Assembly (NCBI GenBank): GCA_017428545.1
Contig: JAFRQR010000017.1
Coordinates: forward strand, 62,001 to 126,000
Source of the DNA: Clostridiales bacterium
GTDB lineage: Bacteria > Bacillota > Clostridia > Saccharofermentanales > Saccharofermentanaceae
Direction of reading: 5' to 3'
Length of the DNA stretch: 64,000 nucleotides
Positions 1-64,000 of the stretch are shown here, in pieces (position 1 is the first letter of the stretch; each line of letters begins with the position of its first letter). Both the position numbers and the translations under genes were made by a program. The notes beneath the pieces were generated by a model, which saw only the letters and a list, made by a program, of their open reading frames with translations, ran no database searches and was not told the DNA's origin.

Positions 1-73
1 GATAGGAATTAACGATCTGAACAAATTCCTTGACATCAGAAATAGATTTAAAGCGAATCGGAAAACGAACCAT
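1..73 (-). CDS. HPr-like phosphocarrier family protein (5' end only)
   Basis: Only the first 24 codons lie in the window; the gene continues off the left edge. The minus strand reads ATG at 73-71 preceded by AGGAGG with about 6 nt spacing, and begins MVRFPIRFKSISDVKEF. This resembles the N-terminus of a clostridial HPr-like family in which the segment around the phosphorylatable His differs from classical PtsH. HPr proteins carry phosphate in sugar transport or catabolite control; the residues that would decide between a PTS HPr and a regulatory paralogue are outside the window. It is divergent from mtaB with its own promoter. The family call rests on a short segment, so confidence is moderate. 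Confidence 0.6.
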   Translation of the reverse strand, partial: MVRFPIRFKSISDVKEFVQIVNSY

Positions 74-112
74 GCTTTTTGCCTCCTATATGTGCTGAAA
101 GACTATGGAATT

Positions 113-140
113 AGTTTATCACAGCAGTTTGGTATGTCAA
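113..140 (-). promoter_or_regulatory. Sigma-A promoter of the HPr-like gene
   Basis: On the minus strand a perfect -35 TTGACA (140-135) is followed after 16 nt by TAAACT (118-113), 40 nt upstream of the ATG at 73. It is back to back with the mtaB promoter, so the two genes share a 135-nt divergent control region. Confidence 0.55.
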
Positions 141-151
141 TGTGATAATGT

Positions 152-179
152 TTGAAAGATATCGGTTTACAGGTATAAT
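152..179 (+). promoter_or_regulatory. Sigma-A promoter of mtaB
   Basis: TTGAAA (152-157), 16 nt spacer, perfect TATAAT (174-179), 29 nt before the mtaB start codon. Confidence 0.65.
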
Positions 180-208
180 TAGTTCATCAATTTGACGAAA
201 GGGACAAG

Positions 209-1516
209 ATGTCTTTAAAAGTTTACTTTCTTACTTTGGGCTGCAAGGTCAATTCCTATGAGACTGCGGCGATCGGAAAACTTCTTTCTGAGGAAGGATT
301 TGAGGAAACGGAGGATCCTTCTTCCTGTGATGTTTATATCGTAAATACCTGCGCCGTAACGGGAGAGGCGGACAGAAAGTCACGCCAGATGGTGCGTAAG
401 GCCCGCCGTGTGGCGCCGAATGCCGTCGTTGTGGCGATGGGCTGTCATACCCAGATGTGCAGGGATGAAAAAGACGCAGACATCGTTGTCGGAACGGATG
501 ACCGCCCGACACTGATCCCTCTGCTTTTGGAAAAACTCAATATCAAGAAAAACGGAAATACGGAGGATGACCTGGATGCCGGTACCCGTTTCTTCGAATA
601 CGGTTCGGTCCCCTATCAGGAAAACACCCGTGCCGTCGTCAAGATCGAGGATGGCTGCAACAATTTCTGCACATACTGTATCATCCCTTATTCCAGAGGA
701 AGAGTCAGAAGCAGAAACAGAGAAGCGATCCTTTCGGAGATCTCGGACATGGCGGGTAAAGGATATCGCGAGTTCGTCATTACCGGGATCCATCTTTGTT
801 CCTTTGAAAAAGAACTCGGGCGCGACAGTATGGCGCTCGGTGAGCTTTTAGAGGAAATATCGAAGATCAAAGGGGTGGAGCGTATCCGCCTGGGATCTCT
901 GGAACCATCGTGCATGACACCGGAACTGATCGCAAAACTTAAGGCGATCCCTGCGATATGCCCGCATTTCCATCTGTCGCTTCAGAGCGGATCGGATACG
1001 GTCCTTAAGCGAATGAACCGTAAATACGATACGGATCTTTTCAGGATAGTCGTAAGCGACCTTACAAGTGCTTTTCCAAATGCAAGCTTTACGACGGACA
1101 TGATCTGCGGATTTCCCGGAGAGACGGAGGAAGAACATAAAGAATCCTGTGCTTTTGCCGAGGAGATCGGATTTACTCATATCCATGTGTTCCCGTTTTC
1201 ACCGAGAGAAGGGACGAAGGCCTGGAATATGGAAAAACAGGTCGACGGACAGGTCAAGTCAAGAAGAACGGCAGAGCTTCGCGCGATATCAGACCGTATG
1301 GAAAAGAAACGTGCGGAATCATTTATCGGAAAGACCGTGGAAGTGCTGGTGGAACAGGCGCCGGGAGACGGAACCTATGAAGGATACAGCAAAGAATATG
1401 TGCGCGTGATTGCATCGTCGGAGGAAAAGTTTGTCCCGGGAGATATCATTTTAGGTACGATCAATGATTTTCGAGATTTCGAGGTCCTCGGAACGGGATT
1501 TTCGAAAAAAACGTGA
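209..1516 (+). CDS. mtaB: tRNA N6-threonylcarbamoyladenosine(37) C2-methylthiotransferase MtaB
   Basis: Radical SAM methylthiotransferase that adds a methylthio group to t6A37 of ANN-decoding tRNAs. The 435-residue protein has the family layout: an N-terminal UPF0004 domain with cluster cysteines C12, C48 and C79 (the LGCKVN motif is at 10-15), a radical SAM core with the C150-x3-C154-x2-C157 motif, and a C-terminal TRAM-type RNA-binding domain. The LGCKVNSYET start and the overall length fit MtaB rather than MiaB or RimO. ATG at 209 follows a GAAAGGGA ribosome site. It is the first gene of the plus-strand run. Confidence is high. Confidence 0.93.
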   Translation: MSLKVYFLTLGCKVNSYETAAIGKLLSEEGFEETEDPSSCDVYIVNTCAVTGEADRKSRQMVRKARRVAPNAVVVAMGCHTQMCRDEKDADIVVGTDDRPTLIPLLLEKLNIKKNGNTEDDLDAGTRFFEYGSVPYQENTRAVVKIEDGCNNFCTYCIIPYSRGRVRSRNREAILSEISDMAGKGYREFVITGIHLCSFEKELGRDSMALGELLEEISKIKGVERIRLGSLEPSCMTPELIAKLKAIPAICPHFHLSLQSGSDTVLKRMNRKYDTDLFRIVVSDLTSAFPNASFTTDMICGFPGETEEEHKESCAFAEEIGFTHIHVFPFSPREGTKAWNMEKQVDGQVKSRRTAELRAISDRMEKKRAESFIGKTVEVLVEQAPGDGTYEGYSKEYVRVIASSEEKFVPGDIILGTINDFRDFEVLGTGFSKKT

Positions 1517-1657
1517 GGAATTTCCAAAAAAGCGGTTCTTTTTCGCGGAAAAATCTAAATATTTTTATACGACGTGACAAATTTATAATGAAAAGTTGAT
1601 TTCTTATGTGTTAGAATAGATACACAAATGTGAAAGTAAAAAGGAGGTGCGTCAGCT

Positions 1658-1918
1658 ATGCAGGATTCCGGTACAGCCAGATTCTCATTTAACATGGAGA
1701 GATCTGAGGATGCCAAGGTATTGATGATGCAGGTTTTGGATGCGCTGCAGGAAAAGGGCTATAATCCGATCAATCAGCTGGTGGGTTACTTTATGTCCGG
1801 TGACCCGACCTACATTACAAACTACAAGGGCGCACGTGGAATTATCCGCCGTATGGAACGCGATGAGCTTCTCGAGGTCATCGTCAGGGAGTATTGTGAG
1901 AGACTGGCGGAAGAATAA
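1658..1918 (+). CDS. ireB: IreB family regulatory phosphoprotein (UPF0297)
   Basis: An 86-residue helical protein matching the IreB/YrzL family, including [18 protein letters not shown] and the [11 protein letters not shown] region, both diagnostic. In Enterococcus IreB is a substrate of the Ser/Thr kinase IreK and affects cephalosporin resistance; that role here is inferred. It is preceded by AAGGAGGTG and followed after 21 nt by ruvX, the conserved Firmicutes order. A TATAAT at 1584-1589 in the 141-nt upstream gap could give it a separate promoter, but no good -35 accompanies it. Confidence 0.92.
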
Positions 1919-1939
1919 TATATCAGGAGAAATGAAAGA

Positions 1940-2362
1940 ATGAGTCGGGTAATGGCCATTGATTTCGGTATGCGAAGAATCGGGGTGGCTGTATCCGACC
2001 CTCTTCGTATTATGGCCCAGGGGCTGGAGACGATCAACTGGAACGGTGTAGACAGCGATTTCGCTATCGAGCGCGTATATCAGATCGTAAAGGAAAAGGA
2101 GATCACGGAGATCGTACTGGGAAGACCGAGCAGAACAGACGGTACGGTCAGCGAGTCTGAAGAAAAAGCGGTGCTTTTCGGGCAGATGATCGAGAAAAAG
2201 ACGGGGATCAGGCCCGTATTCCGTGATGAGCGGTTCACGACCGTGATCGCCTCCCAGTTCTTAAGACAGACGGGCGTTTCGGGAAAAAACAAGAAAAAAG
2301 TCGTCGATCAGGTCGCGGCAGAGATCATTTTGCAGGAATATCTGGATATTTCCCGAAAGTAA
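1940..2362 (+). CDS. ruvX: Holliday junction resolvase-like RuvX/YqgF
   Basis: A 140-residue RNase H-fold nuclease. The N-terminal AIDFGMRRIGVAVSDP strand-turn carries the first catalytic Asp, LGRP and FRDERFT follow, and the C-terminal VVDQVAAEIILQEYL carries the last acidic residue. Family members act in 16S rRNA 5' maturation and/or as Holliday junction resolvases; which applies here cannot be told. AGGAGA lies upstream of ATG 1940. Part of the conserved ireB-ruvX-DUF1292 block. Confidence 0.93.
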   Translation: MSRVMAIDFGMRRIGVAVSDPLRIMAQGLETINWNGVDSDFAIERVYQIVKEKEITEIVLGRPSRTDGTVSESEEKAVLFGQMIEKKTGIRPVFRDERFTTVIASQFLRQTGVSGKNKKKVVDQVAAEIILQEYLDISRK

Positions 2363-2374
2363 ATAATTTCATGT

Positions 2375-2401
2375 TATAATGTATATAGTCTTAAGTAAGA
2401 C
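2375..2401 (+). promoter_or_regulatory. Probable promoter with a small dyad before the DUF1292 genes
   Basis: Perfect TATAAT (2375-2380) in the 76-nt gap after ruvX, followed by the inverted repeat GTCTTA-AG-TAAGAC (2388-2401) near the expected transcription start. The -35 is poor. The dyad could be an operator or chance. Confidence 0.4.
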
Positions 2402-2438
2402 GAAAAGATGGGTATTTTAATATTCGGAGGATCAGATT

Positions 2439-2810
2439 ATGTTATTTGATTGTGGAAAGAGCTGTGACAACGGCGACTGCGATAACTGTGAAGAGAACAT
2501 CGAAGGCATCGAAGGTATCTATGATGATGAAGCGATCATCACGATGGTAGATGCGGAGAGCGGCGAAGAGTATCAGTTCGCGCTTGTCGATGATTTTGAA
2601 TATAAGGATCAGTCTTATTGTGTGCTTGTTACCACTGATGAAGAAGAGCCGGAAATGGTCATCACGAAAGTCGTTAAGATGGATGACGGTGAAGAAGGCC
2701 TGATGAGTCTGGATGAAGATGAAGCAGACGAGATCTACGAAGAGTATGACCGTCTGTGCGCGGAGGCTGAGCTCGACGATGAAGAAGACTTCTCAGACGA
2801 AGAAGAGTAA
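2439..2810 (+). CDS. DUF1292 domain protein
   Basis: A 123-residue, very acidic protein. A Cys-rich N-terminus (C5, C9, C14, C17) precedes the DUF1292 core, seen as EAIITMVDAESGEEYQF followed by a predicted beta strand region and DEEEPEMVITKV. The tail is almost entirely Asp/Glu. YrzB of Bacillus belongs to this family and follows the same ireB-ruvX pair; its biochemical function is unknown. CGGAGG lies 8 nt before ATG 2439. The four N-terminal cysteines could bind a metal, which is inference. Confidence 0.8.
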   Translation: MLFDCGKSCDNGDCDNCEENIEGIEGIYDDEAIITMVDAESGEEYQFALVDDFEYKDQSYCVLVTTDEEEPEMVITKVVKMDDGEEGLMSLDEDEADEIYEEYDRLCAEAELDDEEDFSDEEE

Positions 2811-3225
2811 ATCAAAGTCCATAAGAAGACCGCAGTTCACGCATCATTCTCCTAAGGAGGGTGATGCGCTTGCTGTTATTCGTGATGCTTCTAACGGAAA
2901 AGAATACTATCTTTCCATGATCGATACGTTCATGATCGAAAAGATCGAGTATGCGGTCATGTATAACTATGAACCCGATGACGGCAACCATGCGGATCCG
3001 GAGCTCGTGATCATGCGTACGGAGTATGCCAAAAACGGCGATCAGTATTTTTATTCCATCAAAAACGAAAGCGAACTTGAAGCGGCATTTACCGTTTTCA
3101 TGAGAAGATATGCCGCGAACGTGAAAGACAAGAAGAAAAAGAGCGGTGTATACAATCGTATGCCCATGGTGACGCCGACACCTGTTTCGGAATCCGCACC
3201 TTCGCAAAGTGAGGAGAAAAAATGA
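2779..3225 (+). CDS. Second DUF1292-like protein, overlapping the first
   Basis: A 148-residue paralogue of the preceding gene in another frame. I place the start at ATG 2779 (MKKTSQTKK) because GGAGG at 2762-2766 precedes it by 12 nt; an in-frame ATG at 2713 would mean nearly 100 nt of overlap and has no ribosome site. The core again reads DUF1292-like: GDALAVIRDASNGKEYYL, then DPELVIMRTEYA. The N-terminus is basic, unlike the acidic first copy, and the C-terminus is Pro/Ser rich. The 32-nt overlap suggests translational coupling. It overlaps the next gene by ATGA. Confidence 0.72.
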   Translation: MKKTSQTKKSKSKSIRRPQFTHHSPKEGDALAVIRDASNGKEYYLSMIDTFMIEKIEYAVMYNYEPDDGNHADPELVIMRTEYAKNGDQYFYSIKNESELEAAFTVFMRRYAANVKDKKKKSGVYNRMPMVTPTPVSESAPSQSEEKK

Positions 3226-4079
3226 GTTACAGAAGCAGGATCGCGTTTCGGTTTTTTCTGTGCCCTTTTATCTGCATTATCGTGTATTTCGTGATCATGT
3301 TCTTCTCGATGCAGGTAGCTGCACTTTTAAAAGGGGAGAAGTATCTGGATCATGAAGGACTGATCTATCTTATCGAAGGTGTTTTGGGTGTTGCGGTCTG
3401 CATCTTATGGTGCCTGATTAAAAAGAAATATGAGCTGGGCACTCCGACGATCTCGTCCGGAAAAGCCATCGACTGGATATACGCGGTCGTTTCCGCTTTT
3501 TCTATGATGGGCGTTGCCGTCCTGTATTTTTATCTGGTGAAAAATCTTCACATATCCGCCATTCAAAAGTCCCTCGAAGACTATGACGAGATGATGGATA
3601 TGACCAGTATCTCCCAAGCGGATCTTTATATGAACGTGATCGGAACCTGCATCTTTGTACCGATACTTGAAGAGATGCTTTTCCGCGGTTTTCTCATGCA
3701 GGGAATGCTGGAACTGAAAAAGCCGCTTCTGGCGATATTTGCAAGTGCCTTGGTCTTCGGCGGGATGCACGGACAGCCGATCCAGATCGGATATGCTTTT
3801 CTTGCCGGCCTTATGCTCGGATCGCTTTATTACCTGACGAGAAACCTGTTCATGACGATCCTTGCGCACATGATCTTTAATCTGATGGGAAGCGGCATTT
3901 ACATGATGTGGAGTATTCCCGAAGCCGCGGAAAATGTCCTGACGGTGACTGAACTTGCCGCGATCGTGGCTTTTGCCGTGATCACTGTTTATATGGCTTT
4001 GAAGAGAAAAGAACGCTTTTCGAAAGTGGAGGAGGAGACAGGAGACATCAATACGATGTTGCCCGAAAGACACACATGA
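3222..4079 (+). CDS. CPBP family intramembrane glutamic protease
   Basis: A 285-residue multi-pass membrane protein. The CPBP (CAAX protease / Abi) signature is present: EEMLFRG with the glutamate pair at 150-151, then FGGMHG with its His, and the last motif LAHMIFN. About seven or eight hydrophobic segments are visible. Homologues cleave prenylated or other membrane substrates, or mature bacteriocins; the substrate here is unknown. It is coupled by 4-nt ATGA overlaps to genes on both sides, suggesting that it is made together with the large downstream membrane protein. Confidence 0.85.
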   Translation: MSYRSRIAFRFFLCPFICIIVYFVIMFFSMQVAALLKGEKYLDHEGLIYLIEGVLGVAVCILWCLIKKKYELGTPTISSGKAIDWIYAVVSAFSMMGVAVLYFYLVKNLHISAIQKSLEDYDEMMDMTSISQADLYMNVIGTCIFVPILEEMLFRGFLMQGMLELKKPLLAIFASALVFGGMHGQPIQIGYAFLAGLMLGSLYYLTRNLFMTILAHMIFNLMGSGIYMMWSIPEAAENVLTVTELAAIVAFAVITVYMALKRKERFSKVEEETGDINTMLPERHT

Positions 4080-7000
4080 ACTGGTTTCGACGAATCTTTA
4101 AGCGGGATAATCGTGTTCATAAGCGCCCGATGCTTACTGCAATGACGGTGTTTGTTATCTTTTTGCTTGTTGCGTCGATCCTCTTTGTCAGTCTCGGTAT
4201 CCTCCGTAAATCATCGGAATTTCCGAGGGTTTCGACACAGAATGAAAATTCAGGTGTGGTGACTTCCGGTCTGGGGGTTAACCTTTCTTATGTCCCGTCT
4301 ACGAACCTGGTCTTCGATCCTTCCTTTGAAAGCAGTTATAATGAGGACGTTTTCAGCGTAGCGGAAGCCGGTGAAAACGTGGTTTATCTTCATAACCGTG
4401 CGGATGAAAAGGATGTGCCTTCCGGTTCCTATAAAGGCGGTAAACTCCGCATTCTTTCTTATGATGAGGACGGTCAGCTGAAGCAGGTCGTCGATGCGGG
4501 GATCCTCGATTATGCAACGGAACAGCTGGGGATCTGGCGTCCCGTTGAAAGTTCAAAACAGGGAGACCTGTTTGCTTCACTGATCCGCACGAACGGCTCT
4601 TATGTGGCCTGCCTTCTTGAAAACGGAGAGATGATTGCCGATCTGACTTCGGCAGAGCCTGTCAATGTGCAAACGCCTGTCGCCGATGATCCGATCGTCG
4701 ACATTTCCGTCATGAACGGACATTATTATGCGGTAACGGCGAAAGGTTCTTTTCTCGTATCCGCAAACGGAAGAAGCTGGGAGCCTGTTATCTCTCCGGA
4801 AGGATCCGATTCCGAGATAAAGTCCCTGACGATCCTCGGAAAACTGGCAGTAGCCTGTGGCACAGAAGGTACGGTAAGGGTTTGTGATACTTCAAGTGTT
4901 GTATCTCCGATGACGGGAACGACAAATGATCTTTATACAGCGGTTTCCGATGGGACAAGAGTGATCCTTGCCGGCACAAACGGGTATGCTTGTACTTCCG
5001 TAAATGCGTCTATGTTCCGGAAATTATCGAAAGAAGAACTTCCGGCCGAATACAATGATACCTGGGTGCTTTCCGCATATAACGGGGAAGAATTCGTTCT
5101 GATCGGAGATCTGGGGCAGGTCGCGGTCGGAAGGTACGACGGCCTTTCTGAACAGTTTGCCTTTGACCGTTTTGACGGAAAGCTTCCCGACGGTGTAGTT
5201 CCGAAACAGGTCTCGATGTTTCCGGGTGGAGATATCTGGGTGCTCACGGATAACGGATATATTTATTCGTTTTCAAGAAGCTCCGGCACCTGGCATCAGG
5301 TGTTTGCCGGAAAAGAGAATCAGATCACATCGATCTGCTGTGCTTCCGACGAAAGCATCCTTATTTCACGAACAGGTACGATATCTTCGGCATCGATGTA
5401 TACAAAAGTGACCCTCGACCGTGACATCGGAGAGGTCGAAGTGCAAAACGGGGATATGTGTATCCTGTTTGCACCGGTTCCTTCCGTTTCTTCGGAGGGG
5501 AATGATGCTTGGGAGGTCATCGGTCCGGACACGTTTGTTCAGATCGCATCGGACGCCCCGAAAATGGCGGGCGAAAAATCACTCCATCTTTCTTCTTCGA
5601 ATCCGAATCGGGAAGATGCGCACTTTATTTCCCAGGTGATCTCGAGAGATGAACTGAATCCGATGAAGGAAAAAGTTTTCTATAACGTCCGTCTCTGGCT
5701 GAAACAGACGAATATCGAAAATGAAGAAGTGCTTGTCTGGATCTCCGGTCTTTCTGAACCGATCGGTACGACATTTACCGATGTTTCCGGCAATTGGAAA
5801 GAATACTCATATACGTTTGTTTGGCCGGCTGAAAAGCTTGACCCCGAGAATACGGAGATCCGTCTGAATGTCGGATTCTACGGAAGCGGCGAGATGTATG
5901 CCGACGTTATCCGTCTGCAAAGAGATACCTATTCTGATCCGCAGATCAAGCCTCAGCTTGTCGATCTGCTTTCGGACAGCCATCCTGAGTTCCTGCGTCT
6001 TGAAAACCTGGGCCTTGGCAGAAACGGCAGACATATCGCTTCGAATATTTCCGTGATCGGAAATGAATATGCATATGAAGATGACGAAGGTAATGTCGTG
6101 GATTCCGGCGTGGTCTCGCTGGAAGCGACGATGCGTCTGGTCAAAAATGTCGAGGCCGATCCGTGGCTGGTCATCGATTCTTCTTTTGATGCGGAAGAAT
6201 CGGATATCCTTTTGGGTTATTTGTGTGGCGGTATTACAGACACATACGGAAAACTGCGTGTGGATAACGGCACCGCGGTTCCCTGGAATAAGCAGTTTGA
6301 CAGGATCGTGATCGAGATCTCCGACCATGAGGGACTGTTTGAGACGGACCTTCAAAGAAGAGCTTATGTAGACTACATGATCGCTTTGATCGCCGGTTCC
6401 AAGTACTATGCGGATCTTAAAGATAATGTTTTCTTTGTCGACGGAATGAAGTATGACAGCGGAACGATGGCATCTGTTGCTGATTATCATGCATCTTCTT
6501 TGGATATCACAAACAAAGGTATGGAGGCTGCGGAGACTTTGCCGGATGGAAGCAGCACGGCTCTGATCGATTCCGCATATACGGATTATATCGATGCGAT
6601 CCCGAGAAATACGTCGCATCTTCAGGAGTCTACCGGCGAATGGATCAGTGATCTTTCTTTCTCCGTTGTCAATAACCGGGTATCCGAAAACCGTATCCTT
6701 CAAGACGAAACTCCGCTTTCGGCGGCCGAGATGATCGATTTTCTTTTGAAAGATCTTGGTATGCACACCTCGTTTGTTACCGTTGACCTTCCTGTCAGCA
6801 GGTCAGGATCAGATTCGAACGATGACTTCCTGTTCGCAAATGACGGCGATACAATTGAAAACCGTAAGATCAAAACCGCGAATACCAAGACACTGATGAG
6901 ACTTGTGGGAGTCTTGACGGAAGTGGCATCCGGGCAGCGGATCGAAACCGAATGGACTGCTCCTCTTACCCATAAGAAGGATGAGAATTATACGATCGCC

Positions 7001-7240
7001 TTACATTCTTATGCGTTTTCTTCAAACGGATATATCTATCTGATCATTACAAACCCGACACAAGAACAGCAGCAGTTCCTGATCGACTCCAATGCTTCGG
7101 ACCGTGATATCTCCGTTTCGAGATATTCTTCGGAATGCAAGAAGATCGCGCTGGCATCAAAGAAAGGTTTCCTGAATCTGGGTGACCGCAGATATACACT
7201 TCAGGCCGGACAGTTTTGTGTTGCGGTGATCCCGATTTGA
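4076..7240 (+). CDS. Large membrane-anchored protein: beta-propeller, CBM-like and glycosidase-like domains
   Basis: A 1054-residue protein. After a basic N-terminus a single transmembrane helix (about 19-43) anchors a large extracellular part. Residues about 75-460 contain repeated short beta motifs with alternating Gly/Asp, suggestive of a beta-propeller. About 475-625 looks like a jelly-roll carbohydrate-binding module (GEKSLHLSS, then YNVRLWLK, then FYGSGEMYADVIRL). From about 635 HPEFLRLENLG resembles the start of a GH51/GH39 arabinofuranosidase-like barrel, and the protein ends in a beta-rich domain. The usual Asn-Glu acid/base motif of those families is not evident, so catalysis is doubtful. 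Domain calls are from pattern reading only; function unknown. It starts within the stop of the CPBP gene. Confidence 0.6.
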   Translation: MNWFRRIFKRDNRVHKRPMLTAMTVFVIFLLVASILFVSLGILRKSSEFPRVSTQNENSGVVTSGLGVNLSYVPSTNLVFDPSFESSYNEDVFSVAEAGENVVYLHNRADEKDVPSGSYKGGKLRILSYDEDGQLKQVVDAGILDYATEQLGIWRPVESSKQGDLFASLIRTNGSYVACLLENGEMIADLTSAEPVNVQTPVADDPIVDISVMNGHYYAVTAKGSFLVSANGRSWEPVISPEGSDSEIKSLTILGKLAVACGTEGTVRVCDTSSVVSPMTGTTNDLYTAVSDGTRVILAGTNGYACTSVNASMFRKLSKEELPAEYNDTWVLSAYNGEEFVLIGDLGQVAVGRYDGLSEQFAFDRFDGKLPDGVVPKQVSMFPGGDIWVLTDNGYIYSFSRSSGTWHQVFAGKENQITSICCASDESILISRTGTISSASMYTKVTLDRDIGEVEVQNGDMCILFAPVPSVSSEGNDAWEVIGPDTFVQIASDAPKMAGEKSLHLSSSNPNREDAHFISQVISRDELNPMKEKVFYNVRLWLKQTNIENEEVLVWISGLSEPIGTTFTDVSGNWKEYSYTFVWPAEKLDPENTEIRLNVGFYGSGEMYADVIRLQRDTYSDPQIKPQLVDLLSDSHPEFLRLENLGLGRNGRHIASNISVIGNEYAYEDDEGNVVDSGVVSLEATMRLVKNVEADPWLVIDSSFDAEESDILLGYLCGGITDTYGKLRVDNGTAVPWNKQFDRIVIEISDHEGLFETDLQRRAYVDYMIALIAGSKYYADLKDNVFFVDGMKYDSGTMASVADYHASSLDITNKGMEAAETLPDGSSTALIDSAYTDYIDAIPRNTSHLQESTGEWISDLSFSVVNNRVSENRILQDETPLSAAEMIDFLLKDLGMHTSFVTVDLPVSRSGSDSNDDFLFANDGDTIENRKIKTANTKTLMRLVGVLTEVASGQRIETEWTAPLTHKKDENYTIALHSYAFSSNGYIYLIITNPTQEQQQFLIDSNASDRDISVSRYSSECKKIALASKKGFLNLGDRRYTLQAGQFCVAVIPI

Positions 7241-7283
7241 GTGTGAACTTTCCCGAAATATAAACAATCACAAGAAAACATGA

Positions 7284-7289
7284 TATAAT
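7284..7289 (+). promoter_or_regulatory. -10 element before the zinc-ribbon membrane gene
   Basis: TATAAT inside the 128-nt gap following the large protein. The -35 is not clear. Confidence 0.35.
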
Positions 7290-7368
7290 TAATTAGTTGA
7301 TCTTCCCGCTGAACGTGCATGTTTTCGTACGGAACGGGACGTTAGAAATTGAACAGGAGGATTCGATC

Positions 7369-8124
7369 ATGATTTGTCCTAATTGTAAAACAGAATTGCC
7401 GGAAGGCATGAAGTTCTGTTCGTCTTGCGGTACGCCTCTTTCCGCTCCTGAAGCGGTAATTGACGCGGCCCCTTCGGTACAAGAAGTTACTGAAGATGTC
7501 CCGAGTGCTTCTTTTGATCCGGGTGCACCGATTGCGGTTCCGAAGCAAAAAGAAGTTATTCCTGACGTTTCTTCCGAGATCCCGGAAGTCATTCCGGAAG
7601 TTGCACCAATTGAAGAAGTAGTTCCTGAGTTTTCTCAGATCGATCAGGCTCCGCTGACGGCACCTGCTGTTGCCGTTGCTCCGGTCCCGGTCCCGGCTCC
7701 TGCTCCGGCGCCTGCACCTGCACCTGCACCGACTCCGGTTCCGCCGCCGGTCGCCCTGAATCCTGAAACGATGGCCGCACCGGTTTATTCGTCGAATCCG
7801 TACCAGGCTCCGGTTACAGAAGATCCGAATCCGGATGCCGACCAGAAGCCGCTTAAGACGGGTACGGCTTTCTTCCTGATGCTTTTGTTTGCGATCCCGG
7901 TCGTCGGCCTGATCAGCTCGATCATACTCTCGGCTGCAGGTAAGAAGTGCAAGAGCAGAAAGAGCCTGGCAAGAGCTGTATTGATCTGGAAGATCCTCCT
8001 GATCATCCTCGCACTCTCTCTTGTTATCGTCGTTTACTTCATGTTCTCGGAAATTTTCGATGCGGCAATGTCCGGTGATTTTGAAGAACTTGTAGACGCC
8101 GTAAGAGACGCTTTTGATTTCTGA
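7369..8124 (+). CDS. Zinc-ribbon protein with Pro/Ala linker and two transmembrane helices
   Basis: A 251-residue protein. The start ATG 7369 follows ACAGGAGG by 8 nt; an upstream in-frame ATG at 7297 lacks such a site. Residues 3-20 form a CPNC...CSSC zinc ribbon. Residues about 28-160 are a low-complexity Pro/Ala/Val/Glu linker including a run of PA repeats at about 108-122. Two transmembrane helices follow (about 166-190 and 203-226), then a short acidic tail. Such zinc_ribbon_2 membrane proteins are common in Clostridia and have no assigned function. It appears to be a single-gene unit. Confidence 0.72.
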   Translation: MICPNCKTELPEGMKFCSSCGTPLSAPEAVIDAAPSVQEVTEDVPSASFDPGAPIAVPKQKEVIPDVSSEIPEVIPEVAPIEEVVPEFSQIDQAPLTAPAVAVAPVPVPAPAPAPAPAPAPTPVPPPVALNPETMAAPVYSSNPYQAPVTEDPNPDADQKPLKTGTAFFLMLLFAIPVVGLISSIILSAAGKKCKSRKSLARAVLIWKILLIILALSLVIVVYFMFSEIFDAAMSGDFEELVDAVRDAFDF

Positions 8125-8133
8125 TAAGCGCTT

Positions 8134-8166
8134 TTCCTTTTAGTGCTTTTCGAGACGTAAAAGGAA
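8134..8166 (+). terminator. Hairpin after the zinc-ribbon membrane gene
   Basis: Perfect 9-bp inverted repeat TTCCTTTTA (8134-8142) / TAAAAGGAA (8158-8166), 10 nt after the stop codon. The downstream sequence has only a weak T tract, so it may be a processing or stability hairpin rather than an efficient terminator. Confidence 0.4.
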
Positions 8167-8219
8167 TGTAAATGCTATATGGCTGTTTAGAAGTTGTAAC
8201 ATTGTTTCTCTAAAATGAT

Positions 8220-8262
8220 AGCTGTGGATTAATCTTAGGGGATTATCCGCAGCTATTATTTT
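8220..8262 (+). terminator. Stem-loop just before the YhbD-like gene
   Basis: AGCTGTGGAT (8220-8229) pairs with ATCCGCAGCT (8245-8254) with one G-U pair, followed by ATTATTTT. It could terminate transcripts from upstream. If a promoter using TAAAAT (8211-8216) is active it would instead form the 5' end of the following mRNA. Confidence 0.45.
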
Positions 8263-8277
8263 GTGAGGGGTGAAACC

Positions 8278-8910
8278 ATGTTTGAGAATGAAGAATTGAT
8301 TTCGAAAAAACAGCTTCTTCGTGTTGCGCGTATTTCTTACGGTACGCTTTATCGTTGGAAAAGAATGAAATTGATTCCGGAGAGTTGGTTTATCCATAAG
8401 GCGACCGTGACCGGACAGGAGACGTTTCTCCCCAGAGACCGTGTCCTTGCACGTATTGAAAGGATCCAGGATCTTAAGGGGGAACTGACTGTTGAACAGC
8501 TTCAGGAGATCTTCTCACCGAATGTAAAGAGTTTCCTGATCCCCGTAGATGATTTTGTAAAACTGAATCTGGTTTCGAAGATCTCGATGACTGTTTTTAC
8601 TTCCGTTTTCCCGGAAAAGAAGAACATGAAGTTTGATGATGTCTTCGGTGTATATGTGATCGACCATCTCATGCGTCTTTCCGGTATTTATCTGGAAGAT
8701 GCCAAGCAGATCCTTCGCATGTTAAGTAAATATCTCGCAAATCAGCCGAGTAAGGAATACCAGCTTCTGCTTCTCAGAAAGCTCGGCGTTCCGATGACAC
8801 TTCTGGTTAAGGAGGATGAAGATATCCTTCTTGAAGATAATACGGAAGTCGTAGCTTGTGCTAATCTTTCTGATTTCGAAGAGGCTCTCAAAGGACAACT
8901 GATCGCATAA
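8278..8910 (+). CDS. YhbD-like (DUF4004) MerR-type regulator
   Basis: A 210-residue protein whose N-terminus (LISKKQLLRVARISYGTLYRWKR, split about residues 6-28) is a MerR-like winged helix typical of the DUF4004/YhbD family, including the SYGTLYRWKR helix and the WFIHK and TGQETFLPR segments. The C-terminal two thirds are probably a helical oligomerisation or effector domain. ATG 8278 is chosen over the in-frame GTG 8263 because GAGGGGTGA lies at the right distance. In Bacillus yhbD precedes yhbE, a bactofilin-related gene; here it precedes an ArsR-type gene. Target genes are unknown. Confidence 0.75.
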   Translation: MFENEELISKKQLLRVARISYGTLYRWKRMKLIPESWFIHKATVTGQETFLPRDRVLARIERIQDLKGELTVEQLQEIFSPNVKSFLIPVDDFVKLNLVSKISMTVFTSVFPEKKNMKFDDVFGVYVIDHLMRLSGIYLEDAKQILRMLSKYLANQPSKEYQLLLLRKLGVPMTLLVKEDEDILLEDNTEVVACANLSDFEEALKGQLIA

Positions 8911-8926
8911 ACGGGAGGAGACGGCT

Positions 8927-9280
8927 TTGGATAACGTAAATACACGCTTCGAAGTTTTGGGTGATCCGACAAGAATGCAGATCCTCGGTATCTTAAGCCG
9001 GGGCAATAAGCTTCGCGCAAAAGACATCCTTGAACATCTGAAGATCTCCCAGCCGACGCTTTCACACCATATGCAGCTTCTTACTTCGTCCAAGATCGTT
9101 TCCGCAGAAAAAGTCGGACGCGAGTGCTTTTACATGATCAATGAAAAAAGCATCCTGGAAATGAAGAATTGCCTTTCTGCACTTTTAGCAATTCCGTCGG
9201 ATGAAGAACCGGAAAAAGAGAAGAAGGTAAAGAAAGATAAGAAAAAGAAGAAAAAGGACAAGAAGGATAAGAATAAGTAG
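8927..9280 (+). CDS. ArsR-type winged-helix regulator with lysine-rich tail
   Basis: A 117-residue protein starting at TTG 8927 behind GGGAGGAGA. Residues 4-80 form an HTH_5/ArsR winged helix: VLGDPTRMQILGIL, the recognition segment ISQPTLSHHMQLL and the wing GRECFYM. No Cys metal-binding motif of the classical ArsR/SmtB type is seen in helix 3. The last 25 residues are almost all Lys/Asp (positions about 93-117), which is unusual and probably disordered. It lies 16 nt after the YhbD-like gene, so the two regulators are co-transcribed. Confidence 0.8.
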   Translation: MDNVNTRFEVLGDPTRMQILGILSRGNKLRAKDILEHLKISQPTLSHHMQLLTSSKIVSAEKVGRECFYMINEKSILEMKNCLSALLAIPSDEEPEKEKKVKKDKKKKKKDKKDKNK

Positions 9281-9343
9281 TTCACAAATGGTTCCGTTTG
9301 GAATATAGTGAAATAAAGTAAAAAACATACGGAGGGTTGTTTT

Positions 9344-9772
9344 ATGTGGAAAGATTTTAAAGCTTTTCTTATGAGAGGAAATGTTATCGACCTGGCAACT
9401 GCAGTAGTTATCGGTGCTGCTTTCGGTAAGATCGTTACTGCACTCGTTGATAACATCATCATGCCTTGCATCGGTATGCTGACATCCGGAGTGGATTTTG
9501 CGAACATGAAGTATGTTCTGAAGTCTGGCACACTGAATCCCGAGACACTTGAAATGGAAGGCGAAGTCGCGATCGGCTACGGCGTTCTGATCAATGCCAT
9601 TATCCAGTTCATCATCATCGCTTTCGTTATCTTCATCGTTATCCGCCTCATGAACAAGGCTAAGGAAAAACTCGTAAAGAAGGAAGAGGAAGAGAAGAAG
9701 GAAGAAGAGACACCTGCAGATATCGCTCTTCTTACTGAGATCCGTGACCTTCTTAAGAAAGAGAACGCTTAA
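9344..9772 (+). CDS. mscL: Large-conductance mechanosensitive channel MscL
   Basis: A 142-residue channel that opens under membrane tension to release solutes during osmotic downshock. The family pattern is clear: N-terminal FKAFLMRGNVIDLATAV with the pore-lining first helix, an extracellular loop, a second helix (about 84-106, GVLINAIIQFIIIAF) and the charged C-terminal bundle ending ALLTEIRDLLKKE. A Lys/Glu-rich linker separates the second helix from the bundle. CGGAGGG precedes ATG 9344. It is followed by a structured terminator. Confidence 0.95.
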   Translation: MWKDFKAFLMRGNVIDLATAVVIGAAFGKIVTALVDNIIMPCIGMLTSGVDFANMKYVLKSGTLNPETLEMEGEVAIGYGVLINAIIQFIIIAFVIFIVIRLMNKAKEKLVKKEEEEKKEEETPADIALLTEIRDLLKKENA

Positions 9773-9802
9773 TTCTTTTTCAAATAACTAAAGCAAAATA
9801 GA

Positions 9803-9869
9803 ATCTCTCCCGGCATCAAACAGTTTGCTAAAGCAAAACTCAGCCGGGAGAGATCTTCTTTTGCTTTTT
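9803..9869 (+). terminator. Nested-hairpin terminator after mscL
   Basis: Outer stem of 12 bp (9803-9814 with 9843-9854) followed by a T-rich stretch. The 28-nt loop holds a second hairpin, AGTTTGCT / AGCAAAACT. The loop and inner stem base match the loop of the terminator at 31533-31615 when read on the opposite strand (see the repeat entries). Confidence 0.75.
9811..9847 (-). repeat. Dispersed nested-hairpin core, copy 1
   Basis: Read on the minus strand this segment is CGGC-T-GAGTTTTGCTTTA then GCAAACTGTTTGA-T-GCCG. Copy 2 (31557-31590, plus strand) differs only by two substitutions and two single-base gaps. The outermost stems of the two sites are unrelated, so the similarity is restricted to the core. 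Confidence 0.7.
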
Positions 9870-10003
9870 GATATTTGAAGAAATATCGTTCTCTTTCGGT
9901 TGCTTGTTTTTTGTATTGTTAAGAATGTCGGCTGAATGGGTCAAAAACATTCAGTTTCCTAGCCTTTTGCCATGTTGATTTATATATATTGCAAGACTAT
10001 AAT
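9870..10003 (+). promoter_or_regulatory. Control region of the oxidoreductase operon
   Basis: A strong promoter, TTGATT (9975-9980), 17-nt spacer, TATAAT (9998-10003), lies 33 nt before the ferredoxin-like gene. Upstream are two dyads: GATATTT/AAATATC (9870-9887) and CTGAATG/CATTCAG (9932-9954, 9-nt spacer). The second ends about 20 nt before the -35, where a regulator could act. Nothing else is seen in this stretch. Confidence 0.6.
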
Positions 10004-10036
10004 TCATATTACGCAATAAAATATCAGGAGGGACAT

Positions 10037-10243
10037 ATGGCTAAAGTATCTTTTCAAGACGATTTATGTAAGGGCTGCGGCTTATGTGTAAATGCCTGCC
10101 CGAAGAAGATTCTGGTCCTTGATAAAGAGAGACTGAATTCAAAGGGTTATCATCCGGCTTCCTGTGTAGATCTTACTCAGTGCATCGGTTGCACATTCTG
10201 TGCGACAACTTGCCCTGATTCGGTTATCACTGTGGAAAGATAA
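10037..10243 (+). CDS. 2-oxoacid:ferredoxin oxidoreductase delta (ferredoxin-like) subunit
   Basis: A 68-residue protein with two 4Fe-4S motifs of the CxxCxxCxxxCP type: CKGCGLCVNACP, then CIGCTFCATTCP. It passes electrons from the catalytic subunits to free ferredoxin. ATG 10037 is used because CAGGAGGG precedes it. It is the first gene of a four-gene operon in the order delta-alpha-beta-gamma, typical of the VOR/KGOR class. Confidence 0.9.
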   Translation: MAKVSFQDDLCKGCGLCVNACPKKILVLDKERLNSKGYHPASCVDLTQCIGCTFCATTCPDSVITVER

Positions 10244-10255
10244 GGAGAGATGGTT

Positions 10256-11326
10256 ATGGCAAAAAGAGTTTTAATGAAGGGTAATGAGGTTATCGCTGAA
10301 GCGGCGATCCGTGCCGGATGCCGTCACTATTTCGGTTACCCGATCACACCTCAGACAGAAGTCATGCACTACATGGCCAGAGAAATGGTCAAGCATGGCG
10401 GTACATTCGTACAGGCAGAGAGCGAAGTTGCCGCGATCAACATGGTCTACGGCGCTGCTGCAACCGGTGAGAGAGTTCTCACATCTTCTTCCTCTCCGGG
10501 AATCTCCCTTAAGCAGGAAGGTATTTCTTATATCGCCGGTGCCGAACTTCCGGCAGTTGTTGTTAACATCATGCGTGGCGGTCCGGGTCTCGGTGGTATC
10601 CTCCCGTCCCAGAGTGACTATTTCCAGGCAACAAAGGGCGGCGGACATGGTGACTACAAGAACCTTGTTATCGCTCCGGCTTCCGTTCAGGAGCTTTATG
10701 AGCTGACAGTTAAGGCATTCGACCTTGCAGACAAGTACAGAATCCTCGTTATGATCCTCGGTGACGGTACCATGGGTCAGATGATGGAGCCTGTTGCTTT
10801 TAAAGAGAAGGAAGAAACATTGGAAGTTGCTAAGCCGTGGGCGACCACAGGTATGCACGGCCGTGCAAAGCACAACACGATCACTTCTATCTACATCGAT
10901 CCGGATGATCTTGAGGCGAAGAACCTTGAACTTCAGGCGAAGTACAGAGAGATCGAAGAGAAGGAAGTCATGGTCGAGACCATGAATATCGAAGATGCCG
11001 AGGTAGTGATTACTGCTTACGGTACATGCTCCCGTATCTGCAAGAACGTTATCCGTCAGGCAGCTGAGCTTGGTATCAAGGTCGGTATGGTACGTCCGAT
11101 CACACTGTGGCCTTTCCCGACAAAGGAGATCGCTAAGGTAGCTGATATGCCGAGTGTTAAGGGCTTCCTCGATGTTGAACTTTCTTCCGGTCAGATGATC
11201 GAAGATGTCCGTCTTGCCGTAAACGGTAAGAAGCCGGTCTACTTCCACGGCCGTATGGGCGGTAACCTTCCGACCCAGAAGGAGATCCTGGATGAGATCG
11301 TAAAGATTCATAAGGGGGAGATGTAA
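10256..11326 (+). CDS. vorB: 2-oxoacid:ferredoxin oxidoreductase alpha subunit (VorB/KorA type)
   Basis: A 356-residue subunit with the pyruvate-ferredoxin oxidoreductase domain I (YFGYPITPQTEVMHY near the N-terminus; QAESEVAAINMVYGAAATG) and the C-terminal domain II (ITAYGTCSRICKNVIRQA). ATG 10256 is chosen over ATG 10250, which would abut the AAGGAG site. The set oxidises branched-chain or other 2-oxoacids to acyl-CoA with reduction of ferredoxin, or runs in reverse. Sequence reading suggests the 3-methyl-2-oxobutanoate (VOR) branch; 2-oxoglutarate cannot be ruled out. Confidence 0.85.
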   Translation: MAKRVLMKGNEVIAEAAIRAGCRHYFGYPITPQTEVMHYMAREMVKHGGTFVQAESEVAAINMVYGAAATGERVLTSSSSPGISLKQEGISYIAGAELPAVVVNIMRGGPGLGGILPSQSDYFQATKGGGHGDYKNLVIAPASVQELYELTVKAFDLADKYRILVMILGDGTMGQMMEPVAFKEKEETLEVAKPWATTGMHGRAKHNTITSIYIDPDDLEAKNLELQAKYREIEEKEVMVETMNIEDAEVVITAYGTCSRICKNVIRQAAELGIKVGMVRPITLWPFPTKEIAKVADMPSVKGFLDVELSSGQMIEDVRLAVNGKKPVYFHGRMGGNLPTQKEILDEIVKIHKGEM

Positions 11327-11327
11327 T

Positions 11328-12074
11328 ATGGCAGTTGTATTCCAGAAAACAAAAGGTCTGACAGATAAGCCGTTCCATTACTGCCCGGGTTGTATGCACG
11401 GTATCATTCACCGCCTCATCGCGGAAGTAATGGAGGAGATGGATATCCTCGACAAGACCATCGGTGTCGCATCTGTAGGATGCACATATAACAACTATGA
11501 TTATTTTTCCTGCGACATGGTACAGGCAGCTCACGGCCGTGCTCCGGCTGTAGCCACAGGTATCAAGCGCTGCAAGCCGGAAGAAATGGTTTTCACATAT
11601 CAGGGTGATGGTGACCTCGCTTCCATCGGTACTGCAGAGATCGTTCATGCTGCAGCCCGTGGTGAAAAGATCTGCACATTCTTCGTAAACAATGCCGTTT
11701 ACGGTATGACTTCCGGCCAGATGGCTCCGACAACACTTCTCGGTCAGGTTACTACGACCTCTCCGCTGGGCCGTGATGCCGAGACACGTGGCTATCCGAT
11801 CAACGTCAGTGAGATGCTCTCTACATTGACCGGTGCCGTTTATATCGAGCGTGTCGCACTGTTTGACTTCAAGCATATCCAGGAAGCGAAGAAGGCAATT
11901 GCAAAGGCTTTCCGCGTTCAGCAGGCAGGCCTTGGTTTTGCAATGGTCGAGTTCCTTTCCACTTGCCCGACTAACTGGGGTAAAGAGCCGATCGAGGCGC
12001 TCGAGTGGTGCAAAGAGAAGATGGTTCCTCAGTATCCGCTGGGCGTATTCAAGGGACAGGATCTGGAGGTGTAA
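11328..12074 (+). CDS. vorA: 2-oxoacid:ferredoxin oxidoreductase beta (TPP-binding) subunit
   Basis: A 248-residue thiamine-diphosphate-binding subunit. It carries YCPGCMHG near the N-terminus and the TPP motif GDGDLASIGTAEIVHAA, followed by FVNNAVYGMTSGQMAPTT, all characteristic of the beta subunits of VOR and KGOR. It begins 2 nt after the alpha stop, behind AGGGGGAG, and is followed by the gamma gene 5 nt later. Together with alpha it forms the catalytic centre. Confidence 0.9.
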   Translation: MAVVFQKTKGLTDKPFHYCPGCMHGIIHRLIAEVMEEMDILDKTIGVASVGCTYNNYDYFSCDMVQAAHGRAPAVATGIKRCKPEEMVFTYQGDGDLASIGTAEIVHAAARGEKICTFFVNNAVYGMTSGQMAPTTLLGQVTTTSPLGRDAETRGYPINVSEMLSTLTGAVYIERVALFDFKHIQEAKKAIAKAFRVQQAGLGFAMVEFLSTCPTNWGKEPIEALEWCKEKMVPQYPLGVFKGQDLEV

Positions 12075-12078
12075 TGAC

Positions 12079-12621
12079 ATGATCGATTTTTCTATTATTC
12101 TCGCCGGATTCGGTGGTCAGGGCGTTCTTTCTGCAGGTAAGATGGCTGCGGAGTCTGCTTTGATCGAAGGCAAAGAAGTTTCCTGGTTCCCGTCCTACGG
12201 TCCGGAAATGCGTGGTGGTACAGCGAACTGTTCCGTTGTTATTTCCGATGAGCCGATCGGTTCTCCGGTCATCAACGAGCCGGATGTTCTCATCGCTTTG
12301 AACCAGCCGTCTCTTGAGAAGTTCGAAGATACCCTCAAGCCGGGTGGAATCATTATCATTGACAGTTCTCTGGTAAAGGTCACACCGAAGCGTACGGATA
12401 TCCGTTTCATCCCGATCAACTCTTCTGAGATCGCATCTGAACTCGGTTCCATGGCATATGCAACCATCGTTCTTCTCGGATGCGTATCTGCAGCGACAGG
12501 TGCTTTTACAAGAGAATCCTTTGAAAAAGCACTGTATGACGTTCTTCCGGAAAGAAGACATCACATGATCCCGAACAACCTGAACGCTTTCGATAAGGGC
12601 GCAGAGTTCGCTAAACAGTGA
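12079..12621 (+). CDS. 2-oxoacid:ferredoxin oxidoreductase gamma subunit
   Basis: A 180-residue subunit of the POR_gamma family. The N-terminal ILAGFGGQGVLSAGKM binds the CoA or nucleotide part, then SYGPEMRGGTANCSVVIS follows. The start ATG 12079 lies behind GGAGGTG inside the preceding stop region; a longer in-frame extension upstream overlaps the beta gene and is not real. The operon ends with a strong terminator at 12710-12740. Confidence 0.9.
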   Translation: MIDFSIILAGFGGQGVLSAGKMAAESALIEGKEVSWFPSYGPEMRGGTANCSVVISDEPIGSPVINEPDVLIALNQPSLEKFEDTLKPGGIIIIDSSLVKVTPKRTDIRFIPINSSEIASELGSMAYATIVLLGCVSAATGAFTRESFEKALYDVLPERRHHMIPNNLNAFDKGAEFAKQ

Positions 12622-12709
12622 GTTCCCGCTAAACCGGTTGAGGAGTTAACAAAATTTTAACAAAGCCTTATATCTGTTGGTATTAAGGCGGAGAATTGTG
12701 ACATGTAAT

Positions 12710-12740
12710 AAAAGAGAGCCGAGAAATCGGCTCTCTTTTG
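12710..12740 (+). terminator. Rho-independent terminator of the oxidoreductase operon
   Basis: Perfect 13-bp stem AAAAGAGAGCCGA (12710-12722) / TCGGCTCTCTTTT (12727-12739) with a GAAA tetraloop, about 90 nt after the gamma stop. Confidence 0.92.
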
Positions 12741-12750
12741 TTAATTATGC

Positions 12751-12779
12751 TAGAAACTTTCTCAAGGTTGATTTATAAT
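12751..12779 (+). promoter_or_regulatory. Promoter of the glycogen operon
   Basis: TAGAAA (12751-12756), 17 nt, perfect TATAAT (12774-12779), 53 nt before glgB. No catabolite-response-type dyad is visible next to it. Confidence 0.55.
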
Positions 12780-12832
12780 ATATGAAATGAAAGAACGTGG
12801 GCGCATATGCCCATGCGAGTAGGAGATATCAC

Positions 12833-14713
12833 ATGGATCAAGCGTATCTTTTCAATACGGGAAAGGACTACAAGAGTTATAACTATCTTGGTTCAAGACC
12901 CTATGAGAAACCGGACGGTGAGAAGGGCTTCCTTTTCCGTGTCTGGGCTCCGAATGCGAAAGCCGTAAGTGTTGTCGGCGACTTCAACGACTGGAACCCT
13001 GAAGCGTACTATCTTTATAAGATCGGAGATTCCGGTATCTGGGAAGGATACATTGCCGGTGCGAAACAGTGGGACCGCTATAAGTATCATGTTTACGGTG
13101 CGGACGGCTCTGAGGTCAATAAAGTCGATCCGTATGCACGTCATTGCGAGACACGTCCTGCCGATGCATCGATCCTTTATGATCCTGATGATTACACATG
13201 GCATGATGAAGCTTTCACAAGTAAGCGCGTGCATGCCAATGCTCCGCGTCCGATCTCCATCTACGAGATCCATCTGGGTTCCTGGCGCCGCCATGAAGAC
13301 GGCAATTTCATGAACTATCGCGAGATCGCCAAAGAACTCGCCAAATACTGTAAGAAAATGGGATATACCCATGTTGAACTGATGCCGATCCTGGAGCATC
13401 CTCTCGATGACTCCTGGGGTTATCAGGTCATTTGTTATTATGCGGTCACCAGCCGTTTCGGAACGCCTGCTGACTTTAAGTATTTTGTTGACCATCTGCA
13501 TAAGAACGGTATTTCGATCATTCTGGACTGGGTACCGGCGCATTTCCCGAAGAATCAGGAAGGCCTTGTCCGCTTTGACGGCTCCGCCTGCTATGAGTAT
13601 AAAGATCCGAGGATCGGAGAACATAAGGAGTGGGGTACTTTCGTATTTGATTACGCCAAAGCGGAAGTACAGTCGTTCCTTATTAGTAACGCCGTTTTCT
13701 GGATCGAGGAATTCCACCTCGACGGTATCCGAATGGATGCTGTTTCCAGCATGCTCTACCGTGACTACGGAAGAACGGAGTATATCCCGAATATTTACGG
13801 CGGTACGGACAATCTTGAAGCGATCGATTTCATCAGAAATCTCAATACCATCATGTCGGAGAACTATCCATATGTCATGATGATCGCCGAAGAATCCACG
13901 GCATGGCCGAAAGTTTCGCATTCCGTTTCTGACGGTGGCCTCGGGTTCACGCATAAGTGGAATATGGGCTGGATGCATGATACGCTCGACTATTTCCAGA
14001 CGGATTCTTACGCAAGAGAGTGGCATCACGACCAGTTCTGTTTCTCGATGATGTATGCCTTCTCCGAGAACTTTATCCTCAGTTTGTCCCATGACGAAGT
14101 CGTACACGGAAAGAAGAGCCTGATCGACAAGATGCCGGGCGACAACTGGAGAAAGTTCGCCAATCTCCGCCTGATGTTCCTTTATATGATGGCGCATCCG
14201 GGTGCAAAACTGAACTTCATGGGCGCCGAGTTCGGCCAGTTCATCGAATGGCGTTTCTATGAGCAGCTCGAATGGTTCATGCTGCAGTATGAGTCGCATA
14301 AACTTCTTCAGGATTTTGTCGCGGATCTGAATCATTTCTACATCAAGAACCAGCAGATGTGGCAGGATGATCATTCCTGGGGCGGCTTCGAATGGGTCGA
14401 TGCTTCTGACGTTAAGAATAATGTATTTGTATTCAAACGTAAGGGCGTTGCGAATCAGGAAGACATCTATGTGGCGCTGAACATGGTTCCCGTTCCGCTC
14501 GAGAACTATAACATCGGTGTGACGGAAAAAGGAAAGTATAAGATCCTGATGAACACGGATGACATGAAGTACGGCGGTTCCGGATATCCGGACGGTTCGG
14601 ACGAAAAGGGTGTCTTCAAGACAAAGGAAGAAGGATGGAATGGTAAGCCTTATCACATTTCCGTCAATCTCCCTCCTCTCGGCGGCATTTATTTCAAGAG
14701 ATTAAAAAAGTAA
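12833..14713 (+). CDS. glgB: 1,4-alpha-glucan branching enzyme
   Basis: A 626-residue GH13 enzyme that forms alpha-1,6 branches in glycogen. The N-terminal CBM48 (FRVWAPNAKAVSVVGDFN) leads into the (beta/alpha)8 barrel. The catalytic triad is visible: the nucleophile Asp in GIRMDAVSSM, the acid/base Glu in MIAEES, and the transition-state Asp in SHDEVVHGKKS. ATG 12833 is preferred over a GTG at 12797 because TAGGAGA lies at the right distance. It heads the glgB-glgC-glgD-glgA-GH13 operon. Confidence 0.95.
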   Translation: MDQAYLFNTGKDYKSYNYLGSRPYEKPDGEKGFLFRVWAPNAKAVSVVGDFNDWNPEAYYLYKIGDSGIWEGYIAGAKQWDRYKYHVYGADGSEVNKVDPYARHCETRPADASILYDPDDYTWHDEAFTSKRVHANAPRPISIYEIHLGSWRRHEDGNFMNYREIAKELAKYCKKMGYTHVELMPILEHPLDDSWGYQVICYYAVTSRFGTPADFKYFVDHLHKNGISIILDWVPAHFPKNQEGLVRFDGSACYEYKDPRIGEHKEWGTFVFDYAKAEVQSFLISNAVFWIEEFHLDGIRMDAVSSMLYRDYGRTEYIPNIYGGTDNLEAIDFIRNLNTIMSENYPYVMMIAEESTAWPKVSHSVSDGGLGFTHKWNMGWMHDTLDYFQTDSYAREWHHDQFCFSMMYAFSENFILSLSHDEVVHGKKSLIDKMPGDNWRKFANLRLMFLYMMAHPGAKLNFMGAEFGQFIEWRFYEQLEWFMLQYESHKLLQDFVADLNHFYIKNQQMWQDDHSWGGFEWVDASDVKNNVFVFKRKGVANQEDIYVALNMVPVPLENYNIGVTEKGKYKILMNTDDMKYGGSGYPDGSDEKGVFKTKEEGWNGKPYHISVNLPPLGGIYFKRLKK

Positions 14714-14740
14714 GAAAATAAGAAATCGGAGGTTCTAGTT

Positions 14741-16003
14741 ATGGCGAAAGCGCAAGTAGTCGCAATGATTTTGGCAGGAGGTCAGGGCTCCCGTCTGGGT
14801 GTTCTGACAAAGAGTATTGCGAAGCCGGCCGTTCCGTTCGGAAGCCGTTATCGCATCATCGATTTCCCGCTTTCCAATTGCGCAAATTCAGGAATTGAAA
14901 CTGTTGGTGTTCTGACTCAGTACCAGCCTTTGGCATTAAATACCTATATCGGTAACGGTCATCCTTGGGATCTCGACCGTAATAACGGCGGTGCATTTAT
15001 CCTGCCGCCTTTCCAGAAGACGGGAAAGAGCGACTGGTATAAGGGTACTGCAAACGCGATCTACCAGAACCGCGATTTTATCGACGACTGCGAACCGAAG
15101 TATGTACTGATCCTTTCCGGTGACCATATCTACAAGATGAACTATGCCGAGATGCTCCGTCAGCATATCGAAAACGAAGCCGACGCGACTTTGGCAGTTC
15201 TCGAAGTACCGTGGGAAGAAGCATCCCGTTTCGGTATCCTCAATACAAAGGAAGACAGCGACGTCATCACGGAGTTTGTTGAAAAGCCGGCAAAGCCGGA
15301 GAGCAACCTTGCTTCCATGGGCGTTTACATCTTTACATGGGATGTTCTTCGAAAAGCACTTGTCGAGGATGAGGAAGATCCCAAGTCCAACAATGACTTC
15401 GGTAAGAACATCGTTCCGCTGCTTCTCAATCAGGGCAAGAAACTCTGTGCTTACCGCTTCTCCGGTTACTGGAAAGACGTAGGAACGATCTCTTCGCTTT
15501 GGGAGTCCAATATGGATATCCTGGACCGTCCGCATGAGATCAATCTCATCGACCGCTCCTGGAGAATCTACAGCAGAAACCCGGTAAAACCTTCGCAGTT
15601 CCTGGGCGACAGCGCTGAAGTAAGAGGCTCCGCACTGACAGACGGCTGCCAGATCTTCGGATCTGTCCTGCATTCTGTTCTTTCCAACTCCGTTACGGTG
15701 GAAAAGGGCGCTTACGTAAAAGACTGTGTGCTTTTCCCTGGTGTTACGGTTAAGGCCGGTGCACATCTTAACCGCTGTATCGTAGCTTCCGGCACGATCA
15801 TCGGTGAGAACGTGAAAGCCGGTTCCGACGTCAAAGGCAAGAGCCCGTATCTGAATGAGAAGATCTGCCAGGAAGGTATCGTTGTTATCGAAGGCGGACT
15901 CCGCATTAAGGACAACGCCGTGATCCCTGCTAATTGTCAGGTTGATAAGGATATACGTGTTCCCGCGAAAGACAATGTGATCGAAGAGATCTTTCGTGTA
16001 TGA
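14741..16003 (+). CDS. glgC: Glucose-1-phosphate adenylyltransferase, catalytic subunit
   Basis: A 420-residue nucleotidyltransferase making ADP-glucose, the committed step of glycogen synthesis. N-terminal [14 protein letters not shown] is the nucleotide-binding loop, with [26 protein letters not shown] and LSGDHIYKM following; a left-handed beta-helix forms the C-terminal third. The neighbouring GlgD lacks the catalytic loop, so the enzyme is probably a GlgC/GlgD heteromer as known for other Firmicutes. CGGAGG precedes ATG 14741. Confidence 0.95.
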
Positions 16004-16026
16004 CAGGAAGTTGGGAGGAATAAAAA

Positions 16027-17139
16027 ATGTTTATTGATGCAATGGGTTTGATCCTTGGTGATAACAAAAAGATAACGCTTGGAGAGCTTTCCAAGCCGAG
16101 AGCTCTGTCCGCTATCCCGTTTGGCGGCAGATACCGTATTATCGACTATATGCTGTCGAATATGGTGAATTCCGGTATTAAGAATATCGGTATCCACACA
16201 TACACGAAATATAAATCCCTCATGGACCATCTGGGAACAGGTTCTTCCTGGGATCTCGACAGAAAGAATTCCGGCGGACTTCATATCCTGCCGCCGTATG
16301 TAAACTCTGAAGCGACATCCGTTCAGGGTGATGAGGAAATGGCAGGCCTTCTGGATTTTGTCCGTTCCAGCAACGCTTCTTATGTCATCATGGCAGCAAG
16401 TAATGTCATCCTGAATACGACATTTACGGAATTCGTTGAAGATTTCAAGGCTTGTGGTGCCGACATCTCCGTTATGTACAACAGAGACGGCACGAAGTTC
16501 GGCGGTCCGAACTACATCCTTGATGTAGACAGAAGAGGCTGGGTAAAAGATATGCTCTTCAATCCGGAGAAAAGTTCTTTTACCAAGAGCAGCATGGGTA
16601 TCATCTGCATGAGAAGAGAACTTCTCATCGACCTCATCGCTGAGATGATGGCAAGAGGAACCAATCATGTAGGTATCCATTCCTTCGTTAAGAAGTATGA
16701 CACGCTCCGCGTACACGCATATGAGTACAAGGGCCTGGTACTTCGTATCAACAATGTACAGTCCTATTTCAATTCGTCGATGATGCTTCTGAATAATCAG
16801 ATCCGTGCCGAACTGTTCTGGAACGGCATGCCGATCTACACAAAGGTTAAAGATGAAGCTCCGACGCTTTACTTTGATGACTGTAAAGTTACCGACGCGA
16901 TCGTTTCCGATGGCTGCCGTATTTCCGGTAATGTGACAGAATCGATCCTTTTCCGCGGTGTTGCGGTCAGCAAGAACTGTACGATCAAAAACTGTGTTAT
17001 CATGCAGGATGTGCATATTTCCGATAACTGTTATCTTGAGAACGTTATCCTCGATAAAAATTCTGTGGTCCGTCCGGGCGTAAAACTTGTTGGACACAAG
17101 GATTATCCGGTCGTGATCGGTAAAGGAGCGATCGTATGA
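16027..17139 (+). CDS. glgD: Glucose-1-phosphate adenylyltransferase, regulatory subunit GlgD
   Basis: A 370-residue paralogue of GlgC. The N-terminus reads MGLILGDNKKITLGELS in place of the GGGxGxRL loop, as in GlgD proteins, while SKPRALSAIPFGGRYRIID and the C-terminal beta-helix remain. In Bacillus-type enzymes GlgD raises the activity of GlgC but is poorly active alone. It starts 23 nt after glgC and its stop overlaps the glgA start by ATGA. Confidence 0.93.
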   Translation: MFIDAMGLILGDNKKITLGELSKPRALSAIPFGGRYRIIDYMLSNMVNSGIKNIGIHTYTKYKSLMDHLGTGSSWDLDRKNSGGLHILPPYVNSEATSVQGDEEMAGLLDFVRSSNASYVIMAASNVILNTTFTEFVEDFKACGADISVMYNRDGTKFGGPNYILDVDRRGWVKDMLFNPEKSSFTKSSMGIICMRRELLIDLIAEMMARGTNHVGIHSFVKKYDTLRVHAYEYKGLVLRINNVQSYFNSSMMLLNNQIRAELFWNGMPIYTKVKDEAPTLYFDDCKVTDAIVSDGCRISGNVTESILFRGVAVSKNCTIKNCVIMQDVHISDNCYLENVILDKNSVVRPGVKLVGHKDYPVVIGKGAIV

Positions 17140-18884
17140 ACAAAGTGAAGGTCCTGTTTGTCTCTTCGGAGGTATATCCGTTCGCAAAGGTCGGCGGTCT
17201 GGCAGACGTAGTCGGCGCATTGCCGGTTGAACTTCAGCATCACCACTGTGATGCCAGAGTCATCATGCCGCTATATAAGAGTGTAAAACAGAAGCATCAG
17301 CACAATCTCGATTTCATCGGATGGAAGATGATCAAGATGGGCTGGAGATCCCTCTATGCGGGTCTTTACACATTGACATTGAACGGCGTGAAGTTCTACT
17401 TCGTAGATAACGAGTATTACTTTAACTTCGATCAGGTCTATGTAGAGTATGTATTCGACATCGAGCGTTTCTGCTTCTTCCAAAGAGCAGTTTTGGACTT
17501 CATGGGAGACTTCATGGGATTCGAACCGGATGTTCTCCACTGTAATGACTGGCAGTCCGGCATGATGCCGCTGCTTCTCGATGCCCACTACAAAAAGTAC
17601 GGCTATCACACGAACGTGAAGACGGTCTACACGATCCATAACCTGAAGTATCAGGGCATCCACGGTATCGAAGTGATCCAGGATCTTTTGGATCTGCCGA
17701 GCGAGTATCTTACGGATGAACTGTCCATTAAGGACGGCGCGGTCAACTTCATGAAGGCCGGTATCGTTTACAGTAACTCCGTAACGACAGTTTCTCCGAC
17801 ATATGCTTATGAGATCATGACGGACTACTACGGTGAAGGACTCAACCATACACTGCAGCGTTATGCTTATAAGGTTTCCGGTATCTTAAACGGAATCAAT
17901 GCAGAAGAGTATAACCCCGCTAAGGATTCAATGATCCCGGCGAAGTATTCCATTAAGAACTACGAAGAAGGAAAGGCGATCAACAAAAAGTCCGTGCAGG
18001 AACAGCTGGGACTGGAAGTTAATCCGGGTGCTCCGCTTTGTACCATGATCTCCCGTCTGGTTGACCAGAAAGGTCTTGACCTTCTGCTTCGTGTCGTTGA
18101 GGAAATGCTCTATGACGGTATGCAGATCGTTATCCTCGGTACAGGAGATGCTTACTATGAGAGATCCCTTGCGGATATCGCCTCGAGAAACCCGGGCAAG
18201 ATGTGTGCCTGCATTTCTTTCGATAACGGTCTTGCCCATACGCTCTATGCAGGTTCGGATATCTTCCTGATGCCGTCTCTGTTTGAGCCTTGCGGACTTT
18301 CCCAGCTCGTGGCCATGACCTATGGTACGATCCCGATCGTCCGTGAGACCGGCGGACTTCGCGATACTGTCGTTCCGTATAACGAATTCACCGGCGAAGG
18401 CAATGGTTTCTCCTTTGCCAATATCAATGCGCATGAGTTCCTCTTCGTTACAAAGTATGCCTGTGATCTTTATCGTCACAATAAGCCTGTATGGAACAAG
18501 CTTATCGAAGAAGGCATGAAGGCAGACTATTCCTGGAAGAAATCCGCAGAAGAATATGCAGGTCTTTATTCCTTCATTACCGGTATCTCCATCGCAGAAG
18601 AGGAAGAACCGGTCAAGAAGCCTCTGACAGAAGAGATCCTCGATATACCGAAGAAGAAAAAGGCAGCTCCGAAGAAGACTGAGGAGAAGAAGGCCGAAGC
18701 CAAGAAGCCTTCTGTTAAAAAAGCATCTCCGAAGGCGGAAGCAGAGAAGAAGCCTCAAGTGAAGAAGGCGCCTGCCAAAACAGCGAAAGCTTCTCCGGCG
18801 AAGAAGGCAGATCCGGCTGCGAAGAAGTCCGAAGCTAAGACTGCTAAGAAATCTTCCGCAGATACGGAGAATAAGAAGGCATGA
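17136..18884 (+). CDS. glgA: Glycogen synthase with lysine-rich C-terminal tail
   Basis: A 582-residue GT5 enzyme transferring glucose from ADP-glucose to glycogen. The N-terminal KVGGLADVVGALP loop binds the nucleotide, and the C-terminal GT1-type fold holds PSLFEPCGLSQLVAM and the TGGL motif. The catalytic part ends near residue 487; usual GlgA length is about 480. The remaining 95 residues first are acidic (EEEEPVKK) and then a Lys/Ala/Pro repeat resembling histone H1 or AlgP tails. The tail is in frame, uses the same codons, and runs into the ATGA overlap with the next gene, so it is genuine rather than read-through. Its role is unknown. Confidence 0.92.
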   Translation: MNKVKVLFVSSEVYPFAKVGGLADVVGALPVELQHHHCDARVIMPLYKSVKQKHQHNLDFIGWKMIKMGWRSLYAGLYTLTLNGVKFYFVDNEYYFNFDQVYVEYVFDIERFCFFQRAVLDFMGDFMGFEPDVLHCNDWQSGMMPLLLDAHYKKYGYHTNVKTVYTIHNLKYQGIHGIEVIQDLLDLPSEYLTDELSIKDGAVNFMKAGIVYSNSVTTVSPTYAYEIMTDYYGEGLNHTLQRYAYKVSGILNGINAEEYNPAKDSMIPAKYSIKNYEEGKAINKKSVQEQLGLEVNPGAPLCTMISRLVDQKGLDLLLRVVEEMLYDGMQIVILGTGDAYYERSLADIASRNPGKMCACISFDNGLAHTLYAGSDIFLMPSLFEPCGLSQLVAMTYGTIPIVRETGGLRDTVVPYNEFTGEGNGFSFANINAHEFLFVTKYACDLYRHNKPVWNKLIEEGMKADYSWKKSAEEYAGLYSFITGISIAEEEEPVKKPLTEEILDIPKKKKAAPKKTEEKKAEAKKPSVKKASPKAEAEKKPQVKKAPAKTAKASPAKKADPAAKKSEAKTAKKSSADTENKKA

Positions 18885-21007
18885 CTTCTCTCATCGCAAA
18901 GAACACGGATTGCGTGGTGCATTGCTCGAGACTTGCGGAATACCGCTTTCCGTTCGGCGCGCAAAAGACCGGCGGATATGTCGACTTGTACATAGACGTT
19001 TCCGTTTCTGTCGATGAAATCGTTCTTTGCTATGCGTATGGTCTTTACGGCCTGTCATACAATGAACTGCGTTGTAAAAAGATCGAATCAGTCCCGAACC
19101 GGTATGGATGCCGTCTGCGCATGCCTGCCGAGCCGGGACTGCTTTTTTACTGGTTCTGTATGCGCGGAAAGCACTCGGATATCGAAGAGATCGTTGACCC
19201 GCAATATCATGAACTTCTTTATAGAAAGAATGAAGAAGACAGAGCCTATCTTTACTATGTCGCCAGCTGGGAAGGGGAAGACGGCAAAGGAAAGTTTGCC
19301 TTTTCCGCGCCGCGTGTCGGAGTCGATGAGGAAAAATATCCGCACGCTTTCCAGATCACGGTCTATGAAGAAGGATTCACGACGCCTGACTGGATGAAGG
19401 GGGCCGTGATGTACCAGATCTTCCCGGACCGTTTTGCCAGAGGCAGTGACTACAGTTTCGAGAAAATGAAAAGTACGGGAAATGACCGCCCGGAACGTAT
19501 CTTCCATGAGGATTGGTACGAAGAAGTCGATATCGACGGTAAGCCTGAAACAGGCTATCTGGCCTGCGATTTTTACGGCGGAACACTTAAGGGTATTGCC
19601 GAAAAGGCCGATTACCTGAAGTCTCTGAATATCGATGTTCTGTATCTGAATCCGATCTGTGAGGCCAGATCCAACCACCGTTATGACACGGCGGACTATC
19701 TGAACGTGGATCCCATTTTAGGTGGAAAAGAAGGGTACAAGTTCTTTTCAAACACGATGAAAGGAAACGGTATCCGATATATCGTGGACGGCGTTTTCAG
19801 CCACACGGGTGCTGACAGCAGGTATTTCAATAAGTACGGAAGATACGAAGGACCCGGCGCGTACAGTGCTTTTACCGAAGGAAAGAACAGTGACTATTCT
19901 TCCTGGTACGCATTCCGCAGAGATGAAAACGGCAATGTCGTTTACGATTCCTGGTGGGGATTTCCGGAACTTCCGAATACCAAAGAAGATGACTTAAGTT
20001 TCCGTGATTATATTCTCGGACCCGATGGCGTAGTATCTTCCTGGATACGGGGAGGCGCCAGCGGCGTGAGACTGGATGTTTCCGATGAACTTCCGGATTC
20101 GTTCCTTCGTGAGATGCGCTCTTGTGTGAAAAAGGCATCTTCCGGAGATGGTCTTGTTCTCGGCGAAGTCTGGGAAGAAGTCACCACGAAGATCAGTTAC
20201 GGCAGTTACCGTGATTTTGCGTTCGGAAGGACACACGATACAGTCATGGGATATCCGTTCCGGGAAGCTTTGCTCTCATTTTTGCGCGGCGAAACATCCG
20301 CAAGGACCTGGAGCCTTACGATGGAAAAGTACAGAGAGAACCTTCCGGATCAGATGTTTTACTGCATGATGAACCTGATCTCCAGTCATGATGTGCCTCG
20401 TGCGATCACGATACTTGTCGGTCCGCCGGATCCGGGCTCGCGTGAAGAGCAGAAAAAGGTGAAACTGACAGATGACATGCGAAGCCGCGGTGCCGCTTTG
20501 ATGAAGTTGGCCTTTGCGATCCAGATGGTGTATCCGGGCTGCCCTTGTACCTATTATGGTGACGAGATCGGTATGGACGGCTTCCGTGATCCGTTTAACA
20601 GAAGAACATATCCTTGGGATAAAGAAAGCAGCTGGCAAAAGGATCTTCTTTCTTCGTTCCGAAGCCTGAGTGAGCTTAGAAGAAAGTATGAAGTCTTAAG
20701 ATGCGGAGATGTCGAGATGCTCCTTGCTGAAGGCGATGATCTTATCTTCCGGAGGACTTTGGATGAAAACAGAAAAGATCACTTCGGAAAGACCTGCGAA
20801 GGTCCTGAAAAAGTTTTGTGCATAATCAACCGTAGTGATAAAATGAAAATGCTGGTCCGTCTGGATGATTCTGCGAATGTCGTTTCTATTGAACATTCGC
20901 CGGATGCCTTTACGGGAACGGGAGAGACGAATGTCGTTTTCTCTTCGGCGGCGCAGGGAAGAGTGGAGGTAAGTCCTCTTTCTTCAGTGATTTATATACA
21001 AGATTAA
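18881..21007 (+). CDS. GH13 alpha-glycosidase (neopullulanase/cyclomaltodextrinase-like)
   Basis: A 708-residue GH13 protein. An N-terminal beta domain (about 1-165) of the CBM34 type precedes the barrel, which begins at MYQIFPDRFARG. Catalytic residues are seen in GVRLDVSDEL (nucleophile Asp), LGEVWEE (acid/base Glu) and SSHDVPR (Asp), and DVLYLNPICEARSNHRYDTADY is the first conserved region. There is no signal peptide, so it acts in the cytoplasm, probably on maltodextrins or glycogen. It overlaps glgA by 4 nt, linking degradation and synthesis in one transcript. Confidence 0.88.
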   Translation: MTSLIAKNTDCVVHCSRLAEYRFPFGAQKTGGYVDLYIDVSVSVDEIVLCYAYGLYGLSYNELRCKKIESVPNRYGCRLRMPAEPGLLFYWFCMRGKHSDIEEIVDPQYHELLYRKNEEDRAYLYYVASWEGEDGKGKFAFSAPRVGVDEEKYPHAFQITVYEEGFTTPDWMKGAVMYQIFPDRFARGSDYSFEKMKSTGNDRPERIFHEDWYEEVDIDGKPETGYLACDFYGGTLKGIAEKADYLKSLNIDVLYLNPICEARSNHRYDTADYLNVDPILGGKEGYKFFSNTMKGNGIRYIVDGVFSHTGADSRYFNKYGRYEGPGAYSAFTEGKNSDYSSWYAFRRDENGNVVYDSWWGFPELPNTKEDDLSFRDYILGPDGVVSSWIRGGASGVRLDVSDELPDSFLREMRSCVKKASSGDGLVLGEVWEEVTTKISYGSYRDFAFGRTHDTVMGYPFREALLSFLRGETSARTWSLTMEKYRENLPDQMFYCMMNLISSHDVPRAITILVGPPDPGSREEQKKVKLTDDMRSRGAALMKLAFAIQMVYPGCPCTYYGDEIGMDGFRDPFNRRTYPWDKESSWQKDLLSSFRSLSELRRKYEVLRCGDVEMLLAEGDDLIFRRTLDENRKDHFGKTCEGPEKVLCIINRSDKMKMLVRLDDSANVVSIEHSPDAFTGTGETNVVFSSAAQGRVEVSPLSSVIYIQD

Positions 21008-21044
21008 TTACATATATATCTTTTAAGGGAATAGGGAGGTTTCT

Positions 21045-22145
21045 ATGGCAGATTTTGATGAGCAGGGTGTACAGATCCAAAATGAAATGACCGAGGACGT
21101 TACGAATAAAAAATGTCCGAATTGCGGTGCCACAGTCGTATTTGATCCGGAATCCGGCGGAATGCTCTGTGAGTTTTGCGGATACAAGGCTGAGCTTCCG
21201 AAGCCTGAGTCTGACAACGCGATCGTTGAATTGGATTTTGAATCGGCAACACAGACGGCAAGTTTCGAATGGGGTACACAGAAGAAATCCGTAGTATGTA
21301 AGCAGTGCGGTGCCGAGACGATCTACGATGCACTGGAGACAGCTGCCGTATGTCCGTTCTGCGGATCTACAAGCGTTATGCCTGCCGCTTCGAACGATTC
21401 CATGGCTCCTGGCGCGGTCGTTCCTTTTGCCGTTACAAAAGAAAAGGCCGGCGAAAGATTTACTTCCTGGCTCTCCGGCAAGATCTTTACTCCTTCCAAA
21501 GCGAAGAAGAGCGCACGTCCGGAATCCTTCCAGGGTGTTTATCTCCCGTATTGGACATATGACGCACAGACAACTTCCAACTTCTCGGCAAGAGCCGGTT
21601 ACGATCGTCGTGTAAAGAGAGGCGACACATATGTTACCGAAACAACATGGCGTCCGGTAAGCGGTGTATACCAAGAATTCATCGATGATGAGACGGTAAT
21701 GGCTTCCAAGAGAAACGAGAACTCCGTTGTGAAGAAATGTGAACCTTTCGATTTCTCGAAGCTGGTTCCTTATTCTCCGCAAGTTGTCGCAGGCTTCATC
21801 GCCGAGCGCTATTCGATCGGTCTTAAGGAAGGCTGGGGTCTCGCGCAGGAATCCATCAAGAAGCAGCTGCGTTCTCATATGGATCAGTATATCCGCAGAA
21901 ACTGGAGATGTGACCGTGTAGATTCACTTCGTTTCTCGACACTGTACAGCAATATCACATACAAGTACCTTCTCGTACCGGTATGGATCTCCTCGTTTAA
22001 GTTCAACGATAAGGTCTATCAGTTTGTTGTTAACGGACAGACCGGTAAGGTTGGCGGACACGCTCCGATATCTCCTTGGAGAGTACTTGCGGCGATCGCT
22101 CTCGGTATCCTTTTGATCGTACTGCTTTCGTCCATTACCCGCTGA
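21045..22145 (+). CDS. Zinc-ribbon protein with C-terminal membrane anchor
   Basis: A 366-residue protein with two zinc ribbons near the N-terminus (CPNC at 24-27 with CEFC at 42-45; CKQC at 85-88 with CPFC at 103-106), a central region with LPYWTYDAQTTSNF and TYVTETTWRPVSG, and a C-terminal transmembrane helix (about 345-363). Homologues in Clostridia are often labelled PriA- or TFIIB-like zinc-ribbon proteins; nothing here resembles a helicase. The ordered central domain may face the cytoplasm. It starts 37 nt after the GH13 gene and is followed by a terminator, so it may belong to the glycogen transcript. Function unknown. Confidence 0.75.
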   Translation: MADFDEQGVQIQNEMTEDVTNKKCPNCGATVVFDPESGGMLCEFCGYKAELPKPESDNAIVELDFESATQTASFEWGTQKKSVVCKQCGAETIYDALETAAVCPFCGSTSVMPAASNDSMAPGAVVPFAVTKEKAGERFTSWLSGKIFTPSKAKKSARPESFQGVYLPYWTYDAQTTSNFSARAGYDRRVKRGDTYVTETTWRPVSGVYQEFIDDETVMASKRNENSVVKKCEPFDFSKLVPYSPQVVAGFIAERYSIGLKEGWGLAQESIKKQLRSHMDQYIRRNWRCDRVDSLRFSTLYSNITYKYLLVPVWISSFKFNDKVYQFVVNGQTGKVGGHAPISPWRVLAAIALGILLIVLLSSITR

Positions 22146-22177
22146 GTAAAATCAAATATCGTTTGATATGTGTGAAG

Positions 22178-22208
22178 AGGATCGTAACAAATGTTACGAT
22201 CCTTTTTT
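22178..22208 (+). terminator. Terminator of the glycogen operon region
   Basis: Perfect 11-bp stem AGGATCGTAAC (22178-22188) / GTTACGATCCT (22193-22203), AAAT loop, followed by a T run. Confidence 0.93.
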
Positions 22209-22217
22209 CGAAATGTG

Positions 22218-22249
22218 TACAAATTGTGAAATTTGTGCAATTTGCACAA
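22218..22249 (+). promoter_or_regulatory. Overlapping dyads upstream of the surface-protein promoter
   Basis: TTGTGCAA-T-TTGCACAA (22233-22249) is a perfect 8-bp inverted repeat. A second shorter dyad, ACAAAT/ATTTGT, overlaps its left side. The perfect repeat ends about 10 nt upstream of the proposed -35 (22260), a position typical of an activator site. No known factor was matched. Confidence 0.5.
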
Positions 22250-22259
22250 GCGAAATCGG

Positions 22260-22339
22260 TTGAGCAATTTTTCTTAATATATTACGATATAGAAGGTTGA
22301 GTATGTATTTACATACATTTTTTATGGTTTGGGAACCAT
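22260..22339 (+). promoter_or_regulatory. Promoter and structured leader of the choice-of-anchor A gene
   Basis: TTGAGC (22260-22265), 17 nt, TACGAT (22283-22288) forms a possible promoter. The leader then has the hairpin GTATGTA/TACATAC (22301-22316) followed directly by a T run, and a second hairpin ATGGTT/AACCAT (22324-22339) that abuts the ribosome site TGGAGGG. The first looks like a short terminator or attenuator placed before the gene. Confidence 0.4.
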
Positions 22340-22352
22340 ATGGAGGGTTAAA

Positions 22353-24416
22353 ATGACAGAAGAAATCACGCATCAGGTATCGGCCGGCCATCGTTTTGGC
22401 CGCTGGATCAGGACTTTGTCGACAACTCTTGTGATTGCATTCTTGGGCGCACAGGGTATCGCGGCTCTTCCGGGCGGCACGGCTACAAATCATCTCTCTA
22501 ATGGCAATTCTTCAGTAGTAAATCCGGATAATCCGTTTAACTACGCACTTTATTGCTTCGGCAACTTCGAGATCGGTAATGGTGAAGGCCACCACTCTTT
22601 AGGTGCTTTTGCGATCGGCGGAGATGCCAAGTTCCAGGGACAGTATTCTTTCGCGGGAAGCAATGCGGCTCCCGGTGAAAAAGGACTTCCCCAGCTCGCG
22701 GTAGCAGGTCAGCTGAATTTTGACCAGATCAATACTCTCCGCGGTAACCTTGAGGTTTCCTCTGCAGCAAATATTCACGGTAACAGCTATAGCTTCAGTT
22801 CTGATTCTTATCATCTCGTAGAAGGCGTTTCCGCTAACTTCGGTGAGAGAAAGGCGGCTATGGTAGCTCGTGCGAATTCCGGTAATGAACTTGCGCAGAA
22901 GGCTTCCAATGCAATCCTGAAGACTCAGGGCGGCGGCGGATGGACTGAAGTCGAAGCTTCCGTTCCTTCCGGCTTTAATGCCGAGACGGACGTACTTGTT
23001 TTCAACCTTCCTGCAGGTACGAATAAGCTGTACATCCCTGAAGGTGTTAATACGATCATCAACGTCCGCGGCGATTCCGTTAACTATTTCCCGCAGCTGA
23101 TGTATGGTTCTTTCAACAGCGCAAGCACACCGAACGATGGTGGTGACGATCGTGACAGACATGTAGTTTGGAACTTTGCTGAGGCAAAGAGCATCTATAT
23201 GCCGGATAACCTGGCACTTCACGGTGCTGTTCTTGCTCCGAATGCTTATATCCAGAAGCTCGGCGGTAACTCCAATGGTGCGATCATCTGCGCATCCATC
23301 TTCACGACATCTGAGTTCCACACGGTTTCTAACAGTGTAAAGTATCCGACTCCGACTCCTACACCTACACCGGAGCCGACAGCTACACCTACACCTGTTC
23401 CGACGGAAACACCTACACCGACTCCGACCAACACACCGACACCTACACCGACAAATACGCCGGTTCCTACTGATACGCCGACACCGACAGCTACTCCTAC
23501 AGCTACGCCGGTTCCGACAGATACACCTACGCCGACGGCGACCCCTACGGCAACTCCTACGCCGACAAGTACTCCTACGGCTACACCTACACCGACCAAC
23601 ACGCCGACACCTATGCCGACGGCTACACCTATCCCGACAGCGACACCGATCCCGACTGCAACTCCGATCCCGTCGCCGACGGCAACACCTGTTCCGACAG
23701 CAACTCCGACGCCGACAAATACACCGACGCCTACGCCGACGAACACACCTACTCCGACCAATACGCCTACGCCGACGAATACGCCGACACCGACGAACAC
23801 GCCTACACCGACCAATACGCCGACGCCAACAAATACGCCTACTCCGACGAATACACCTGCTCCGACGAGTACGCCGACACCAACGAATACTCCGACGCCT
23901 TCGCCGACTCCGCTGCCGACGGCAACACCGATACCGACAGCGACTCCGATGCCGACGGCGACCCCGATACCATCGCCGACCGCGACGCCGGTACCGACCA
24001 GTACGCCGACACCGACGATTCCGCCGATAGAGGATCCGTTCGAGGAGACTGTAACACCGACTCCGATACCGACGGATACACCGACACCGACGATCCCGCC
24101 GATCGAAGATCCGTTTGAGGAGACAGTTACACCGACACCAACGGTTCCGCCGATCGAAGATTCGTACGAAGAAGAAGGTACTCCGACACCTGTTCCGACA
24201 GAGACACCTGTAGTACAGGATCCGGTTCCGGAAGTAACTTCCACACCGGTACCGACCACACCTCCGGATGAGGGTGAAGTTCTCGGTGTATCTCGTGTAC
24301 CGAAGACAGGTGATACAGGAAACAACTTGAAGATGTTCGCCGGTCTGTTCTTCCTCGTAGCTTCTGCAGCATCCTTTACTAAGGTTGTTAAGAAGAAGGA
24401 AGAAGACGAAGAGTAA
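22353..24416 (+). CDS. Choice-of-anchor A cell-wall protein with Thr-Pro stalk and VPKTG sorting signal
   Basis: A 687-residue exported protein. After a signal peptide (hydrophobic core about 24-42) comes a choice-of-anchor A domain (about 55-325: [11 protein letters not shown], the [12 protein letters not shown] region, and [13 protein letters not shown] near its end). About 330-640 is a Thr-Pro-Thr stalk with three copies of a PPIEDPFEE-like insert. The C-terminus has VPKTGD, a hydrophobic helix and a KKKEEDEE tail, i.e. a sortase signal of LPXTG type with Val for Leu. It is presumably anchored to peptidoglycan and displays the globular domain above the wall; ligand unknown. ATG 22353 follows TGGAGGG. 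An upstream in-frame start at 22329 is within the leader hairpin. Confidence 0.85.
23346..24270 (+). repeat. Thr-Pro codon repeat tract
   Basis: About 0.9 kb of alternating ACx/CCx codons with interspersed GCx, GTx and ATx, encoding the stalk. Synonymous codons vary throughout, so it is not a simple nucleotide satellite. Three copies of the [16 protein letters not shown] insert occur near its end. Confidence 0.9.
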
Positions 24417-24435
24417 TTGAACAATATCAAACATC

Positions 24436-24468
24436 AAGGCTGCCTTTACCGGGCAGCCTTTTTGTTTT
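24436..24468 (+). terminator. Terminator after the choice-of-anchor A gene
   Basis: AAGGCTGCC (24436-24444) / GGCAGCCTT (24452-24460), 7-nt loop, then TTTTGTTTT. Confidence 0.92.
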
Positions 24469-24525
24469 ACCTGTTTTCGTGTAAAATATGTTTGGGGATT
24501 CCTGAAGGGAGATAATAGTTACAGC

Positions 24526-27500
24526 ATGATCGATCATTATAATGCGTTTATTTCTTATAGACATGCGCCGCTGGATATTAAAGTTGCGGAGCACATCCAT
24601 TCCAAACTTGAACATTTTCATATTCCTGCGAAGATCCGTAAGAAGACGGGAATGAAACGTATACAGCGTATCTTCCGAGATAAAGATGAACTGCCGATCA
24701 CAAGCGATCTTTCGGATACGATCTCCCATGCGCTTATGCACTCTGACTTTCTGATCGTTATCTGCTCCAAAAGCACATGTGAGTCCGAGTGGGTAAAGCG
24801 TGAGATCGAGTATTTTCTGCAGACACATTCCAGAGACCATATCCTTGCCGTACTTGCTGAGGGTGAACCCTATGAGGTACTTCCTGAGCAGCTTCTGAAA
24901 GAAGAAGTGAAGATCTTAAATCCCGATGGAACTACTTCGACTTATCTTCATGAGAAAGAGCCGCTGTGCTGTGAATACCGCCAGTCTTTCCGTAAAGCCG
25001 ATAAGGATGAGCTTCCGAGACTTGCCGCGGCTCTGATCGGCTGCTCCTATGATGAGCTGATGAATAGAAGACGTGCTTATCAGATGCAGAGGATCACTGC
25101 CCTCGGCCTGACTCTTACAGCTCTGGCTGTCGGTTTCTCCGGCTTCTTGATCTGGAGTCGTATGAAGATACAGAAGAACTATAGAGATTCTCTTAGAAAC
25201 CAGTCGAAATACCTTGCTTATGAATCGGAAAAACTGCTTTCGGAAGAAAAACGCATCGAAGCGATCCAGCTTGCTCTGGCGGCACTTCCGACCGATGATA
25301 ATGACCGCCCGGTCACATCAGAAGCCATCCGTGCGTTGACGGATTCTACTCTTGCTTACCAGCCGCTTTCCGGGAATACGATTCAATCTGTCTGGAATTA
25401 TCAGACCTCAACGAGGATCGAGCGAATGGCGCTTTCACCGGAAAGAACATCGTTTACCGTTTCCGAAAGCACCCAGACGGTGACTACATGGGATACAAAG
25501 ACCCATGAAGTGATTTTTGAAAAGGCATTTTCCGGAAAGACTGTATTCGCTCTCAATTATATAGGGGATGAAGATCTTCTGGTCACAACAGATAAGACCG
25601 TGTATATGATCGACTTGAATAAGTCAAAAGTGACATGGGAATACTCACTTCCGGATCTGAGCAATTTCAACACCTATGGTCCGCTGTTTCCTGAAGATAG
25701 GTCCTCTATCTATCTGCCTTCTTCAGGCCGTATTATTCTTCATTTTTCTATGGATGGACAGCTTATGGAACAATATGAGCTTCCTTTGATGATTGATGAT
25801 AAAGTTGCGACTTTCTCGAATTATGCGCTTTCTCCGGATGGAAATAAGATAGCTTTTCATTTGAATAGTGATTCTAATTATATAGGTGTATTTACATTTG
25901 CAGACAAATCGATTCAAAGAACCGAAATCGCAGGACCGGATGTTCGAGAACTCATCTGGGCCGATAATGAAACGGTCGTCTTTGTTGAATTTGACTATCT
26001 TTCTTCTGAAAACCTTCTTCGTGACACAAACATCGTCGTACAGCCACATACGGATATTGTTTCTTGTGTTGATACAAGTACGATGACAAGAAAGTGGTCG
26101 AAAGAGTTCAAATATAATGTCAATTATTCATTCAGTGAACTTTTAAACCTTCCTGCCAGAAATGCGGTAGCCTATGAAACGGGGGATGGGATCGTCGTGT
26201 ATTCCGTAGAAACAGGCGAAGAACTCGGGCTTTATATGATCCAGCAGGTGGTGGTCGATATCGATGATAGTGACGGGGACGGCTCTTTTATTTTCGTTAC
26301 CCAGTCCGGCGGATTAGGTAGCCCTTTAGACAGTATCAGCACCAATACCACGACGATCAGTTACGAGTTTGTGGATAAGATCCGGCAAGTACTTATCGGC
26401 GATGGTGTGTATGTTCTTCAGGATGGAGGCAGTGAAGTACTTTACTATGATCTGTATGTTTCTGATTCCGAGTGGACGGAAATCGATGAAGATGTGGTAC
26501 TTTCGAGTCTCTATGAATTCTATACGGATGATGATTATCTGGTCATCTCATCGATCGATAGTGAAAAAAAGACCTCTCGTATATTGGCTTATGACGCGAA
26601 TGATACGGAACTGCTGTTTGATATCATGCTTCCTTCTGACGGTTATTCCGGTTCAAGAATTCTCGGCATTTACAAGGATAAACTTTATGTTTTGGATCAT
26701 GATCCGGATTTTCAGGTTATTTTGTATGAGATCTCCATGAAGAACGGAGAACTGGAAAATGAGACCATTCTCGGCTCATCGTATATCTCTCTTTCGGACT
26801 ACTGTAGTATGACCGACAATTATCTTACCCATTACGTCAGAAGCGATTATAGTTCGGACTTTCAAATATGCCTTCTTGATTTGAAGACCGGCAAAGAAGA
26901 GTTATTCGATATGCCGGAAAGTGATTTGTTTCCGAGATCGGCTCCGAAATACTATCCGGAATATAAAGTGATCCATTTTTCAACGGAAACAGAAGACTAT
27001 ATGCTTGATGTAACAGATGAATCCTATATCGATTTTGATGTTCCGGGTGACTGGAGCATGACATTTGTAGTTGAGCATGACAGTAAAGGGGAGAGATGGA
27101 TCCTTTCGGACAGCAGCCGTGTCATCGTTTTTAATTCGGAAGGACGCCAGGAGATGCAATTGGAATGTAATGGCCTTTCTGCGATTGGTGCGACTTTCTT
27201 AAGAGAAGGAAAATCAGACGAACAGATCCTTGTCGTATTCGATGACGGTTCTTTGTACCGGTATGACGCCAAGGATGGTAGTTTCCTCGGGAAATCCGAG
27301 GTGGAAACCTACTATAATTCCATGGTCAGAGCGAAGTTTCGTGTATTCGAGGACCAGAACCTGATCTATATCCAGACAGGCGAGATCACGGATATCGTGG
27401 ATATGAACGAATGGATCGAACTTGGGGTCGTTTGGAATTCCATGGGCTATCATGCACCAACGGACCGGTTCCTTTCTTTCTCGTTTAAGAGCATGAAAGA

Positions 27501-27618
27501 GATCCGTGTCGGATACTTCCGGCACTATACCCTTTCTGATCTTACCGAGAAAGCTTACCGGATCATAGGCGATTTGGAACTGACCGAAGAACAAAAATCG
27601 CAGTACGGAATCAGTTAA
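24526..27618 (+). CDS. TIR domain protein with transmembrane helix and beta-propeller
   Basis: A 1030-residue protein. Residues about 4-175 form a TIR domain: YNAFISYRH at the N-terminus, IFRDKDELP as the BB-loop region, DFLIVICSKS, and CESEWVKREIEYF in which Glu93 occupies the place of the catalytic Glu of TIR NADases. One transmembrane helix follows (about 190-210). Then comes the ALxALP-type segment (IEAIQLALAALP) common in bacterial TIR-WD40 proteins, and about 700 residues of irregular beta-propeller-like repeats (MALSPERTSFTVSE, ALSPDGNKIAF). The predicted layout puts TIR inside the cell and the propeller outside, which suggests sensing of an outside ligand. NAD cleavage and a defence role are inference. 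The 3' end overlaps the convergent DHH gene by 8 nt. Confidence 0.82.
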   Translation: MIDHYNAFISYRHAPLDIKVAEHIHSKLEHFHIPAKIRKKTGMKRIQRIFRDKDELPITSDLSDTISHALMHSDFLIVICSKSTCESEWVKREIEYFLQTHSRDHILAVLAEGEPYEVLPEQLLKEEVKILNPDGTTSTYLHEKEPLCCEYRQSFRKADKDELPRLAAALIGCSYDELMNRRRAYQMQRITALGLTLTALAVGFSGFLIWSRMKIQKNYRDSLRNQSKYLAYESEKLLSEEKRIEAIQLALAALPTDDNDRPVTSEAIRALTDSTLAYQPLSGNTIQSVWNYQTSTRIERMALSPERTSFTVSESTQTVTTWDTKTHEVIFEKAFSGKTVFALNYIGDEDLLVTTDKTVYMIDLNKSKVTWEYSLPDLSNFNTYGPLFPEDRSSIYLPSSGRIILHFSMDGQLMEQYELPLMIDDKVATFSNYALSPDGNKIAFHLNSDSNYIGVFTFADKSIQRTEIAGPDVRELIWADNETVVFVEFDYLSSENLLRDTNIVVQPHTDIVSCVDTSTMTRKWSKEFKYNVNYSFSELLNLPARNAVAYETGDGIVVYSVETGEELGLYMIQQVVVDIDDSDGDGSFIFVTQSGGLGSPLDSISTNTTTISYEFVDKIRQVLIGDGVYVLQDGGSEVLYYDLYVSDSEWTEIDEDVVLSSLYEFYTDDDYLVISSIDSEKKTSRILAYDANDTELLFDIMLPSDGYSGSRILGIYKDKLYVLDHDPDFQVILYEISMKNGELENETILGSSYISLSDYCSMTDNYLTHYVRSDYSSDFQICLLDLKTGKEELFDMPESDLFPRSAPKYYPEYKVIHFSTETEDYMLDVTDESYIDFDVPGDWSMTFVVEHDSKGERWILSDSSRVIVFNSEGRQEMQLECNGLSAIGATFLREGKSDEQILVVFDDGSLYRYDAKDGSFLGKSEVETYYNSMVRAKFRVFEDQNLIYIQTGEITDIVDMNEWIELGVVWNSMGYHAPTDRFLSFSFKSMKEIRVGYFRHYTLSDLTEKAYRIIGDLELTEEQKSQYGIS

Positions 27619-29101
27619 CTGATTTAGCTTCCTGATAAAGAAGCGGGAACAGGTGCTTCTTTATAACGTAGATATCGTGTTCATCTTCCGAACGGACTGC
27701 GATATAATCGCCGACATTTCCAAGATAGTATTTTTCTTCATCCCACAAGGTGAAGATCTTTACGCTACGCTCCAAGGGCTTGGCGTAGATCAGACCGCCT
27801 CCGTGGCTGATCATGGCCTGGGCATAAGACATAACGTCAGTCTTTTGTCCGGTCGCGAGGCTCTTGATGCTCGGGGCATATTCAAATGTCTTCGAATACG
27901 GACGGTTAAGAGACATATATCTTGCGAAAAGCTTTTCGCGGTTCGTCGGATATACTTCGCCTTCGATACCGATCATGAGGTAACTGTCTTCTTCCACGGA
28001 AACGACAACGTCGCCTTCGAGAGTACGGATCTCGACCTGTGTCTTTGGCGGGAAGATATCTGCCAGGTGCACGGCACCGACTTCCTGAGGCCGTTTCTCA
28101 TAAAGCAGCATATCGGAAGTATCCAGGACCGTATCCTTGGTATAAAGGATCGTAAACATTTCAAAGTATTTCTTCATGCGCTCTTTAAGAAGTGCAGAAG
28201 GATCCATATCCAGTTTTTCCGGACGAAGAGAACCGCCGGCTTTGTACATGTGTCCGCCGCCTCCTCCGACACCTTCTGCCAGGAAGGCCGCAAGTTCATT
28301 GGCATGGACTTCCTTGGTGCAGGAACGGACGGAGAATTTTACTTCATACGGGCTTACATAATAGGCCAGGCATACGTCGACTTTATCGGTCTCCAGAGAA
28401 AAATCACTGATGACGCCCAGGATATTCGGATCGCAGGGCTCAGATCTTAAGATCAGATAGTTGTGGTCTTCATAGAACTCATATTCAAAGATCGTCTTTC
28501 CGGTGATCTTTAATTCGGTAAGAGAGATATTTGCGTTGCTCATACGCGTGATCAGGCTTCTCTGGATGACCAGGGAATCCAGCATATCACGGTCGAGCGG
28601 GTGGGATACTTCGGAAAGACGGTTGGTATCCGAGAAAAGACCATAGTAGAGGGCAGTGGAGAGGTTCCTCTCATCAGAAAAATCAAGACCTTCATTTCGG
28701 ATCAGGTTCCATACGACTGTGGCACAGCTGCCGATGTTGCTCTTTACTTCTGCATATTCAGGAAGAGCTACGGTCACCTGATGATGATCGATGATCGCGA
28801 TATTCTGCGCCTTTGTCGTTGTGACATTTCTCTGACCGTACTGGCAGTCGACGGTGATCAGAAGCTGCGGATTGTCATCAAAGTCCGGTTCATAAGTGAT
28901 CGGGATAGAAAGCTCTTCGAGCATGATCTTGAGATTGCTTTTCTGGATCTTATTGTTTCCCCGATAGATGAAACGGACTTTTTTCTGTTTCTTCGTGAAG
29001 TACCAATGCAGCGCGGCTCCGCTGGCAAGGGCATCTGCGTCCGGGTTATCATGACATTGGATCACAATATCATCGAATTTAAGAAGTTCCGAAAGTCTCA
29101 T
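27611..29101 (-). CDS. DHH/DHHA1 phosphoesterase (NrnA-like) with duplicated C-terminal module
   Basis: A 496-residue protein. The DHH domain has HDNPDADALASG (17-28), VDCQ (85-88) and IIDHH (103-107); the DHHA1 domain ends in GGGGGHMYKAGG (279-290). This core resembles NrnA oligoribonuclease / pAp phosphatase, which in other Firmicutes also degrades pApA from c-di-AMP. Family members are usually 310-340 residues. Here about 175 residues follow with two related beta modules (about 355-395 and 446-489), each containing a TL, a DY and an LFxxxY pattern. Ribosome site AGGAGCATGCC precedes the start. It is convergent with the TIR gene. Confidence 0.82.
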   Translation of the reverse strand: MRLSELLKFDDIVIQCHDNPDADALASGAALHWYFTKKQKKVRFIYRGNNKIQKSNLKIMLEELSIPITYEPDFDDNPQLLITVDCQYGQRNVTTTKAQNIAIIDHHQVTVALPEYAEVKSNIGSCATVVWNLIRNEGLDFSDERNLSTALYYGLFSDTNRLSEVSHPLDRDMLDSLVIQRSLITRMSNANISLTELKITGKTIFEYEFYEDHNYLILRSEPCDPNILGVISDFSLETDKVDVCLAYYVSPYEVKFSVRSCTKEVHANELAAFLAEGVGGGGGHMYKAGGSLRPEKLDMDPSALLKERMKKYFEMFTILYTKDTVLDTSDMLLYEKRPQEVGAVHLADIFPPKTQVEIRTLEGDVVVSVEEDSYLMIGIEGEVYPTNREKLFARYMSLNRPYSKTFEYAPSIKSLATGQKTDVMSYAQAMISHGGGLIYAKPLERSVKIFTLWDEEKYYLGNVGDYIAVRSEDEHDIYVIKKHLFPLLYQEAKSVN

Positions 29102-29189
29102 AAGGCATGCTCCTGTTTCGTCTTTTCCTATTTATTCTACCATTCTCTAAACATAAATGAAACGTGATAAATTAAGAGAAAAATCGTGC

Positions 29190-29218
29190 TTGACACCATC
29201 AGAGTTTATAAGTATACT
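29190..29218 (+). promoter_or_regulatory. Promoter of tRNA-Leu
   Basis: Perfect TTGACA (29190-29195), 17 nt, TATACT (29213-29218), 19 nt before the tRNA. Confidence 0.88.
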
Positions 29219-29237
29219 TATTCATGCTTTAAGCCAT

Positions 29238-29320
29238 GCGGCGGTGGCGGAATTGGCAGACGCGCACGTTTGAGGGGCGTGTGGGCGACCATACGGGTTC
29301 AAGTCCCGTTCGCCGCACCA
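29238..29320 (+). tRNA. tRNA-Leu (anticodon GAG)
   Basis: 83 nt with CCA encoded. Acceptor GCGGCGG pairs with TCGCCGC, D stem GCG/CGC, anticodon stem CACGT/GCGTG around loop TTGAGGG (anticodon GAG at 29272-29274), long class II variable arm with a TGG/CCA stem, and T arm ACGGG-TTCAAGT-CCCGT. Decodes CUU/CUC leucine codons. Confidence 0.97.
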
Positions 29321-29353
29321 GGATCCGGAAAGTGATTTCCGGATCCTTTTTTT
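29321..29353 (+). terminator. Terminator of tRNA-Leu
   Basis: Perfect 11-bp stem GGATCCGGAAA (29321-29331) / TTTCCGGATCC (29336-29346) with GTGA loop and seven T residues, directly after the CCA end. Confidence 0.96.
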
Positions 29354-29393
29354 ATTCTCGAAAACCGCTTGTTAGGATAATTTGAGCGGATCA

Positions 29394-29422
29394 TTGAAGT
29401 TTCCGGTAAATATGTATATAAT
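29394..29422 (+). promoter_or_regulatory. Promoter of the lipoprotein gene
   Basis: TTGAAG (29394-29399), 17 nt, perfect TATAAT (29417-29422), about 50 nt before the start codon. Confidence 0.7.
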
Positions 29423-29471
29423 AGTTTGTTGTGGAAAAGAAACTGTTTATTTTCTATAAGGAGGATAAGAC

Positions 29472-30605
29472 ATGAAATTGAATGTTAAGAAAATTGCCTG
29501 TATGGCTCTTTCTTTTTCTATGATTGCTTCTTTGGCTGCATGCAGCAAGAAGGATGATAAGAAGAAGGATGATGACGGTGAATCAACAGGTTGCGTTGCT
29601 GCCACAGAGACACTTATGGATGCCGTAGTCTCTCTTAATGCCAAGAAGATCAAGAAGCTTGAGAAAGAACTTGGTGTTGACGGTGATGCCGTAGCTGATC
29701 TGCAAGCGATTGCCGATAATGAGTTTATCGCAGCCGTAATGGAGAAGGCTTCTTTTGAGATCGATGAGGATAACGTCAAGGAAAAGAAGAAGACGGCTTC
29801 TGTTGATGTAACAGTTACTCTGCCGGATTATGAGGAAGCTTACGATGAAGCAGGTGACGACATCGACGATTTTAAGGATGCGATCGATTCCCAGAAGGAA
29901 AAGAAGTATCAGACAGTTGATGTAACTGTTAAGTTCGACGTGGAAGACGAAGAGTACACGCTTTCCAATTTTTCTGATGTTTGCGAGGCTATCTACGCTG
30001 ACATGATCGCAACTCTGGATGTTGATATCGATGTTAAGCCGACAGATACAGAGCCGGTTGTTGTGCCGACAGATACAGAACCGACTGACACAGAGCCCAC
30101 AGACACACAGCCGACAGATACAACACCTGCTCCTACTACAGATGATACAACATCTTCTACGACTGCCGGAGCGAAGGGCTCTCTGAGACCTGTACCGGGT
30201 AAGAAGATCGATCTGACACAGGATGCTTTTACTGCAGCTGTTGCAAACGCTGACCCGGATGCTGCTGCCGGTGTTATGTTCATGAATCAGGCTACGGATA
30301 TCCAGGGTTACCAGACAGTATGCACAGGTATGGCTTTCTCTAATTCCGGCCTTATCTACACTTATTACGAATTTGACAGCGAAGATTCTGCTAAGGCTTA
30401 TGCCGAGAAGTGCATGGCAGGTATTGAAACGATCGCGGTTTCTTATGAGAAAGAGAGCGATTACAATTACTGCATGTATATGTACGGTGATATGTCTATC
30501 GTAGTTTACCAGTCCGGTGTTTCTATGACGACGATCCTTGCTTCTGAGAATACTGAAGAGATCTGCGAGCAGGTTTGCTCTTTCGCAGAGGGTCTTTTCA
30601 AATAA
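29472..30605 (+). CDS. Lipoprotein with acidic Thr-Pro linker
   Basis: A 377-residue lipoprotein. The signal peptide ends in LAAC with the lipidated Cys24, then a Lys/Asp-rich spacer. Residues about 45-190 form a predicted helical/beta domain (DAVVSLNAKKIKKLEKEL, then DVTVTLPDYEEAYD) similar in style to DUF-type clostridial lipoproteins with a low-confidence NTF2-like look. A repeated PTDTEP linker (about 193-225) leads to a second domain (about 245-377) containing three closely spaced Tyr/Met-rich strands. Function not recognised. AAGGAGG precedes ATG 29472. It is a single-gene unit with its own promoter and terminator. Confidence 0.75.
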   Translation: MKLNVKKIACMALSFSMIASLAACSKKDDKKKDDDGESTGCVAATETLMDAVVSLNAKKIKKLEKELGVDGDAVADLQAIADNEFIAAVMEKASFEIDEDNVKEKKKTASVDVTVTLPDYEEAYDEAGDDIDDFKDAIDSQKEKKYQTVDVTVKFDVEDEEYTLSNFSDVCEAIYADMIATLDVDIDVKPTDTEPVVVPTDTEPTDTEPTDTQPTDTTPAPTTDDTTSSTTAGAKGSLRPVPGKKIDLTQDAFTAAVANADPDAAAGVMFMNQATDIQGYQTVCTGMAFSNSGLIYTYYEFDSEDSAKAYAEKCMAGIETIAVSYEKESDYNYCMYMYGDMSIVVYQSGVSMTTILASENTEEICEQVCSFAEGLFK

Positions 30606-30628
30606 TCTGAATAAAAACGGATTTACAG

Positions 30629-30660
30629 AGAGCTGTCTCGTATGAGGCAGCTCTTTTTGT
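30629..30660 (+). terminator. Terminator of the lipoprotein gene
   Basis: AGAGCTGTCTC (30629-30639) / GAGGCAGCTCT (30644-30654), one G-U pair, GTAT loop, then TTTTGTTT. Confidence 0.9.
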
Positions 30661-30720
30661 TTGTAAAAGATATAAGGTATACTGGTTTTAGTAATGATTA
30701 GTAAGACAGGGAGATCTTCT

Positions 30721-31503
30721 ATGAAAGTAACCGTTCTTTCTGAAAATACCGGCACAAAGGGCCTGATCACCGAGCATGGGCTGAGCCTTTATATCGAGAC
30801 GGACCGGCATAAGATCCTTTTTGACTTCGGTTCGAGTGATGCCTTTTACAAAAATGCAGAGAAACTCGGGATCGATCTCGGGCTGGTCGATATCGCATTT
30901 CTTTCGCACGGTCATTATGATCACGGCGGCGGACTCGAAAAGTTCCTGGAGATCAATAAGATCGCTTATGTATACATGAATGAACTTGCCTTTGAACCTC
31001 ACTACAACGGCAGAAACCAGTATATCGGTCTGGATCCGTCTATGGACGGGCACCCCAGATATATCAAGGTGAGAGGAAATGCTGATATCGATGATGAGCT
31101 TTCTTTTGTAAGCATCAAGGATCTCAAGACTCCGATCGATACGCACGGCCAGAAGGTCAAACGCGGTAAATACATGGAAAAAGAGAAGTATGAACACGAG
31201 ATGTATCTTCTGATCCACGACGGATTTAAAGACTATCTTATCAGCGGATGCGCCCATAGAGGCATAATCAATCTTGTTTACGCGATGCGTTTCCGCTCCT
31301 TTGTCGGAGGCCTTCATACGATGGGGTACGACGAAGTGTGTGATGAAGAGATCCTTCTTGATACGGCAAAAGCACTTAAGGACTCAAACGCAGAGTACTA
31401 TACCTGCCACTGTACCGGAAAAGAACAGTTCCTTTTCCTTCAAAAAGAAGTAGGAGACAAGATGCATTCGATCTCCTGCGGAGACACAATAGAGATACGA
31501 TAG
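30721..31503 (+). CDS. MBL-fold metallo-hydrolase
   Basis: A 260-residue metallo-beta-lactamase-fold protein with LSHGHYDHGGG (about 62-72, the HxHxDH metal motif), GCAHRG and the later HCTG. These places fit the branch often named after archaeal dihydropterin ribofuranosyl-aminobenzene 5'-phosphate synthase; the real bacterial substrate is unknown. ATG 30721 is used because CAGGGAGA precedes it; the ORF could extend nine codons further upstream without a ribosome site. The transcript ends at the nested hairpin at 31533. Confidence 0.85.
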   Translation: MKVTVLSENTGTKGLITEHGLSLYIETDRHKILFDFGSSDAFYKNAEKLGIDLGLVDIAFLSHGHYDHGGGLEKFLEINKIAYVYMNELAFEPHYNGRNQYIGLDPSMDGHPRYIKVRGNADIDDELSFVSIKDLKTPIDTHGQKVKRGKYMEKEKYEHEMYLLIHDGFKDYLISGCAHRGIINLVYAMRFRSFVGGLHTMGYDEVCDEEILLDTAKALKDSNAEYYTCHCTGKEQFLFLQKEVGDKMHSISCGDTIEIR

Positions 31504-31532
31504 TTTCCCGCGTTTCAATAGAATAGGTAAAG

Positions 31533-31620
31533 AAGAGTGTCAAGGGATATCCGAAACGGCGAGTTTTGCTTTTGCAAACTGTCTGAGCCGAAAAGGATAT
31601 ACCCTTGACACTCTTTATAT
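31533..31620 (+). terminator. Long nested-hairpin terminator
   Basis: AAGAGTGTCAAGGGATATCC (31533-31552) pairs with the segment 31595-31615 over 20 bp with one bulged A. The 42-nt loop has an inner CGGC/GCCG stem and a further hairpin AGTTTTGC/GCAAACT. The loop matches the terminator after mscL. Confidence 0.8.
31557..31590 (+). repeat. Dispersed nested-hairpin core, copy 2
   Basis: CGGC-GAGTTTTGCTTTT then GCAAACTGTCTGA-GCCG. About 32 of 34 aligned bases equal copy 1 (9811-9847, opposite strand). Confidence 0.7.
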
Positions 31621-31648
31621 ATATTTATATGGAAACAAGCGAAAACCC

Positions 31649-31676
31649 TTGCATCTTTATTTATCTCTGTTATCAT
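31649..31676 (+). promoter_or_regulatory. Promoter of the symporter gene
   Basis: TTGCAT (31649-31654), 16 nt, TATCAT (31671-31676). The leader of about 70 nt has no obvious riboswitch. Confidence 0.5.
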
Positions 31677-31755
31677 GGGAATGTAGTTTTTATGCCCTTA
31701 TGGGGCGAAAGTAAATGTAGGGCTGTCAATTCCGGCAGCAGAAGGATGGTAGATT

Positions 31756-33378
31756 ATGGATTCTCTTGATCTCTTGTACGGGATAGTCATTGTCGTGTTC
31801 TTCGCACTGATTATCGGGGTAGGCTTGTACTCAAGAAAAAACACAAAAGACGTTTCTTCTTTTGTACTCGGCGGTAGAAAAGTAGGACCGTGGCTCACGG
31901 CTTTCTCTTTCGGAGCTACGTATTTTTCCGCAGTTATTTTCATCGGTTATGCAGGTAAGTTCGGTTGGGACTTCGGTGTTTCTGCACTTTGGATCGGTCT
32001 TGGCAACGCCTTTATCGGTTCACTGGCAGCCTGGGTCATCCTCGGTAAACGCTGCCGTATCATGACCAAAACTCTAAACACGAATACGATGCCGGACTTT
32101 TTCGGTAAGCGTTATAATTCCAAGGCACTTCGTATCACGGCGGCTCTGATCATCTTCGTATTCATGATCCCTTATTCCGCATCGGTATTTAACGGCCTGT
32201 CTTATCTCTTTACTTCCGCGCTTCGTCTGGACCGTATCAGCAACGGTTACGAGATCTGCATCGTCGTAATGAGTGTTCTTGCTGCCACATATGTAATCCT
32301 CGGCGGTTACATGTCCACAGCGATCAATGACTTTATCCAGGGCACGATCATGATCGTCGGTATCGTAATGACCATCGTCTGCGTCCTGAATTACCATGGC
32401 GGTCTGATGCCGTCCATGACTGAACTGTCTAAGATCCCTGCACAGGGTGGTGCGCAATTCCAGGGTGTATACGCTTCGCTTTTCGGCCCTGAGCCGCTTA
32501 ATCTCCTGGGTGTTGTCATCCTGACATCTCTGGGTACATGGGGTCTTCCGCAGATGGTTCAGAAATTCTATTCCATCAAGGATGACAAGTCTGTTCATAC
32601 AGCCACTGTCGTATCCACGATCTTTGCCGTCATCATCGCCGGCGGTTCTTACTTCATGGGTGGTTTTGCCCGTATCTTTATCACAAATGAAAACGTTGAC
32701 TCGATCAAAACAGCTTCCGGCGGACTGAATATGGATAAGATCATGCCGGTCATCCTTGACACGGCGATCCCGACACTTCTGATCGCGATCCTCGTTGTAC
32801 TTGTTCTTTCGGCTTCCATGTCCACACTGACATCGCTGGTTCTGACATCCAGCTCCACGATCACTCTGGACGTTCTTGCCGATAACGTGATCAAGGATAT
32901 GACAGAGAAGAAGAAGGTCAGCATCATCCGTGTGCTCCTTGCTTTCTTCGTTATCGTTTCCATGGCACTGGCAATTTACTCTTACCGTTCCAATGACGTA
33001 TATATCACGAAACTGATGTCTATCTCCTGGGGCGCTATGGCAGGTTCCTTCCTGGCTCCGTTCCTTTACGGTCTTTTCTGGAAGGGCGTTACAAAAGCAG
33101 CTGTATGGGCATCTTTCATCAGTGGTGTCGGCATTACCGTATCCCACCTGATCCTCAGCAACGGTGCTCTCTTCGGACATAGCTTTAAGTTCCCTACAGG
33201 ACTTCCGATCAATCTCGCTTCTCCGATCAACGCAGGTGCTTTTGCCATGGTATTCGGACTTATCCTCGTACCGGTAGTCTCCTGGATCTCTCCGAAGCTG
33301 GATAAGAAGGTCATCGACGCTGCATTTAAGGATATGCCGAAAGACATCCCGGCGAGAATTGATGATATTAAAGACTAA
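31756..33378 (+). CDS. Sodium:solute symporter (SSS family)
   Basis: A 540-residue multi-pass transporter with about 13 hydrophobic segments. Family features include the first helix ending GLYSRKN, FVLGGRKVGPW, SFGATYFSAV and TLGTWGLPQMVQKFYSI-like sequence near the middle. SSS proteins use the sodium gradient to take up small organic solutes such as proline, pantothenate, sugars or carboxylates. The substrate is not readable. Proximity to iorAB, 67 nt downstream, makes an amino acid or 2-oxoacid plausible, which is inference only. Confidence 0.88.
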   Translation: MDSLDLLYGIVIVVFFALIIGVGLYSRKNTKDVSSFVLGGRKVGPWLTAFSFGATYFSAVIFIGYAGKFGWDFGVSALWIGLGNAFIGSLAAWVILGKRCRIMTKTLNTNTMPDFFGKRYNSKALRITAALIIFVFMIPYSASVFNGLSYLFTSALRLDRISNGYEICIVVMSVLAATYVILGGYMSTAINDFIQGTIMIVGIVMTIVCVLNYHGGLMPSMTELSKIPAQGGAQFQGVYASLFGPEPLNLLGVVILTSLGTWGLPQMVQKFYSIKDDKSVHTATVVSTIFAVIIAGGSYFMGGFARIFITNENVDSIKTASGGLNMDKIMPVILDTAIPTLLIAILVVLVLSASMSTLTSLVLTSSSTITLDVLADNVIKDMTEKKKVSIIRVLLAFFVIVSMALAIYSYRSNDVYITKLMSISWGAMAGSFLAPFLYGLFWKGVTKAAVWASFISGVGITVSHLILSNGALFGHSFKFPTGLPINLASPINAGAFAMVFGLILVPVVSWISPKLDKKVIDAAFKDMPKDIPARIDDIKD

Positions 33379-33385
33379 ATCGTGA

Positions 33386-33419
33386 TACAATAGACGGGTG
33401 CTAATTCTAGTGAACACTA
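33386..33419 (+). promoter_or_regulatory. Control region of iorAB
   Basis: TACAAT (33386-33391) may be a -10, and TAGTG-AA-CACTA (33408-33419) is a perfect 5-bp dyad just downstream, in operator position. Both lie in the 67-nt gap after the symporter gene. The -35 would be inside the symporter gene and is not convincing. Confidence 0.35.
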
Positions 33420-33445
33420 ACTGAATATAAGTGAGGTATGAAGAA

Positions 33446-35215
33446 GTGAAACAGATCATGTTAGGTAATGAAGCTGTTGCACGCGGTGCCTATGAAGCAG
33501 GAGTGAAGGTAGTATCTTCCTATCCGGGTACCCCGAGCACAGAAATCACTGAGACGATCGCCACCTACGACCGCATTTACTGCGAGTGGGCGACGAACGA
33601 GAAGGTAGCATCCGAGGTAGCGATCGGAGCCAGCATCCGCGGCGCACGTGCGATGACATGCATGAAGCATGTCGGTATGAACGTAGCTGCCGACCCGATG
33701 TTTACAGCCGCTTATGAGGGAGTTAACGGCGGTCTGGTATTTGTCGTCGCAGATGACCCGGGCATGCACAGTTCCCAGGATGAGCAGGACAGCAGAAACT
33801 ACGGCCGTGCTGCAAAACTTATGATCCTGGAGCCTTCTGACAGCCAGGAGTGCAAGGACTTCGCCAAGATGGCATTTGACCTTTCCGAGAAGTTCGATAC
33901 TCCGGTCATTCTCAGAATGCATACCCGTGTCTCGCATTCCAGATCTCTGGTAGAGCTTTCCGATCCGAAGGACATCGTCGTACGTCCTTATGAGAAGAAT
34001 GTAAATAAGTATGTCATGATGCCGGCTATGGCGATCAAGCGCCACGTCGTCGTGGAGCAGAGAACACTGGATATTGCCAAGGCTTCTAATGAGGAGTTCC
34101 TCGGCATGGGCATCCACAAGATCGAGATGAACGATACAAAACTCGGTATCATCACGGCGGGTGCTTCTTACCAGTATGTAAAAGAAGGCGTTCCGACAGC
34201 ATCCGTTCTGAAGCTCGGCTGTGTATGGCCGCTTCCGATGGATCTGATCCGCGATTTCGCATCCAAGGTCGACCGTCTGGTCGTCGTTGAAGAACTCGAT
34301 CCTTTTATGGAGACAGAGATCAAGGCGGCAGGCATCGCATGTGAGGGTAAAGACCTTTTCACACTGCAGGGTGAATACAGCGCCAGAATGATCCGTTCCG
34401 TGCTTTCTTCCGAAGCTCTTCCGGAAAAAGCACTGGACCTCGACAAGCTTCCGAAGGCTCCGGGCCGTCCGCCGCTTCTTTGCGCAGGATGTCCGCATAA
34501 GGGCATGTTCCTTGCTCTGAACAGAGCGAAGGTCCAGGTCATGGGCGATATCGGATGCTATACGCTCGGTACACTTCCGCCGACAGCCGCTATGGACGTT
34601 TCCGTCTGCATGGGCGCTTCGGTCGGTATGGCTCACGGTTTTGACAAGGCAAGTGACGGAGAAGACAGCAAGAAGACAGTTGCCGTTATCGGTGACTCCA
34701 CATTCCTGCATTCCGGTATCACGAACCTGATCAACGCGGTATATAACCAGAGTGCAATTACTGTTATGATCCTCGATAACTCGATCACGGGTATGACGGG
34801 ACATCAGCAGAATCCTGCTTCCGGTAAGAATATCCGCCTTCAGCCGGCTCCGGCGATCGATCTGGAGACTTTGTGCAGAAGCGTCGGTGTCACTTCCGTA
34901 AGAACAGTCGATCCGGTAGATACTTTTGAAGTAGAAAAGATCGTAAAAGAAGAGATCGCCAAGGATTGCGTTTCCGTTATCATCGTACGCCGTCCGTGTG
35001 CGCTGATCCCGACAGGCAAAAAGCCGAAGGGAGTTTCGATCGAACTTAACGAGGAAGCCTGCAAGAAGTGCGGTGCATGCTCACGTATCATGTGCCCGGC
35101 ACTCGTAGCCGGTCCGGACAAGAAGCCGGTCATCGATCCGGAGGCCTGCAATGCCTGCGGTCTTTGCATCAACATGTGTAAGTTCGATGCACTTTCCAAG
35201 AAGGAGGAAGCATAA
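33446..35215 (+). CDS. iorA: Indolepyruvate:ferredoxin oxidoreductase alpha subunit
   Basis: A 589-residue enzyme that oxidises aryl pyruvates from Trp, Phe and Tyr to aryl-acetyl-CoA, reducing ferredoxin. The N-terminal GNEAVARGAYEAGVKVVSSYPGTPSTEI region, the TPP domain (CAGCPHKG, IGDIGCYTLG, GDSTFLHSGITNL) and two C-terminal 4Fe-4S motifs (CKKCGACSRIMCP and CNACGLCINMC) are all present. GTG 33446 with GTGAGG 9 nt upstream matches the usual MKQI... family start better than GTG 33431. It is followed 2 nt later by iorB. Confidence 0.95.
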   Translation: MKQIMLGNEAVARGAYEAGVKVVSSYPGTPSTEITETIATYDRIYCEWATNEKVASEVAIGASIRGARAMTCMKHVGMNVAADPMFTAAYEGVNGGLVFVVADDPGMHSSQDEQDSRNYGRAAKLMILEPSDSQECKDFAKMAFDLSEKFDTPVILRMHTRVSHSRSLVELSDPKDIVVRPYEKNVNKYVMMPAMAIKRHVVVEQRTLDIAKASNEEFLGMGIHKIEMNDTKLGIITAGASYQYVKEGVPTASVLKLGCVWPLPMDLIRDFASKVDRLVVVEELDPFMETEIKAAGIACEGKDLFTLQGEYSARMIRSVLSSEALPEKALDLDKLPKAPGRPPLLCAGCPHKGMFLALNRAKVQVMGDIGCYTLGTLPPTAAMDVSVCMGASVGMAHGFDKASDGEDSKKTVAVIGDSTFLHSGITNLINAVYNQSAITVMILDNSITGMTGHQQNPASGKNIRLQPAPAIDLETLCRSVGVTSVRTVDPVDTFEVEKIVKEEIAKDCVSVIIVRRPCALIPTGKKPKGVSIELNEEACKKCGACSRIMCPALVAGPDKKPVIDPEACNACGLCINMCKFDALSKKEEA

Positions 35216-35216
35216 T

Positions 35217-35813
35217 ATGGCAAAGGATATTTCTATCGTACTCGCCGGTGTCGGCGGACAGGGAACCTTGATCGCCGGTAAGCTCCTCGGCATCCTGGCT
35301 ATGAAGCTCGGTCTGGATATCAAGGTATCCGAAGTACACGGCATGAGCCAGCGCGGCGGTTCCGTTATCACATATGTAAGAATGGGGGAGAAGGTCTATT
35401 CTCCGATCATCGAAGAAGGTATGGCAGATTATGTGCTCGCTTTTGAAGAAGTCGAGTCCGTGCGCTGGGCAAACCTTCTGAAAAAAGACGGAGTGCTTCT
35501 TGTCAATTCCCAGAAGATCAAGAGCCTTCCGGTCCTTCTCGGTAATGCCGAGTATCCGGAAAACATCAAGGATTCTCTTGATGCTTCTGCATCCGGAAAT
35601 GCGAAAATCGTCGAATTTGATGCTCTTTCCGCGGCTCTTTCCTGCGGCAGCAGTAAGGCCGTCAACATGGTCATGGTCGGCGCACTTTCTGCCGGTATGG
35701 ATTTCCCGAAGGAACTTTGGGAAGAGGCGATCAACGAGGCTTTTGCTTCGAAGGCCAAGCTGATCCCGATGAACCTGAAAGCTTTTGAGATGGGACGCGA
35801 TTTTTTCTCGTAA
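35217..35813 (+). CDS. iorB: Indolepyruvate:ferredoxin oxidoreductase beta subunit
   Basis: A 198-residue POR_gamma-type subunit. IVLAGVGGQGTLIAGKLLG and VHGMSQRGGSVITYVR are the family signatures. ATG 35217 lies behind AAGGAGGAAG. It forms the heterodimer with IorA. It is distinct from the VOR-type gamma subunit at 12079, so the window encodes two separate systems of this superfamily. Confidence 0.94.
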   Translation: MAKDISIVLAGVGGQGTLIAGKLLGILAMKLGLDIKVSEVHGMSQRGGSVITYVRMGEKVYSPIIEEGMADYVLAFEEVESVRWANLLKKDGVLLVNSQKIKSLPVLLGNAEYPENIKDSLDASASGNAKIVEFDALSAALSCGSSKAVNMVMVGALSAGMDFPKELWEEAINEAFASKAKLIPMNLKAFEMGRDFFS

Positions 35814-35829
35814 TCAAAGATAATTAGGT

Positions 35830-35835
35830 TATAAT
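35830..35835 (+). promoter_or_regulatory. -10 element before the ACT gene
   Basis: TATAAT, 31 nt before the ACT-domain start. No good -35, so the gene may also be read from iorAB. Confidence 0.35.
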
Positions 35836-35866
35836 AGAATTAACTCATATATTGGAGGATCCGCTT

Positions 35867-36298
35867 ATGCTGGTAAAACAGATCAATGTTTTTCTTGAGA
35901 ATTCCTTCGGCCGTCTTGCAGAGGTGACGAAGGTGCTGGGCAAGGCTAATATCGATATCCGCGCGCTTTTTGTTGCTGATTCAACTGATTACGGAATCCT
36001 CCGTATGATCCTGGATAAGCCGGAAGAAGCTGTTATGGTCTTAACTGAATCCGGTTTTACGGTAAGCATGACTCCGGTTCTGGCAATCGCGATCCCGGAT
36101 AAAGCAGGAACGCTTGACGCGGCACTGACTCAGTTTTCCGAGACGGGTGAGTCGATGGAATACATTTATGGTTTCGTCGGAAGAAAATCGGATGAGGCAG
36201 TCATGGTGATCCGTGTACAGAACTTTGATCCCGTCATCAAGAAGTTTGAGGAAGCCGGGATCAGGATCTTAAGCCCTGAGGAGGTTTACGGTATCTGA
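35867..36298 (+). CDS. Tandem ACT domain protein
   Basis: A 143-residue protein of two ACT domains: QINVFLENSFGRLAEVTKVLG (first, about 4-70) and AIAIPDKAGTLDAALTQF (second, about 72-140). Small stand-alone ACT proteins often follow iorAB or phenylacetate-CoA ligase and are thought to sense aromatic amino acids. No paaK gene is present here. ATG 35867 follows TTGGAGG. Its stop overlaps the next start (TGATG). Confidence 0.88.
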   Translation: MLVKQINVFLENSFGRLAEVTKVLGKANIDIRALFVADSTDYGILRMILDKPEEAVMVLTESGFTVSMTPVLAIAIPDKAGTLDAALTQFSETGESMEYIYGFVGRKSDEAVMVIRVQNFDPVIKKFEEAGIRILSPEEVYGI

Positions 36299-37578
36299 TG
36301 AATCAAGATCCATTCAAAGAAATGTTTGGAATCAGTGATACGGTGGTCAACATGGCAGATGAAGCGATGACCACCGTTTCGTCTGTTTTCTCCAAGATCG
36401 ACGAAGTGCGGCAATATAACCAGCTCCGTGTGCTGAATGCTTTTAGAAATGCCCGTTTTGCCGAAGCACATCTCGGTGCGACGACAGGCTACGGATATGA
36501 CGATATAGGCAGAGAGAAGATCGAGCAGATGTATGCCGAGATCTTCGGTGCCGAAGCCGCTTATGTGCGTATCCAGGTCACCTGCGGCACGCAGATCCTG
36601 GTTGCTTGCCTTTTCGGTATCTTAAAGCCCGGTGAAGAGATGCTTGCCGTAACCGGCCGTCCGTATGACACGCTGGCTTCAGCGCTGGGTGTTGAAAAAA
36701 AGGAAGAGGGCTTTACCGGATCTCTTCTGGATTACGGCATGAAGTATAACGAAGTGCAGCTGAAAGAGGACGGTTCGCCGGATCTGGACGCTATTGCCTC
36801 AGCAATCAAGCCGGAAACTAAGGTCGTGTTCCTTCAGAAATCGAAAGGCTATACTTCCAGAAGATGCCTTCGCGCCGAAGACATCAAGGCCGTGGTCGAT
36901 CTTGTCAAGAGCATCCGTGAAGATATCATCGTATTTGTAGATAACTGCTACGGCGAATTTGTCGAAAAGCAGGAGCCCTGTGCGCTGGGAGCAGACCTTT
37001 GCGCCGGTTCTCTTATTAAGAACGCAGGTGGCGGGATCTGTCCGTCCGGTGCATATGTTGCCGGCCGAAAAGAACTTGTCGAGCGAGTGGCCGAAAGAGT
37101 AACGGCTCCCGGACTGGGAAGCCATGTCGGCCCAAGCCTCGGATTTAACCGTCAGATCGCCCAGGGACTTTTCATGGCGCCTCACGTGGTTTCTGAAGCC
37201 ATGAAGGGCGCGGTATTTGCCGCCAAACTTCTGGAGATGGCAGGATGCCGCTGTGAGCCTGCTTCCGATGATCTCAGAGGAGATATTGTGCAAAGCGTGG
37301 CTTTCCCGGATGAAAAACAAATGGTAAACTTTTGTAGAAAAGTACAAAGCTGTTCGCCTGTTGATTCTTTTGTTTCGCCGGAACCGTGGGATATGCCCGG
37401 TTACGACGCGCAGGTCGTCATGGCGGCCGGTGCTTTTGTACAGGGAGCATCGATCGAGCTTTCGGCAGATGGCCCGATCAAACCGCCGTATCTTGTATAT
37501 ATGCAGGGCGGTCTGGTATTTGAACAGGTGAAACTGGCTGTTATGATGGCCGTTTCCGAAATGATGGAGAAGAACTGA
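36298..37578 (+). CDS. Methionine gamma-lyase family (aluminium resistance-like) PLP protein
   Basis: A 426-residue fold-type I PLP enzyme of the YnbB/aluminium-resistance family. HLGATTGYGYDDIGREKIEQ, VRIQVTCGTQILVACLFG and VFVDNCYGEF (cofactor aspartate) are typical, and SLIKNAGGG contains the Schiff-base Lys. The true reaction is not known for most of this family. One-base overlap with the ACT gene suggests coupling, which supports a role in amino-acid breakdown. Confidence 0.88.
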   Translation: MNQDPFKEMFGISDTVVNMADEAMTTVSSVFSKIDEVRQYNQLRVLNAFRNARFAEAHLGATTGYGYDDIGREKIEQMYAEIFGAEAAYVRIQVTCGTQILVACLFGILKPGEEMLAVTGRPYDTLASALGVEKKEEGFTGSLLDYGMKYNEVQLKEDGSPDLDAIASAIKPETKVVFLQKSKGYTSRRCLRAEDIKAVVDLVKSIREDIIVFVDNCYGEFVEKQEPCALGADLCAGSLIKNAGGGICPSGAYVAGRKELVERVAERVTAPGLGSHVGPSLGFNRQIAQGLFMAPHVVSEAMKGAVFAAKLLEMAGCRCEPASDDLRGDIVQSVAFPDEKQMVNFCRKVQSCSPVDSFVSPEPWDMPGYDAQVVMAAGAFVQGASIELSADGPIKPPYLVYMQGGLVFEQVKLAVMMAVSEMMEKN

Positions 37579-37581
37579 CAG

Positions 37582-39447
37582 ATGGCAAAAGGAAGAAGAC
37601 CCGACAACGGCAAACGCCCTCAGGGAAAAAGACCTTCCGGCAGACCGCAAAATCCCAATGCGCGTCCGCAGCAGGGCCGTCCTTCTGCGTCTCCTTCTTC
37701 CGCCAATATAAAGAAGAGACCTGCACCTTCTAAGCAGGCTCCATCTTCGGATAACATAAGACAAAAAGCAAAAAGACCTGCTCCTTCAGGTCCGAGATCC
37801 GAGATCAATAAGCCGTCGGATCTTCGCTCCCGTAAAACCTATGATGTTGAAAACGGAACCAGAGTGAATGTCCGCCCGTCTTCCGGCGTCAACTCGCAGG
37901 ATCCGAGAATCGCCGGGCGCCCACTGTTTGGTGATGAACAGATCGTTCCCACAGGTCCGGTCGTAGAAAAAGAAAAGATGAAGGCGCCTCCGAAGAAACT
38001 CTCCTGGTGGCAGATCTTTCTGGTCCGTAAAAAGAATAAGGCCGAACAAAAAAGCAAGCAGAAAGAGGAAGAGGCGGCTTTAAGAAGAGAAGCCGAGAAG
38101 GCCGAAGAAAAAGTCCCGGATGTTTTCGATGAGATGCGTCCGGATGTCGGTGAGGAAAGAAGAAAGCATATGGCCAAGACGCGCAAGAGAGAAACTCTCC
38201 GCGTTGCCTTTAATGCATTCCTGAGCCTTCTGATCCTGACGGGGCTTATGATCATTGCCGTACTTTATGTCGTCGATTATGTCGCGGCAAAACCTGCGTA
38301 TGCTTTTGCCGCGGAAGGTTCGATCGAGCATACGATCGGTGCGACCGCGCTTGTTGCCAGAAATGAGACCGTCATGACCTCGACCCATACCGGTGAACTC
38401 ATGACACAGGCCACGGAAGGAAGCCGTGTAGCCAAGGGGCAGCTTCTTGCCATGGTCATTCCGGAAGGTATGGAGTCCACTTTGGAAGATCTTCAGAACG
38501 TGGAACAGCAGATCGTCGATATCGAGCGTCAGCTGATGATGCAGGGAAAAGGTGTGGCTGCGAAGGCTGTTTTCAGTGAAGCCAATGAGGAAATAAGTCC
38601 GATCATTACCATGATCCGTCAGGATGCGATATTGAATAAACTGAATAACATGACCAGTTATTCTTCTTCGATCCGTGTACTTATGGAAAAGAGAGATTCG
38701 AATCTGAAGGATATCGACTTTGAAGATGAACAATTGACATCTCTTCGCGGCAGCGAGAGCGCACTGAAGAGCCAGCTGGAAAGCAGGGCCAATTCCATCT
38801 TTGCCGATGCTCCGGGAATCGTTTCTTTTAAACTGGACGGCCTCGAGAATGAAGTCAATTATGATCTTCTGATGTCGATGGTAGATTCCAGATGCGATGA
38901 ACTGATCAATCAGAGCAACAGCATCATTACCGGCGACCTGGATGTGAAACAGAACGAACCTGTCCTTCGTATCGTTCAGAACGATGTGCAGTATTTTGGA
39001 TGCATCTTGAAAGGTGCATCGATGGAAGAGTTCCAGTTGGGATCTTCCCACGTCATCCGTATTCCGGCAGAAGGCATTTCCATTTCCGACTGCAAGGTCA
39101 TCCGCTGCACTATCACAAGCGACGGCCTTCTCGTCGTTTTCGAAACCACAAATTCAGTAGAGCGCCTTTTGGATAGAAGAACGGTAAACATCCAGATCGT
39201 GCAGACAAAGACCACGGGGATCCGTGTTCCGGTTTCTTCTCTTGCGAATGCCGATTATGACAGAATGATCGCTACGATCTTTGTCAACGAGAGCGGATAC
39301 GCCAGAGGTTATACGGTCCAGATCAAAGACTATGACAGAGAGTACGCGATCATAGCTCCGCTCGAAAAAGAGAATATCCCGAGCATCAGTACGATCGTCA
39401 TCACCAACCCGCAGACTGTAAAAGAAGGGGATAAGGTGGAGAAGTAA
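37582..39447 (+). CDS. HlyD-like membrane protein of the division neighbourhood
   Basis: A 621-residue protein. The first about 200 residues are a basic Pro/Arg/Lys/Ser-rich cytoplasmic domain with a Lys/Glu-rich coil. One transmembrane helix (about 208-232) is followed by a HlyD-type module: a biotinyl-lipoyl-like segment (STHTGELMTQATEGSRVAKG), a helical hairpin (about 295-420) and C-terminal beta domains. No ABC transporter is nearby. The same arrangement before yggS and sepF is common in Clostridia and suggests a cell-envelope or division role rather than export. It starts 3 nt after the preceding stop. Confidence 0.75.
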   Translation: MAKGRRPDNGKRPQGKRPSGRPQNPNARPQQGRPSASPSSANIKKRPAPSKQAPSSDNIRQKAKRPAPSGPRSEINKPSDLRSRKTYDVENGTRVNVRPSSGVNSQDPRIAGRPLFGDEQIVPTGPVVEKEKMKAPPKKLSWWQIFLVRKKNKAEQKSKQKEEEAALRREAEKAEEKVPDVFDEMRPDVGEERRKHMAKTRKRETLRVAFNAFLSLLILTGLMIIAVLYVVDYVAAKPAYAFAAEGSIEHTIGATALVARNETVMTSTHTGELMTQATEGSRVAKGQLLAMVIPEGMESTLEDLQNVEQQIVDIERQLMMQGKGVAAKAVFSEANEEISPIITMIRQDAILNKLNNMTSYSSSIRVLMEKRDSNLKDIDFEDEQLTSLRGSESALKSQLESRANSIFADAPGIVSFKLDGLENEVNYDLLMSMVDSRCDELINQSNSIITGDLDVKQNEPVLRIVQNDVQYFGCILKGASMEEFQLGSSHVIRIPAEGISISDCKVIRCTITSDGLLVVFETTNSVERLLDRRTVNIQIVQTKTTGIRVPVSSLANADYDRMIATIFVNESGYARGYTVQIKDYDREYAIIAPLEKENIPSISTIVITNPQTVKEGDKVEK

Positions 39448-39448
39448 C

Positions 39449-40177
39449 ATGAATATGTACAGCAAAGAGCAGATGCTCGAAAATATCAACAAAGTCCGTG
39501 ATCAAATCGCCGATGCGGCAAAAGAAGCAAAGAGAGATCCGTCTGAGATCACCTTGATCGGTGTTTCGAAGTTCTTTCCTGCCGAGTACGCAGCTCAGGC
39601 ATTTTCACTTGGTCTTACCGATCTTGGCGAAAACAGAGCCGAGGAGATGCATGCAAAAAAGGAAACGCTTGATGCGCAGGGCCTTACTCCGAACTGGCAT
39701 CTGATCGGAACTTTGCAGAGCCGTAAAGTAAGAACGATCGTCGGCGATCCGTATCTTATCCATTCGGTCGATACACTTTCTCTGGCACAGGAGATCTCGA
39801 AGCGATATACGGCAAAAGAACTTACCGCGCGTATTCTTTTGGAAGTAAATGTTTCCGGAGAAGAAAGTAAGCATGGTTTTACTTCCGAGGAAGTAAAACA
39901 GCAGTTTGAGTCGATCCTTTCTCTACCTTCGCTCGAGGTGTGCGGACTTATGACCATGGCGCCGATCCAGCAGAAAGAAGGGCAGGCACGAGAAGTCTTT
40001 GAAAAGACCAGAGTGCTTTTCGAGCAGTTGAAGGATCTCGGTGCGGATCAAGAAAACTGGAAGTATCTTTCGATGGGTATGAGCCAGGATTATCGTGACG
40101 CGATCATCTGCGGTGCAACACATGTTCGTATCGGAACGGCGATCTTCGGAAAGAGGGATTATCCGGATCCTGTGTGA
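39449..40177 (+). CDS. YggS/PROSC family PLP-binding protein
   Basis: A 242-residue single-domain PLP protein that keeps pyridoxal phosphate homeostasis. EITLIGVSKFFP contains the PLP Lys, then LGENRAEEMHAKKE, WHLIGTLQSRK and MGMSQDYRDAI near the C-terminus, all family motifs. In Bacillus the orthologue ylmE lies beside sepF (ylmF), as here. It begins two bases after the HlyD-like gene. Confidence 0.95.
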   Translation: MNMYSKEQMLENINKVRDQIADAAKEAKRDPSEITLIGVSKFFPAEYAAQAFSLGLTDLGENRAEEMHAKKETLDAQGLTPNWHLIGTLQSRKVRTIVGDPYLIHSVDTLSLAQEISKRYTAKELTARILLEVNVSGEESKHGFTSEEVKQQFESILSLPSLEVCGLMTMAPIQQKEGQAREVFEKTRVLFEQLKDLGADQENWKYLSMGMSQDYRDAIICGATHVRIGTAIFGKRDYPDPV

Positions 40178-40277
40178 TCTTTTGCACAAATAATTACATA
40201 AAATCATCTTTATATTTCAATAAAATTACATGGTAAAGTATCAAAGTTACATGTTATTTACCTTTGCCCGTATTCTA

Positions 40278-40343
40278 TTGCGTGTCAAAAATGGTAGACA
40301 TATACTTACCTCATAGTGAAATTCGCTAGTGCTTAAAAGCACT
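40278..40343 (+). promoter_or_regulatory. Promoter and leader hairpin of sepF
   Basis: TTGCGT (40278-40283), 17 nt, TATACT (40301-40306), then hairpin AGTGCT/AGCACT with TAAA loop (40328-40343), 13 nt before the ribosome site TTGGAGG. It indicates that sepF has its own promoter despite being next to yggS. Confidence 0.6.
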
Positions 40344-40368
40344 GTAGCAGTAAATTTTGGAGGTAGTT

Positions 40369-40884
40369 ATGGCAGGTTTTTGGAATAGTCTCGTAAACAA
40401 AATTGCAGGCGTTGACAACAGTGAGTATTACGAAGGTGATGACGGGATCTATGAAGATGAGTACGAGGAAGAAAACCTCTCTGATCTTCATGTAGAAGAA
40501 AGCGACTACTCTTATCAGGAGCCGCTCCCGATGCCGGAAATGAACAACCGCATCGTTCCGATCAAGAGCGTATCCGCTGCTGATACACAGGTTGTTATCC
40601 TTCAGCCGGACAGCATCCGTTCCTCTCAGCAGGTTTGTGATCACATCCGTGCAGGTCACACAGTTATCTGCAACATCGAGAATGTTGATCGTTCCGTTGC
40701 ACAGCGTGTAATCGACTATATCTCCGGTGCAGCTTATTCTATCGACGGTAACGTTAAGCCGATCGACCAGAACAGAAAGACTTTCGTAGTTGCTCCGAGA
40801 ACAGTTGCTCTTATGGACCGTGAGTCCCTTGCAAAGCAGGAAGCTGAGCAGGCTCAGGTTAACCAGTATCGTCAGGTACTCTGA
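40369..40884 (+). CDS. sepF: Cell division protein SepF
   Basis: A 171-residue protein that tethers FtsZ filaments to the membrane. The N-terminus AGFWNSLVNKIAG is the amphipathic membrane helix; an acidic linker (EDEYEEENL) follows, and the C-terminal SepF core (about 75-160) has IVPIKSV, VVILQPDSIRSSQQVCDHIRAG and AAYSIDGNVKPI. ATG 40369 is chosen with TTGGAGG upstream; a TTG at 40357 is less likely. Confidence 0.93.
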   Translation: MAGFWNSLVNKIAGVDNSEYYEGDDGIYEDEYEEENLSDLHVEESDYSYQEPLPMPEMNNRIVPIKSVSAADTQVVILQPDSIRSSQQVCDHIRAGHTVICNIENVDRSVAQRVIDYISGAAYSIDGNVKPIDQNRKTFVVAPRTVALMDRESLAKQEAEQAQVNQYRQVL

Positions 40885-40906
40885 TTTATTCAAATTTCAA
40901 ATAGAA

Positions 40907-40941
40907 AAGGACTGTTACAGATCATGTGACGGTCCTTTCTA
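40907..40941 (+). terminator. First hairpin after sepF
   Basis: 13-bp stem (40907-40919 / 40925-40937) including two G-U pairs, followed by TTTCT. Confidence 0.7.
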
Positions 40942-40964
40942 TATACCCCGTGCCACAAGAAATA

Positions 40965-40992
40965 AAAAGGACGATCTTCGGATCGTCCTTTT
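40965..40992. terminator. Bidirectional terminator between sepF and glnS
   Basis: Perfect 12-bp stem AAAAGGACGATC / GATCGTCCTTTT with TTCG tetraloop. The A and T flanks make it work in both directions, serving the convergent genes. Confidence 0.92.
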
Positions 40993-41018
40993 GTGTTATA
41001 TCAGATCAATTAAACGAT

Positions 41019-42686
41019 TCAGCCCTGCTGCGGCTTGTAGCTGTCCTTCAGCGATACGCTTCGGTTAAATACGAGCTTTCCGGGCTTACTGTCCTTGGTA
41101 TCCATGCAGAAGTAACCAAGTCTTAAGAACTGGAATCTGTCTGCCGGCTTGGCATCAGCAAGGGAAGCTTCTACTTTTGCACCTTCAACGACTTTGAGTG
41201 AATCCGGGTTGATGTAATCGAGATAATTACAGTCAGCAAGATCCGGTGCCTCTATAGTGAAGAGGCGGTCATAAAGACGTACGGTCGCATCAAGAGCGGT
41301 CTTGGTATCAACCCAGTGGATCGTGGCCTTGATACGGCGTCCGTCGGCCGGATTTCCGCCGCGGCTCGATTCTTCGTATTCAGCATGTACGGCGGTCACT
41401 TTGCCGTTTTCATCCTTGTCACAGCCGGTACACTTAATGACATATGCGGACTTAAGTCTGACTTCGTTACCGGGGAAGAGACGGAAGTATTTCTTTTCCG
41501 GAACTTCCATAAAGTCATCCGCTTCGATCCACAGTTCCTTGGAGAAGGAAACTTCACGTGTGCCGTCTTCCGGACGCTCCGGATTGTTCTCGACAGTGAA
41601 GGTTTCCGCCTGTCCTTCCGGATAGTTGTCGATGATGAGTTTAACAGGGTTAACAACGCCCATGACACGCTTTGCAGTTGCGTTCAGATCTTCTCTGAGA
41701 CAATACTCCAGGAAGGCAAAGTCAACGACTGCATTTACCTTGGAAATACCGTTTCTGGAGTGGAAGTTATGGATCGATGCCGGCGTATAGCCACGGCGGC
41801 GAAGACCACAGAGTGTAGGCATACGCGGATCGTCCCAGCCATCGACAAGACCTGTCTCGACCATATTGCGGAGCTTTCTCTTGGAAAGGACCGTATGGGT
41901 GATACCGAGTCTTGCAAACTCGATCTGACGCGGCTTAGACGGAACGGATACGTTCTCGATGACCCAGTCATAAAGCGGTCTGTGCGCCTCGAATTCAAGG
42001 GAGCAGAGGGAGTGTGTGATTCCTTCCAGAGCATCCTCGATCGGGTGTGCAAAGTCATACATCGGGTAGATGCACCACTTGTCACCGGTATTGTGGTGAC
42101 GCATGTGGTTGATACGATAGATCGCAGGATCTCGCATATTGAAGTTACCGGAAGCCAGATCGATCTTCGCGCGAAGTGTCATGGCACCGTCCTCAAACTC
42201 GCCGTTCTTCATTCTCTCAAAAAGATCCAGGCTCTCTTCGATCGGACGGTCACGATACGGGCTCGTTGCCGGGTGCGTGAGGTCGCCTCTGTGTTCCTTC
42301 ATTTCTTCAGGTGTCAGCTGGCAGACATAAGCCAGACCTTTCTTAATGAGTTCGACAGCGTATTCGTACATCTTGTCGAAGTAGGAAGAAGCATAGTAGA
42401 AGCGGTCGTCCCAGTCATGGCCGAGCCACTTGATGTCTTCCTTGATGGCCTCGACGTACTCTTCGTCTTCTTTGGTCGGGTTCGTATCGTCCATACGGAG
42501 ATTGCAAAGACCGCCGTACTGTTCTGCCATACCGAAGTCGATCTCCAGTGCTTTTGCATGACCGATATGAAGATAACCGTTCGGCTCCGGTGGGAAACGC
42601 GTGTGAACGGTCTTACCTTCGTAACGTCCGCCCGGTCCGATATCTTCTTCGATTGCCTCATGAATAAAACTCTTATATTCGCTCAT
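41019..42686 (-). CDS. glnS: Glutaminyl-tRNA synthetase
   Basis: A 555-residue class I synthetase charging tRNA-Gln. HIGH-type motif GYLHIGHAKA, the DDTNPTKE loop, SLEFEAHRPLYDW and the KMSKS-type VLSKRKL are seen, followed by the anticodon-binding beta barrels. Many Firmicutes lack GlnRS and use GltX plus GatCAB instead, so a direct GlnRS is notable and probably reflects an ancestral transfer. It is read after gltX, 77 nt downstream. Confidence 0.96.
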   Translation of the reverse strand: MSEYKSFIHEAIEEDIGPGGRYEGKTVHTRFPPEPNGYLHIGHAKALEIDFGMAEQYGGLCNLRMDDTNPTKEDEEYVEAIKEDIKWLGHDWDDRFYYASSYFDKMYEYAVELIKKGLAYVCQLTPEEMKEHRGDLTHPATSPYRDRPIEESLDLFERMKNGEFEDGAMTLRAKIDLASGNFNMRDPAIYRINHMRHHNTGDKWCIYPMYDFAHPIEDALEGITHSLCSLEFEAHRPLYDWVIENVSVPSKPRQIEFARLGITHTVLSKRKLRNMVETGLVDGWDDPRMPTLCGLRRRGYTPASIHNFHSRNGISKVNAVVDFAFLEYCLREDLNATAKRVMGVVNPVKLIIDNYPEGQAETFTVENNPERPEDGTREVSFSKELWIEADDFMEVPEKKYFRLFPGNEVRLKSAYVIKCTGCDKDENGKVTAVHAEYEESSRGGNPADGRRIKATIHWVDTKTALDATVRLYDRLFTIEAPDLADCNYLDYINPDSLKVVEGAKVEASLADAKPADRFQFLRLGYFCMDTKDSKPGKLVFNRSVSLKDSYKPQQG

Positions 42687-42737
42687 TTTCTTACTCTCGC
42701 TTTCTTATCACACGTCATTGTGCATAGTTTTTCTGTT

Positions 42738-42759
42738 CGAAAAGCACCTGCGCTTTTCG
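42738..42759 (-). other. Hairpin between gltX and glnS
   Basis: CGAAAAGC (42738-42745) / GCTTTTCG (42752-42759) with 6-nt loop in the 77-nt spacer. The minus-strand downstream sequence, AACAGAAAAA, has no T run, so it is more likely a processing or attenuation site than a terminator. Confidence 0.45.
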
Positions 42760-42763
42760 GGTT

Positions 42764-44236
42764 TTATGAAAGTGCAGCGGAGAGTCGCTGTCGTCCGGAT
42801 TCGATGCGCTTCAGGGCTTCTTCTTTTCCGAGAAGGAGCATGACTTCGACGGCTCCGCCCGGAGTAACTGCCGTACCGGAAGCCGCAATACGTACCGGCC
42901 ACATAACGAGTGCGTTCTTAACGCCCATGCCTTCGGCAAGACCGGTCAGACACTCGGAAAGAGAATCTTTGGTCCATTCGATCTCGTGAAGCATCGGAAG
43001 AACGATGTTGAGCATCTCGAGAGAACCTTCCTTGGTGGTCTTGCTCTTTTTGTGCACATACAGCTCCAGATCGTAATCGGCAAGCTCAAGAAGGAATGAG
43101 AGCTTTTCGCTGATCTGCGGAAGTCTGGTGATACGCGGCTGCATGATCTCGGTAAACAGAGGATAAAGGTCCGGAGTGATCATCGGGAACTTTTGAAGCT
43201 CGGGTTTTGCAAACTCGATAAACTCTTCCTCCGTCATCTTTTTGATATACTCGCCGTTAAACCACTCGAGCTTGTCGTAGTCGAATACGGACGGAGACTT
43301 ACTGATACCGGAGATATCGAAAGCCTTGCAGAGTTCATCCAGTGTGAAGACTTCCTGGTTATCTTTCGGGCACCAGCCGAGAAGTGCGATGTAGTTGATG
43401 ATCGCTTCAGGGAGGAAGCCCTGTGCGACGAGATCCTCAAATCCCGTGGAACCATGACGCTTAGAGAGCTTACTTACCGTGCCGTCATCGTTCTTGCCCT
43501 GGATAAGGGGAAGATGGACATAAGTCGGGATCTCCCATCCGAAAGCCTCATAGCAGAGGTTATATTTCGGTGTGGAAGAGAGGTACTCGGAACCACGTAC
43601 GACGTGGGAGATCTTCATAAGATGATCATCGATGATATTTGCAAAGTTATATGTCGGATATCCATCGGCCTTAAGAAGGATCTGATCCTCGAGCTCTTTG
43701 TTCTGGACGGTGATATCGCCGTAGACGCAGTCGTGGAAAGTCGTCTCGCCGGTAAGAGGCATCTTCTGGCGGATAACATAAGGGATGCCTGCTTCGAGGT
43801 TCTTTTTGATCTCCTCTTCGGAAAGATCCCGGCAGTGGCGGTCATATCCGCCTTCCACGCCGCCTTCTTCGTGGAGAGATGCCAGACGTTCTTTACTGCA
43901 GAAACAGTAGTAGGCATGACCTTTCTTTACGAGCTCCTCGGCATAAGGCTTATAAAGATCCATACGCTCGCTTTGGACATACGGACCATATTCGCCGCCG
44001 ATGTCCGGGCCTTCGTCATGGACGAGACCTGCGGTCTTTAATGTCTTGTATATGATATCGACGGCTCCTTCCACATAGCGTTCCTGATCGGTATCCTCGA
44101 TACGCAGCACAAACGTGCCGCCCATGGATTTTGCGATAAGATACTCATAAAGCGCCGTTCTCAGGTTTCCTACATGCATGAAACCCGTGGGACTCGGTGC
44201 AAAACGTGTGCGTATAGCCGGATTTGTAATTGGCAT
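42764..44236 (-). CDS. gltX: Glutamyl-tRNA synthetase
   Basis: A 490-residue class I synthetase. RTRFAPSPTGFMHVGNLRTA holds the HIGH-type motif and VSKLSKRHGS the KMSKS motif; the C-terminal helical anticodon-binding domain follows. I use the ATG at 44236 (MPITNPAIRTR), since GAGGT lies 8 nt before it; a start 6 codons upstream at 44254 lacks a site. Whether it is discriminating is of interest because GlnRS is also present. First gene of a two-gene minus-strand operon. Confidence 0.95.
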   Translation of the reverse strand: MPITNPAIRTRFAPSPTGFMHVGNLRTALYEYLIAKSMGGTFVLRIEDTDQERYVEGAVDIIYKTLKTAGLVHDEGPDIGGEYGPYVQSERMDLYKPYAEELVKKGHAYYCFCSKERLASLHEEGGVEGGYDRHCRDLSEEEIKKNLEAGIPYVIRQKMPLTGETTFHDCVYGDITVQNKELEDQILLKADGYPTYNFANIIDDHLMKISHVVRGSEYLSSTPKYNLCYEAFGWEIPTYVHLPLIQGKNDDGTVSKLSKRHGSTGFEDLVAQGFLPEAIINYIALLGWCPKDNQEVFTLDELCKAFDISGISKSPSVFDYDKLEWFNGEYIKKMTEEEFIEFAKPELQKFPMITPDLYPLFTEIMQPRITRLPQISEKLSFLLELADYDLELYVHKKSKTTKEGSLEMLNIVLPMLHEIEWTKDSLSECLTGLAEGMGVKNALVMWPVRIAASGTAVTPGGAVEVMLLLGKEEALKRIESGRQRLSAALS

Positions 44237-44388
44237 AGTTATGACCTCTTCCATTATTTATAACAACCTATTTTATCACATAACTTTCCGTATAGGCACT
44301 TGTATTCATACTTTTTTATTCAAAGAACGCCGCAAAAGTGTTATCATATCAAGGGTAAATATCCGTATATGGAAGGAGAAGAACGTTC

Positions 44389-45423
44389 ATGACATGTCTG
44401 AAGCGTGTGGAAAGCCAAAGAAGCTATCCGATCGAGTGTGGCCGGCAGATGGCGCATACCTGTCTTTATGAACTGGTAAAAGAGCGTTCTTCCGATCATG
44501 AGATCCAGGTTGCGGTCGTTACGGATAAAGAAGTCGACGGGCTTCACCATGCAAGCTTTATCACGGAGCTTGAAAAGAAGGGGATAAAGCCGACGGTCAT
44601 CCGTATCGACGGACGCCAGTCGTCGAAGAATTTCGACGTCGTCATGCAGGTGTTTGAGCGCCTGATGGACATTTCCTTTTCCGGCGAAGATCTTCTTGTC
44701 GGCTGGGGAGGCGGAAGCATCCTGGATGTGACGGCTTTCTGTGCCTCTACATTCTTAGGCGGCCTTCCTTACTGCCTGATCCCGACGACTCTGATGAGCA
44801 TGCTGGAATCGGCTGAAGCAGAACTATCGTATCTGAATTATATGAGCCATAAGGACTGCGTCAGCGTGAAGTGCCATCCGCTTGCTGTTTACATGGACGT
44901 GGAATTTCTTCCTACCGTTCCGTCATCCTTTATGAAAAACGGCTATGCCCAGATCATCCACTATGCCATGCTTGACCAGATCACGCTTTTGAACCGTCTT
45001 GTGAATAAAACGGATATGTTTATTACGATCGATGAATGCTATCTGGCAAAATCCAGGATCCGTGAGATGGATCCCGATGCGTTTTCTTTTGCCAGAGAGA
45101 TCAAAGAAGCGATCCTTGAGCATTTCAGGTTTCTTCGCTATTCCGAAGGCGAGGCACTTGCTTTTGCGGTCGCGGCCATGAATCCTTCCGAGCCGCTTTT
45201 CAGGCTTTATGATATGCTGGGATTTCCGAGAAAACTCGAGGGAGTATCGAAAGATGCCCTGCTTCGAAGGATCAGTAAAAACCTTTTGCCCTATAAGGAT
45301 CAGATCCCGGTGATCCGTGCTTCCGGAAACGGAGAGATCAAGAAGACGGTGATGACATTAAAAGAAGCCGAAGTGTTCTTTTCGGAAAGACTTGATGTGA
45401 TCTGCGATTCTTCGGCAAGGTGA
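44389..45423 (+). CDS. AroB-like (3-dehydroquinate synthase fold) protein lacking metal ligands
   Basis: A 344-residue protein of the DHQ synthase/iron-alcohol dehydrogenase superfamily. The NAD site GWGGGSILDVTAF (105-117) and LIPTTL (130-135) are conserved. The AroB metal ligands are not: the GxAEVIKYG place reads GYAQIIHYA (Glu to Gln188), and the LNxGHTxGHA place reads LRYSEGEALAFA (both His lost). The GGKTAVN segment is also missing. It is therefore not expected to make dehydroquinate and may bind a nucleotide sugar or polyol. AAGGAGAAG precedes ATG 44389. It starts an operon with the M28-like gene. Confidence 0.75.
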   Translation: MTCLKRVESQRSYPIECGRQMAHTCLYELVKERSSDHEIQVAVVTDKEVDGLHHASFITELEKKGIKPTVIRIDGRQSSKNFDVVMQVFERLMDISFSGEDLLVGWGGGSILDVTAFCASTFLGGLPYCLIPTTLMSMLESAEAELSYLNYMSHKDCVSVKCHPLAVYMDVEFLPTVPSSFMKNGYAQIIHYAMLDQITLLNRLVNKTDMFITIDECYLAKSRIREMDPDAFSFAREIKEAILEHFRFLRYSEGEALAFAVAAMNPSEPLFRLYDMLGFPRKLEGVSKDALLRRISKNLLPYKDQIPVIRASGNGEIKKTVMTLKEAEVFFSERLDVICDSSAR

Positions 45424-45437
45424 ATATAGGAGAGTTA

Positions 45438-46682
45438 ATGAAGTATACAAAAACACATAATAAGATTACAAGGATCCTGTCGGTCATGCTTTGTTTCTTG
45501 ATGACCTTTTCTCTTTCTTCCTGCGGGGAAAAGGATGAAGATTCCAAGCCGGCACAGTATGGCACTTACGGTGCGGATTTTGCGTTGAATCTGGCGAAAT
45601 CGTTTCCTTACCGCGAAGCTTTTTCTGCAGGAGAACAGGGCGCCGGCATCATGATCAAAAACGAACTGGAAAGTCTCGGTTATCAGGTCGAGGTCCAGCC
45701 GGTCAACGCTTCCGCGGGTGAGTCATCTAGTAATTACATCGTCCGTATTCCCGGCGAAGGTTTTATGCAGAGAGACTCCTTCGGCGAGTATAATCCGGTA
45801 CATAAAACGGTAGTGATCGGTGCACATTATGATTCACCGATCAAGTATTCACAAAGACTTGAGTATCCGCTTTATAACGGTATCCAGAATAACGCCTGCG
45901 GTATCGGTTCTCTTATGACGATCGCCAAGGAGATGGCCGGAAAAAAGTTCGCTTATGACGTGATCCTGGTCGCTTTTGGAGCATCCACATCGAATTACCT
46001 CGGTGCGAGGACATTCGTATACGGCCTGTCCGATGAAGAAAGAAGCAGTATCGAATGTATGTACTGTATCGAGAGCATCTATGCCGGGGACAAGCTCTAT
46101 GCGCATTCCGGTCTTTCCTCCCTGAAAGCGGGAAATAAGTACAGTTACAGAAGAAAACTCTATGAAGCTTACGACGTGGCTTATGAGAACAGCCTTTTGT
46201 CGGAGACGGGTGTTGACCTTTACTACAACATGTCGCTTCTGAGTTTTGACGCCAATGGTGACGGTGTGGACGATATGTATCGTGAGGTCACGACGGTCCA
46301 GTCCGACTATACCGTGTTCGATAATCTGTCGATCCCGGTCGTGTTCTTTGAATCATCGGATTATAATTTCACGAAGCTTTCCGATATGAAGGAAACAAAG
46401 AACCTGACACTTCAGACATATGGCGGAGCTGTCAGAAATACACCGCTCGACTCTTCGATCACGCTTAAGGAGGCGCTTGATGAAACGAGACTTGAGACAC
46501 GGATCAATGTAGTGTCGTATATCGTCATTAAGGCTGTCGAAAAGGGCTCGAAGGATTGTGTACCGGTATCTAACTATAACGATGGCGAGCGGCTGGCGCC
46601 GACTGTCTCTCCGAAAAAGAAGGAAGAGAAGATGGCATCTTTGAGTGAAGCCGCCGCAACCGCTGAGAGCAGCAAATCTTAA
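45438..46682 (+). CDS. M28-like lipoprotein lacking most zinc ligands
   Basis: A 414-residue lipoprotein (lipobox LSSC, Cys29). The fold is that of M28 aminopeptidases: VVIGAHYDS (H130, D132) is kept, but the bridging DN segment reads GIQNNACG (N in place of D at 151-152), the EE pair is AST (182-184), and the SDH ligand is SDY (289-291). Metal binding and peptidase activity look lost. ATG 45438 is used with TAGGAGAG; a GTG at 45420 overlaps the upstream stop. The tail is Ala/Lys/Ser rich. It probably acts as an exported binding protein. Confidence 0.75.
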   Translation: MKYTKTHNKITRILSVMLCFLMTFSLSSCGEKDEDSKPAQYGTYGADFALNLAKSFPYREAFSAGEQGAGIMIKNELESLGYQVEVQPVNASAGESSSNYIVRIPGEGFMQRDSFGEYNPVHKTVVIGAHYDSPIKYSQRLEYPLYNGIQNNACGIGSLMTIAKEMAGKKFAYDVILVAFGASTSNYLGARTFVYGLSDEERSSIECMYCIESIYAGDKLYAHSGLSSLKAGNKYSYRRKLYEAYDVAYENSLLSETGVDLYYNMSLLSFDANGDGVDDMYREVTTVQSDYTVFDNLSIPVVFFESSDYNFTKLSDMKETKNLTLQTYGGAVRNTPLDSSITLKEALDETRLETRINVVSYIVIKAVEKGSKDCVPVSNYNDGERLAPTVSPKKKEEKMASLSEAAATAESSKS

Positions 46683-46699
46683 ATTGAAGGAGAATCGAT

Positions 46700-47122
46700 A
46701 TGGACAACGGCGAAAATGAGCAGATCATCCGAGGTGATCTGTTTTCCGGACTTGTGGTCAGTGAACCGGAAGATCGTGATTATCACTTCACCATCGACGG
46801 AACTGAAGTCACTGTGAGCCAGAGAGTACAAATTCCAAAAGAAGACAGAAAGGTTCTGGGTTTTCTGTTCCTAATGGATAAACCGGTCCGTTTCCGTCTG
46901 GATATTCTCGTACCGGAGGACTGCAAAAATGCCCAGTTCTCGTTGAACGACAAAGAACTTCTCGGTTTTTTCAGCAAAGATATTCCGGAAGACCCGGAAT
47001 ATGTACAGGTCACGCATTGTAATGACGAGGCGAAATACACGCCGCTTCGCCCCGGTGTATTTCAGTCGCTGAACTTCCGCTGGGAGTCCGGAGACGTTCT
47101 GAAATGCTTCTTTTACTACTGA
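46700..47122 (+). CDS. Small beta-rich protein of unknown function
   Basis: A 140-residue protein with no signal peptide. It looks all-beta (FLMDKPVRFRLDILVP, then KDIPEDPEYVQV, and a final SGDVLKCFFYY). The last segment has the feel of the C-terminal beta domain found in GH127-type proteins (SGDVL-like ending), but this is a weak resemblance. GAAGGAGAA precedes ATG 46700. It lies 17 nt after the M28-like gene and is likely co-transcribed. Confidence 0.6.
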   Translation: MDNGENEQIIRGDLFSGLVVSEPEDRDYHFTIDGTEVTVSQRVQIPKEDRKVLGFLFLMDKPVRFRLDILVPEDCKNAQFSLNDKELLGFFSKDIPEDPEYVQVTHCNDEAKYTPLRPGVFQSLNFRWESGDVLKCFFYY

Positions 47123-47132
47123 GAACCTCGAA

Positions 47133-47161
47133 TTGACGTGATTTTTTGCTAGTGATATATT
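47133..47161 (+). promoter_or_regulatory. Promoter of the RDD gene
   Basis: TTGACG (47133-47138), 17 nt, TATATT (47156-47161), 25 nt before ATG 47187. Confidence 0.6.
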
Positions 47162-47186
47162 GAATTTATAATCGGGAGGGTCAATT

Positions 47187-47756
47187 ATGAATTATAATGC
47201 TTCAATGACGGATAGAGCTTGTGCGATTATCCTTGATCTTATTACATTTATCGGATATGTGTGCGGAGTTTGTATGCTGATATTCTCAGTAAATGAAATC
47301 AGTACGGAAGTGAACTCGGTAAAGATCTCACAGAATCAGTTGATCAAACTTATCGTTGTGCTGATCGTCGTGTATTTTGCTTTGGATGTGCTTCTGACGA
47401 GAATTTTCGCTACGACGCCCGGTAAGCTCTTCATGAACTGTGACGTTGATTTCCATATGGGTAATTCCATGATCCACAATATTATCAGAAGCTTCGTTAA
47501 AGTGATCTGCCTCTTCACGGTAATTCCCGGTATCATTTCTTATGTATACGCTTCCGGCAACGCCGATAATCAGGCGTACCACGATGTACTTGCCAAGTCC
47601 AATGTAACAAGTACTACGAGAATGCCCCGCTTCCTCGGTGTATTGGTCGTTCTCGTCGGTATCGCTCTTTTGATCATGTTCATTGTGAACTACCGTGACG
47701 CAATCGGAATCAATTTTGATATCGGTCTTAAGAGCTTCAAGATCTTCAATATTTAA
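47187..47756 (+). CDS. RDD family membrane protein
   Basis: A 189-residue protein with four hydrophobic helices. The RDD pattern is recognisable: MTDRACAIILDLITF with the Arg-Asp pair near the start, TTPGKLFMN in the middle and SFVKVICLFTVIPG later. RDD proteins are membrane proteins of mostly unknown role, some in sodium/proton exchange. GGGAGGG precedes ATG 47187. It has its own promoter and ends 124 nt before the small-RNA locus terminator. Confidence 0.8.
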   Translation: MNYNASMTDRACAIILDLITFIGYVCGVCMLIFSVNEISTEVNSVKISQNQLIKLIVVLIVVYFALDVLLTRIFATTPGKLFMNCDVDFHMGNSMIHNIIRSFVKVICLFTVIPGIISYVYASGNADNQAYHDVLAKSNVTSTTRMPRFLGVLVVLVGIALLIMFIVNYRDAIGINFDIGLKSFKIFNI

Positions 47757-47798
47757 TTCGCTTTATTGAGCGTAGTTTACAATTCGGTGAACTTATTT

Positions 47799-47835
47799 TT
47801 TGATACTTGTTATTTTATCAAATACATGGTATTAT
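47799..47835 (+). promoter_or_regulatory. Orphan promoter with dyad in the RDD-ilvE gap
   Basis: TTGTTA (47807-47812), 17 nt, TATTAT (47830-47835). A 7-bp dyad TTTGATA/TATCAAA (47799-47822) spans the -35. No coding gene lies downstream on this strand. Confidence 0.5.
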
Positions 47836-47841
47836 TCTTTT

Positions 47842-47912
47842 CAGAAAGACGGATAATTAACCGGATTTTGTAACTACAAGAATGGCCATCTGATTTATCA
47901 GATGGTTATTTT
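47842..47912 (+). ncRNA. Candidate small RNA of about 70 nt
   Basis: A promoter (47807-47835) is followed after about 50 nt by a terminator: CCATCTGA (47886-47893) / TCAGATGG (47898-47905), TTTA loop, then TTATTTTTG. The stem may extend to 13 bp with G-U pairs. The 5' part holds a short TTGTA/TACAA dyad at about 47868-47879. No ORF of useful length and no known RNA family recognised. Prediction only; a stray promoter close to a distal terminator of the RDD gene is the alternative. Confidence 0.4.
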
Positions 47913-47974
47913 TGTATATGGCTTTATTTCAGCGTGTTTGAGGTCTTTAGATGAAGATTTTATATGCTTGAAAA

Positions 47975-48030
47975 ATCCCCCTTTTTCTATTACGTTTTTC
48001 TGTCTGAAAATACGTGTGAAAAAGGGGGAT
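47975..48030. terminator. Large stem-loop downstream of ilvE
   Basis: Perfect 13-bp stem ATCCCCCTTTTTC (47975-47987) / GAAAAAGGGGGAT (48018-48030). The 30-nt loop can fold again (ACGT-TTTTC / GAAAA-T-ACGT). On the minus strand it lies 32 nt after the ilvE stop and is followed by TTTT. Same nested architecture as at 9803 and 31533, but the loop sequence is different. Confidence 0.7.
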
Positions 48031-48061
48031 ATTAATGCTTTGTTTTTTTAGAGAAAACTTA

Positions 48062-49138
48062 TCAGTCTACCTTAGTTACCCAACCGAATTTGTCTTCTAC
48101 TTTTCCGCTCTGGATACCTGTGATCGTATCGTAGAATTTCTGTGTGATCGGACCGATCTCACCATTGTTGATATTGATAACAGTATCTTCATACTTGAGC
48201 TCGCCGACAGGGGATACAACAGCAGCTGTACCACAGCCGAAGCACTCCTGCATGCGGCCGGATTTACCTGCTTCGATAACTTCGTCGATAGAGATCTTTC
48301 TTTCCTCAACTTCAAGGCCCATGTCCTTAGCGATCTCGATGCAGGATCTTCTTGTGATACCCGGCAGGATGGAACCTGCAGCAAGGGAAGGTGTAACGAG
48401 CTTGTTGTCGATGATGAACATGATGTTCATAGCGCCGACTTCTTCGATATATTTCTGCTCAACACCGTCGAGCCAGAGTACCTGCTCGTAACCGGAGTCA
48501 TGAGCGATCGTCTGAGCGATCAGGGAGCAGCCGTAGTTACCTGCGCACTTTGTAAAACCTGTACCGCCACGTACTGCACGGACGTACTTATCTTCTACAT
48601 AGATCTTGACCGGCTTGATACCGTGAGCGTAATAAGCGCCGGAAGGTGAGAGCAGGATAAAGAACTTGTATGTGTTGGAAGCACGTACACCGAGGTACGG
48701 GTCAGTTGCGATAACGAACGGACGGATATACATGGACTCGCCCTTGCCGGACGGGATCCAGTCCTTGTCCAGTTCAACGAGCTTCTTGGTAGCATATACG
48801 CAGAAGTCAACGTCGACCTTCGGGATAACAAGACGGTCATTACTGTTGTTCATACGCTCGAAGTTGCAAGCCGGACGGAAGAGGTTAATAGAACCATCTT
48901 CGCACTTATAAGCCTTAAGGCCTTCGAATACAGCCTGGCCATAGTGGAATACCATAGCGGACGGTTCAATCTCGAACGGGCCATAAGGAACGATTCTCGG
49001 GTTGATCCATCCCTGACCCTCAACATAGTCCATGACGAACATGTGATCAGAGAAGATGTGTCCGAAAGGCAGCGGCTGACCCGGCTGCGGTTTCTGTCTT
49101 GGTGAGGTTGTCTTAGTAACCGTAATTTCTGGGAACAT
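48062..49138 (-). CDS. ilvE: Branched-chain amino acid aminotransferase
   Basis: A 358-residue fold-type IV PLP enzyme transferring amino groups between Leu/Ile/Val and 2-oxoglutarate. [18 protein letters not shown]-like and [12 protein letters not shown] regions are present (the real run reads [17 protein letters not shown]), and [10 protein letters not shown] carries the PLP lysine. Length and the C-terminal [10 protein letters not shown] motif fit IlvE. TAGGAGG precedes the ATG at 49138, and a TATAAT (49183-49178) lies upstream. Products are the 2-oxoacids used by the oxidoreductase at 10-12.6 kb. Confidence 0.95.
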
Positions 49139-49364
49139 AATAATCCTCCTACTTACTTTTAATTATTTACTGCTTTTGATTATAGTCCCTTTTACACGAT
49201 ATGGAGCAGGGTTTTTCGCAAAAACGTAAAAATGTCCTATTTCGTAAAGAAAAGCACCATGTTTGCGTCCGAAGGGCAAGTGGCATCTTCGGTTGTCATA
49301 AAAGAGTTTTTAGATGTAAAATTATTATATGAACGCAGACTTTACGTTCGGGAGGAACAATCGA
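49139..49364. promoter_or_regulatory. Divergent ilvE-nagA control region
   Basis: On the minus strand TATAAT at 49183-49178 for ilvE. On the plus strand TTGTCA (49293-49298), 16 nt, TGTAAA (49315-49320) for nagA. A hairpin CCGAAG/CTTCGG (49269-49292) lies just before the nagA -35. No recognisable NagR-type operator. Confidence 0.45.
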
Positions 49365-50525
49365 ATGCGACTGAATCATGTGGATCTGGTAGATGCTTCT
49401 TTTTCACTTCAGAAGGATATGACGATGACAGTGGATAACGGGCGTATCTCCGCTATCGCAAAAGAGATCCTGTCTGTTCCTGCTGACGAAGAAGAATATG
49501 ATCTTTCCGGTCTGATCCTTATCCCCGGTTTTATCGATCTTCATGTGCATGGTGCCATGGGCGCGGATACTTCAGACGGAGCTTTGGAGAGTCTTTCGAA
49601 GATATCCTCATATCTTGCATCCAAAGGTGTGACGTCTTTTTGCCCGACGACCATGATGATTCCGAAAGAAGACGTCAAACGCGTGCTTCTTAGTGCAGAT
49701 CATTTTAAAAGAGAAGAGACCGGAAGCCGGGTGATCGGCGTAAGACTGGAAGGTCCTTTTCTATCGAAAGAAAAGTGCGGTGTCCAAAATACCGATTACG
49801 CAGAAGATCCTTCTTCCGATTACATAAGGGACGTCCTGGAAGGTTTTCCCGAGGATCTGATCTCGATCATCGATATCGCTCCGGAACTTCCCGGAAGCGG
49901 TAAGTTTATTTCGGAAATGAAAGAGAAGTATGTTCTTTCCTGTGCGCATACGGCATCTTCGTATCAGGTGTGCAGGGAAGCGATAAAAGCGGGGCTCCAT
50001 CACGCGACGCATCTATTTAATGCCATGAATCCGCTGGGGCACCATGAGCCGGGTGCACCGGGGGCTCTGTTGGAAGATCCTGATGTTACAAGTGAGCTGA
50101 TCTGCGATGGTATGCACGTTCATCCGGCACTTCTTAAGATCGTCTTTTCCGTATTGGGAGAAGACCGTGCAGTGGTGGTCTCGGACGCCATGCGCGCAGC
50201 CGGGATGCCTGACGGAGATTATGATCTCGGCGGAAAAACGGTGCATGTTGCTAACGGAAGGACCGATTTCGGAGACGGAAGACTTGCCGGTTCGACAACG
50301 GATATCCATTCGGAATTCCTGAATCTTTTAAAGCTCGGGATCCCGATGCGCACCGCGCTCAAGGCTTGTACGGTCAATCCTGCAAAAGTCATGCATATCG
50401 AAGAAGATACCGGCACGCTTGAGGTCGGAAAATATGCGGATATGGTCGCTCTTGATAAGAACAACAATGTCCGGAAAGTCTGGGTGAAAGGAAAACTGGT
50501 TTATTCCCCGGAAGAAGAGACCTGA
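49365..50525 (+). CDS. nagA: N-acetylglucosamine-6-phosphate deacetylase
   Basis: A 386-residue amidohydrolase removing acetate from GlcNAc-6-P in amino-sugar recycling. PGFIDLHVHGAMGADT has the HxH metal motif; the substrate EGPFLS motif, AHTASSYQVC, HATHLFNAMNP and the catalytic Asp in VVSDAMRAAG follow. ATG 49365 has CGGGAGGAAC upstream; the reading frame is open 12 codons further. nagB is not in the window. It is followed by a Crp/Fnr gene after 11 nt. Confidence 0.95.
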   Translation: MRLNHVDLVDASFSLQKDMTMTVDNGRISAIAKEILSVPADEEEYDLSGLILIPGFIDLHVHGAMGADTSDGALESLSKISSYLASKGVTSFCPTTMMIPKEDVKRVLLSADHFKREETGSRVIGVRLEGPFLSKEKCGVQNTDYAEDPSSDYIRDVLEGFPEDLISIIDIAPELPGSGKFISEMKEKYVLSCAHTASSYQVCREAIKAGLHHATHLFNAMNPLGHHEPGAPGALLEDPDVTSELICDGMHVHPALLKIVFSVLGEDRAVVVSDAMRAAGMPDGDYDLGGKTVHVANGRTDFGDGRLAGSTTDIHSEFLNLLKLGIPMRTALKACTVNPAKVMHIEEDTGTLEVGKYADMVALDKNNNVRKVWVKGKLVYSPEEET

Positions 50526-50536
50526 GACAAAATAAC

Positions 50537-51211
50537 ATGAAGATGACTGATAAAACTGAAGTGTCGATCCTGTTTTTAGGGTTGAGTGATGCGGAAAAAG
50601 AAGAGTGCCAGGCGCTTTTCCGCACAAAAGATCTTACTAAGGGCGAACTGATCGCATCGGAAGGGGATCTGTGCCAAGGATTGTTCATTATAGAAAAGGG
50701 AGATGCGGCAGCGCAGAAGTATACCCATTCCGGAGAATTTTCGACGCTTCGTATCCTGGAGGCGGGAGATATCTTCGGAGAAGATCAGATCCAGAAAGAA
50801 GACGGGCGCTATACGTCAACGCTGGAAGCCATCTCGGACGTCAGTTTATCGTATATTACCCAGAGCAACCTGAACAATCTCGTTGCCCGTTTTCCGTCGA
50901 TACGGGAAGGACTTTGGAAACTTCTTCTGCAAAGGCTCAAGCTTTCCGATGAGAGAGTGATCCTCCTTTCCCAGAAAAGTGTAAGGTCAAAAATATCCTA
51001 TTATCTTTTGCGCCTTTCGGAAAAGCAGCAGCAGACATCCGTCACGCTTCCGGGGTCCCGGGAAGTGGTGGCCAAATACCTTTCGATCCCAAGACCGTCC
51101 TTTTCCAGAGAATTGTCCGCGATGGAAAAAGACGGGATCGTCAAGTATTCGGGAAGGACCGTAACGATCCTTGATGATCTTTCTCTACGAAAAGAAATCG
51201 GCGAGATATAG
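50537..51211 (+). CDS. Crp/Fnr family transcription regulator
   Basis: A 224-residue protein with an N-terminal cyclic-nucleotide-type sensor domain (about 10-130, including GDLCQGLFIIEKGDA and GDIFGEDQIQKED) and a C-terminal winged helix (about 150-220) with REVVAKYLSIPRPSFSRELSAME as the helix-turn-helix. There is no Cys cluster of the FNR type, so the effector is unknown. Being the next gene after nagA makes a role in sugar or amino-sugar control plausible. The ribosome site upstream is weak. Confidence 0.82.
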   Translation: MKMTDKTEVSILFLGLSDAEKEECQALFRTKDLTKGELIASEGDLCQGLFIIEKGDAAAQKYTHSGEFSTLRILEAGDIFGEDQIQKEDGRYTSTLEAISDVSLSYITQSNLNNLVARFPSIREGLWKLLLQRLKLSDERVILLSQKSVRSKISYYLLRLSEKQQQTSVTLPGSREVVAKYLSIPRPSFSRELSAMEKDGIVKYSGRTVTILDDLSLRKEIGEI

Positions 51212-51266
51212 GCATTCTCAGACGGAAGGACCATCGCGGGGTTTTCCAAGTACGGTCAGAATATGG

Positions 51267-51272
51267 TATAAT
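51267..51272 (+). promoter_or_regulatory. -10 element before the diadenylate cyclase gene
   Basis: TATAAT, 31 nt before the start codon, in the 91-nt gap following the Crp/Fnr gene. -35 TTCCAA (51244-51249) at 17 nt is weak. Confidence 0.45.
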
Positions 51273-51302
51273 AAACAGACGTATGTGAAAGGGGGATGAA
51301 TA

Positions 51303-52739
51303 ATGTTCGAGAAATTCGCAGATTTTATCCGCGAAGTTTTTTCCAGTCTGGACAGCGGATATCTGTTCTTCGGCGGGCCGATTGATCTCGTTCGTTATAT
51401 CATCGACATCATCCTCGTTACATTCGTTCTTTACAATATCCTTAAGATCATTCGCGATACCCGTGCATGGCAGCTTTTAAAGGGCGTCCTGCTGATCCTG
51501 GTCTTTATTTTGTTCTGCAGTTTCCTCGGACTGGAAATGGTCGGATACATTTTCAATAAGCTTCTTTATATCGTAGCGATACTGTTTGTCGTTATCTTTC
51601 AGCCGGAACTCCGTCATGCGCTCGAGACGGTCGGATTAAAATCCTTCTCGTCCTTCCAGAGTGCGATCATCAACGATGATTCCGAAGATCAATTGCGCTA
51701 TGTGAACATGGTCGATGAGATCGTCAGTGCCTGCACTGAGATGAGCAAGACCTATACCGGCGCGATCATGCTTTTGGAAAGATCTACGAAACTCGGCGAA
51801 CTTCTCAAGCAGGAAAACGTCGTCCGGCTTGATTCTTCGGTAACCAACTCCATGCTTCAGTCGATCTTTTACAAGGGATCTCCGATGCATGATGGAGCGC
51901 TTCTGATCCGTGACGGCAGGATCATTGCCGCCAGATGCCACGTTCCGCTCTCTGAGACTTTCCATATGATCGAACGTTACGGTACCAGACACAGAGCCGC
52001 CGTCGGCGCAAGTGAGATCGGCGACACGATCGCTGTCGTTGTTTCTGAGGAAAGAGGTACGATGTCGATCGCTGTTGACGGTACGCTTTATGAGATGAAA
52101 GACGGACAGGATCTGCGTAAGAACCTTTTGTATCTTCTGGGCCTTACCGCCGGAACCGGCAAACTTACGATCAGAAATAAGAAACACGGTAAAAAGATCG
52201 GCAAAAAGGCAAAAGCTGCAGCTTCGGCCGCTGAACCGGTCACGGCCTTTTCCGTCGCCGCTCCGTCGGATGAGTATGACAGCGAGCGCGAAGAAGAAGC
52301 GATGCCGGTCGTTGCCCGTAAGAAACAGAAGACGAAAAAGGGCAAAAAATCCAGAAATGCACTTTTGCTCCTGGTCTCTTTTGCGTTTTCTCTCATGCTC
52401 TGGATGTATATTCAGGTCACGACCAACCCTGTGACCGAAAAGTCCTTCTCGCTCCCGCTTCAGTATGAAAATGATTCTGTTCTTAAGGAAAAGAACCTGG
52501 CGGTGAAATATCCGACGGAAAGTGTAAAAGTCCGTCTTATCGGCCGTAAGAGCGATATGGACGATCTTACTTCGTCTGACCTTTCGGCATATCTGGATCT
52601 TTCCGAGATCGAATCCACAGGTTCCGTCCGTCTCAATGTAAATGTGAAGTGCGATGAACGTATCTATTTCCGTGTAGAGATGCAGAATCCGACTGATATC
52701 CCTGTTTCGGTCTATACGCGTGAATCAGATGAAGAATAA
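51303..52739 (+). CDS. cdaA: Diadenylate cyclase fused to CdaR/YbbR domain
   Basis: A 478-residue protein. Three transmembrane helices (about 29-48, 58-77, 83-100) and the DAC domain, with MHDGALLI (DGA at 197-199) and TRHRAAVG (RHR at 229-231), form a complete CdaA that makes c-di-AMP. After a charged Lys/Glu/Ala linker (about 294-350) a fourth helix (352-371) crosses the membrane, and one YbbR domain (about 377-472) ends the protein. In most Firmicutes CdaA and its regulator CdaR are separate adjacent genes, and CdaR has four YbbR repeats. Here a single polypeptide has one repeat. AAGGGGGATG precedes ATG 51303. A glmM gene does not follow. Confidence 0.92.
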   Translation: MFEKFADFIREVFSSLDSGYLFFGGPIDLVRYIIDIILVTFVLYNILKIIRDTRAWQLLKGVLLILVFILFCSFLGLEMVGYIFNKLLYIVAILFVVIFQPELRHALETVGLKSFSSFQSAIINDDSEDQLRYVNMVDEIVSACTEMSKTYTGAIMLLERSTKLGELLKQENVVRLDSSVTNSMLQSIFYKGSPMHDGALLIRDGRIIAARCHVPLSETFHMIERYGTRHRAAVGASEIGDTIAVVVSEERGTMSIAVDGTLYEMKDGQDLRKNLLYLLGLTAGTGKLTIRNKKHGKKIGKKAKAAASAAEPVTAFSVAAPSDEYDSEREEEAMPVVARKKQKTKKGKKSRNALLLLVSFAFSLMLWMYIQVTTNPVTEKSFSLPLQYENDSVLKEKNLAVKYPTESVKVRLIGRKSDMDDLTSSDLSAYLDLSEIESTGSVRLNVNVKCDERIYFRVEMQNPTDIPVSVYTRESDEE

Positions 52740-52745
52740 AAGAGA

Positions 52746-53897
52746 TTAAAGAGAAGAGACGACTTCGATCGCCTGTTCGATGCTTTCCGAGATCGAATAA
52801 TTCCGATAACATGCCATTCTTCCGAGAAGCCGGACAGAAGGGCATTTTTTTGCAAGCTCTGCATACTTTCCGTAAAGCGCCAGGCTCTCGGAGGAATGTG
52901 CAGGCTCGAACGGTTCGGAAAGACCTCTGGAAACAGATGTGAACGGTTCTTCCATGCAAAGGCTCGTACGGCCCTCAATACTCTGAAGCGTCATATATTT
53001 ACATTCGGAAACGCGTACACAGTCTTTGGCCTTCGGAGTCAGAATGACCGCACACTCGTTATGGAAATCGATGTCCATATCGACAAATGATGTACGGCTC
53101 CTTCTGTACGGAAGCGCACCGTAACAGAATCCGAACAGCTTATCCAGGGACGGTGTATAGATAACAGGTCCTTTGAAGGGAACTCCGTCTAATAGCACGG
53201 TAGATCCGTCCTGGTGAATAGAGACACGGGAAAGAGCATCGATATCCAGATAAGCCGTGATCGCCTTGTGGTCGATCATCTGCTCCATGATCGACATAAA
53301 GCCCTGCATCGGCATGGATTGGATACTCTCCGTGTAATAGCAGTCATCAGATCCGATATCCACAAAAGCATCATTCATGTAAGAATCATCGGCAGGAATA
53401 AAAGAACTGCCGCTTCTGTGGTTGATATCCAAGGTCAGGATGTTCTCGATAATAAATCTTCCGAGATCATTGAGTTTTGCATCCGAAGATGCCATCAGCT
53501 GATCAACGGAGACACGCTTTTCGTCTGGAAAAGCAACGGACAGTTTCGAAAGAAGCGATTCGGCCTGCTTTGGCCCGAAAAGCATCTCGAGAGAATGTGC
53601 ATTGAGCGGAAGAGGAACCATCTGGTTATTGATCGACACAACGACACGGTGGCGATAAGGGAAAAATGATCCGAACCGCTTGATGAAATTATATGCATTT
53701 TCGTTGTCTGTGTGAAAAATGTGAGGACCGCAGGTCTGGACTCTGATCCCGTTGGGACGTTCCTCTTCGAAAAGGGCTCCACCGATGTGGGATTCTCCCT
53801 CGAAGCACGTGACGGTATATCCGGATTCTGCCAAAAGCCTTGCGGCAGCGCAGCCGGAAATGCCAAGTCCGATCACTAATGCGTTTTTCGTCTTCAC
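52746..53897 (-). CDS. glf: UDP-galactopyranose mutase
   Basis: A 383-residue flavoenzyme converting UDP-galactopyranose to UDP-galactofuranose. The N-terminal FAD motif GLGISGCAAARLLAESGYTV, CGPHIFHTD and the C-terminal RLLGRMACYRNYSISE fit Glf. GTG 53897 is chosen: AAGGGGTG lies just upstream and the longer frame would add 57 residues with no homology look. The family normally has about 365-390 residues. Galactofuranose would go into a surface polysaccharide. It is convergent with cdaA (gap 6 nt). Confidence 0.9.
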   Translation of the reverse strand: MKTKNALVIGLGISGCAAARLLAESGYTVTCFEGESHIGGALFEEERPNGIRVQTCGPHIFHTDNENAYNFIKRFGSFFPYRHRVVVSINNQMVPLPLNAHSLEMLFGPKQAESLLSKLSVAFPDEKRVSVDQLMASSDAKLNDLGRFIIENILTLDINHRSGSSFIPADDSYMNDAFVDIGSDDCYYTESIQSMPMQGFMSIMEQMIDHKAITAYLDIDALSRVSIHQDGSTVLLDGVPFKGPVIYTPSLDKLFGFCYGALPYRRSRTSFVDMDIDFHNECAVILTPKAKDCVRVSECKYMTLQSIEGRTSLCMEEPFTSVSRGLSEPFEPAHSSESLALYGKYAELAKKCPSVRLLGRMACYRNYSISESIEQAIEVVSSL

Positions 53898-54095
53898 GTT
53901 ACACCCCTTAAACGAATTCCAATTCATTTTATACGATAAATCTGAAGAATTCAAAACAATTTTATAAAGGAAAGTGCTTTTTAGGCGAAAACCCTGAAAT
54001 GTGTCATTCTGTAATAAAGGATACGCAAAGATGTAAATTAGTTTACACATGCCGTGTGTTAAAATCACACTGAAATATGTGTGTGAGGAACAGAT
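53898..54095. promoter_or_regulatory. Divergent glf-amidase control region with alternating dyads
   Basis: 198 nt. Contains GTAAA-TTAG-TTTAC (54033-54046) and alternating GTGTG...CACAC...GTGTG blocks (about 54055-54085) near the start of the amidase-like gene; the spacer holds TAAAAT (54060-54065). No strong -35 seen. Confidence 0.35.
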
Positions 54096-55418
54096 ATGAA
54101 CGGTTCAGACGAGAATAAGCCGAAAAGGCCAAATGATAAACCACTTCACAAAGGAGTCCCGGATCTTCGTGACTTTATGAACAAGCCGGCTCCCGGTAGC
54201 GAAAAAGAAGAAGTGGATATCCAGAGTCTGATGAGTGAGATCCGTCGGGTTCCTTCGTCGCGCGCGACCGCAAAACCTCAAGAACCCCGCCGCGATGCTC
54301 CGCAGCAGCAATCTGTCCCGCAAAAACCTGCTACGCAACCGGTGCAAAAACCGGCAGCTCCGCATGCCTCTTCAGCCGCAAATTCTGAGCAGCTTCGTCC
54401 GGCAGCAGCAGTAATGCCGGGTTCTCAAGTAAGATATCAAAAACCGGATGTGGATGATGAAGATGATGAGGAAGTGATGTCTTCCCAGGTCCGCAGAACT
54501 CCGGTAAGCAGAGAAAGAAGAAAACAGATCGAGGCAAGAAGACGCCGTGCGGTCATTTTCATCGTGGTCACTTTCGTCCTTATCCTCCTTGCCGTCGGAT
54601 TCGGCATTTATTATCTGATTACGAATCTGTCGTCAAAGTCGAGTGGTACCGGTACTACGGCGACTTCTTCGACGATCGCTTCTTCTTCGGATACCACGCC
54701 TGTTTCACAAGAGTCTGAGACGACCACTAGTGAAACGACTGAGCCCGAGGCTACACCTACCCCTGCGGTAACTCCTTTCCCGGCCGGCGGTCCGAGCCTT
54801 TCCGGCTATTGTGTCGTGATCGATCCGGGACATCAGGCAGTCGCGAATACAGATCCCGAATCCATGTCGTCCTCTATGGGCGGATCGAAAGACCGTTCAT
54901 CTCAGGGCTACACCGGTGTCGTAAGCGGAACGGATGAATCCGAGATCAATCTGTCGACGGCGCTCCTGCTCAAAGAGTATCTCGAGTCCCTGGGCTGCGA
55001 GGTCTATCTGACACGTGAGACCAATGACGTCGATATTTCCAATAAGGAACGAGCCGAGTTTGCCGTATCTAAGAATCCGGATCTTTTCATCCGTCTTTAC
55101 TGTAATGCGGCCAATGACTCGAAGACCAACGGTATCGAAGTCATCGTTCCAAACTCCGGCGAGTACGCATCGCAGGCCGTTACCTGGGGAGAGAACCTCG
55201 GAAAGCAGATCGCAAATTCTACGGGAAGTGCTTTTAACGGATGCAAAGCAAGCGAAAAATACAGCGGACTGAACTGGGCGAACTCGGTGCCTTCGTTCAT
55301 GATCCGTATGGGTTATCTGACCAACAGCGATGACGAAGCATCTCTTATGGATGAAGAGTATCAGTTTAAGGAGTGTCAGGGCATCGCCCAGTTTATCGCA
55401 GCTATGCCGCAGCGCTGA
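54096..55418 (+). CDS. Amidase_3-like membrane protein with altered active site
   Basis: A 440-residue protein. Residues 1-150 are a Pro/Gln/Lys-rich cytoplasmic region; a transmembrane helix (about 152-175) leads to a Ser/Thr linker and the amidase_3 fold (about 236-438). The first zinc ligand His246 (IDPGH) and Glu281 remain, but the usual IHANA is LYCNA (Tyr335) and the catalytic Glu of the LVExGF motif is Arg404 (MIRMGYLTN). It is probably not an active amidase and may bind peptidoglycan instead. GTGAGGAAC precedes ATG 54096. Confidence 0.8.
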   Translation: MNGSDENKPKRPNDKPLHKGVPDLRDFMNKPAPGSEKEEVDIQSLMSEIRRVPSSRATAKPQEPRRDAPQQQSVPQKPATQPVQKPAAPHASSAANSEQLRPAAAVMPGSQVRYQKPDVDDEDDEEVMSSQVRRTPVSRERRKQIEARRRRAVIFIVVTFVLILLAVGFGIYYLITNLSSKSSGTGTTATSSTIASSSDTTPVSQESETTTSETTEPEATPTPAVTPFPAGGPSLSGYCVVIDPGHQAVANTDPESMSSSMGGSKDRSSQGYTGVVSGTDESEINLSTALLLKEYLESLGCEVYLTRETNDVDISNKERAEFAVSKNPDLFIRLYCNAANDSKTNGIEVIVPNSGEYASQAVTWGENLGKQIANSTGSAFNGCKASEKYSGLNWANSVPSFMIRMGYLTNSDDEASLMDEEYQFKECQGIAQFIAAMPQR

Positions 55419-55484
55419 TGAATTGTTGCATACCCTTGTTTATGGTAAAATAGTCTGGTTAATGATAAACAAGGGGGATCTCAG

Positions 55485-56621
55485 GTGAAAAGACAACGAC
55501 TTTTAGCGGCTGCTTCTATTATTCTTTGCTTTATGATGCTCCTGCCTTCTTGTGGCCTTCACAAAAAACAGGCGACGGAAAAGACTGAGGAAGAGGAAGA
55601 AGAACTCGAGGACGAAGAGGATGAAGAGGATGAAGAGGATGACGATAAGGATCCGTCTACCGGTTCTGCTCCCGAGTTTTCGATGAATGTCACCAAACTT
55701 CATCAGTTTATCAGTGACGGTTCGATTTTTGCCGAGAATGTTCCGGTACCGACTCCGACACCGATCCCGATGAAACAGAACCCCCTCGGAATGACAAATG
55801 ATATGGACGGTTATTACAGCGGCGACCTTACGAATGCGGTCATCGTTGACAATGAGTATTTTAAGTTCGTCATTCTGAGTGCTGAAGTTACGGATGAGGG
55901 CTACATTGTCACCTCTGAACTTACCAATAAATCCGATGTTCCATATCAGCTTTATCTGCATGATGTTGTTGTCAACAATGTGTGTATGGATACCGACTAC
56001 TTTTTCAAGACAGAGACGCTTGAACCCAATAAAACCATAACCGATGTGACGAACTTTGCCGAGGCTTTCCATGAAGAGGCATATGACAATGCTGTTCCGA
56101 CGCGCATCTCTTTCCTGATGATCGCTGCTCCGACCGTTGACGGACAGACAGCGGTGCTGGCAGACCCCGTCAACCAGCTCAACTACATTCCCGTCAATCT
56201 TTTCCCGCAGGGAGAGGCGGCATACGTTTATGAAGATAAACCGATGGGCAATACCTCCTCCGTCGTATACGACAGTGATGGAGCTCAGTTCATTATCGAT
56301 AGTTTTGAACTTGATGACTATGCATTCATCGTGTATTACACATACATCAATAAGACTTCGGATTATATCCAGTTAAGACTCGACGGAGGCACGATGACGC
56401 TCGATAAGATGGTTTTTGATGTCGGTAACCAGGCAGCGTTTATTCCGCCTTATGCGAGAAGGACAGGTTATTTTAAAGTGAGCCGTTCCACGATCGAAGA
56501 ATCAGGTCTTGATCCGGTTTCGATCCGGCTTGCTTCGATCCCGCTCCGGGCAGATTCCCTAAATAACGGAGTCATGGTCCTGTGGCAGACAACAGTCAAA
56601 AAAGAAGTGGATTTCGGCTGA
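55485..56621 (+). CDS. Acidic lipoprotein
   Basis: A 378-residue lipoprotein (lipobox LPSC, Cys23) starting at GTG 55485 behind CAAGGGGGATC. Residues about 33-55 are almost only Glu/Asp. Two beta-rich domains follow (about 110-245 and 250-375), each with a pattern like FKFVILSAEVTDEGYIVTSEL and FIIDSFELDDYAFIVYYTY, suggestive of a duplicated DUF-type immunoglobulin-like fold. No function recognised. It lies in a run of envelope genes. Confidence 0.75.
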   Translation: MKRQRLLAAASIILCFMMLLPSCGLHKKQATEKTEEEEEELEDEEDEEDEEDDDKDPSTGSAPEFSMNVTKLHQFISDGSIFAENVPVPTPTPIPMKQNPLGMTNDMDGYYSGDLTNAVIVDNEYFKFVILSAEVTDEGYIVTSELTNKSDVPYQLYLHDVVVNNVCMDTDYFFKTETLEPNKTITDVTNFAEAFHEEAYDNAVPTRISFLMIAAPTVDGQTAVLADPVNQLNYIPVNLFPQGEAAYVYEDKPMGNTSSVVYDSDGAQFIIDSFELDDYAFIVYYTYINKTSDYIQLRLDGGTMTLDKMVFDVGNQAAFIPPYARRTGYFKVSRSTIEESGLDPVSIRLASIPLRADSLNNGVMVLWQTTVKKEVDFG

Positions 56622-56663
56622 TGCCGTAACTTAATATTCAATACAAAAAGGAAGAAATAAGAA

Positions 56664-57830
56664 ATGGGTTTATTTGGCAAAAAGAATAACGGCGATCGAA
56701 GTGATTCTAACGAGCAGAACAAGGAAAGTGAAGGGATAAAGTTTCCTTTTCTGACGATCCTGATCGAAGAAGTCCTTTCCATGACTTCGACCGAGGTTTC
56801 CGTCATCGGAAATGTTCGCGGAACTGATCTTAAAGAAGGACAGGAACTTTATCTTCTCGGAAGAAAGGGTAAGTCCGTCAAGACCAGGGCACTTCGTATC
56901 GAGGATGCCTTGATGAGTAAAATGCCCGAAGCAAAAGAGGGAGAAAATGTTTCCGTCGTTCTGGAAGGATTAAGAAGCGGCGATGTTTCGAGATATGATG
57001 TTATTTCGACCGTGAATTATGTCACGGCGGAACAAGAACCTTCCAAGGAGTTCGTAAATCCTTTCCTTACCGCATTTTTGCGTGAAGCGAAAAAGTGTGA
57101 TGAACAGGGTGAAGATGGCACAAAGCCGGAAAACCGTGAATATATGAGCCGTCTTGTCGAATGTATCGCCGAGGATGCCAAATTCCTTTCTCCCTGCATG
57201 CATCCGGAAGAAAATGCAAAGCCGGGAAGTATCGGTGTGGCTCTTCTTAAGGGAAAGGGAGGAAAAACATACCTTCCGCTGTTTACGGACGCCCACGAGA
57301 TCGAGATCACGGAAGGCCTTCCGGAAAAACTCCTTCAGCAACTGGATTTCCCGCGTATCATGAACATCGTAAAGCAGGCTCCGATCGATGGTATCATCAT
57401 CAATCCGAGATCTGCCGGTTTCGTGCTTACCCGCCAGATCCTTGAGAGCCTGGAGTATCACAAGCGCAAGATCGATAATCACATCAAAGAGCAGAAACTG
57501 GATACATCCCAACCGATCATGATCGCGATCCCGACGGATGAGAATACACCAAATGATCTTTTTAATGCGTTAAAGGAACATATGAAGAATGAATCGCGCA
57601 TCCTCCGTGCGTGGTATGGTCTGATGATCTTCCCGAAGGAAGACAAAAAGGCGCATCTGATCGTGATCGATACTTTGGAAGAAGCTCCGGAAGTATTCGG
57701 TGCCATCGGAAGAGTCGCCCAGCCGTATCTTGAGGATCTGCAGCTGAACATGCAGGCGGCATCCAAAGTCAAGAATATGACGGAGAAGATGATGCTGTTC
57801 TACGAAAGAGAAGATACGATCACGGTCTGA
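56664..57830 (+). CDS. SseB-like protein with EF-Tu domain 2-like N-terminal barrel
   Basis: A 388-residue protein. About 30-125 resembles the beta-barrel domain 2 of translation GTPases (VIGNVRGTDLKEGQELYLLG, then EGENVSVVLEGLRSGDVSRYD), but no G domain is present. About 130-280 looks like the SseB N-terminal domain, with YLPLFTDAHEIEI and GIIINPRSAGFVL, and the remainder like SseB C-terminal. Such a fusion has no known function. It has no signal peptide. It is convergent with larE (7-nt gap). Confidence 0.68.
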   Translation: MGLFGKKNNGDRSDSNEQNKESEGIKFPFLTILIEEVLSMTSTEVSVIGNVRGTDLKEGQELYLLGRKGKSVKTRALRIEDALMSKMPEAKEGENVSVVLEGLRSGDVSRYDVISTVNYVTAEQEPSKEFVNPFLTAFLREAKKCDEQGEDGTKPENREYMSRLVECIAEDAKFLSPCMHPEENAKPGSIGVALLKGKGGKTYLPLFTDAHEIEITEGLPEKLLQQLDFPRIMNIVKQAPIDGIIINPRSAGFVLTRQILESLEYHKRKIDNHIKEQKLDTSQPIMIAIPTDENTPNDLFNALKEHMKNESRILRAWYGLMIFPKEDKKAHLIVIDTLEEAPEVFGAIGRVAQPYLEDLQLNMQAASKVKNMTEKMMLFYEREDTITV

Positions 57831-57837
57831 CCATCGT

Positions 57838-58674
57838 TCATTTCTTCAGCACTTCATTCATGCTGCCGACACGATAACCTTTCAGGTCTAATGAAACGTA
57901 CATGAACCCGATCTCGCGGAATCTTGTATAGATCTTTTCGCGTGTATCATCGTCTGCAATACGCGTGATATCTTTTGCCGGAACTTCGATCCTTGCAAGG
58001 TTCCCGTGCATTCTTACGCGCTCTTCGATAAATCCCAGTTCAATAAGAAATTGCTCGGCCTGATCGATCATATGCAGTTTTTCTTCCGTGATCTCTTCGC
58101 CGTATACAAAGCGTGAAGCAAGGCAGGCATATGCGGGTTTGCTCCATGTGGGAAGACCCATGGCTTTGGAAATGGCACGGATCTCAGATTTATGAAGCCC
58201 GGCTTCTCTCAAAGGACTTTTGACATCCAGTTCTGAAACTGCGCGAAGTCCCGGACGATAATCTCCGAGATCGTCCATATTCGATCCTTCGGCCAGATAT
58301 GTGATCCCGTAAGCTTCTGCGGTCTTTCTGATCTCGGTAAAAACACCTCGCTTACAAAAGTAGCAGCGGTCCGGAGAATTGTGCCGGTATGATTCTTCTT
58401 TTAAAGGGTCGACTGTACAAGTGACATAACGGATCCCGCGTTCTTCACAAAAAGACTTGGCTTCCTTAAGTTCTCTTCCCGGAAAAGCAGCGTCGACACA
58501 GATCACGCCGAGGGCTTTGTCGCCTAAGACATTATGGGCAACGGCAAGAAGTAAAGAGGAGTCGACTCCGCCGGAAAACCCGACGGCAAGGGAACCCAGA
58601 TCGCGGATGTACGATTCCAGTTTATCAAGTTTCGTCTTTAGTTCTTCTGACAGTAAATCTTTCTGTTCGATCAT
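57838..58674 (-). CDS. larE: ATP-dependent sacrificial sulfur transferase LarE-like
   Basis: A 278-residue PP-loop protein: GFSGGVDSSLL (ATP loop) and the Cys in YACLASRF, the place of the sacrificial Cys176 of LarE. LarE donates its sulfur to make the nickel-pincer cofactor of lactate racemase. larB, larC and larA are not in the window, so it could be a LarE-family protein with another target. ATG 58674 is used with AAGGAGC upstream; the longer frame runs into the tmRNA terminator. Confidence 0.82.
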   Translation of the reverse strand: MIEQKDLLSEELKTKLDKLESYIRDLGSLAVGFSGGVDSSLLLAVAHNVLGDKALGVICVDAAFPGRELKEAKSFCEERGIRYVTCTVDPLKEESYRHNSPDRCYFCKRGVFTEIRKTAEAYGITYLAEGSNMDDLGDYRPGLRAVSELDVKSPLREAGLHKSEIRAISKAMGLPTWSKPAYACLASRFVYGEEITEEKLHMIDQAEQFLIELGFIEERVRMHGNLARIEVPAKDITRIADDDTREKIYTRFREIGFMYVSLDLKGYRVGSMNEVLKK

Positions 58675-58734
58675 AAGTGCTCCTTGCCGGTGATTGCCGA
58701 TATTTATGTATTTCTCATTATAGCATCCGCATTT

Positions 58735-58770
58735 TTCTAAAACAAAACCCGCAAATCTGATATTTGCGGG
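58735..58770 (-). terminator. Terminator of tmRNA
   Basis: Perfect 9-bp stem CCCGCAAAT (58748-58756) / ATTTGCGGG (58762-58770), 5-nt loop; on the minus strand it is followed by TTTTGTTTT. It lies 33 nt after the tmRNA 3' end. Confidence 0.9.
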
Positions 58771-58802
58771 TGCTTTTGACATGGCGGCTATTGCCGCGAA
58801 AT

Positions 58803-59181
58803 TGGTGGAGGCGAGGAGAATCGAACTCCTGTCCGAAACCACGTCAACAAGGACATCTCCGGGTGCAGTTCGTGTTTGGAGTATTCCCCTGGATCACGTT
58901 CCCACGAACAGGAAGAGATCTCCGGTAGCTTCATAGATACATCTCCGACGCAAAGCTTTGCCGAAGGCGTTGTCCCGTTTAACCTGCCGACAGGTAAGGT
59001 CTGTCATCTGACATCTCCGGTCCGGCCGACAGATAGACCGGGGAGATGGTAGCTAAATTAAGCAGCTACGAGTTGTGTATTGTTTGCAATTACTTGCATT
59101 TCTCGTTTTTTTAAGAGGCCAACGAGAATCCTCTACCCGCTTTCCAAGTCTCCACGACCCCGTCGAAACCAGTGCGCCCCC
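58803..59181 (-). ncRNA. ssrA: Transfer-messenger RNA (tmRNA)
   Basis: 379 nt, read on the minus strand. The 5' end GGGGGCGCACTGG pairs with the 3' end CGCCTCC-ACCA; TGGTTTCGAC and the T arm GGAGTTCGATTCTCC are typical. The tag reading frame is at 59087-59058: GCA AAC AAT ACA CAA CTC GTA GCT GCT TAA, giving ANNTQLVAA. tmRNA with SmpB rescues stalled ribosomes and tags the peptide for degradation. 3' CCA is encoded. Confidence 0.95.
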
Positions 59182-59217
59182 ACATTTCACAACTCTCTTA
59201 TGTGGTTTTGTGTGGTG

Positions 59218-59246
59218 ATTATACTAGAAGTAGATTTGAATGGCAA
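59218..59246 (-). promoter_or_regulatory. Promoter of tmRNA
   Basis: On the minus strand TTGCCA (59246-59241), 17 nt, perfect TATAAT (59223-59218), 36 nt before the mature 5' end, leaving a short leader for RNase P processing. Confidence 0.8.
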
Positions 59247-59273
59247 TAGTATTTTCTCTTTGTATACAAGTGA

Positions 59274-59279
59274 TATAAT
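59274..59279 (+). promoter_or_regulatory. -10 element of the GH3 gene
   Basis: TATAAT, 41 nt before ATG 59321, in the 139-nt divergent gap with the tmRNA. -35 not clear. Confidence 0.4.
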
Positions 59280-59320
59280 AAGATAAAGGAAACTTGCGGT
59301 TTGTGTTGAGGTAAATAAAT

Positions 59321-61768
59321 ATGGCTTCCGAATTTGTTACGTCGCTGATGAGTAAACTGTCTGTAAAGCAGAAAGCATCTCTTTGTTCCGGCTGGGATTT
59401 CTGGCGGACACAAAGACTCCCGATCAATAATGTTCCGCCGATCATGATGACGGATGGTCCTCACGGTCTCAGAAAACAGGAGTCCCAAGAGGGAAGAGCA
59501 GGTGCAGGTGACAGCCGTCCCGCAACGTGTTTTCCGCCTGCCGCGACAACGGCGAATTCGTTTAATACTGATCTTCTGGAGGAGATCGGAAGAGCGATCG
59601 GTGAAGAAGCGGTCGATCAGGATGTTTCCATCGTTCTCGGCCCTGCGATCAATATCAAGCGCTCTCCGCTTTGCGGACGTAATTTCGAATATGTCTCGGA
59701 AGACCCTTATCTGGCAGGTAAACTCGGTGCTGCCTGGGTACGCGGTGTGCAGAGCAACGGTGTAGGTACATCCGTAAAACATTTTGCCGCGAACAGTCAG
59801 GAGAAGTGCCGCCTGATCAATGATTCGATCGTAGATGAAAGAACTCTTCGTGAGATCTATCTTTCCGCGTTTGAAACAGTCATTAAAGAATCCAAACCAT
59901 GGACCGTCATGTGTGCCTATAACCGTCTGAACGGTACTTACTGCTGTGAAAACAGAAAACTCCTGACGGATATCCTCCGTGATGAGTGGGGCTTTGACGG
60001 CGTCGTTATGAGTGACTGGGGAGCTACGGACAATCGTCTCGATTCTCTGGCGGCAGGTCTTGAACTGGAGATGCCGACATCCGTCGGAGAACGAGACAGA
60101 ATGATCTGCGAAGCCGTTGATTCCGGCAAAATGCCGATGGCGCTACTGGACCGCGCAGCGGAGAGAATGCTGACGCTTATCGAAAAAGGATTAAACAAAC
60201 CGAATCCGACTTCGTCTCCGTACCAGAATCATCAGAGACTGGCCCGACAGGCTTTTGAAGAGTCGGCGGTACTTCTGAAAAACGACGGGCTTCTGCCGAT
60301 CGCTCCGCAAGCGAGTGTCGCTGTTCTTGGAGCCATGGCAAAAGAGACGAGATTCCAGGGTGGAGGCAGTTCACATATCCATCCTACGAATGTCACCCAC
60401 GCTTTTAGTGGCTTTTCTTCCACGAAGGCGAATTTCGTTTACGAACCCGGCTATTCCCTGGAGACGGAAGAGGTCGATGAAAAACTCCTCACGGCGGCTG
60501 TTGACGCTGCCAAGGATAAAGATGTCGTCGTGATCTTTGCCGGACTTCCGGAGAGCTTTGAATCAGAGTCTTTCGACAGAACACATATGAACCTTCCGAA
60601 ATCCCATACCAGACTGATCGAAGAAGTTGTCAGAAGGAACAGCAATGTCTGCGTTGTCCTTTATGCCGGATCTCCCGTTGAGATGCCCTGGGTATCTCAG
60701 GTAAGGTCGATCCTGATGGCATATCTGCCGGGCCAGGAAGGTGCCGGTGCGATCGCCGATATCCTTTACGGCAAGGTCAATCCTTCCGGTAAACTCGCTG
60801 AAACTTTCCCGCTGAAACTTACGGATACACCTACGTATCTTTACTTCGGCGAACCTCGCCAGACGCTCTACAGTGAGAGTGTATATGTCGGATACAGATA
60901 TTACGACGCGGCCAATATGCCGGTGCTTTTCCCGTTTGGTCATGGCCTTTCTTATTCGAAATTCTCATATGGAGAGATCTCCCTGTCTTCTTCTGATATT
61001 GATGAAGATACCCCTCTGACGGTTTCCGTTGATGTAACTAACATAAGTGAAGTTGACGGAAAAGAGATCGTTCAGCTTTATGTGGCTCCGCCGGAATCTG
61101 TGATCTATAAGCCGAAGCGTCAGCTGTGCGGCTTCAAGAAAGTCTACATTCAGCGCGGCGAGACCAGAACAGTCGAGTTTAAAGTCGATAAGCGGGCTTT
61201 TGCTTATTACAATGTTACGGCAGGCGACTGGCATGTAGAAAGCGGAACATATAAACTTGAGGTAGGTGCTTCTTCAAGAGATATCCGCGGATCCCGCGAA
61301 ATCAATGTAAAATCCAATCATCCGGAGATCGTGGTCCCTGATTACAGGCAAAAAGCTCCCCAGTATTATCATCTGGATGTACAGACCAAGATATTCGACA
61401 AGAAGCAGTTCGAAGCGGTCCTCGGAAAAGAGATCAAGGAAGAAAAAGCGCCGAAGAAGGGGCAGTTCACAATGAATTCCTCGCTCATGGATCTTCAGAA
61501 CGGCAACCTGAAGAGTAAGCTGTTCTACAAGATGACGATGCTTGGCGTAAAGAAAAGAAACCGTAAAGAAACGCAGGAGAATCTCCGGAAGATGAATGAA
61601 GTCATGACACGTGAGATGCCGCTTCGTACCGTAGCCACATTCTCCCTCGGAAAGATCACGCTCGAGCAGATGGATGCGTTGCTTCTGATCTTTAACGGAC
61701 ATTTCTTTAAAGGAATGTGGAAACTCAAGAAAGCGAAGAAACGTAAAAAAGAACTCAATTTCCTGTGA
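59321..61768 (+). CDS. Cytoplasmic GH3 beta-glucosidase-like enzyme
   Basis: An 815-residue GH3 protein. The N-terminal barrel has MMTDGPHGLRKQ, VGTSVKHFAANSQEK and the nucleophile Asp in VVMSDWGATDNR; the alpha/beta sandwich and an FnIII-like domain (about 560-650) follow. No signal peptide is seen, so its substrate is an imported oligosaccharide. The last about 135 residues are a Lys-rich helical region with LRKMNEVMTREMPLR, an extension found in a subset of Firmicutes GH3 enzymes. TGAGGTA precedes ATG 59321. It stands before the GH2-like gene, 121 nt upstream. Confidence 0.92.
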   Translation: MASEFVTSLMSKLSVKQKASLCSGWDFWRTQRLPINNVPPIMMTDGPHGLRKQESQEGRAGAGDSRPATCFPPAATTANSFNTDLLEEIGRAIGEEAVDQDVSIVLGPAINIKRSPLCGRNFEYVSEDPYLAGKLGAAWVRGVQSNGVGTSVKHFAANSQEKCRLINDSIVDERTLREIYLSAFETVIKESKPWTVMCAYNRLNGTYCCENRKLLTDILRDEWGFDGVVMSDWGATDNRLDSLAAGLELEMPTSVGERDRMICEAVDSGKMPMALLDRAAERMLTLIEKGLNKPNPTSSPYQNHQRLARQAFEESAVLLKNDGLLPIAPQASVAVLGAMAKETRFQGGGSSHIHPTNVTHAFSGFSSTKANFVYEPGYSLETEEVDEKLLTAAVDAAKDKDVVVIFAGLPESFESESFDRTHMNLPKSHTRLIEEVVRRNSNVCVVLYAGSPVEMPWVSQVRSILMAYLPGQEGAGAIADILYGKVNPSGKLAETFPLKLTDTPTYLYFGEPRQTLYSESVYVGYRYYDAANMPVLFPFGHGLSYSKFSYGEISLSSSDIDEDTPLTVSVDVTNISEVDGKEIVQLYVAPPESVIYKPKRQLCGFKKVYIQRGETRTVEFKVDKRAFAYYNVTAGDWHVESGTYKLEVGASSRDIRGSREINVKSNHPEIVVPDYRQKAPQYYHLDVQTKIFDKKQFEAVLGKEIKEEKAPKKGQFTMNSSLMDLQNGNLKSKLFYKMTMLGVKKRNRKETQENLRKMNEVMTREMPLRTVATFSLGKITLEQMDALLLIFNGHFFKGMWKLKKAKKRKKELNFL

Positions 61769-61889
61769 CGTGAAATTGTTGCCTTGATTACTTCAAATTG
61801 AAACATGTCTGATACATGTGACGGAATGCACCGTGCTACAATATCGTTAACAGACTGCATAACTATGCAAAGATGTAACGGAGAGAAGC

Positions 61890-64000
61890 ATGACGCCACT
61901 TCCATCACAAGGGTATTTTTACCCATATGATTCGATCGACGAACTCTACACGGAGAAACAGCCGCCGGAGTTCGGACGCTTGAATTCGCTCTGGAGACTG
62001 GATCTTCCGAGCTGGCGCTTTTACCATGCCAAATTGACGGAAGATATCCCGCAAGGATGGACGGATCCCGAGTTTGATGATTCTTCGTGGGACCTTATGG
62101 ATGTGCCGAGCGTCTGGCAGATGCAGGGCTATGGATATCCGAGCGAGCTGCGCTATGAAAAGAATGCTCTTCTTTCACAGAAAACATCCCGTCTACAGCG
62201 ACGTCTTGCCGATGAGGCGGGTAAAGATAATACGAATGATTTCGGCCTTTATCGTGTATGGGTCAATCTCCCTGCACAGTTTGTCCATCGTTATGTCTAT
62301 TTCGTAACAGACGGCATCGTCGGACACTATATCATCAGTGTCAACGGACATCACGCAGCCTCTTCCAGAAGTACCTTTGCAACCACAAAGATCCTTTTGA
62401 CGGAACATCTGCATGAAGGTCCGAACCTGATTACGATCGCAGTCCGCCGTTTTGATATCCGTATGCAGAACGGCAAACCGAGAAAAGATGTCCATGCGCA
62501 GGGTGCATTTGGTTTTTCCGGTCTTTTCCGCCTTCCGTATCTGGTCGCCGAATCAAATGTAGAAGTATCGTCGGTCCGCCTTACTTCGTCATTCCTTACG
62601 GATACGCTGGCAAAAGATGTCGTGCCGAAGACGGCAATGATCAATAGTCTTTACCATTCTGACAGCGATGACCAGTCCACCGAAAGACAGCGTGAGATCC
62701 TTTCAGATGCCGAAAGCAGAAGAGATGCGGAACTGAAGGTAGAGGTAGAGCTTTATAACCACCTTCCTTACGATATGCAGGTCACGGTATATTGCCGCCT
62801 GATGGAAGCCCGTGATGAATATGATCTTTATAATCTTCCGGAGCATCGTCTCACACAGCGAAAAGAACTTACCGACATCATCCCGAAAGAAGGCGTCAAG
62901 CTTGTGGGAACGGAGTTCTATGCCAAGCTTGTCCTTCCGTGGACGGATCAGACCCCGAATCTTTATGATCTGATCATCGAAGTGCGCGATAATCAGGACC
63001 AGGTCATTTGTGTGAAGAAGCAGCGCTTCGGTTTCAGAAGTCTTTCCTATCAGGACGGCATCTTTAACATCAATGATGTGGCCGTTCCGATCCATGGCGT
63101 AAAGTATTATGAGTTTGATCCCGAAAACGGTATCTCCGTTCCGCTGGAACGATTCCGTCAGGATATTCTTCTGATGAAGAGTGCGAACATCAACACGGTA
63201 TATGTCGTGCATCATCCGACGGATTCGAGGTTCTTCGATCTGTGCGATAAATACGGCATGTATGTCATTTTACAGTCCGCGGCATCGATCCTTCCGCAGA
63301 CCGTCTATTCGCTGTTTAACCATCCATGTATCATCATGTGGTCGATGACGGGAAGAAAGTTCGATGAAGGATCCTATCTCGATGTGAAATCGAGGATCAA
63401 AGGTTTTGATGAATATCGTCCTCTTTATTGTGAGATCGATAAGTCCGGACATGTCACCGATATTCCTCCGTTCCCGAATAAAGCAGGTATGTTTTTCGGC
63501 GAATGGTGTGATCTTTGCGTCAACCGCCGCTACTTAAAGAGCAGACTGAAAGAAGACAAAGTGCTTTTCGAGTCGATCCTTGCAAGACCGAGAAGAGAAG
63601 AAGATGAGATGGATCTTAAGTATATCCATCAGGGTGACCTTGTAGAATACTCCGAGCAGGTCGGTGTTTCGATCGCCCAGGGTATCGTGGATGCAAACAG
63701 GAATCCGCACCCGATCTTCTTTGAAGTGAAAAAGCAGTGCGAATATATCAAGATATTCAGTTCCGCCGACAATCCGGCGCATCTTAACGTGAATAATGTC
63801 CTGCAGTTCGCAGGCACTCCTCCGATCGAACTGAAGTGGCAGCTTCTTCTCGGAGGCATCCGTCTTACCGGCGGATCCGGTCTTGTTCCGTCGATCCCGC
63901 CGATGGGAAGTAAAGCCATGCAGTTCCCGTTTAATGTCGGAGCCTTTCTGACGCCGGAATGGAGCAATCAGTATGCAAAAGCTTCTGATGTCTATAATCA
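61890..64000 (+). CDS. GH2-like protein with altered acid/base site (3' end missing)
   Basis: 703 codons lie in the window and the frame is open to the edge. The protein begins MTPLPSQGYFYPYD without signal peptide. It has the GH2 sugar-binding jelly roll (WDLMDVPSVWQMQGYG, YRVWVNLPAQ), a middle Ig-like domain with an unusual insert (about 220-270), and the barrel (FGFRSL, then GVKYYEFDPE). The conserved HPSIIMWSLGNES reads HPCIIMWSMTGRK (Trp484): the Asn-Glu pair holding the acid/base is replaced by Gly-Arg. A possible nucleophile is in FFGEWCD. This makes normal beta-galactosidase activity doubtful. CGGAGAG precedes ATG 61890. Confidence 0.8.
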   Translation, partial: MTPLPSQGYFYPYDSIDELYTEKQPPEFGRLNSLWRLDLPSWRFYHAKLTEDIPQGWTDPEFDDSSWDLMDVPSVWQMQGYGYPSELRYEKNALLSQKTSRLQRRLADEAGKDNTNDFGLYRVWVNLPAQFVHRYVYFVTDGIVGHYIISVNGHHAASSRSTFATTKILLTEHLHEGPNLITIAVRRFDIRMQNGKPRKDVHAQGAFGFSGLFRLPYLVAESNVEVSSVRLTSSFLTDTLAKDVVPKTAMINSLYHSDSDDQSTERQREILSDAESRRDAELKVEVELYNHLPYDMQVTVYCRLMEARDEYDLYNLPEHRLTQRKELTDIIPKEGVKLVGTEFYAKLVLPWTDQTPNLYDLIIEVRDNQDQVICVKKQRFGFRSLSYQDGIFNINDVAVPIHGVKYYEFDPENGISVPLERFRQDILLMKSANINTVYVVHHPTDSRFFDLCDKYGMYVILQSAASILPQTVYSLFNHPCIIMWSMTGRKFDEGSYLDVKSRIKGFDEYRPLYCEIDKSGHVTDIPPFPNKAGMFFGEWCDLCVNRRYLKSRLKEDKVLFESILARPRREEDEMDLKYIHQGDLVEYSEQVGVSIAQGIVDANRNPHPIFFEVKKQCEYIKIFSSADNPAHLNVNNVLQFAGTPPIELKWQLLLGGIRLTGGSGLVPSIPPMGSKAMQFPFNVGAFLTPEWSNQYAKASDVYN

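Follow-up and report, generated by a model that had tools for sequence, protein, structure and literature searches.

The locus

The window, by which we mean the whole stretch of 64,000 nucleotides that was analysed, is part of a 2.9-Mb genome (98% complete) whose nearest relatives are MAGs from rumen and gut Clostridia. We studied a gene for a predicted TIR receptor together with the genes on either side of it. The features are listed below, each with the evidence behind it.

22329..24416, + strand: wall-anchored ice-binding-like/choice-of-anchor-A protein, probably outside the module (Pfam, locus comparison)
24526..27618, + strand: TIR - TM - double propeller receptor gene, 1030 aa (ORF, Pfam, AlphaFold2 model, 67-member alignment)
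24526..24918, + strand: TIR domain, residues ~1-131, W89 and E93 invariant (Pfam, ortholog alignments, TIR profile against PDB, model)
24919..25092, + strand: conserved juxtamembrane segment, residues ~132-189, EPLCC...ELPRLAAALIGCSYDELMNRRR (orthologs 53-98% identical, much more than in the propeller)
25093..25161, + strand: transmembrane helix, residues ~190-212 (sole hydrophobic peak; within modelled helix 175-239)
25162..25377, + strand: helical stalk, residues ~213-284 (AlphaFold2 model with hydrophobicity/identity profile)
25378..27525, + strand: double WD40-like propeller, residues ~285-1000, fast-evolving, followed by short C-terminal helices (model, Foldseek, identity, dN/dS)
27611..29101, - strand: DHH/DHHA1 phosphoesterase, 496 aa, with an extra C-terminal region 320-496 (Pfam, fold, linkage)

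The TIR gene and the DHH gene are convergent: they meet tail to tail and overlap by 8 bp across the TIR stop codon. On the other side lies the wall-anchored surface protein that an earlier note on this DNA had pointed out. It consists of an ice-binding-like adhesive domain, a very long TPTPTP-rich stretch and an LPXTG-type anchor, so the neighbour is real; it is conserved only within the genus, where it precedes the TIR gene in most loci. We rejected it as a partner of the TIR protein, as it is constant in the genus and absent from the loci of other families.

Anatomy of the receptor

Three Pfam families identified a TIR domain at residues 8-114: TIR_2 (E 1.1e-10, 42.5 bits against a cut-off of 28), ThsB_TIR (4e-9, 37.2 against 21.2) and TIR (6e-5, 23.3 against 21.3). 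Propeller families matched residues 277-448. All 19-mers with a hydrophobicity above 1.6 start at residues 190-193 and none were found elsewhere in the protein, so that the TIR domain and the single membrane helix claimed in the earlier note are both borne out.

The AlphaFold2 model, built from 67 orthologs, reached a mean pLDDT of 89.3. It places the beta/alpha elements of a TIR fold at residues 5-131, one continuous helix comprising membrane span and stalk at 175-239 and beta-strands over residues 286-1000. The top Foldseek matches of the model were tandem-WD40 proteins, e.g. Utp21 and Apaf-1, so the best reading of the part beyond the membrane is a pair of propellers. The structure prediction that the earlier note had called for thus returned both the TIR fold and the beta-propeller. 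Its estimate of about 800 outside residues needs correction: the propeller is present, but it spans ~715 residues and apparently forms two propellers mounted on the helix and stalk. From this layout the propeller side would lie outside the membrane.

The gene structure varies among the relatives. In some of them the receptor gene is split into two open frames (G016:C14:19135-22154; L180 6461-9559), and in L103, L104 and L116 it is duplicated in tandem, side by side.

Catalytic residues of the TIR domain

E93 was invariant first in 22 and then in 67 orthologs, as was W89 four residues earlier (W-x-x-x-E). Compared as a whole with the PDB sequences the protein gave chance matches only, and a profile of the TIR part was needed. 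This profile found plant TIRs (Roq1, L6), bacterial TIRs and the AbTIR NAD hydrolase, and in the printed alignments E93 shares a column with the Glu of the plant W-C-x-x-E motif. The putative catalytic Glu is therefore kept, as the earlier note had proposed, and the domain may act on NAD+ or another nucleotide.

The genome contains three other TIR_2 matches, one of them a paralog of the same TIR-TM type (an 831-aa open frame, G000:C31). This second TIR-TM paralog (~820 aa; G000:C31:279223-280119, L148 6673-9135) occurs in most genus genomes at a fixed site of its own and has no DHH neighbour. Two other TIR genes of a different type (L003, L004; G000:C22; YDVFICYKETD...) lie ~30 kb apart in the same genome.

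The adjacent DHH/DHHA1 protein

The neighbouring protein matched the Pfam families DHH (E 3e-13) and DHHA1 (9e-7), and both domains with their metal-binding motifs were present in 39 of 39 family members. The motifs HDNPDAD, VDC, DHH, (S/T)DT and GGGGH are all kept and are invariant or nearly so in these 39 relatives. We compared residues 1-318 of the model (pLDDT 88.7) with known structures. The match to TmPDE with pApA (5o4z) had a Z score of 24.5 over ~300 aligned residues, and those to GdpP (5xsp), Rv2837c and DhhP had Z scores of ~22-23. The protein thus has the fold of the pApA/c-di-AMP/nanoRNA phosphodiesterase branch. It stayed below every NCBIfam equivalog cut-off (PPase 37 bits against 283, NrnA 21 against 350), and PADLOC returned no match for it.

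Beyond the matches to known phosphodiesterases there is a conserved extra region of ~175 residues. This C-terminal part (320-496) is beta-rich and carries a GDYIA...D.YVI motif. No Pfam family passes its threshold there; a faint PGDYG match (E 0.077) was seen in 1 of 39 members.

Linkage and co-occurrence of the two genes

We clustered the neighbours of the TIR gene in 100 loci, some of which are the same place fetched twice, and encountered the DHH family in 75 of them; the next family occurred in 17. A second sample comprised 80 loci from the named genome collection, of which 6 end at a contig edge. Among the 74 loci with the partner or both flanks visible, the DHH gene adjoins the TIR gene (<400 bp) in 58, with the limit that the genus loci share one neighbourhood and are not mutually independent. 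The remaining 16 loci, with both flanks visible, had no adjacent DHH gene. The 58 linked pairs are convergent in 43 cases, on the same strand with DHH first in 14 and TIR first in 1; none are divergent. Same-strand pairs look like operons, and their start and stop codons often overlap as ATGA or similar. The outer flanks of the pair differ between clades and therefore the pair is not one inherited block. No gene family other than DHH recurs beside TIR across clades, and the comparison of neighbours across the loci revealed no conserved third gene that could act as an effector reading the signal. The earlier note had described the receptor as encoded alone. The survey of neighbours in relatives overturns this, as the receptor has a conserved partner in the DHH/DHHA1 gene next to it, and the link between the two genes is strong.

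The two genes also occur together across genomes. Among 245 genomes of the class we found DHH in 16 (E<=1e-60), TIR in 22 (E<=1e-40) and both in 14 compared to 1.4 expected (Fisher 1.6e-15); among 150 genomes of a second family the counts were 24, 15 and 11 compared to 2.4 expected (Fisher 1.6e-7), where both Fisher values ignore shared ancestry and are inflated by it. All 9 class genomes with a TIR match of E=0 carry DHH. In the second family the two genes lie close together in 10 of the 11 genomes, in one of them with an intervening gene.

DHH proteins away from this receptor

In genomes without this TIR receptor the DHH gene can lie next to a different TIR gene. In L165 it overlaps the gene of a 311-aa TIR protein with several hydrophobic segments, in L166 it lies 20 nt after the gene of a TIR-TM-DUF6273 protein and in L168 it adjoins the gene of a 916-aa TIR-TM protein. 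On a tree of 89 DHH proteins, some long branches of which are unsure, TIR linkage requires at least 7 state changes and is concentrated in one large clade.

DHH is also kept in some genomes without this TIR, e.g. G008, and most genus genomes have a second copy away from TIR. More distant copies (L161, L169, L173) lie beside IMP cyclohydrolase, purH-like, guaB-like or GGDEF-EAL genes, so this branch may have a role connected with purines or c-di-GMP. Since some genomes keep DHH without this TIR and copies sit in purine or c-di-GMP neighbourhoods, the family has roles beyond TIR and is not exclusive to it. Full-length relatives with 40-42% identity were also encountered in faecal records labelled 'Bacteriophage sp.' (MT836910.1 2915-4402, MT836060.1 4201-5769), which are either phage cargo or mislabelled bacterial DNA.

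Evolutionary rates and distribution

The identity of the orthologs to the window protein ranged from 60 to 97% in the TIR domain and from 53 to 98% in the juxtamembrane segment, compared to 16-83% in the propellers. For the window and its nearest relative L006 we obtained dN/dS values of 0.028 (TIR), 0.045 (DHH) and 0.32-0.38 (propellers), so that in this pair the propeller diverges about ten times faster than the TIR part. The inside part is nearly frozen and the outside part changes faster, as in a receptor. Sequence, predicted structure and rate contrast together support the layout that the earlier note had described, with a TIR domain and its catalytic Glu inside, one helix and a propeller outside. 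No value exceeded 1 in the window-L006 pair, where that of the propeller was raised yet below 1, and we make no claim of positive selection or of an arms race; a single value above 1, obtained for two very close sequences, comes from tiny counts and is not meaningful.

A strong match to the receptor family was found in 20 of 22 relatives from the same genus, while G020 had none and G008 a trace only. The genus loci are mostly at a conserved site beside housekeeping genes, and both the TIR and the DHH gene are near-core in the genus. Wide, core-like conservation without links to defence, which the earlier note had set against its own reading, is thus largely what we encountered within the genus. 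In the second family the occurrence of TIR is patchy (15 of 150 genomes).

A proposed two-gene signalling module and its alternatives

Gene structure, domain anatomy, the conserved catalytic residues of both proteins, linkage, co-occurrence and rate contrast were observed directly, and the simplest model built on all of them is that the receptor makes a signal and the enzyme removes it. We give even chances to a two-gene module of this kind, in which a membrane TIR receptor produces a nucleotide signal that the DHH enzyme takes away. The receptor would be oriented with its N terminus inside, and the fast-evolving double propeller would sense a ligand outside the membrane. The signal would pass through the single helix and the stalk and cluster the cytoplasmic TIR domains. 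These would act through E93 on NAD+ or another nucleotide and release a nucleotide product, which the DHH/DHHA1 enzyme would hydrolyse, directly or as a derivative, and so set its level and switch the signal off. That the substrate of the DHH enzyme is the TIR product we infer, as we do the output of the pathway and the nature of the ligand. A fuller version, in which an outside signal triggers the synthesis of a messenger, either NAD-derived or a cyclic nucleotide, which is then erased by a DHH phosphodiesterase that the host dedicates to it, and in which this off-switch circuit is reused with several kinds of membrane TIR, is plausible at somewhat less than even chances. With a predicted nucleotide phosphodiesterase as its conserved partner, the receptor would more likely serve signalling, with this enzyme as a dedicated off-switch or effector, than plain destruction of NAD.

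An effector role of the DHH protein fits the data nearly as well as the off-switch, and the sole difference is the role of the extra C-terminal region. Region 320-496 would bind the TIR product and activate the phosphoesterase against nanoRNA, pAp, c-di-AMP or another nucleotide pool. Such a system needs just two gene products for sensor and effector, it would account for the conserved ~175 residues beyond the known phosphodiesterases and it agrees with the lack of any other effector gene linked to the pair. We still consider it unlikely, as the family is also found away from TIR genes and thus is not everywhere tied to a TIR signal, and its C-terminal region revealed no ligand-binding fold. 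Somewhat more doubtful is a TIR domain that is a non-enzymatic or weakly enzymatic scaffold, whose clustering recruits the DHH protein to the membrane and thereby controls c-di-AMP or a similar messenger. The strong gene linkage and the closeness of the DHH fold to pApA/c-di-AMP phosphodiesterases would suit this, and TIR domains are often protein-interaction modules (PMC7075850). The invariance of W89 and E93 in 67 orthologs is what catalysis would predict, however, and since DHH also pairs with quite different TIRs, a common product is more likely than one interface.

Defence systems often employ TIR NADase effectors, and phage contact on the outside could trigger an abortive destruction of NAD+ by the TIR domain. 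The receptor layout with its fast-evolving outside part and the weak ThsB profile matches (see below) agree with this. On the other hand nearly all members of the genus carry the gene, at a fixed site next to housekeeping genes, and plain NAD+ depletion needs no dedicated phosphodiesterase. We also scanned ten window genes besides TIR and DHH with PADLOC and found no defence match apart from a resemblance of a glycosidase to GlgB; for these ten genes the statement of the earlier note that no other defence gene is nearby holds. A role in phage defence is weakened by the near-core conservation and the lack of defence neighbours, though the patchy occurrence of TIR in the second family would suit it; we regard it as possible but unsupported and, all in all, as improbable. 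The adjacency might finally be inherited synteny without functional meaning, given that the whole neighbourhood is conserved within the genus. The two main orientations, the unrelated outer flanks, the operon overlaps, the co-occurrence and the pairing of DHH with other TIR types all speak against this, and the present samples point to DHH adjoining TIR more often than any other gene, so we assign it hardly any weight.

Bacterial TIRs have mostly been studied as intracellular defence enzymes. If the module of receptor and off-switch is true, TIR chemistry serves outside-in signalling, and rumen and gut Clostridia have a candidate off-switch enzyme in a host phosphodiesterase that is genetically linked to membrane TIR receptors. 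The idea is directly testable because the catalytic part of either protein can be produced on its own.

Comparison with known systems

The receptor resembles Toll-like receptors in how it would work, with an outside repeat domain, one membrane helix and a cytoplasmic TIR. Toll-like receptors differ in having LRRs and an adaptor-binding TIR, whereas here the order is reversed (N-terminal TIR), the outside part is a propeller and the TIR is predicted to be enzymatic. The likeness to Thoeris ThsB lies in a TIR with a catalytic Glu and a predicted NAD-derived signal. The ThsB models of PADLOC matched the receptor weakly (E 7e-4 to 0.01), and the Pfam family ThsB_TIR was above its cut-off. In Thoeris ThsB works with ThsA or a macro-domain effector, whereas here the TIR is membrane-anchored and the partner is a DHH phosphoesterase; we found no linked ThsA effector among the neighbours that recur across clades. 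A search of 25 genomes for STALD/SLOG effector domains gave no match, and the control search was equally silent.

Over residues 1-319 the DHH protein folds like TmPDE (TM1595), GdpP, Rv2837c, DhhP and NrnA (Z 21-25), and it has all their catalytic motifs; it differs from them by the ~175-residue C-terminal extra and by its TIR linkage. Its proposed function resembles that of the RyDEP phage glycosidases, which remove TIR-made cADPR signals (PMC13232231). RyDEP proteins are phage-encoded glycosidases with a RyR fold, whereas our candidate is a host-encoded DHH phosphoesterase. According to the 2026 preprint no proteins were known to hydrolyse 2'cADPR or 3'cADPR before its phage glycosidase (PMC13232231). 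In the open-licence literature we found no paper on this TIR-DHH/DHHA1 pair.

Bacterial TIR groups have diverse architectures (PMC7075850). Annotated TIR-TM-repeat proteins ('toll/interleukin-1 receptor domain-containing protein', e.g. on the Butyrivibrio fibrisolvens plasmid pNP243) have the N-terminal TIR in common with the receptor. The longest matches are alike through the membrane helix and the stalk, but do not fully cover the double propeller, and there was no DHH neighbour in the one annotated region examined. Shorter TIR-TM-repeat matches were observed in Rhizobium, Novosphingobium and Fusobacterium records.
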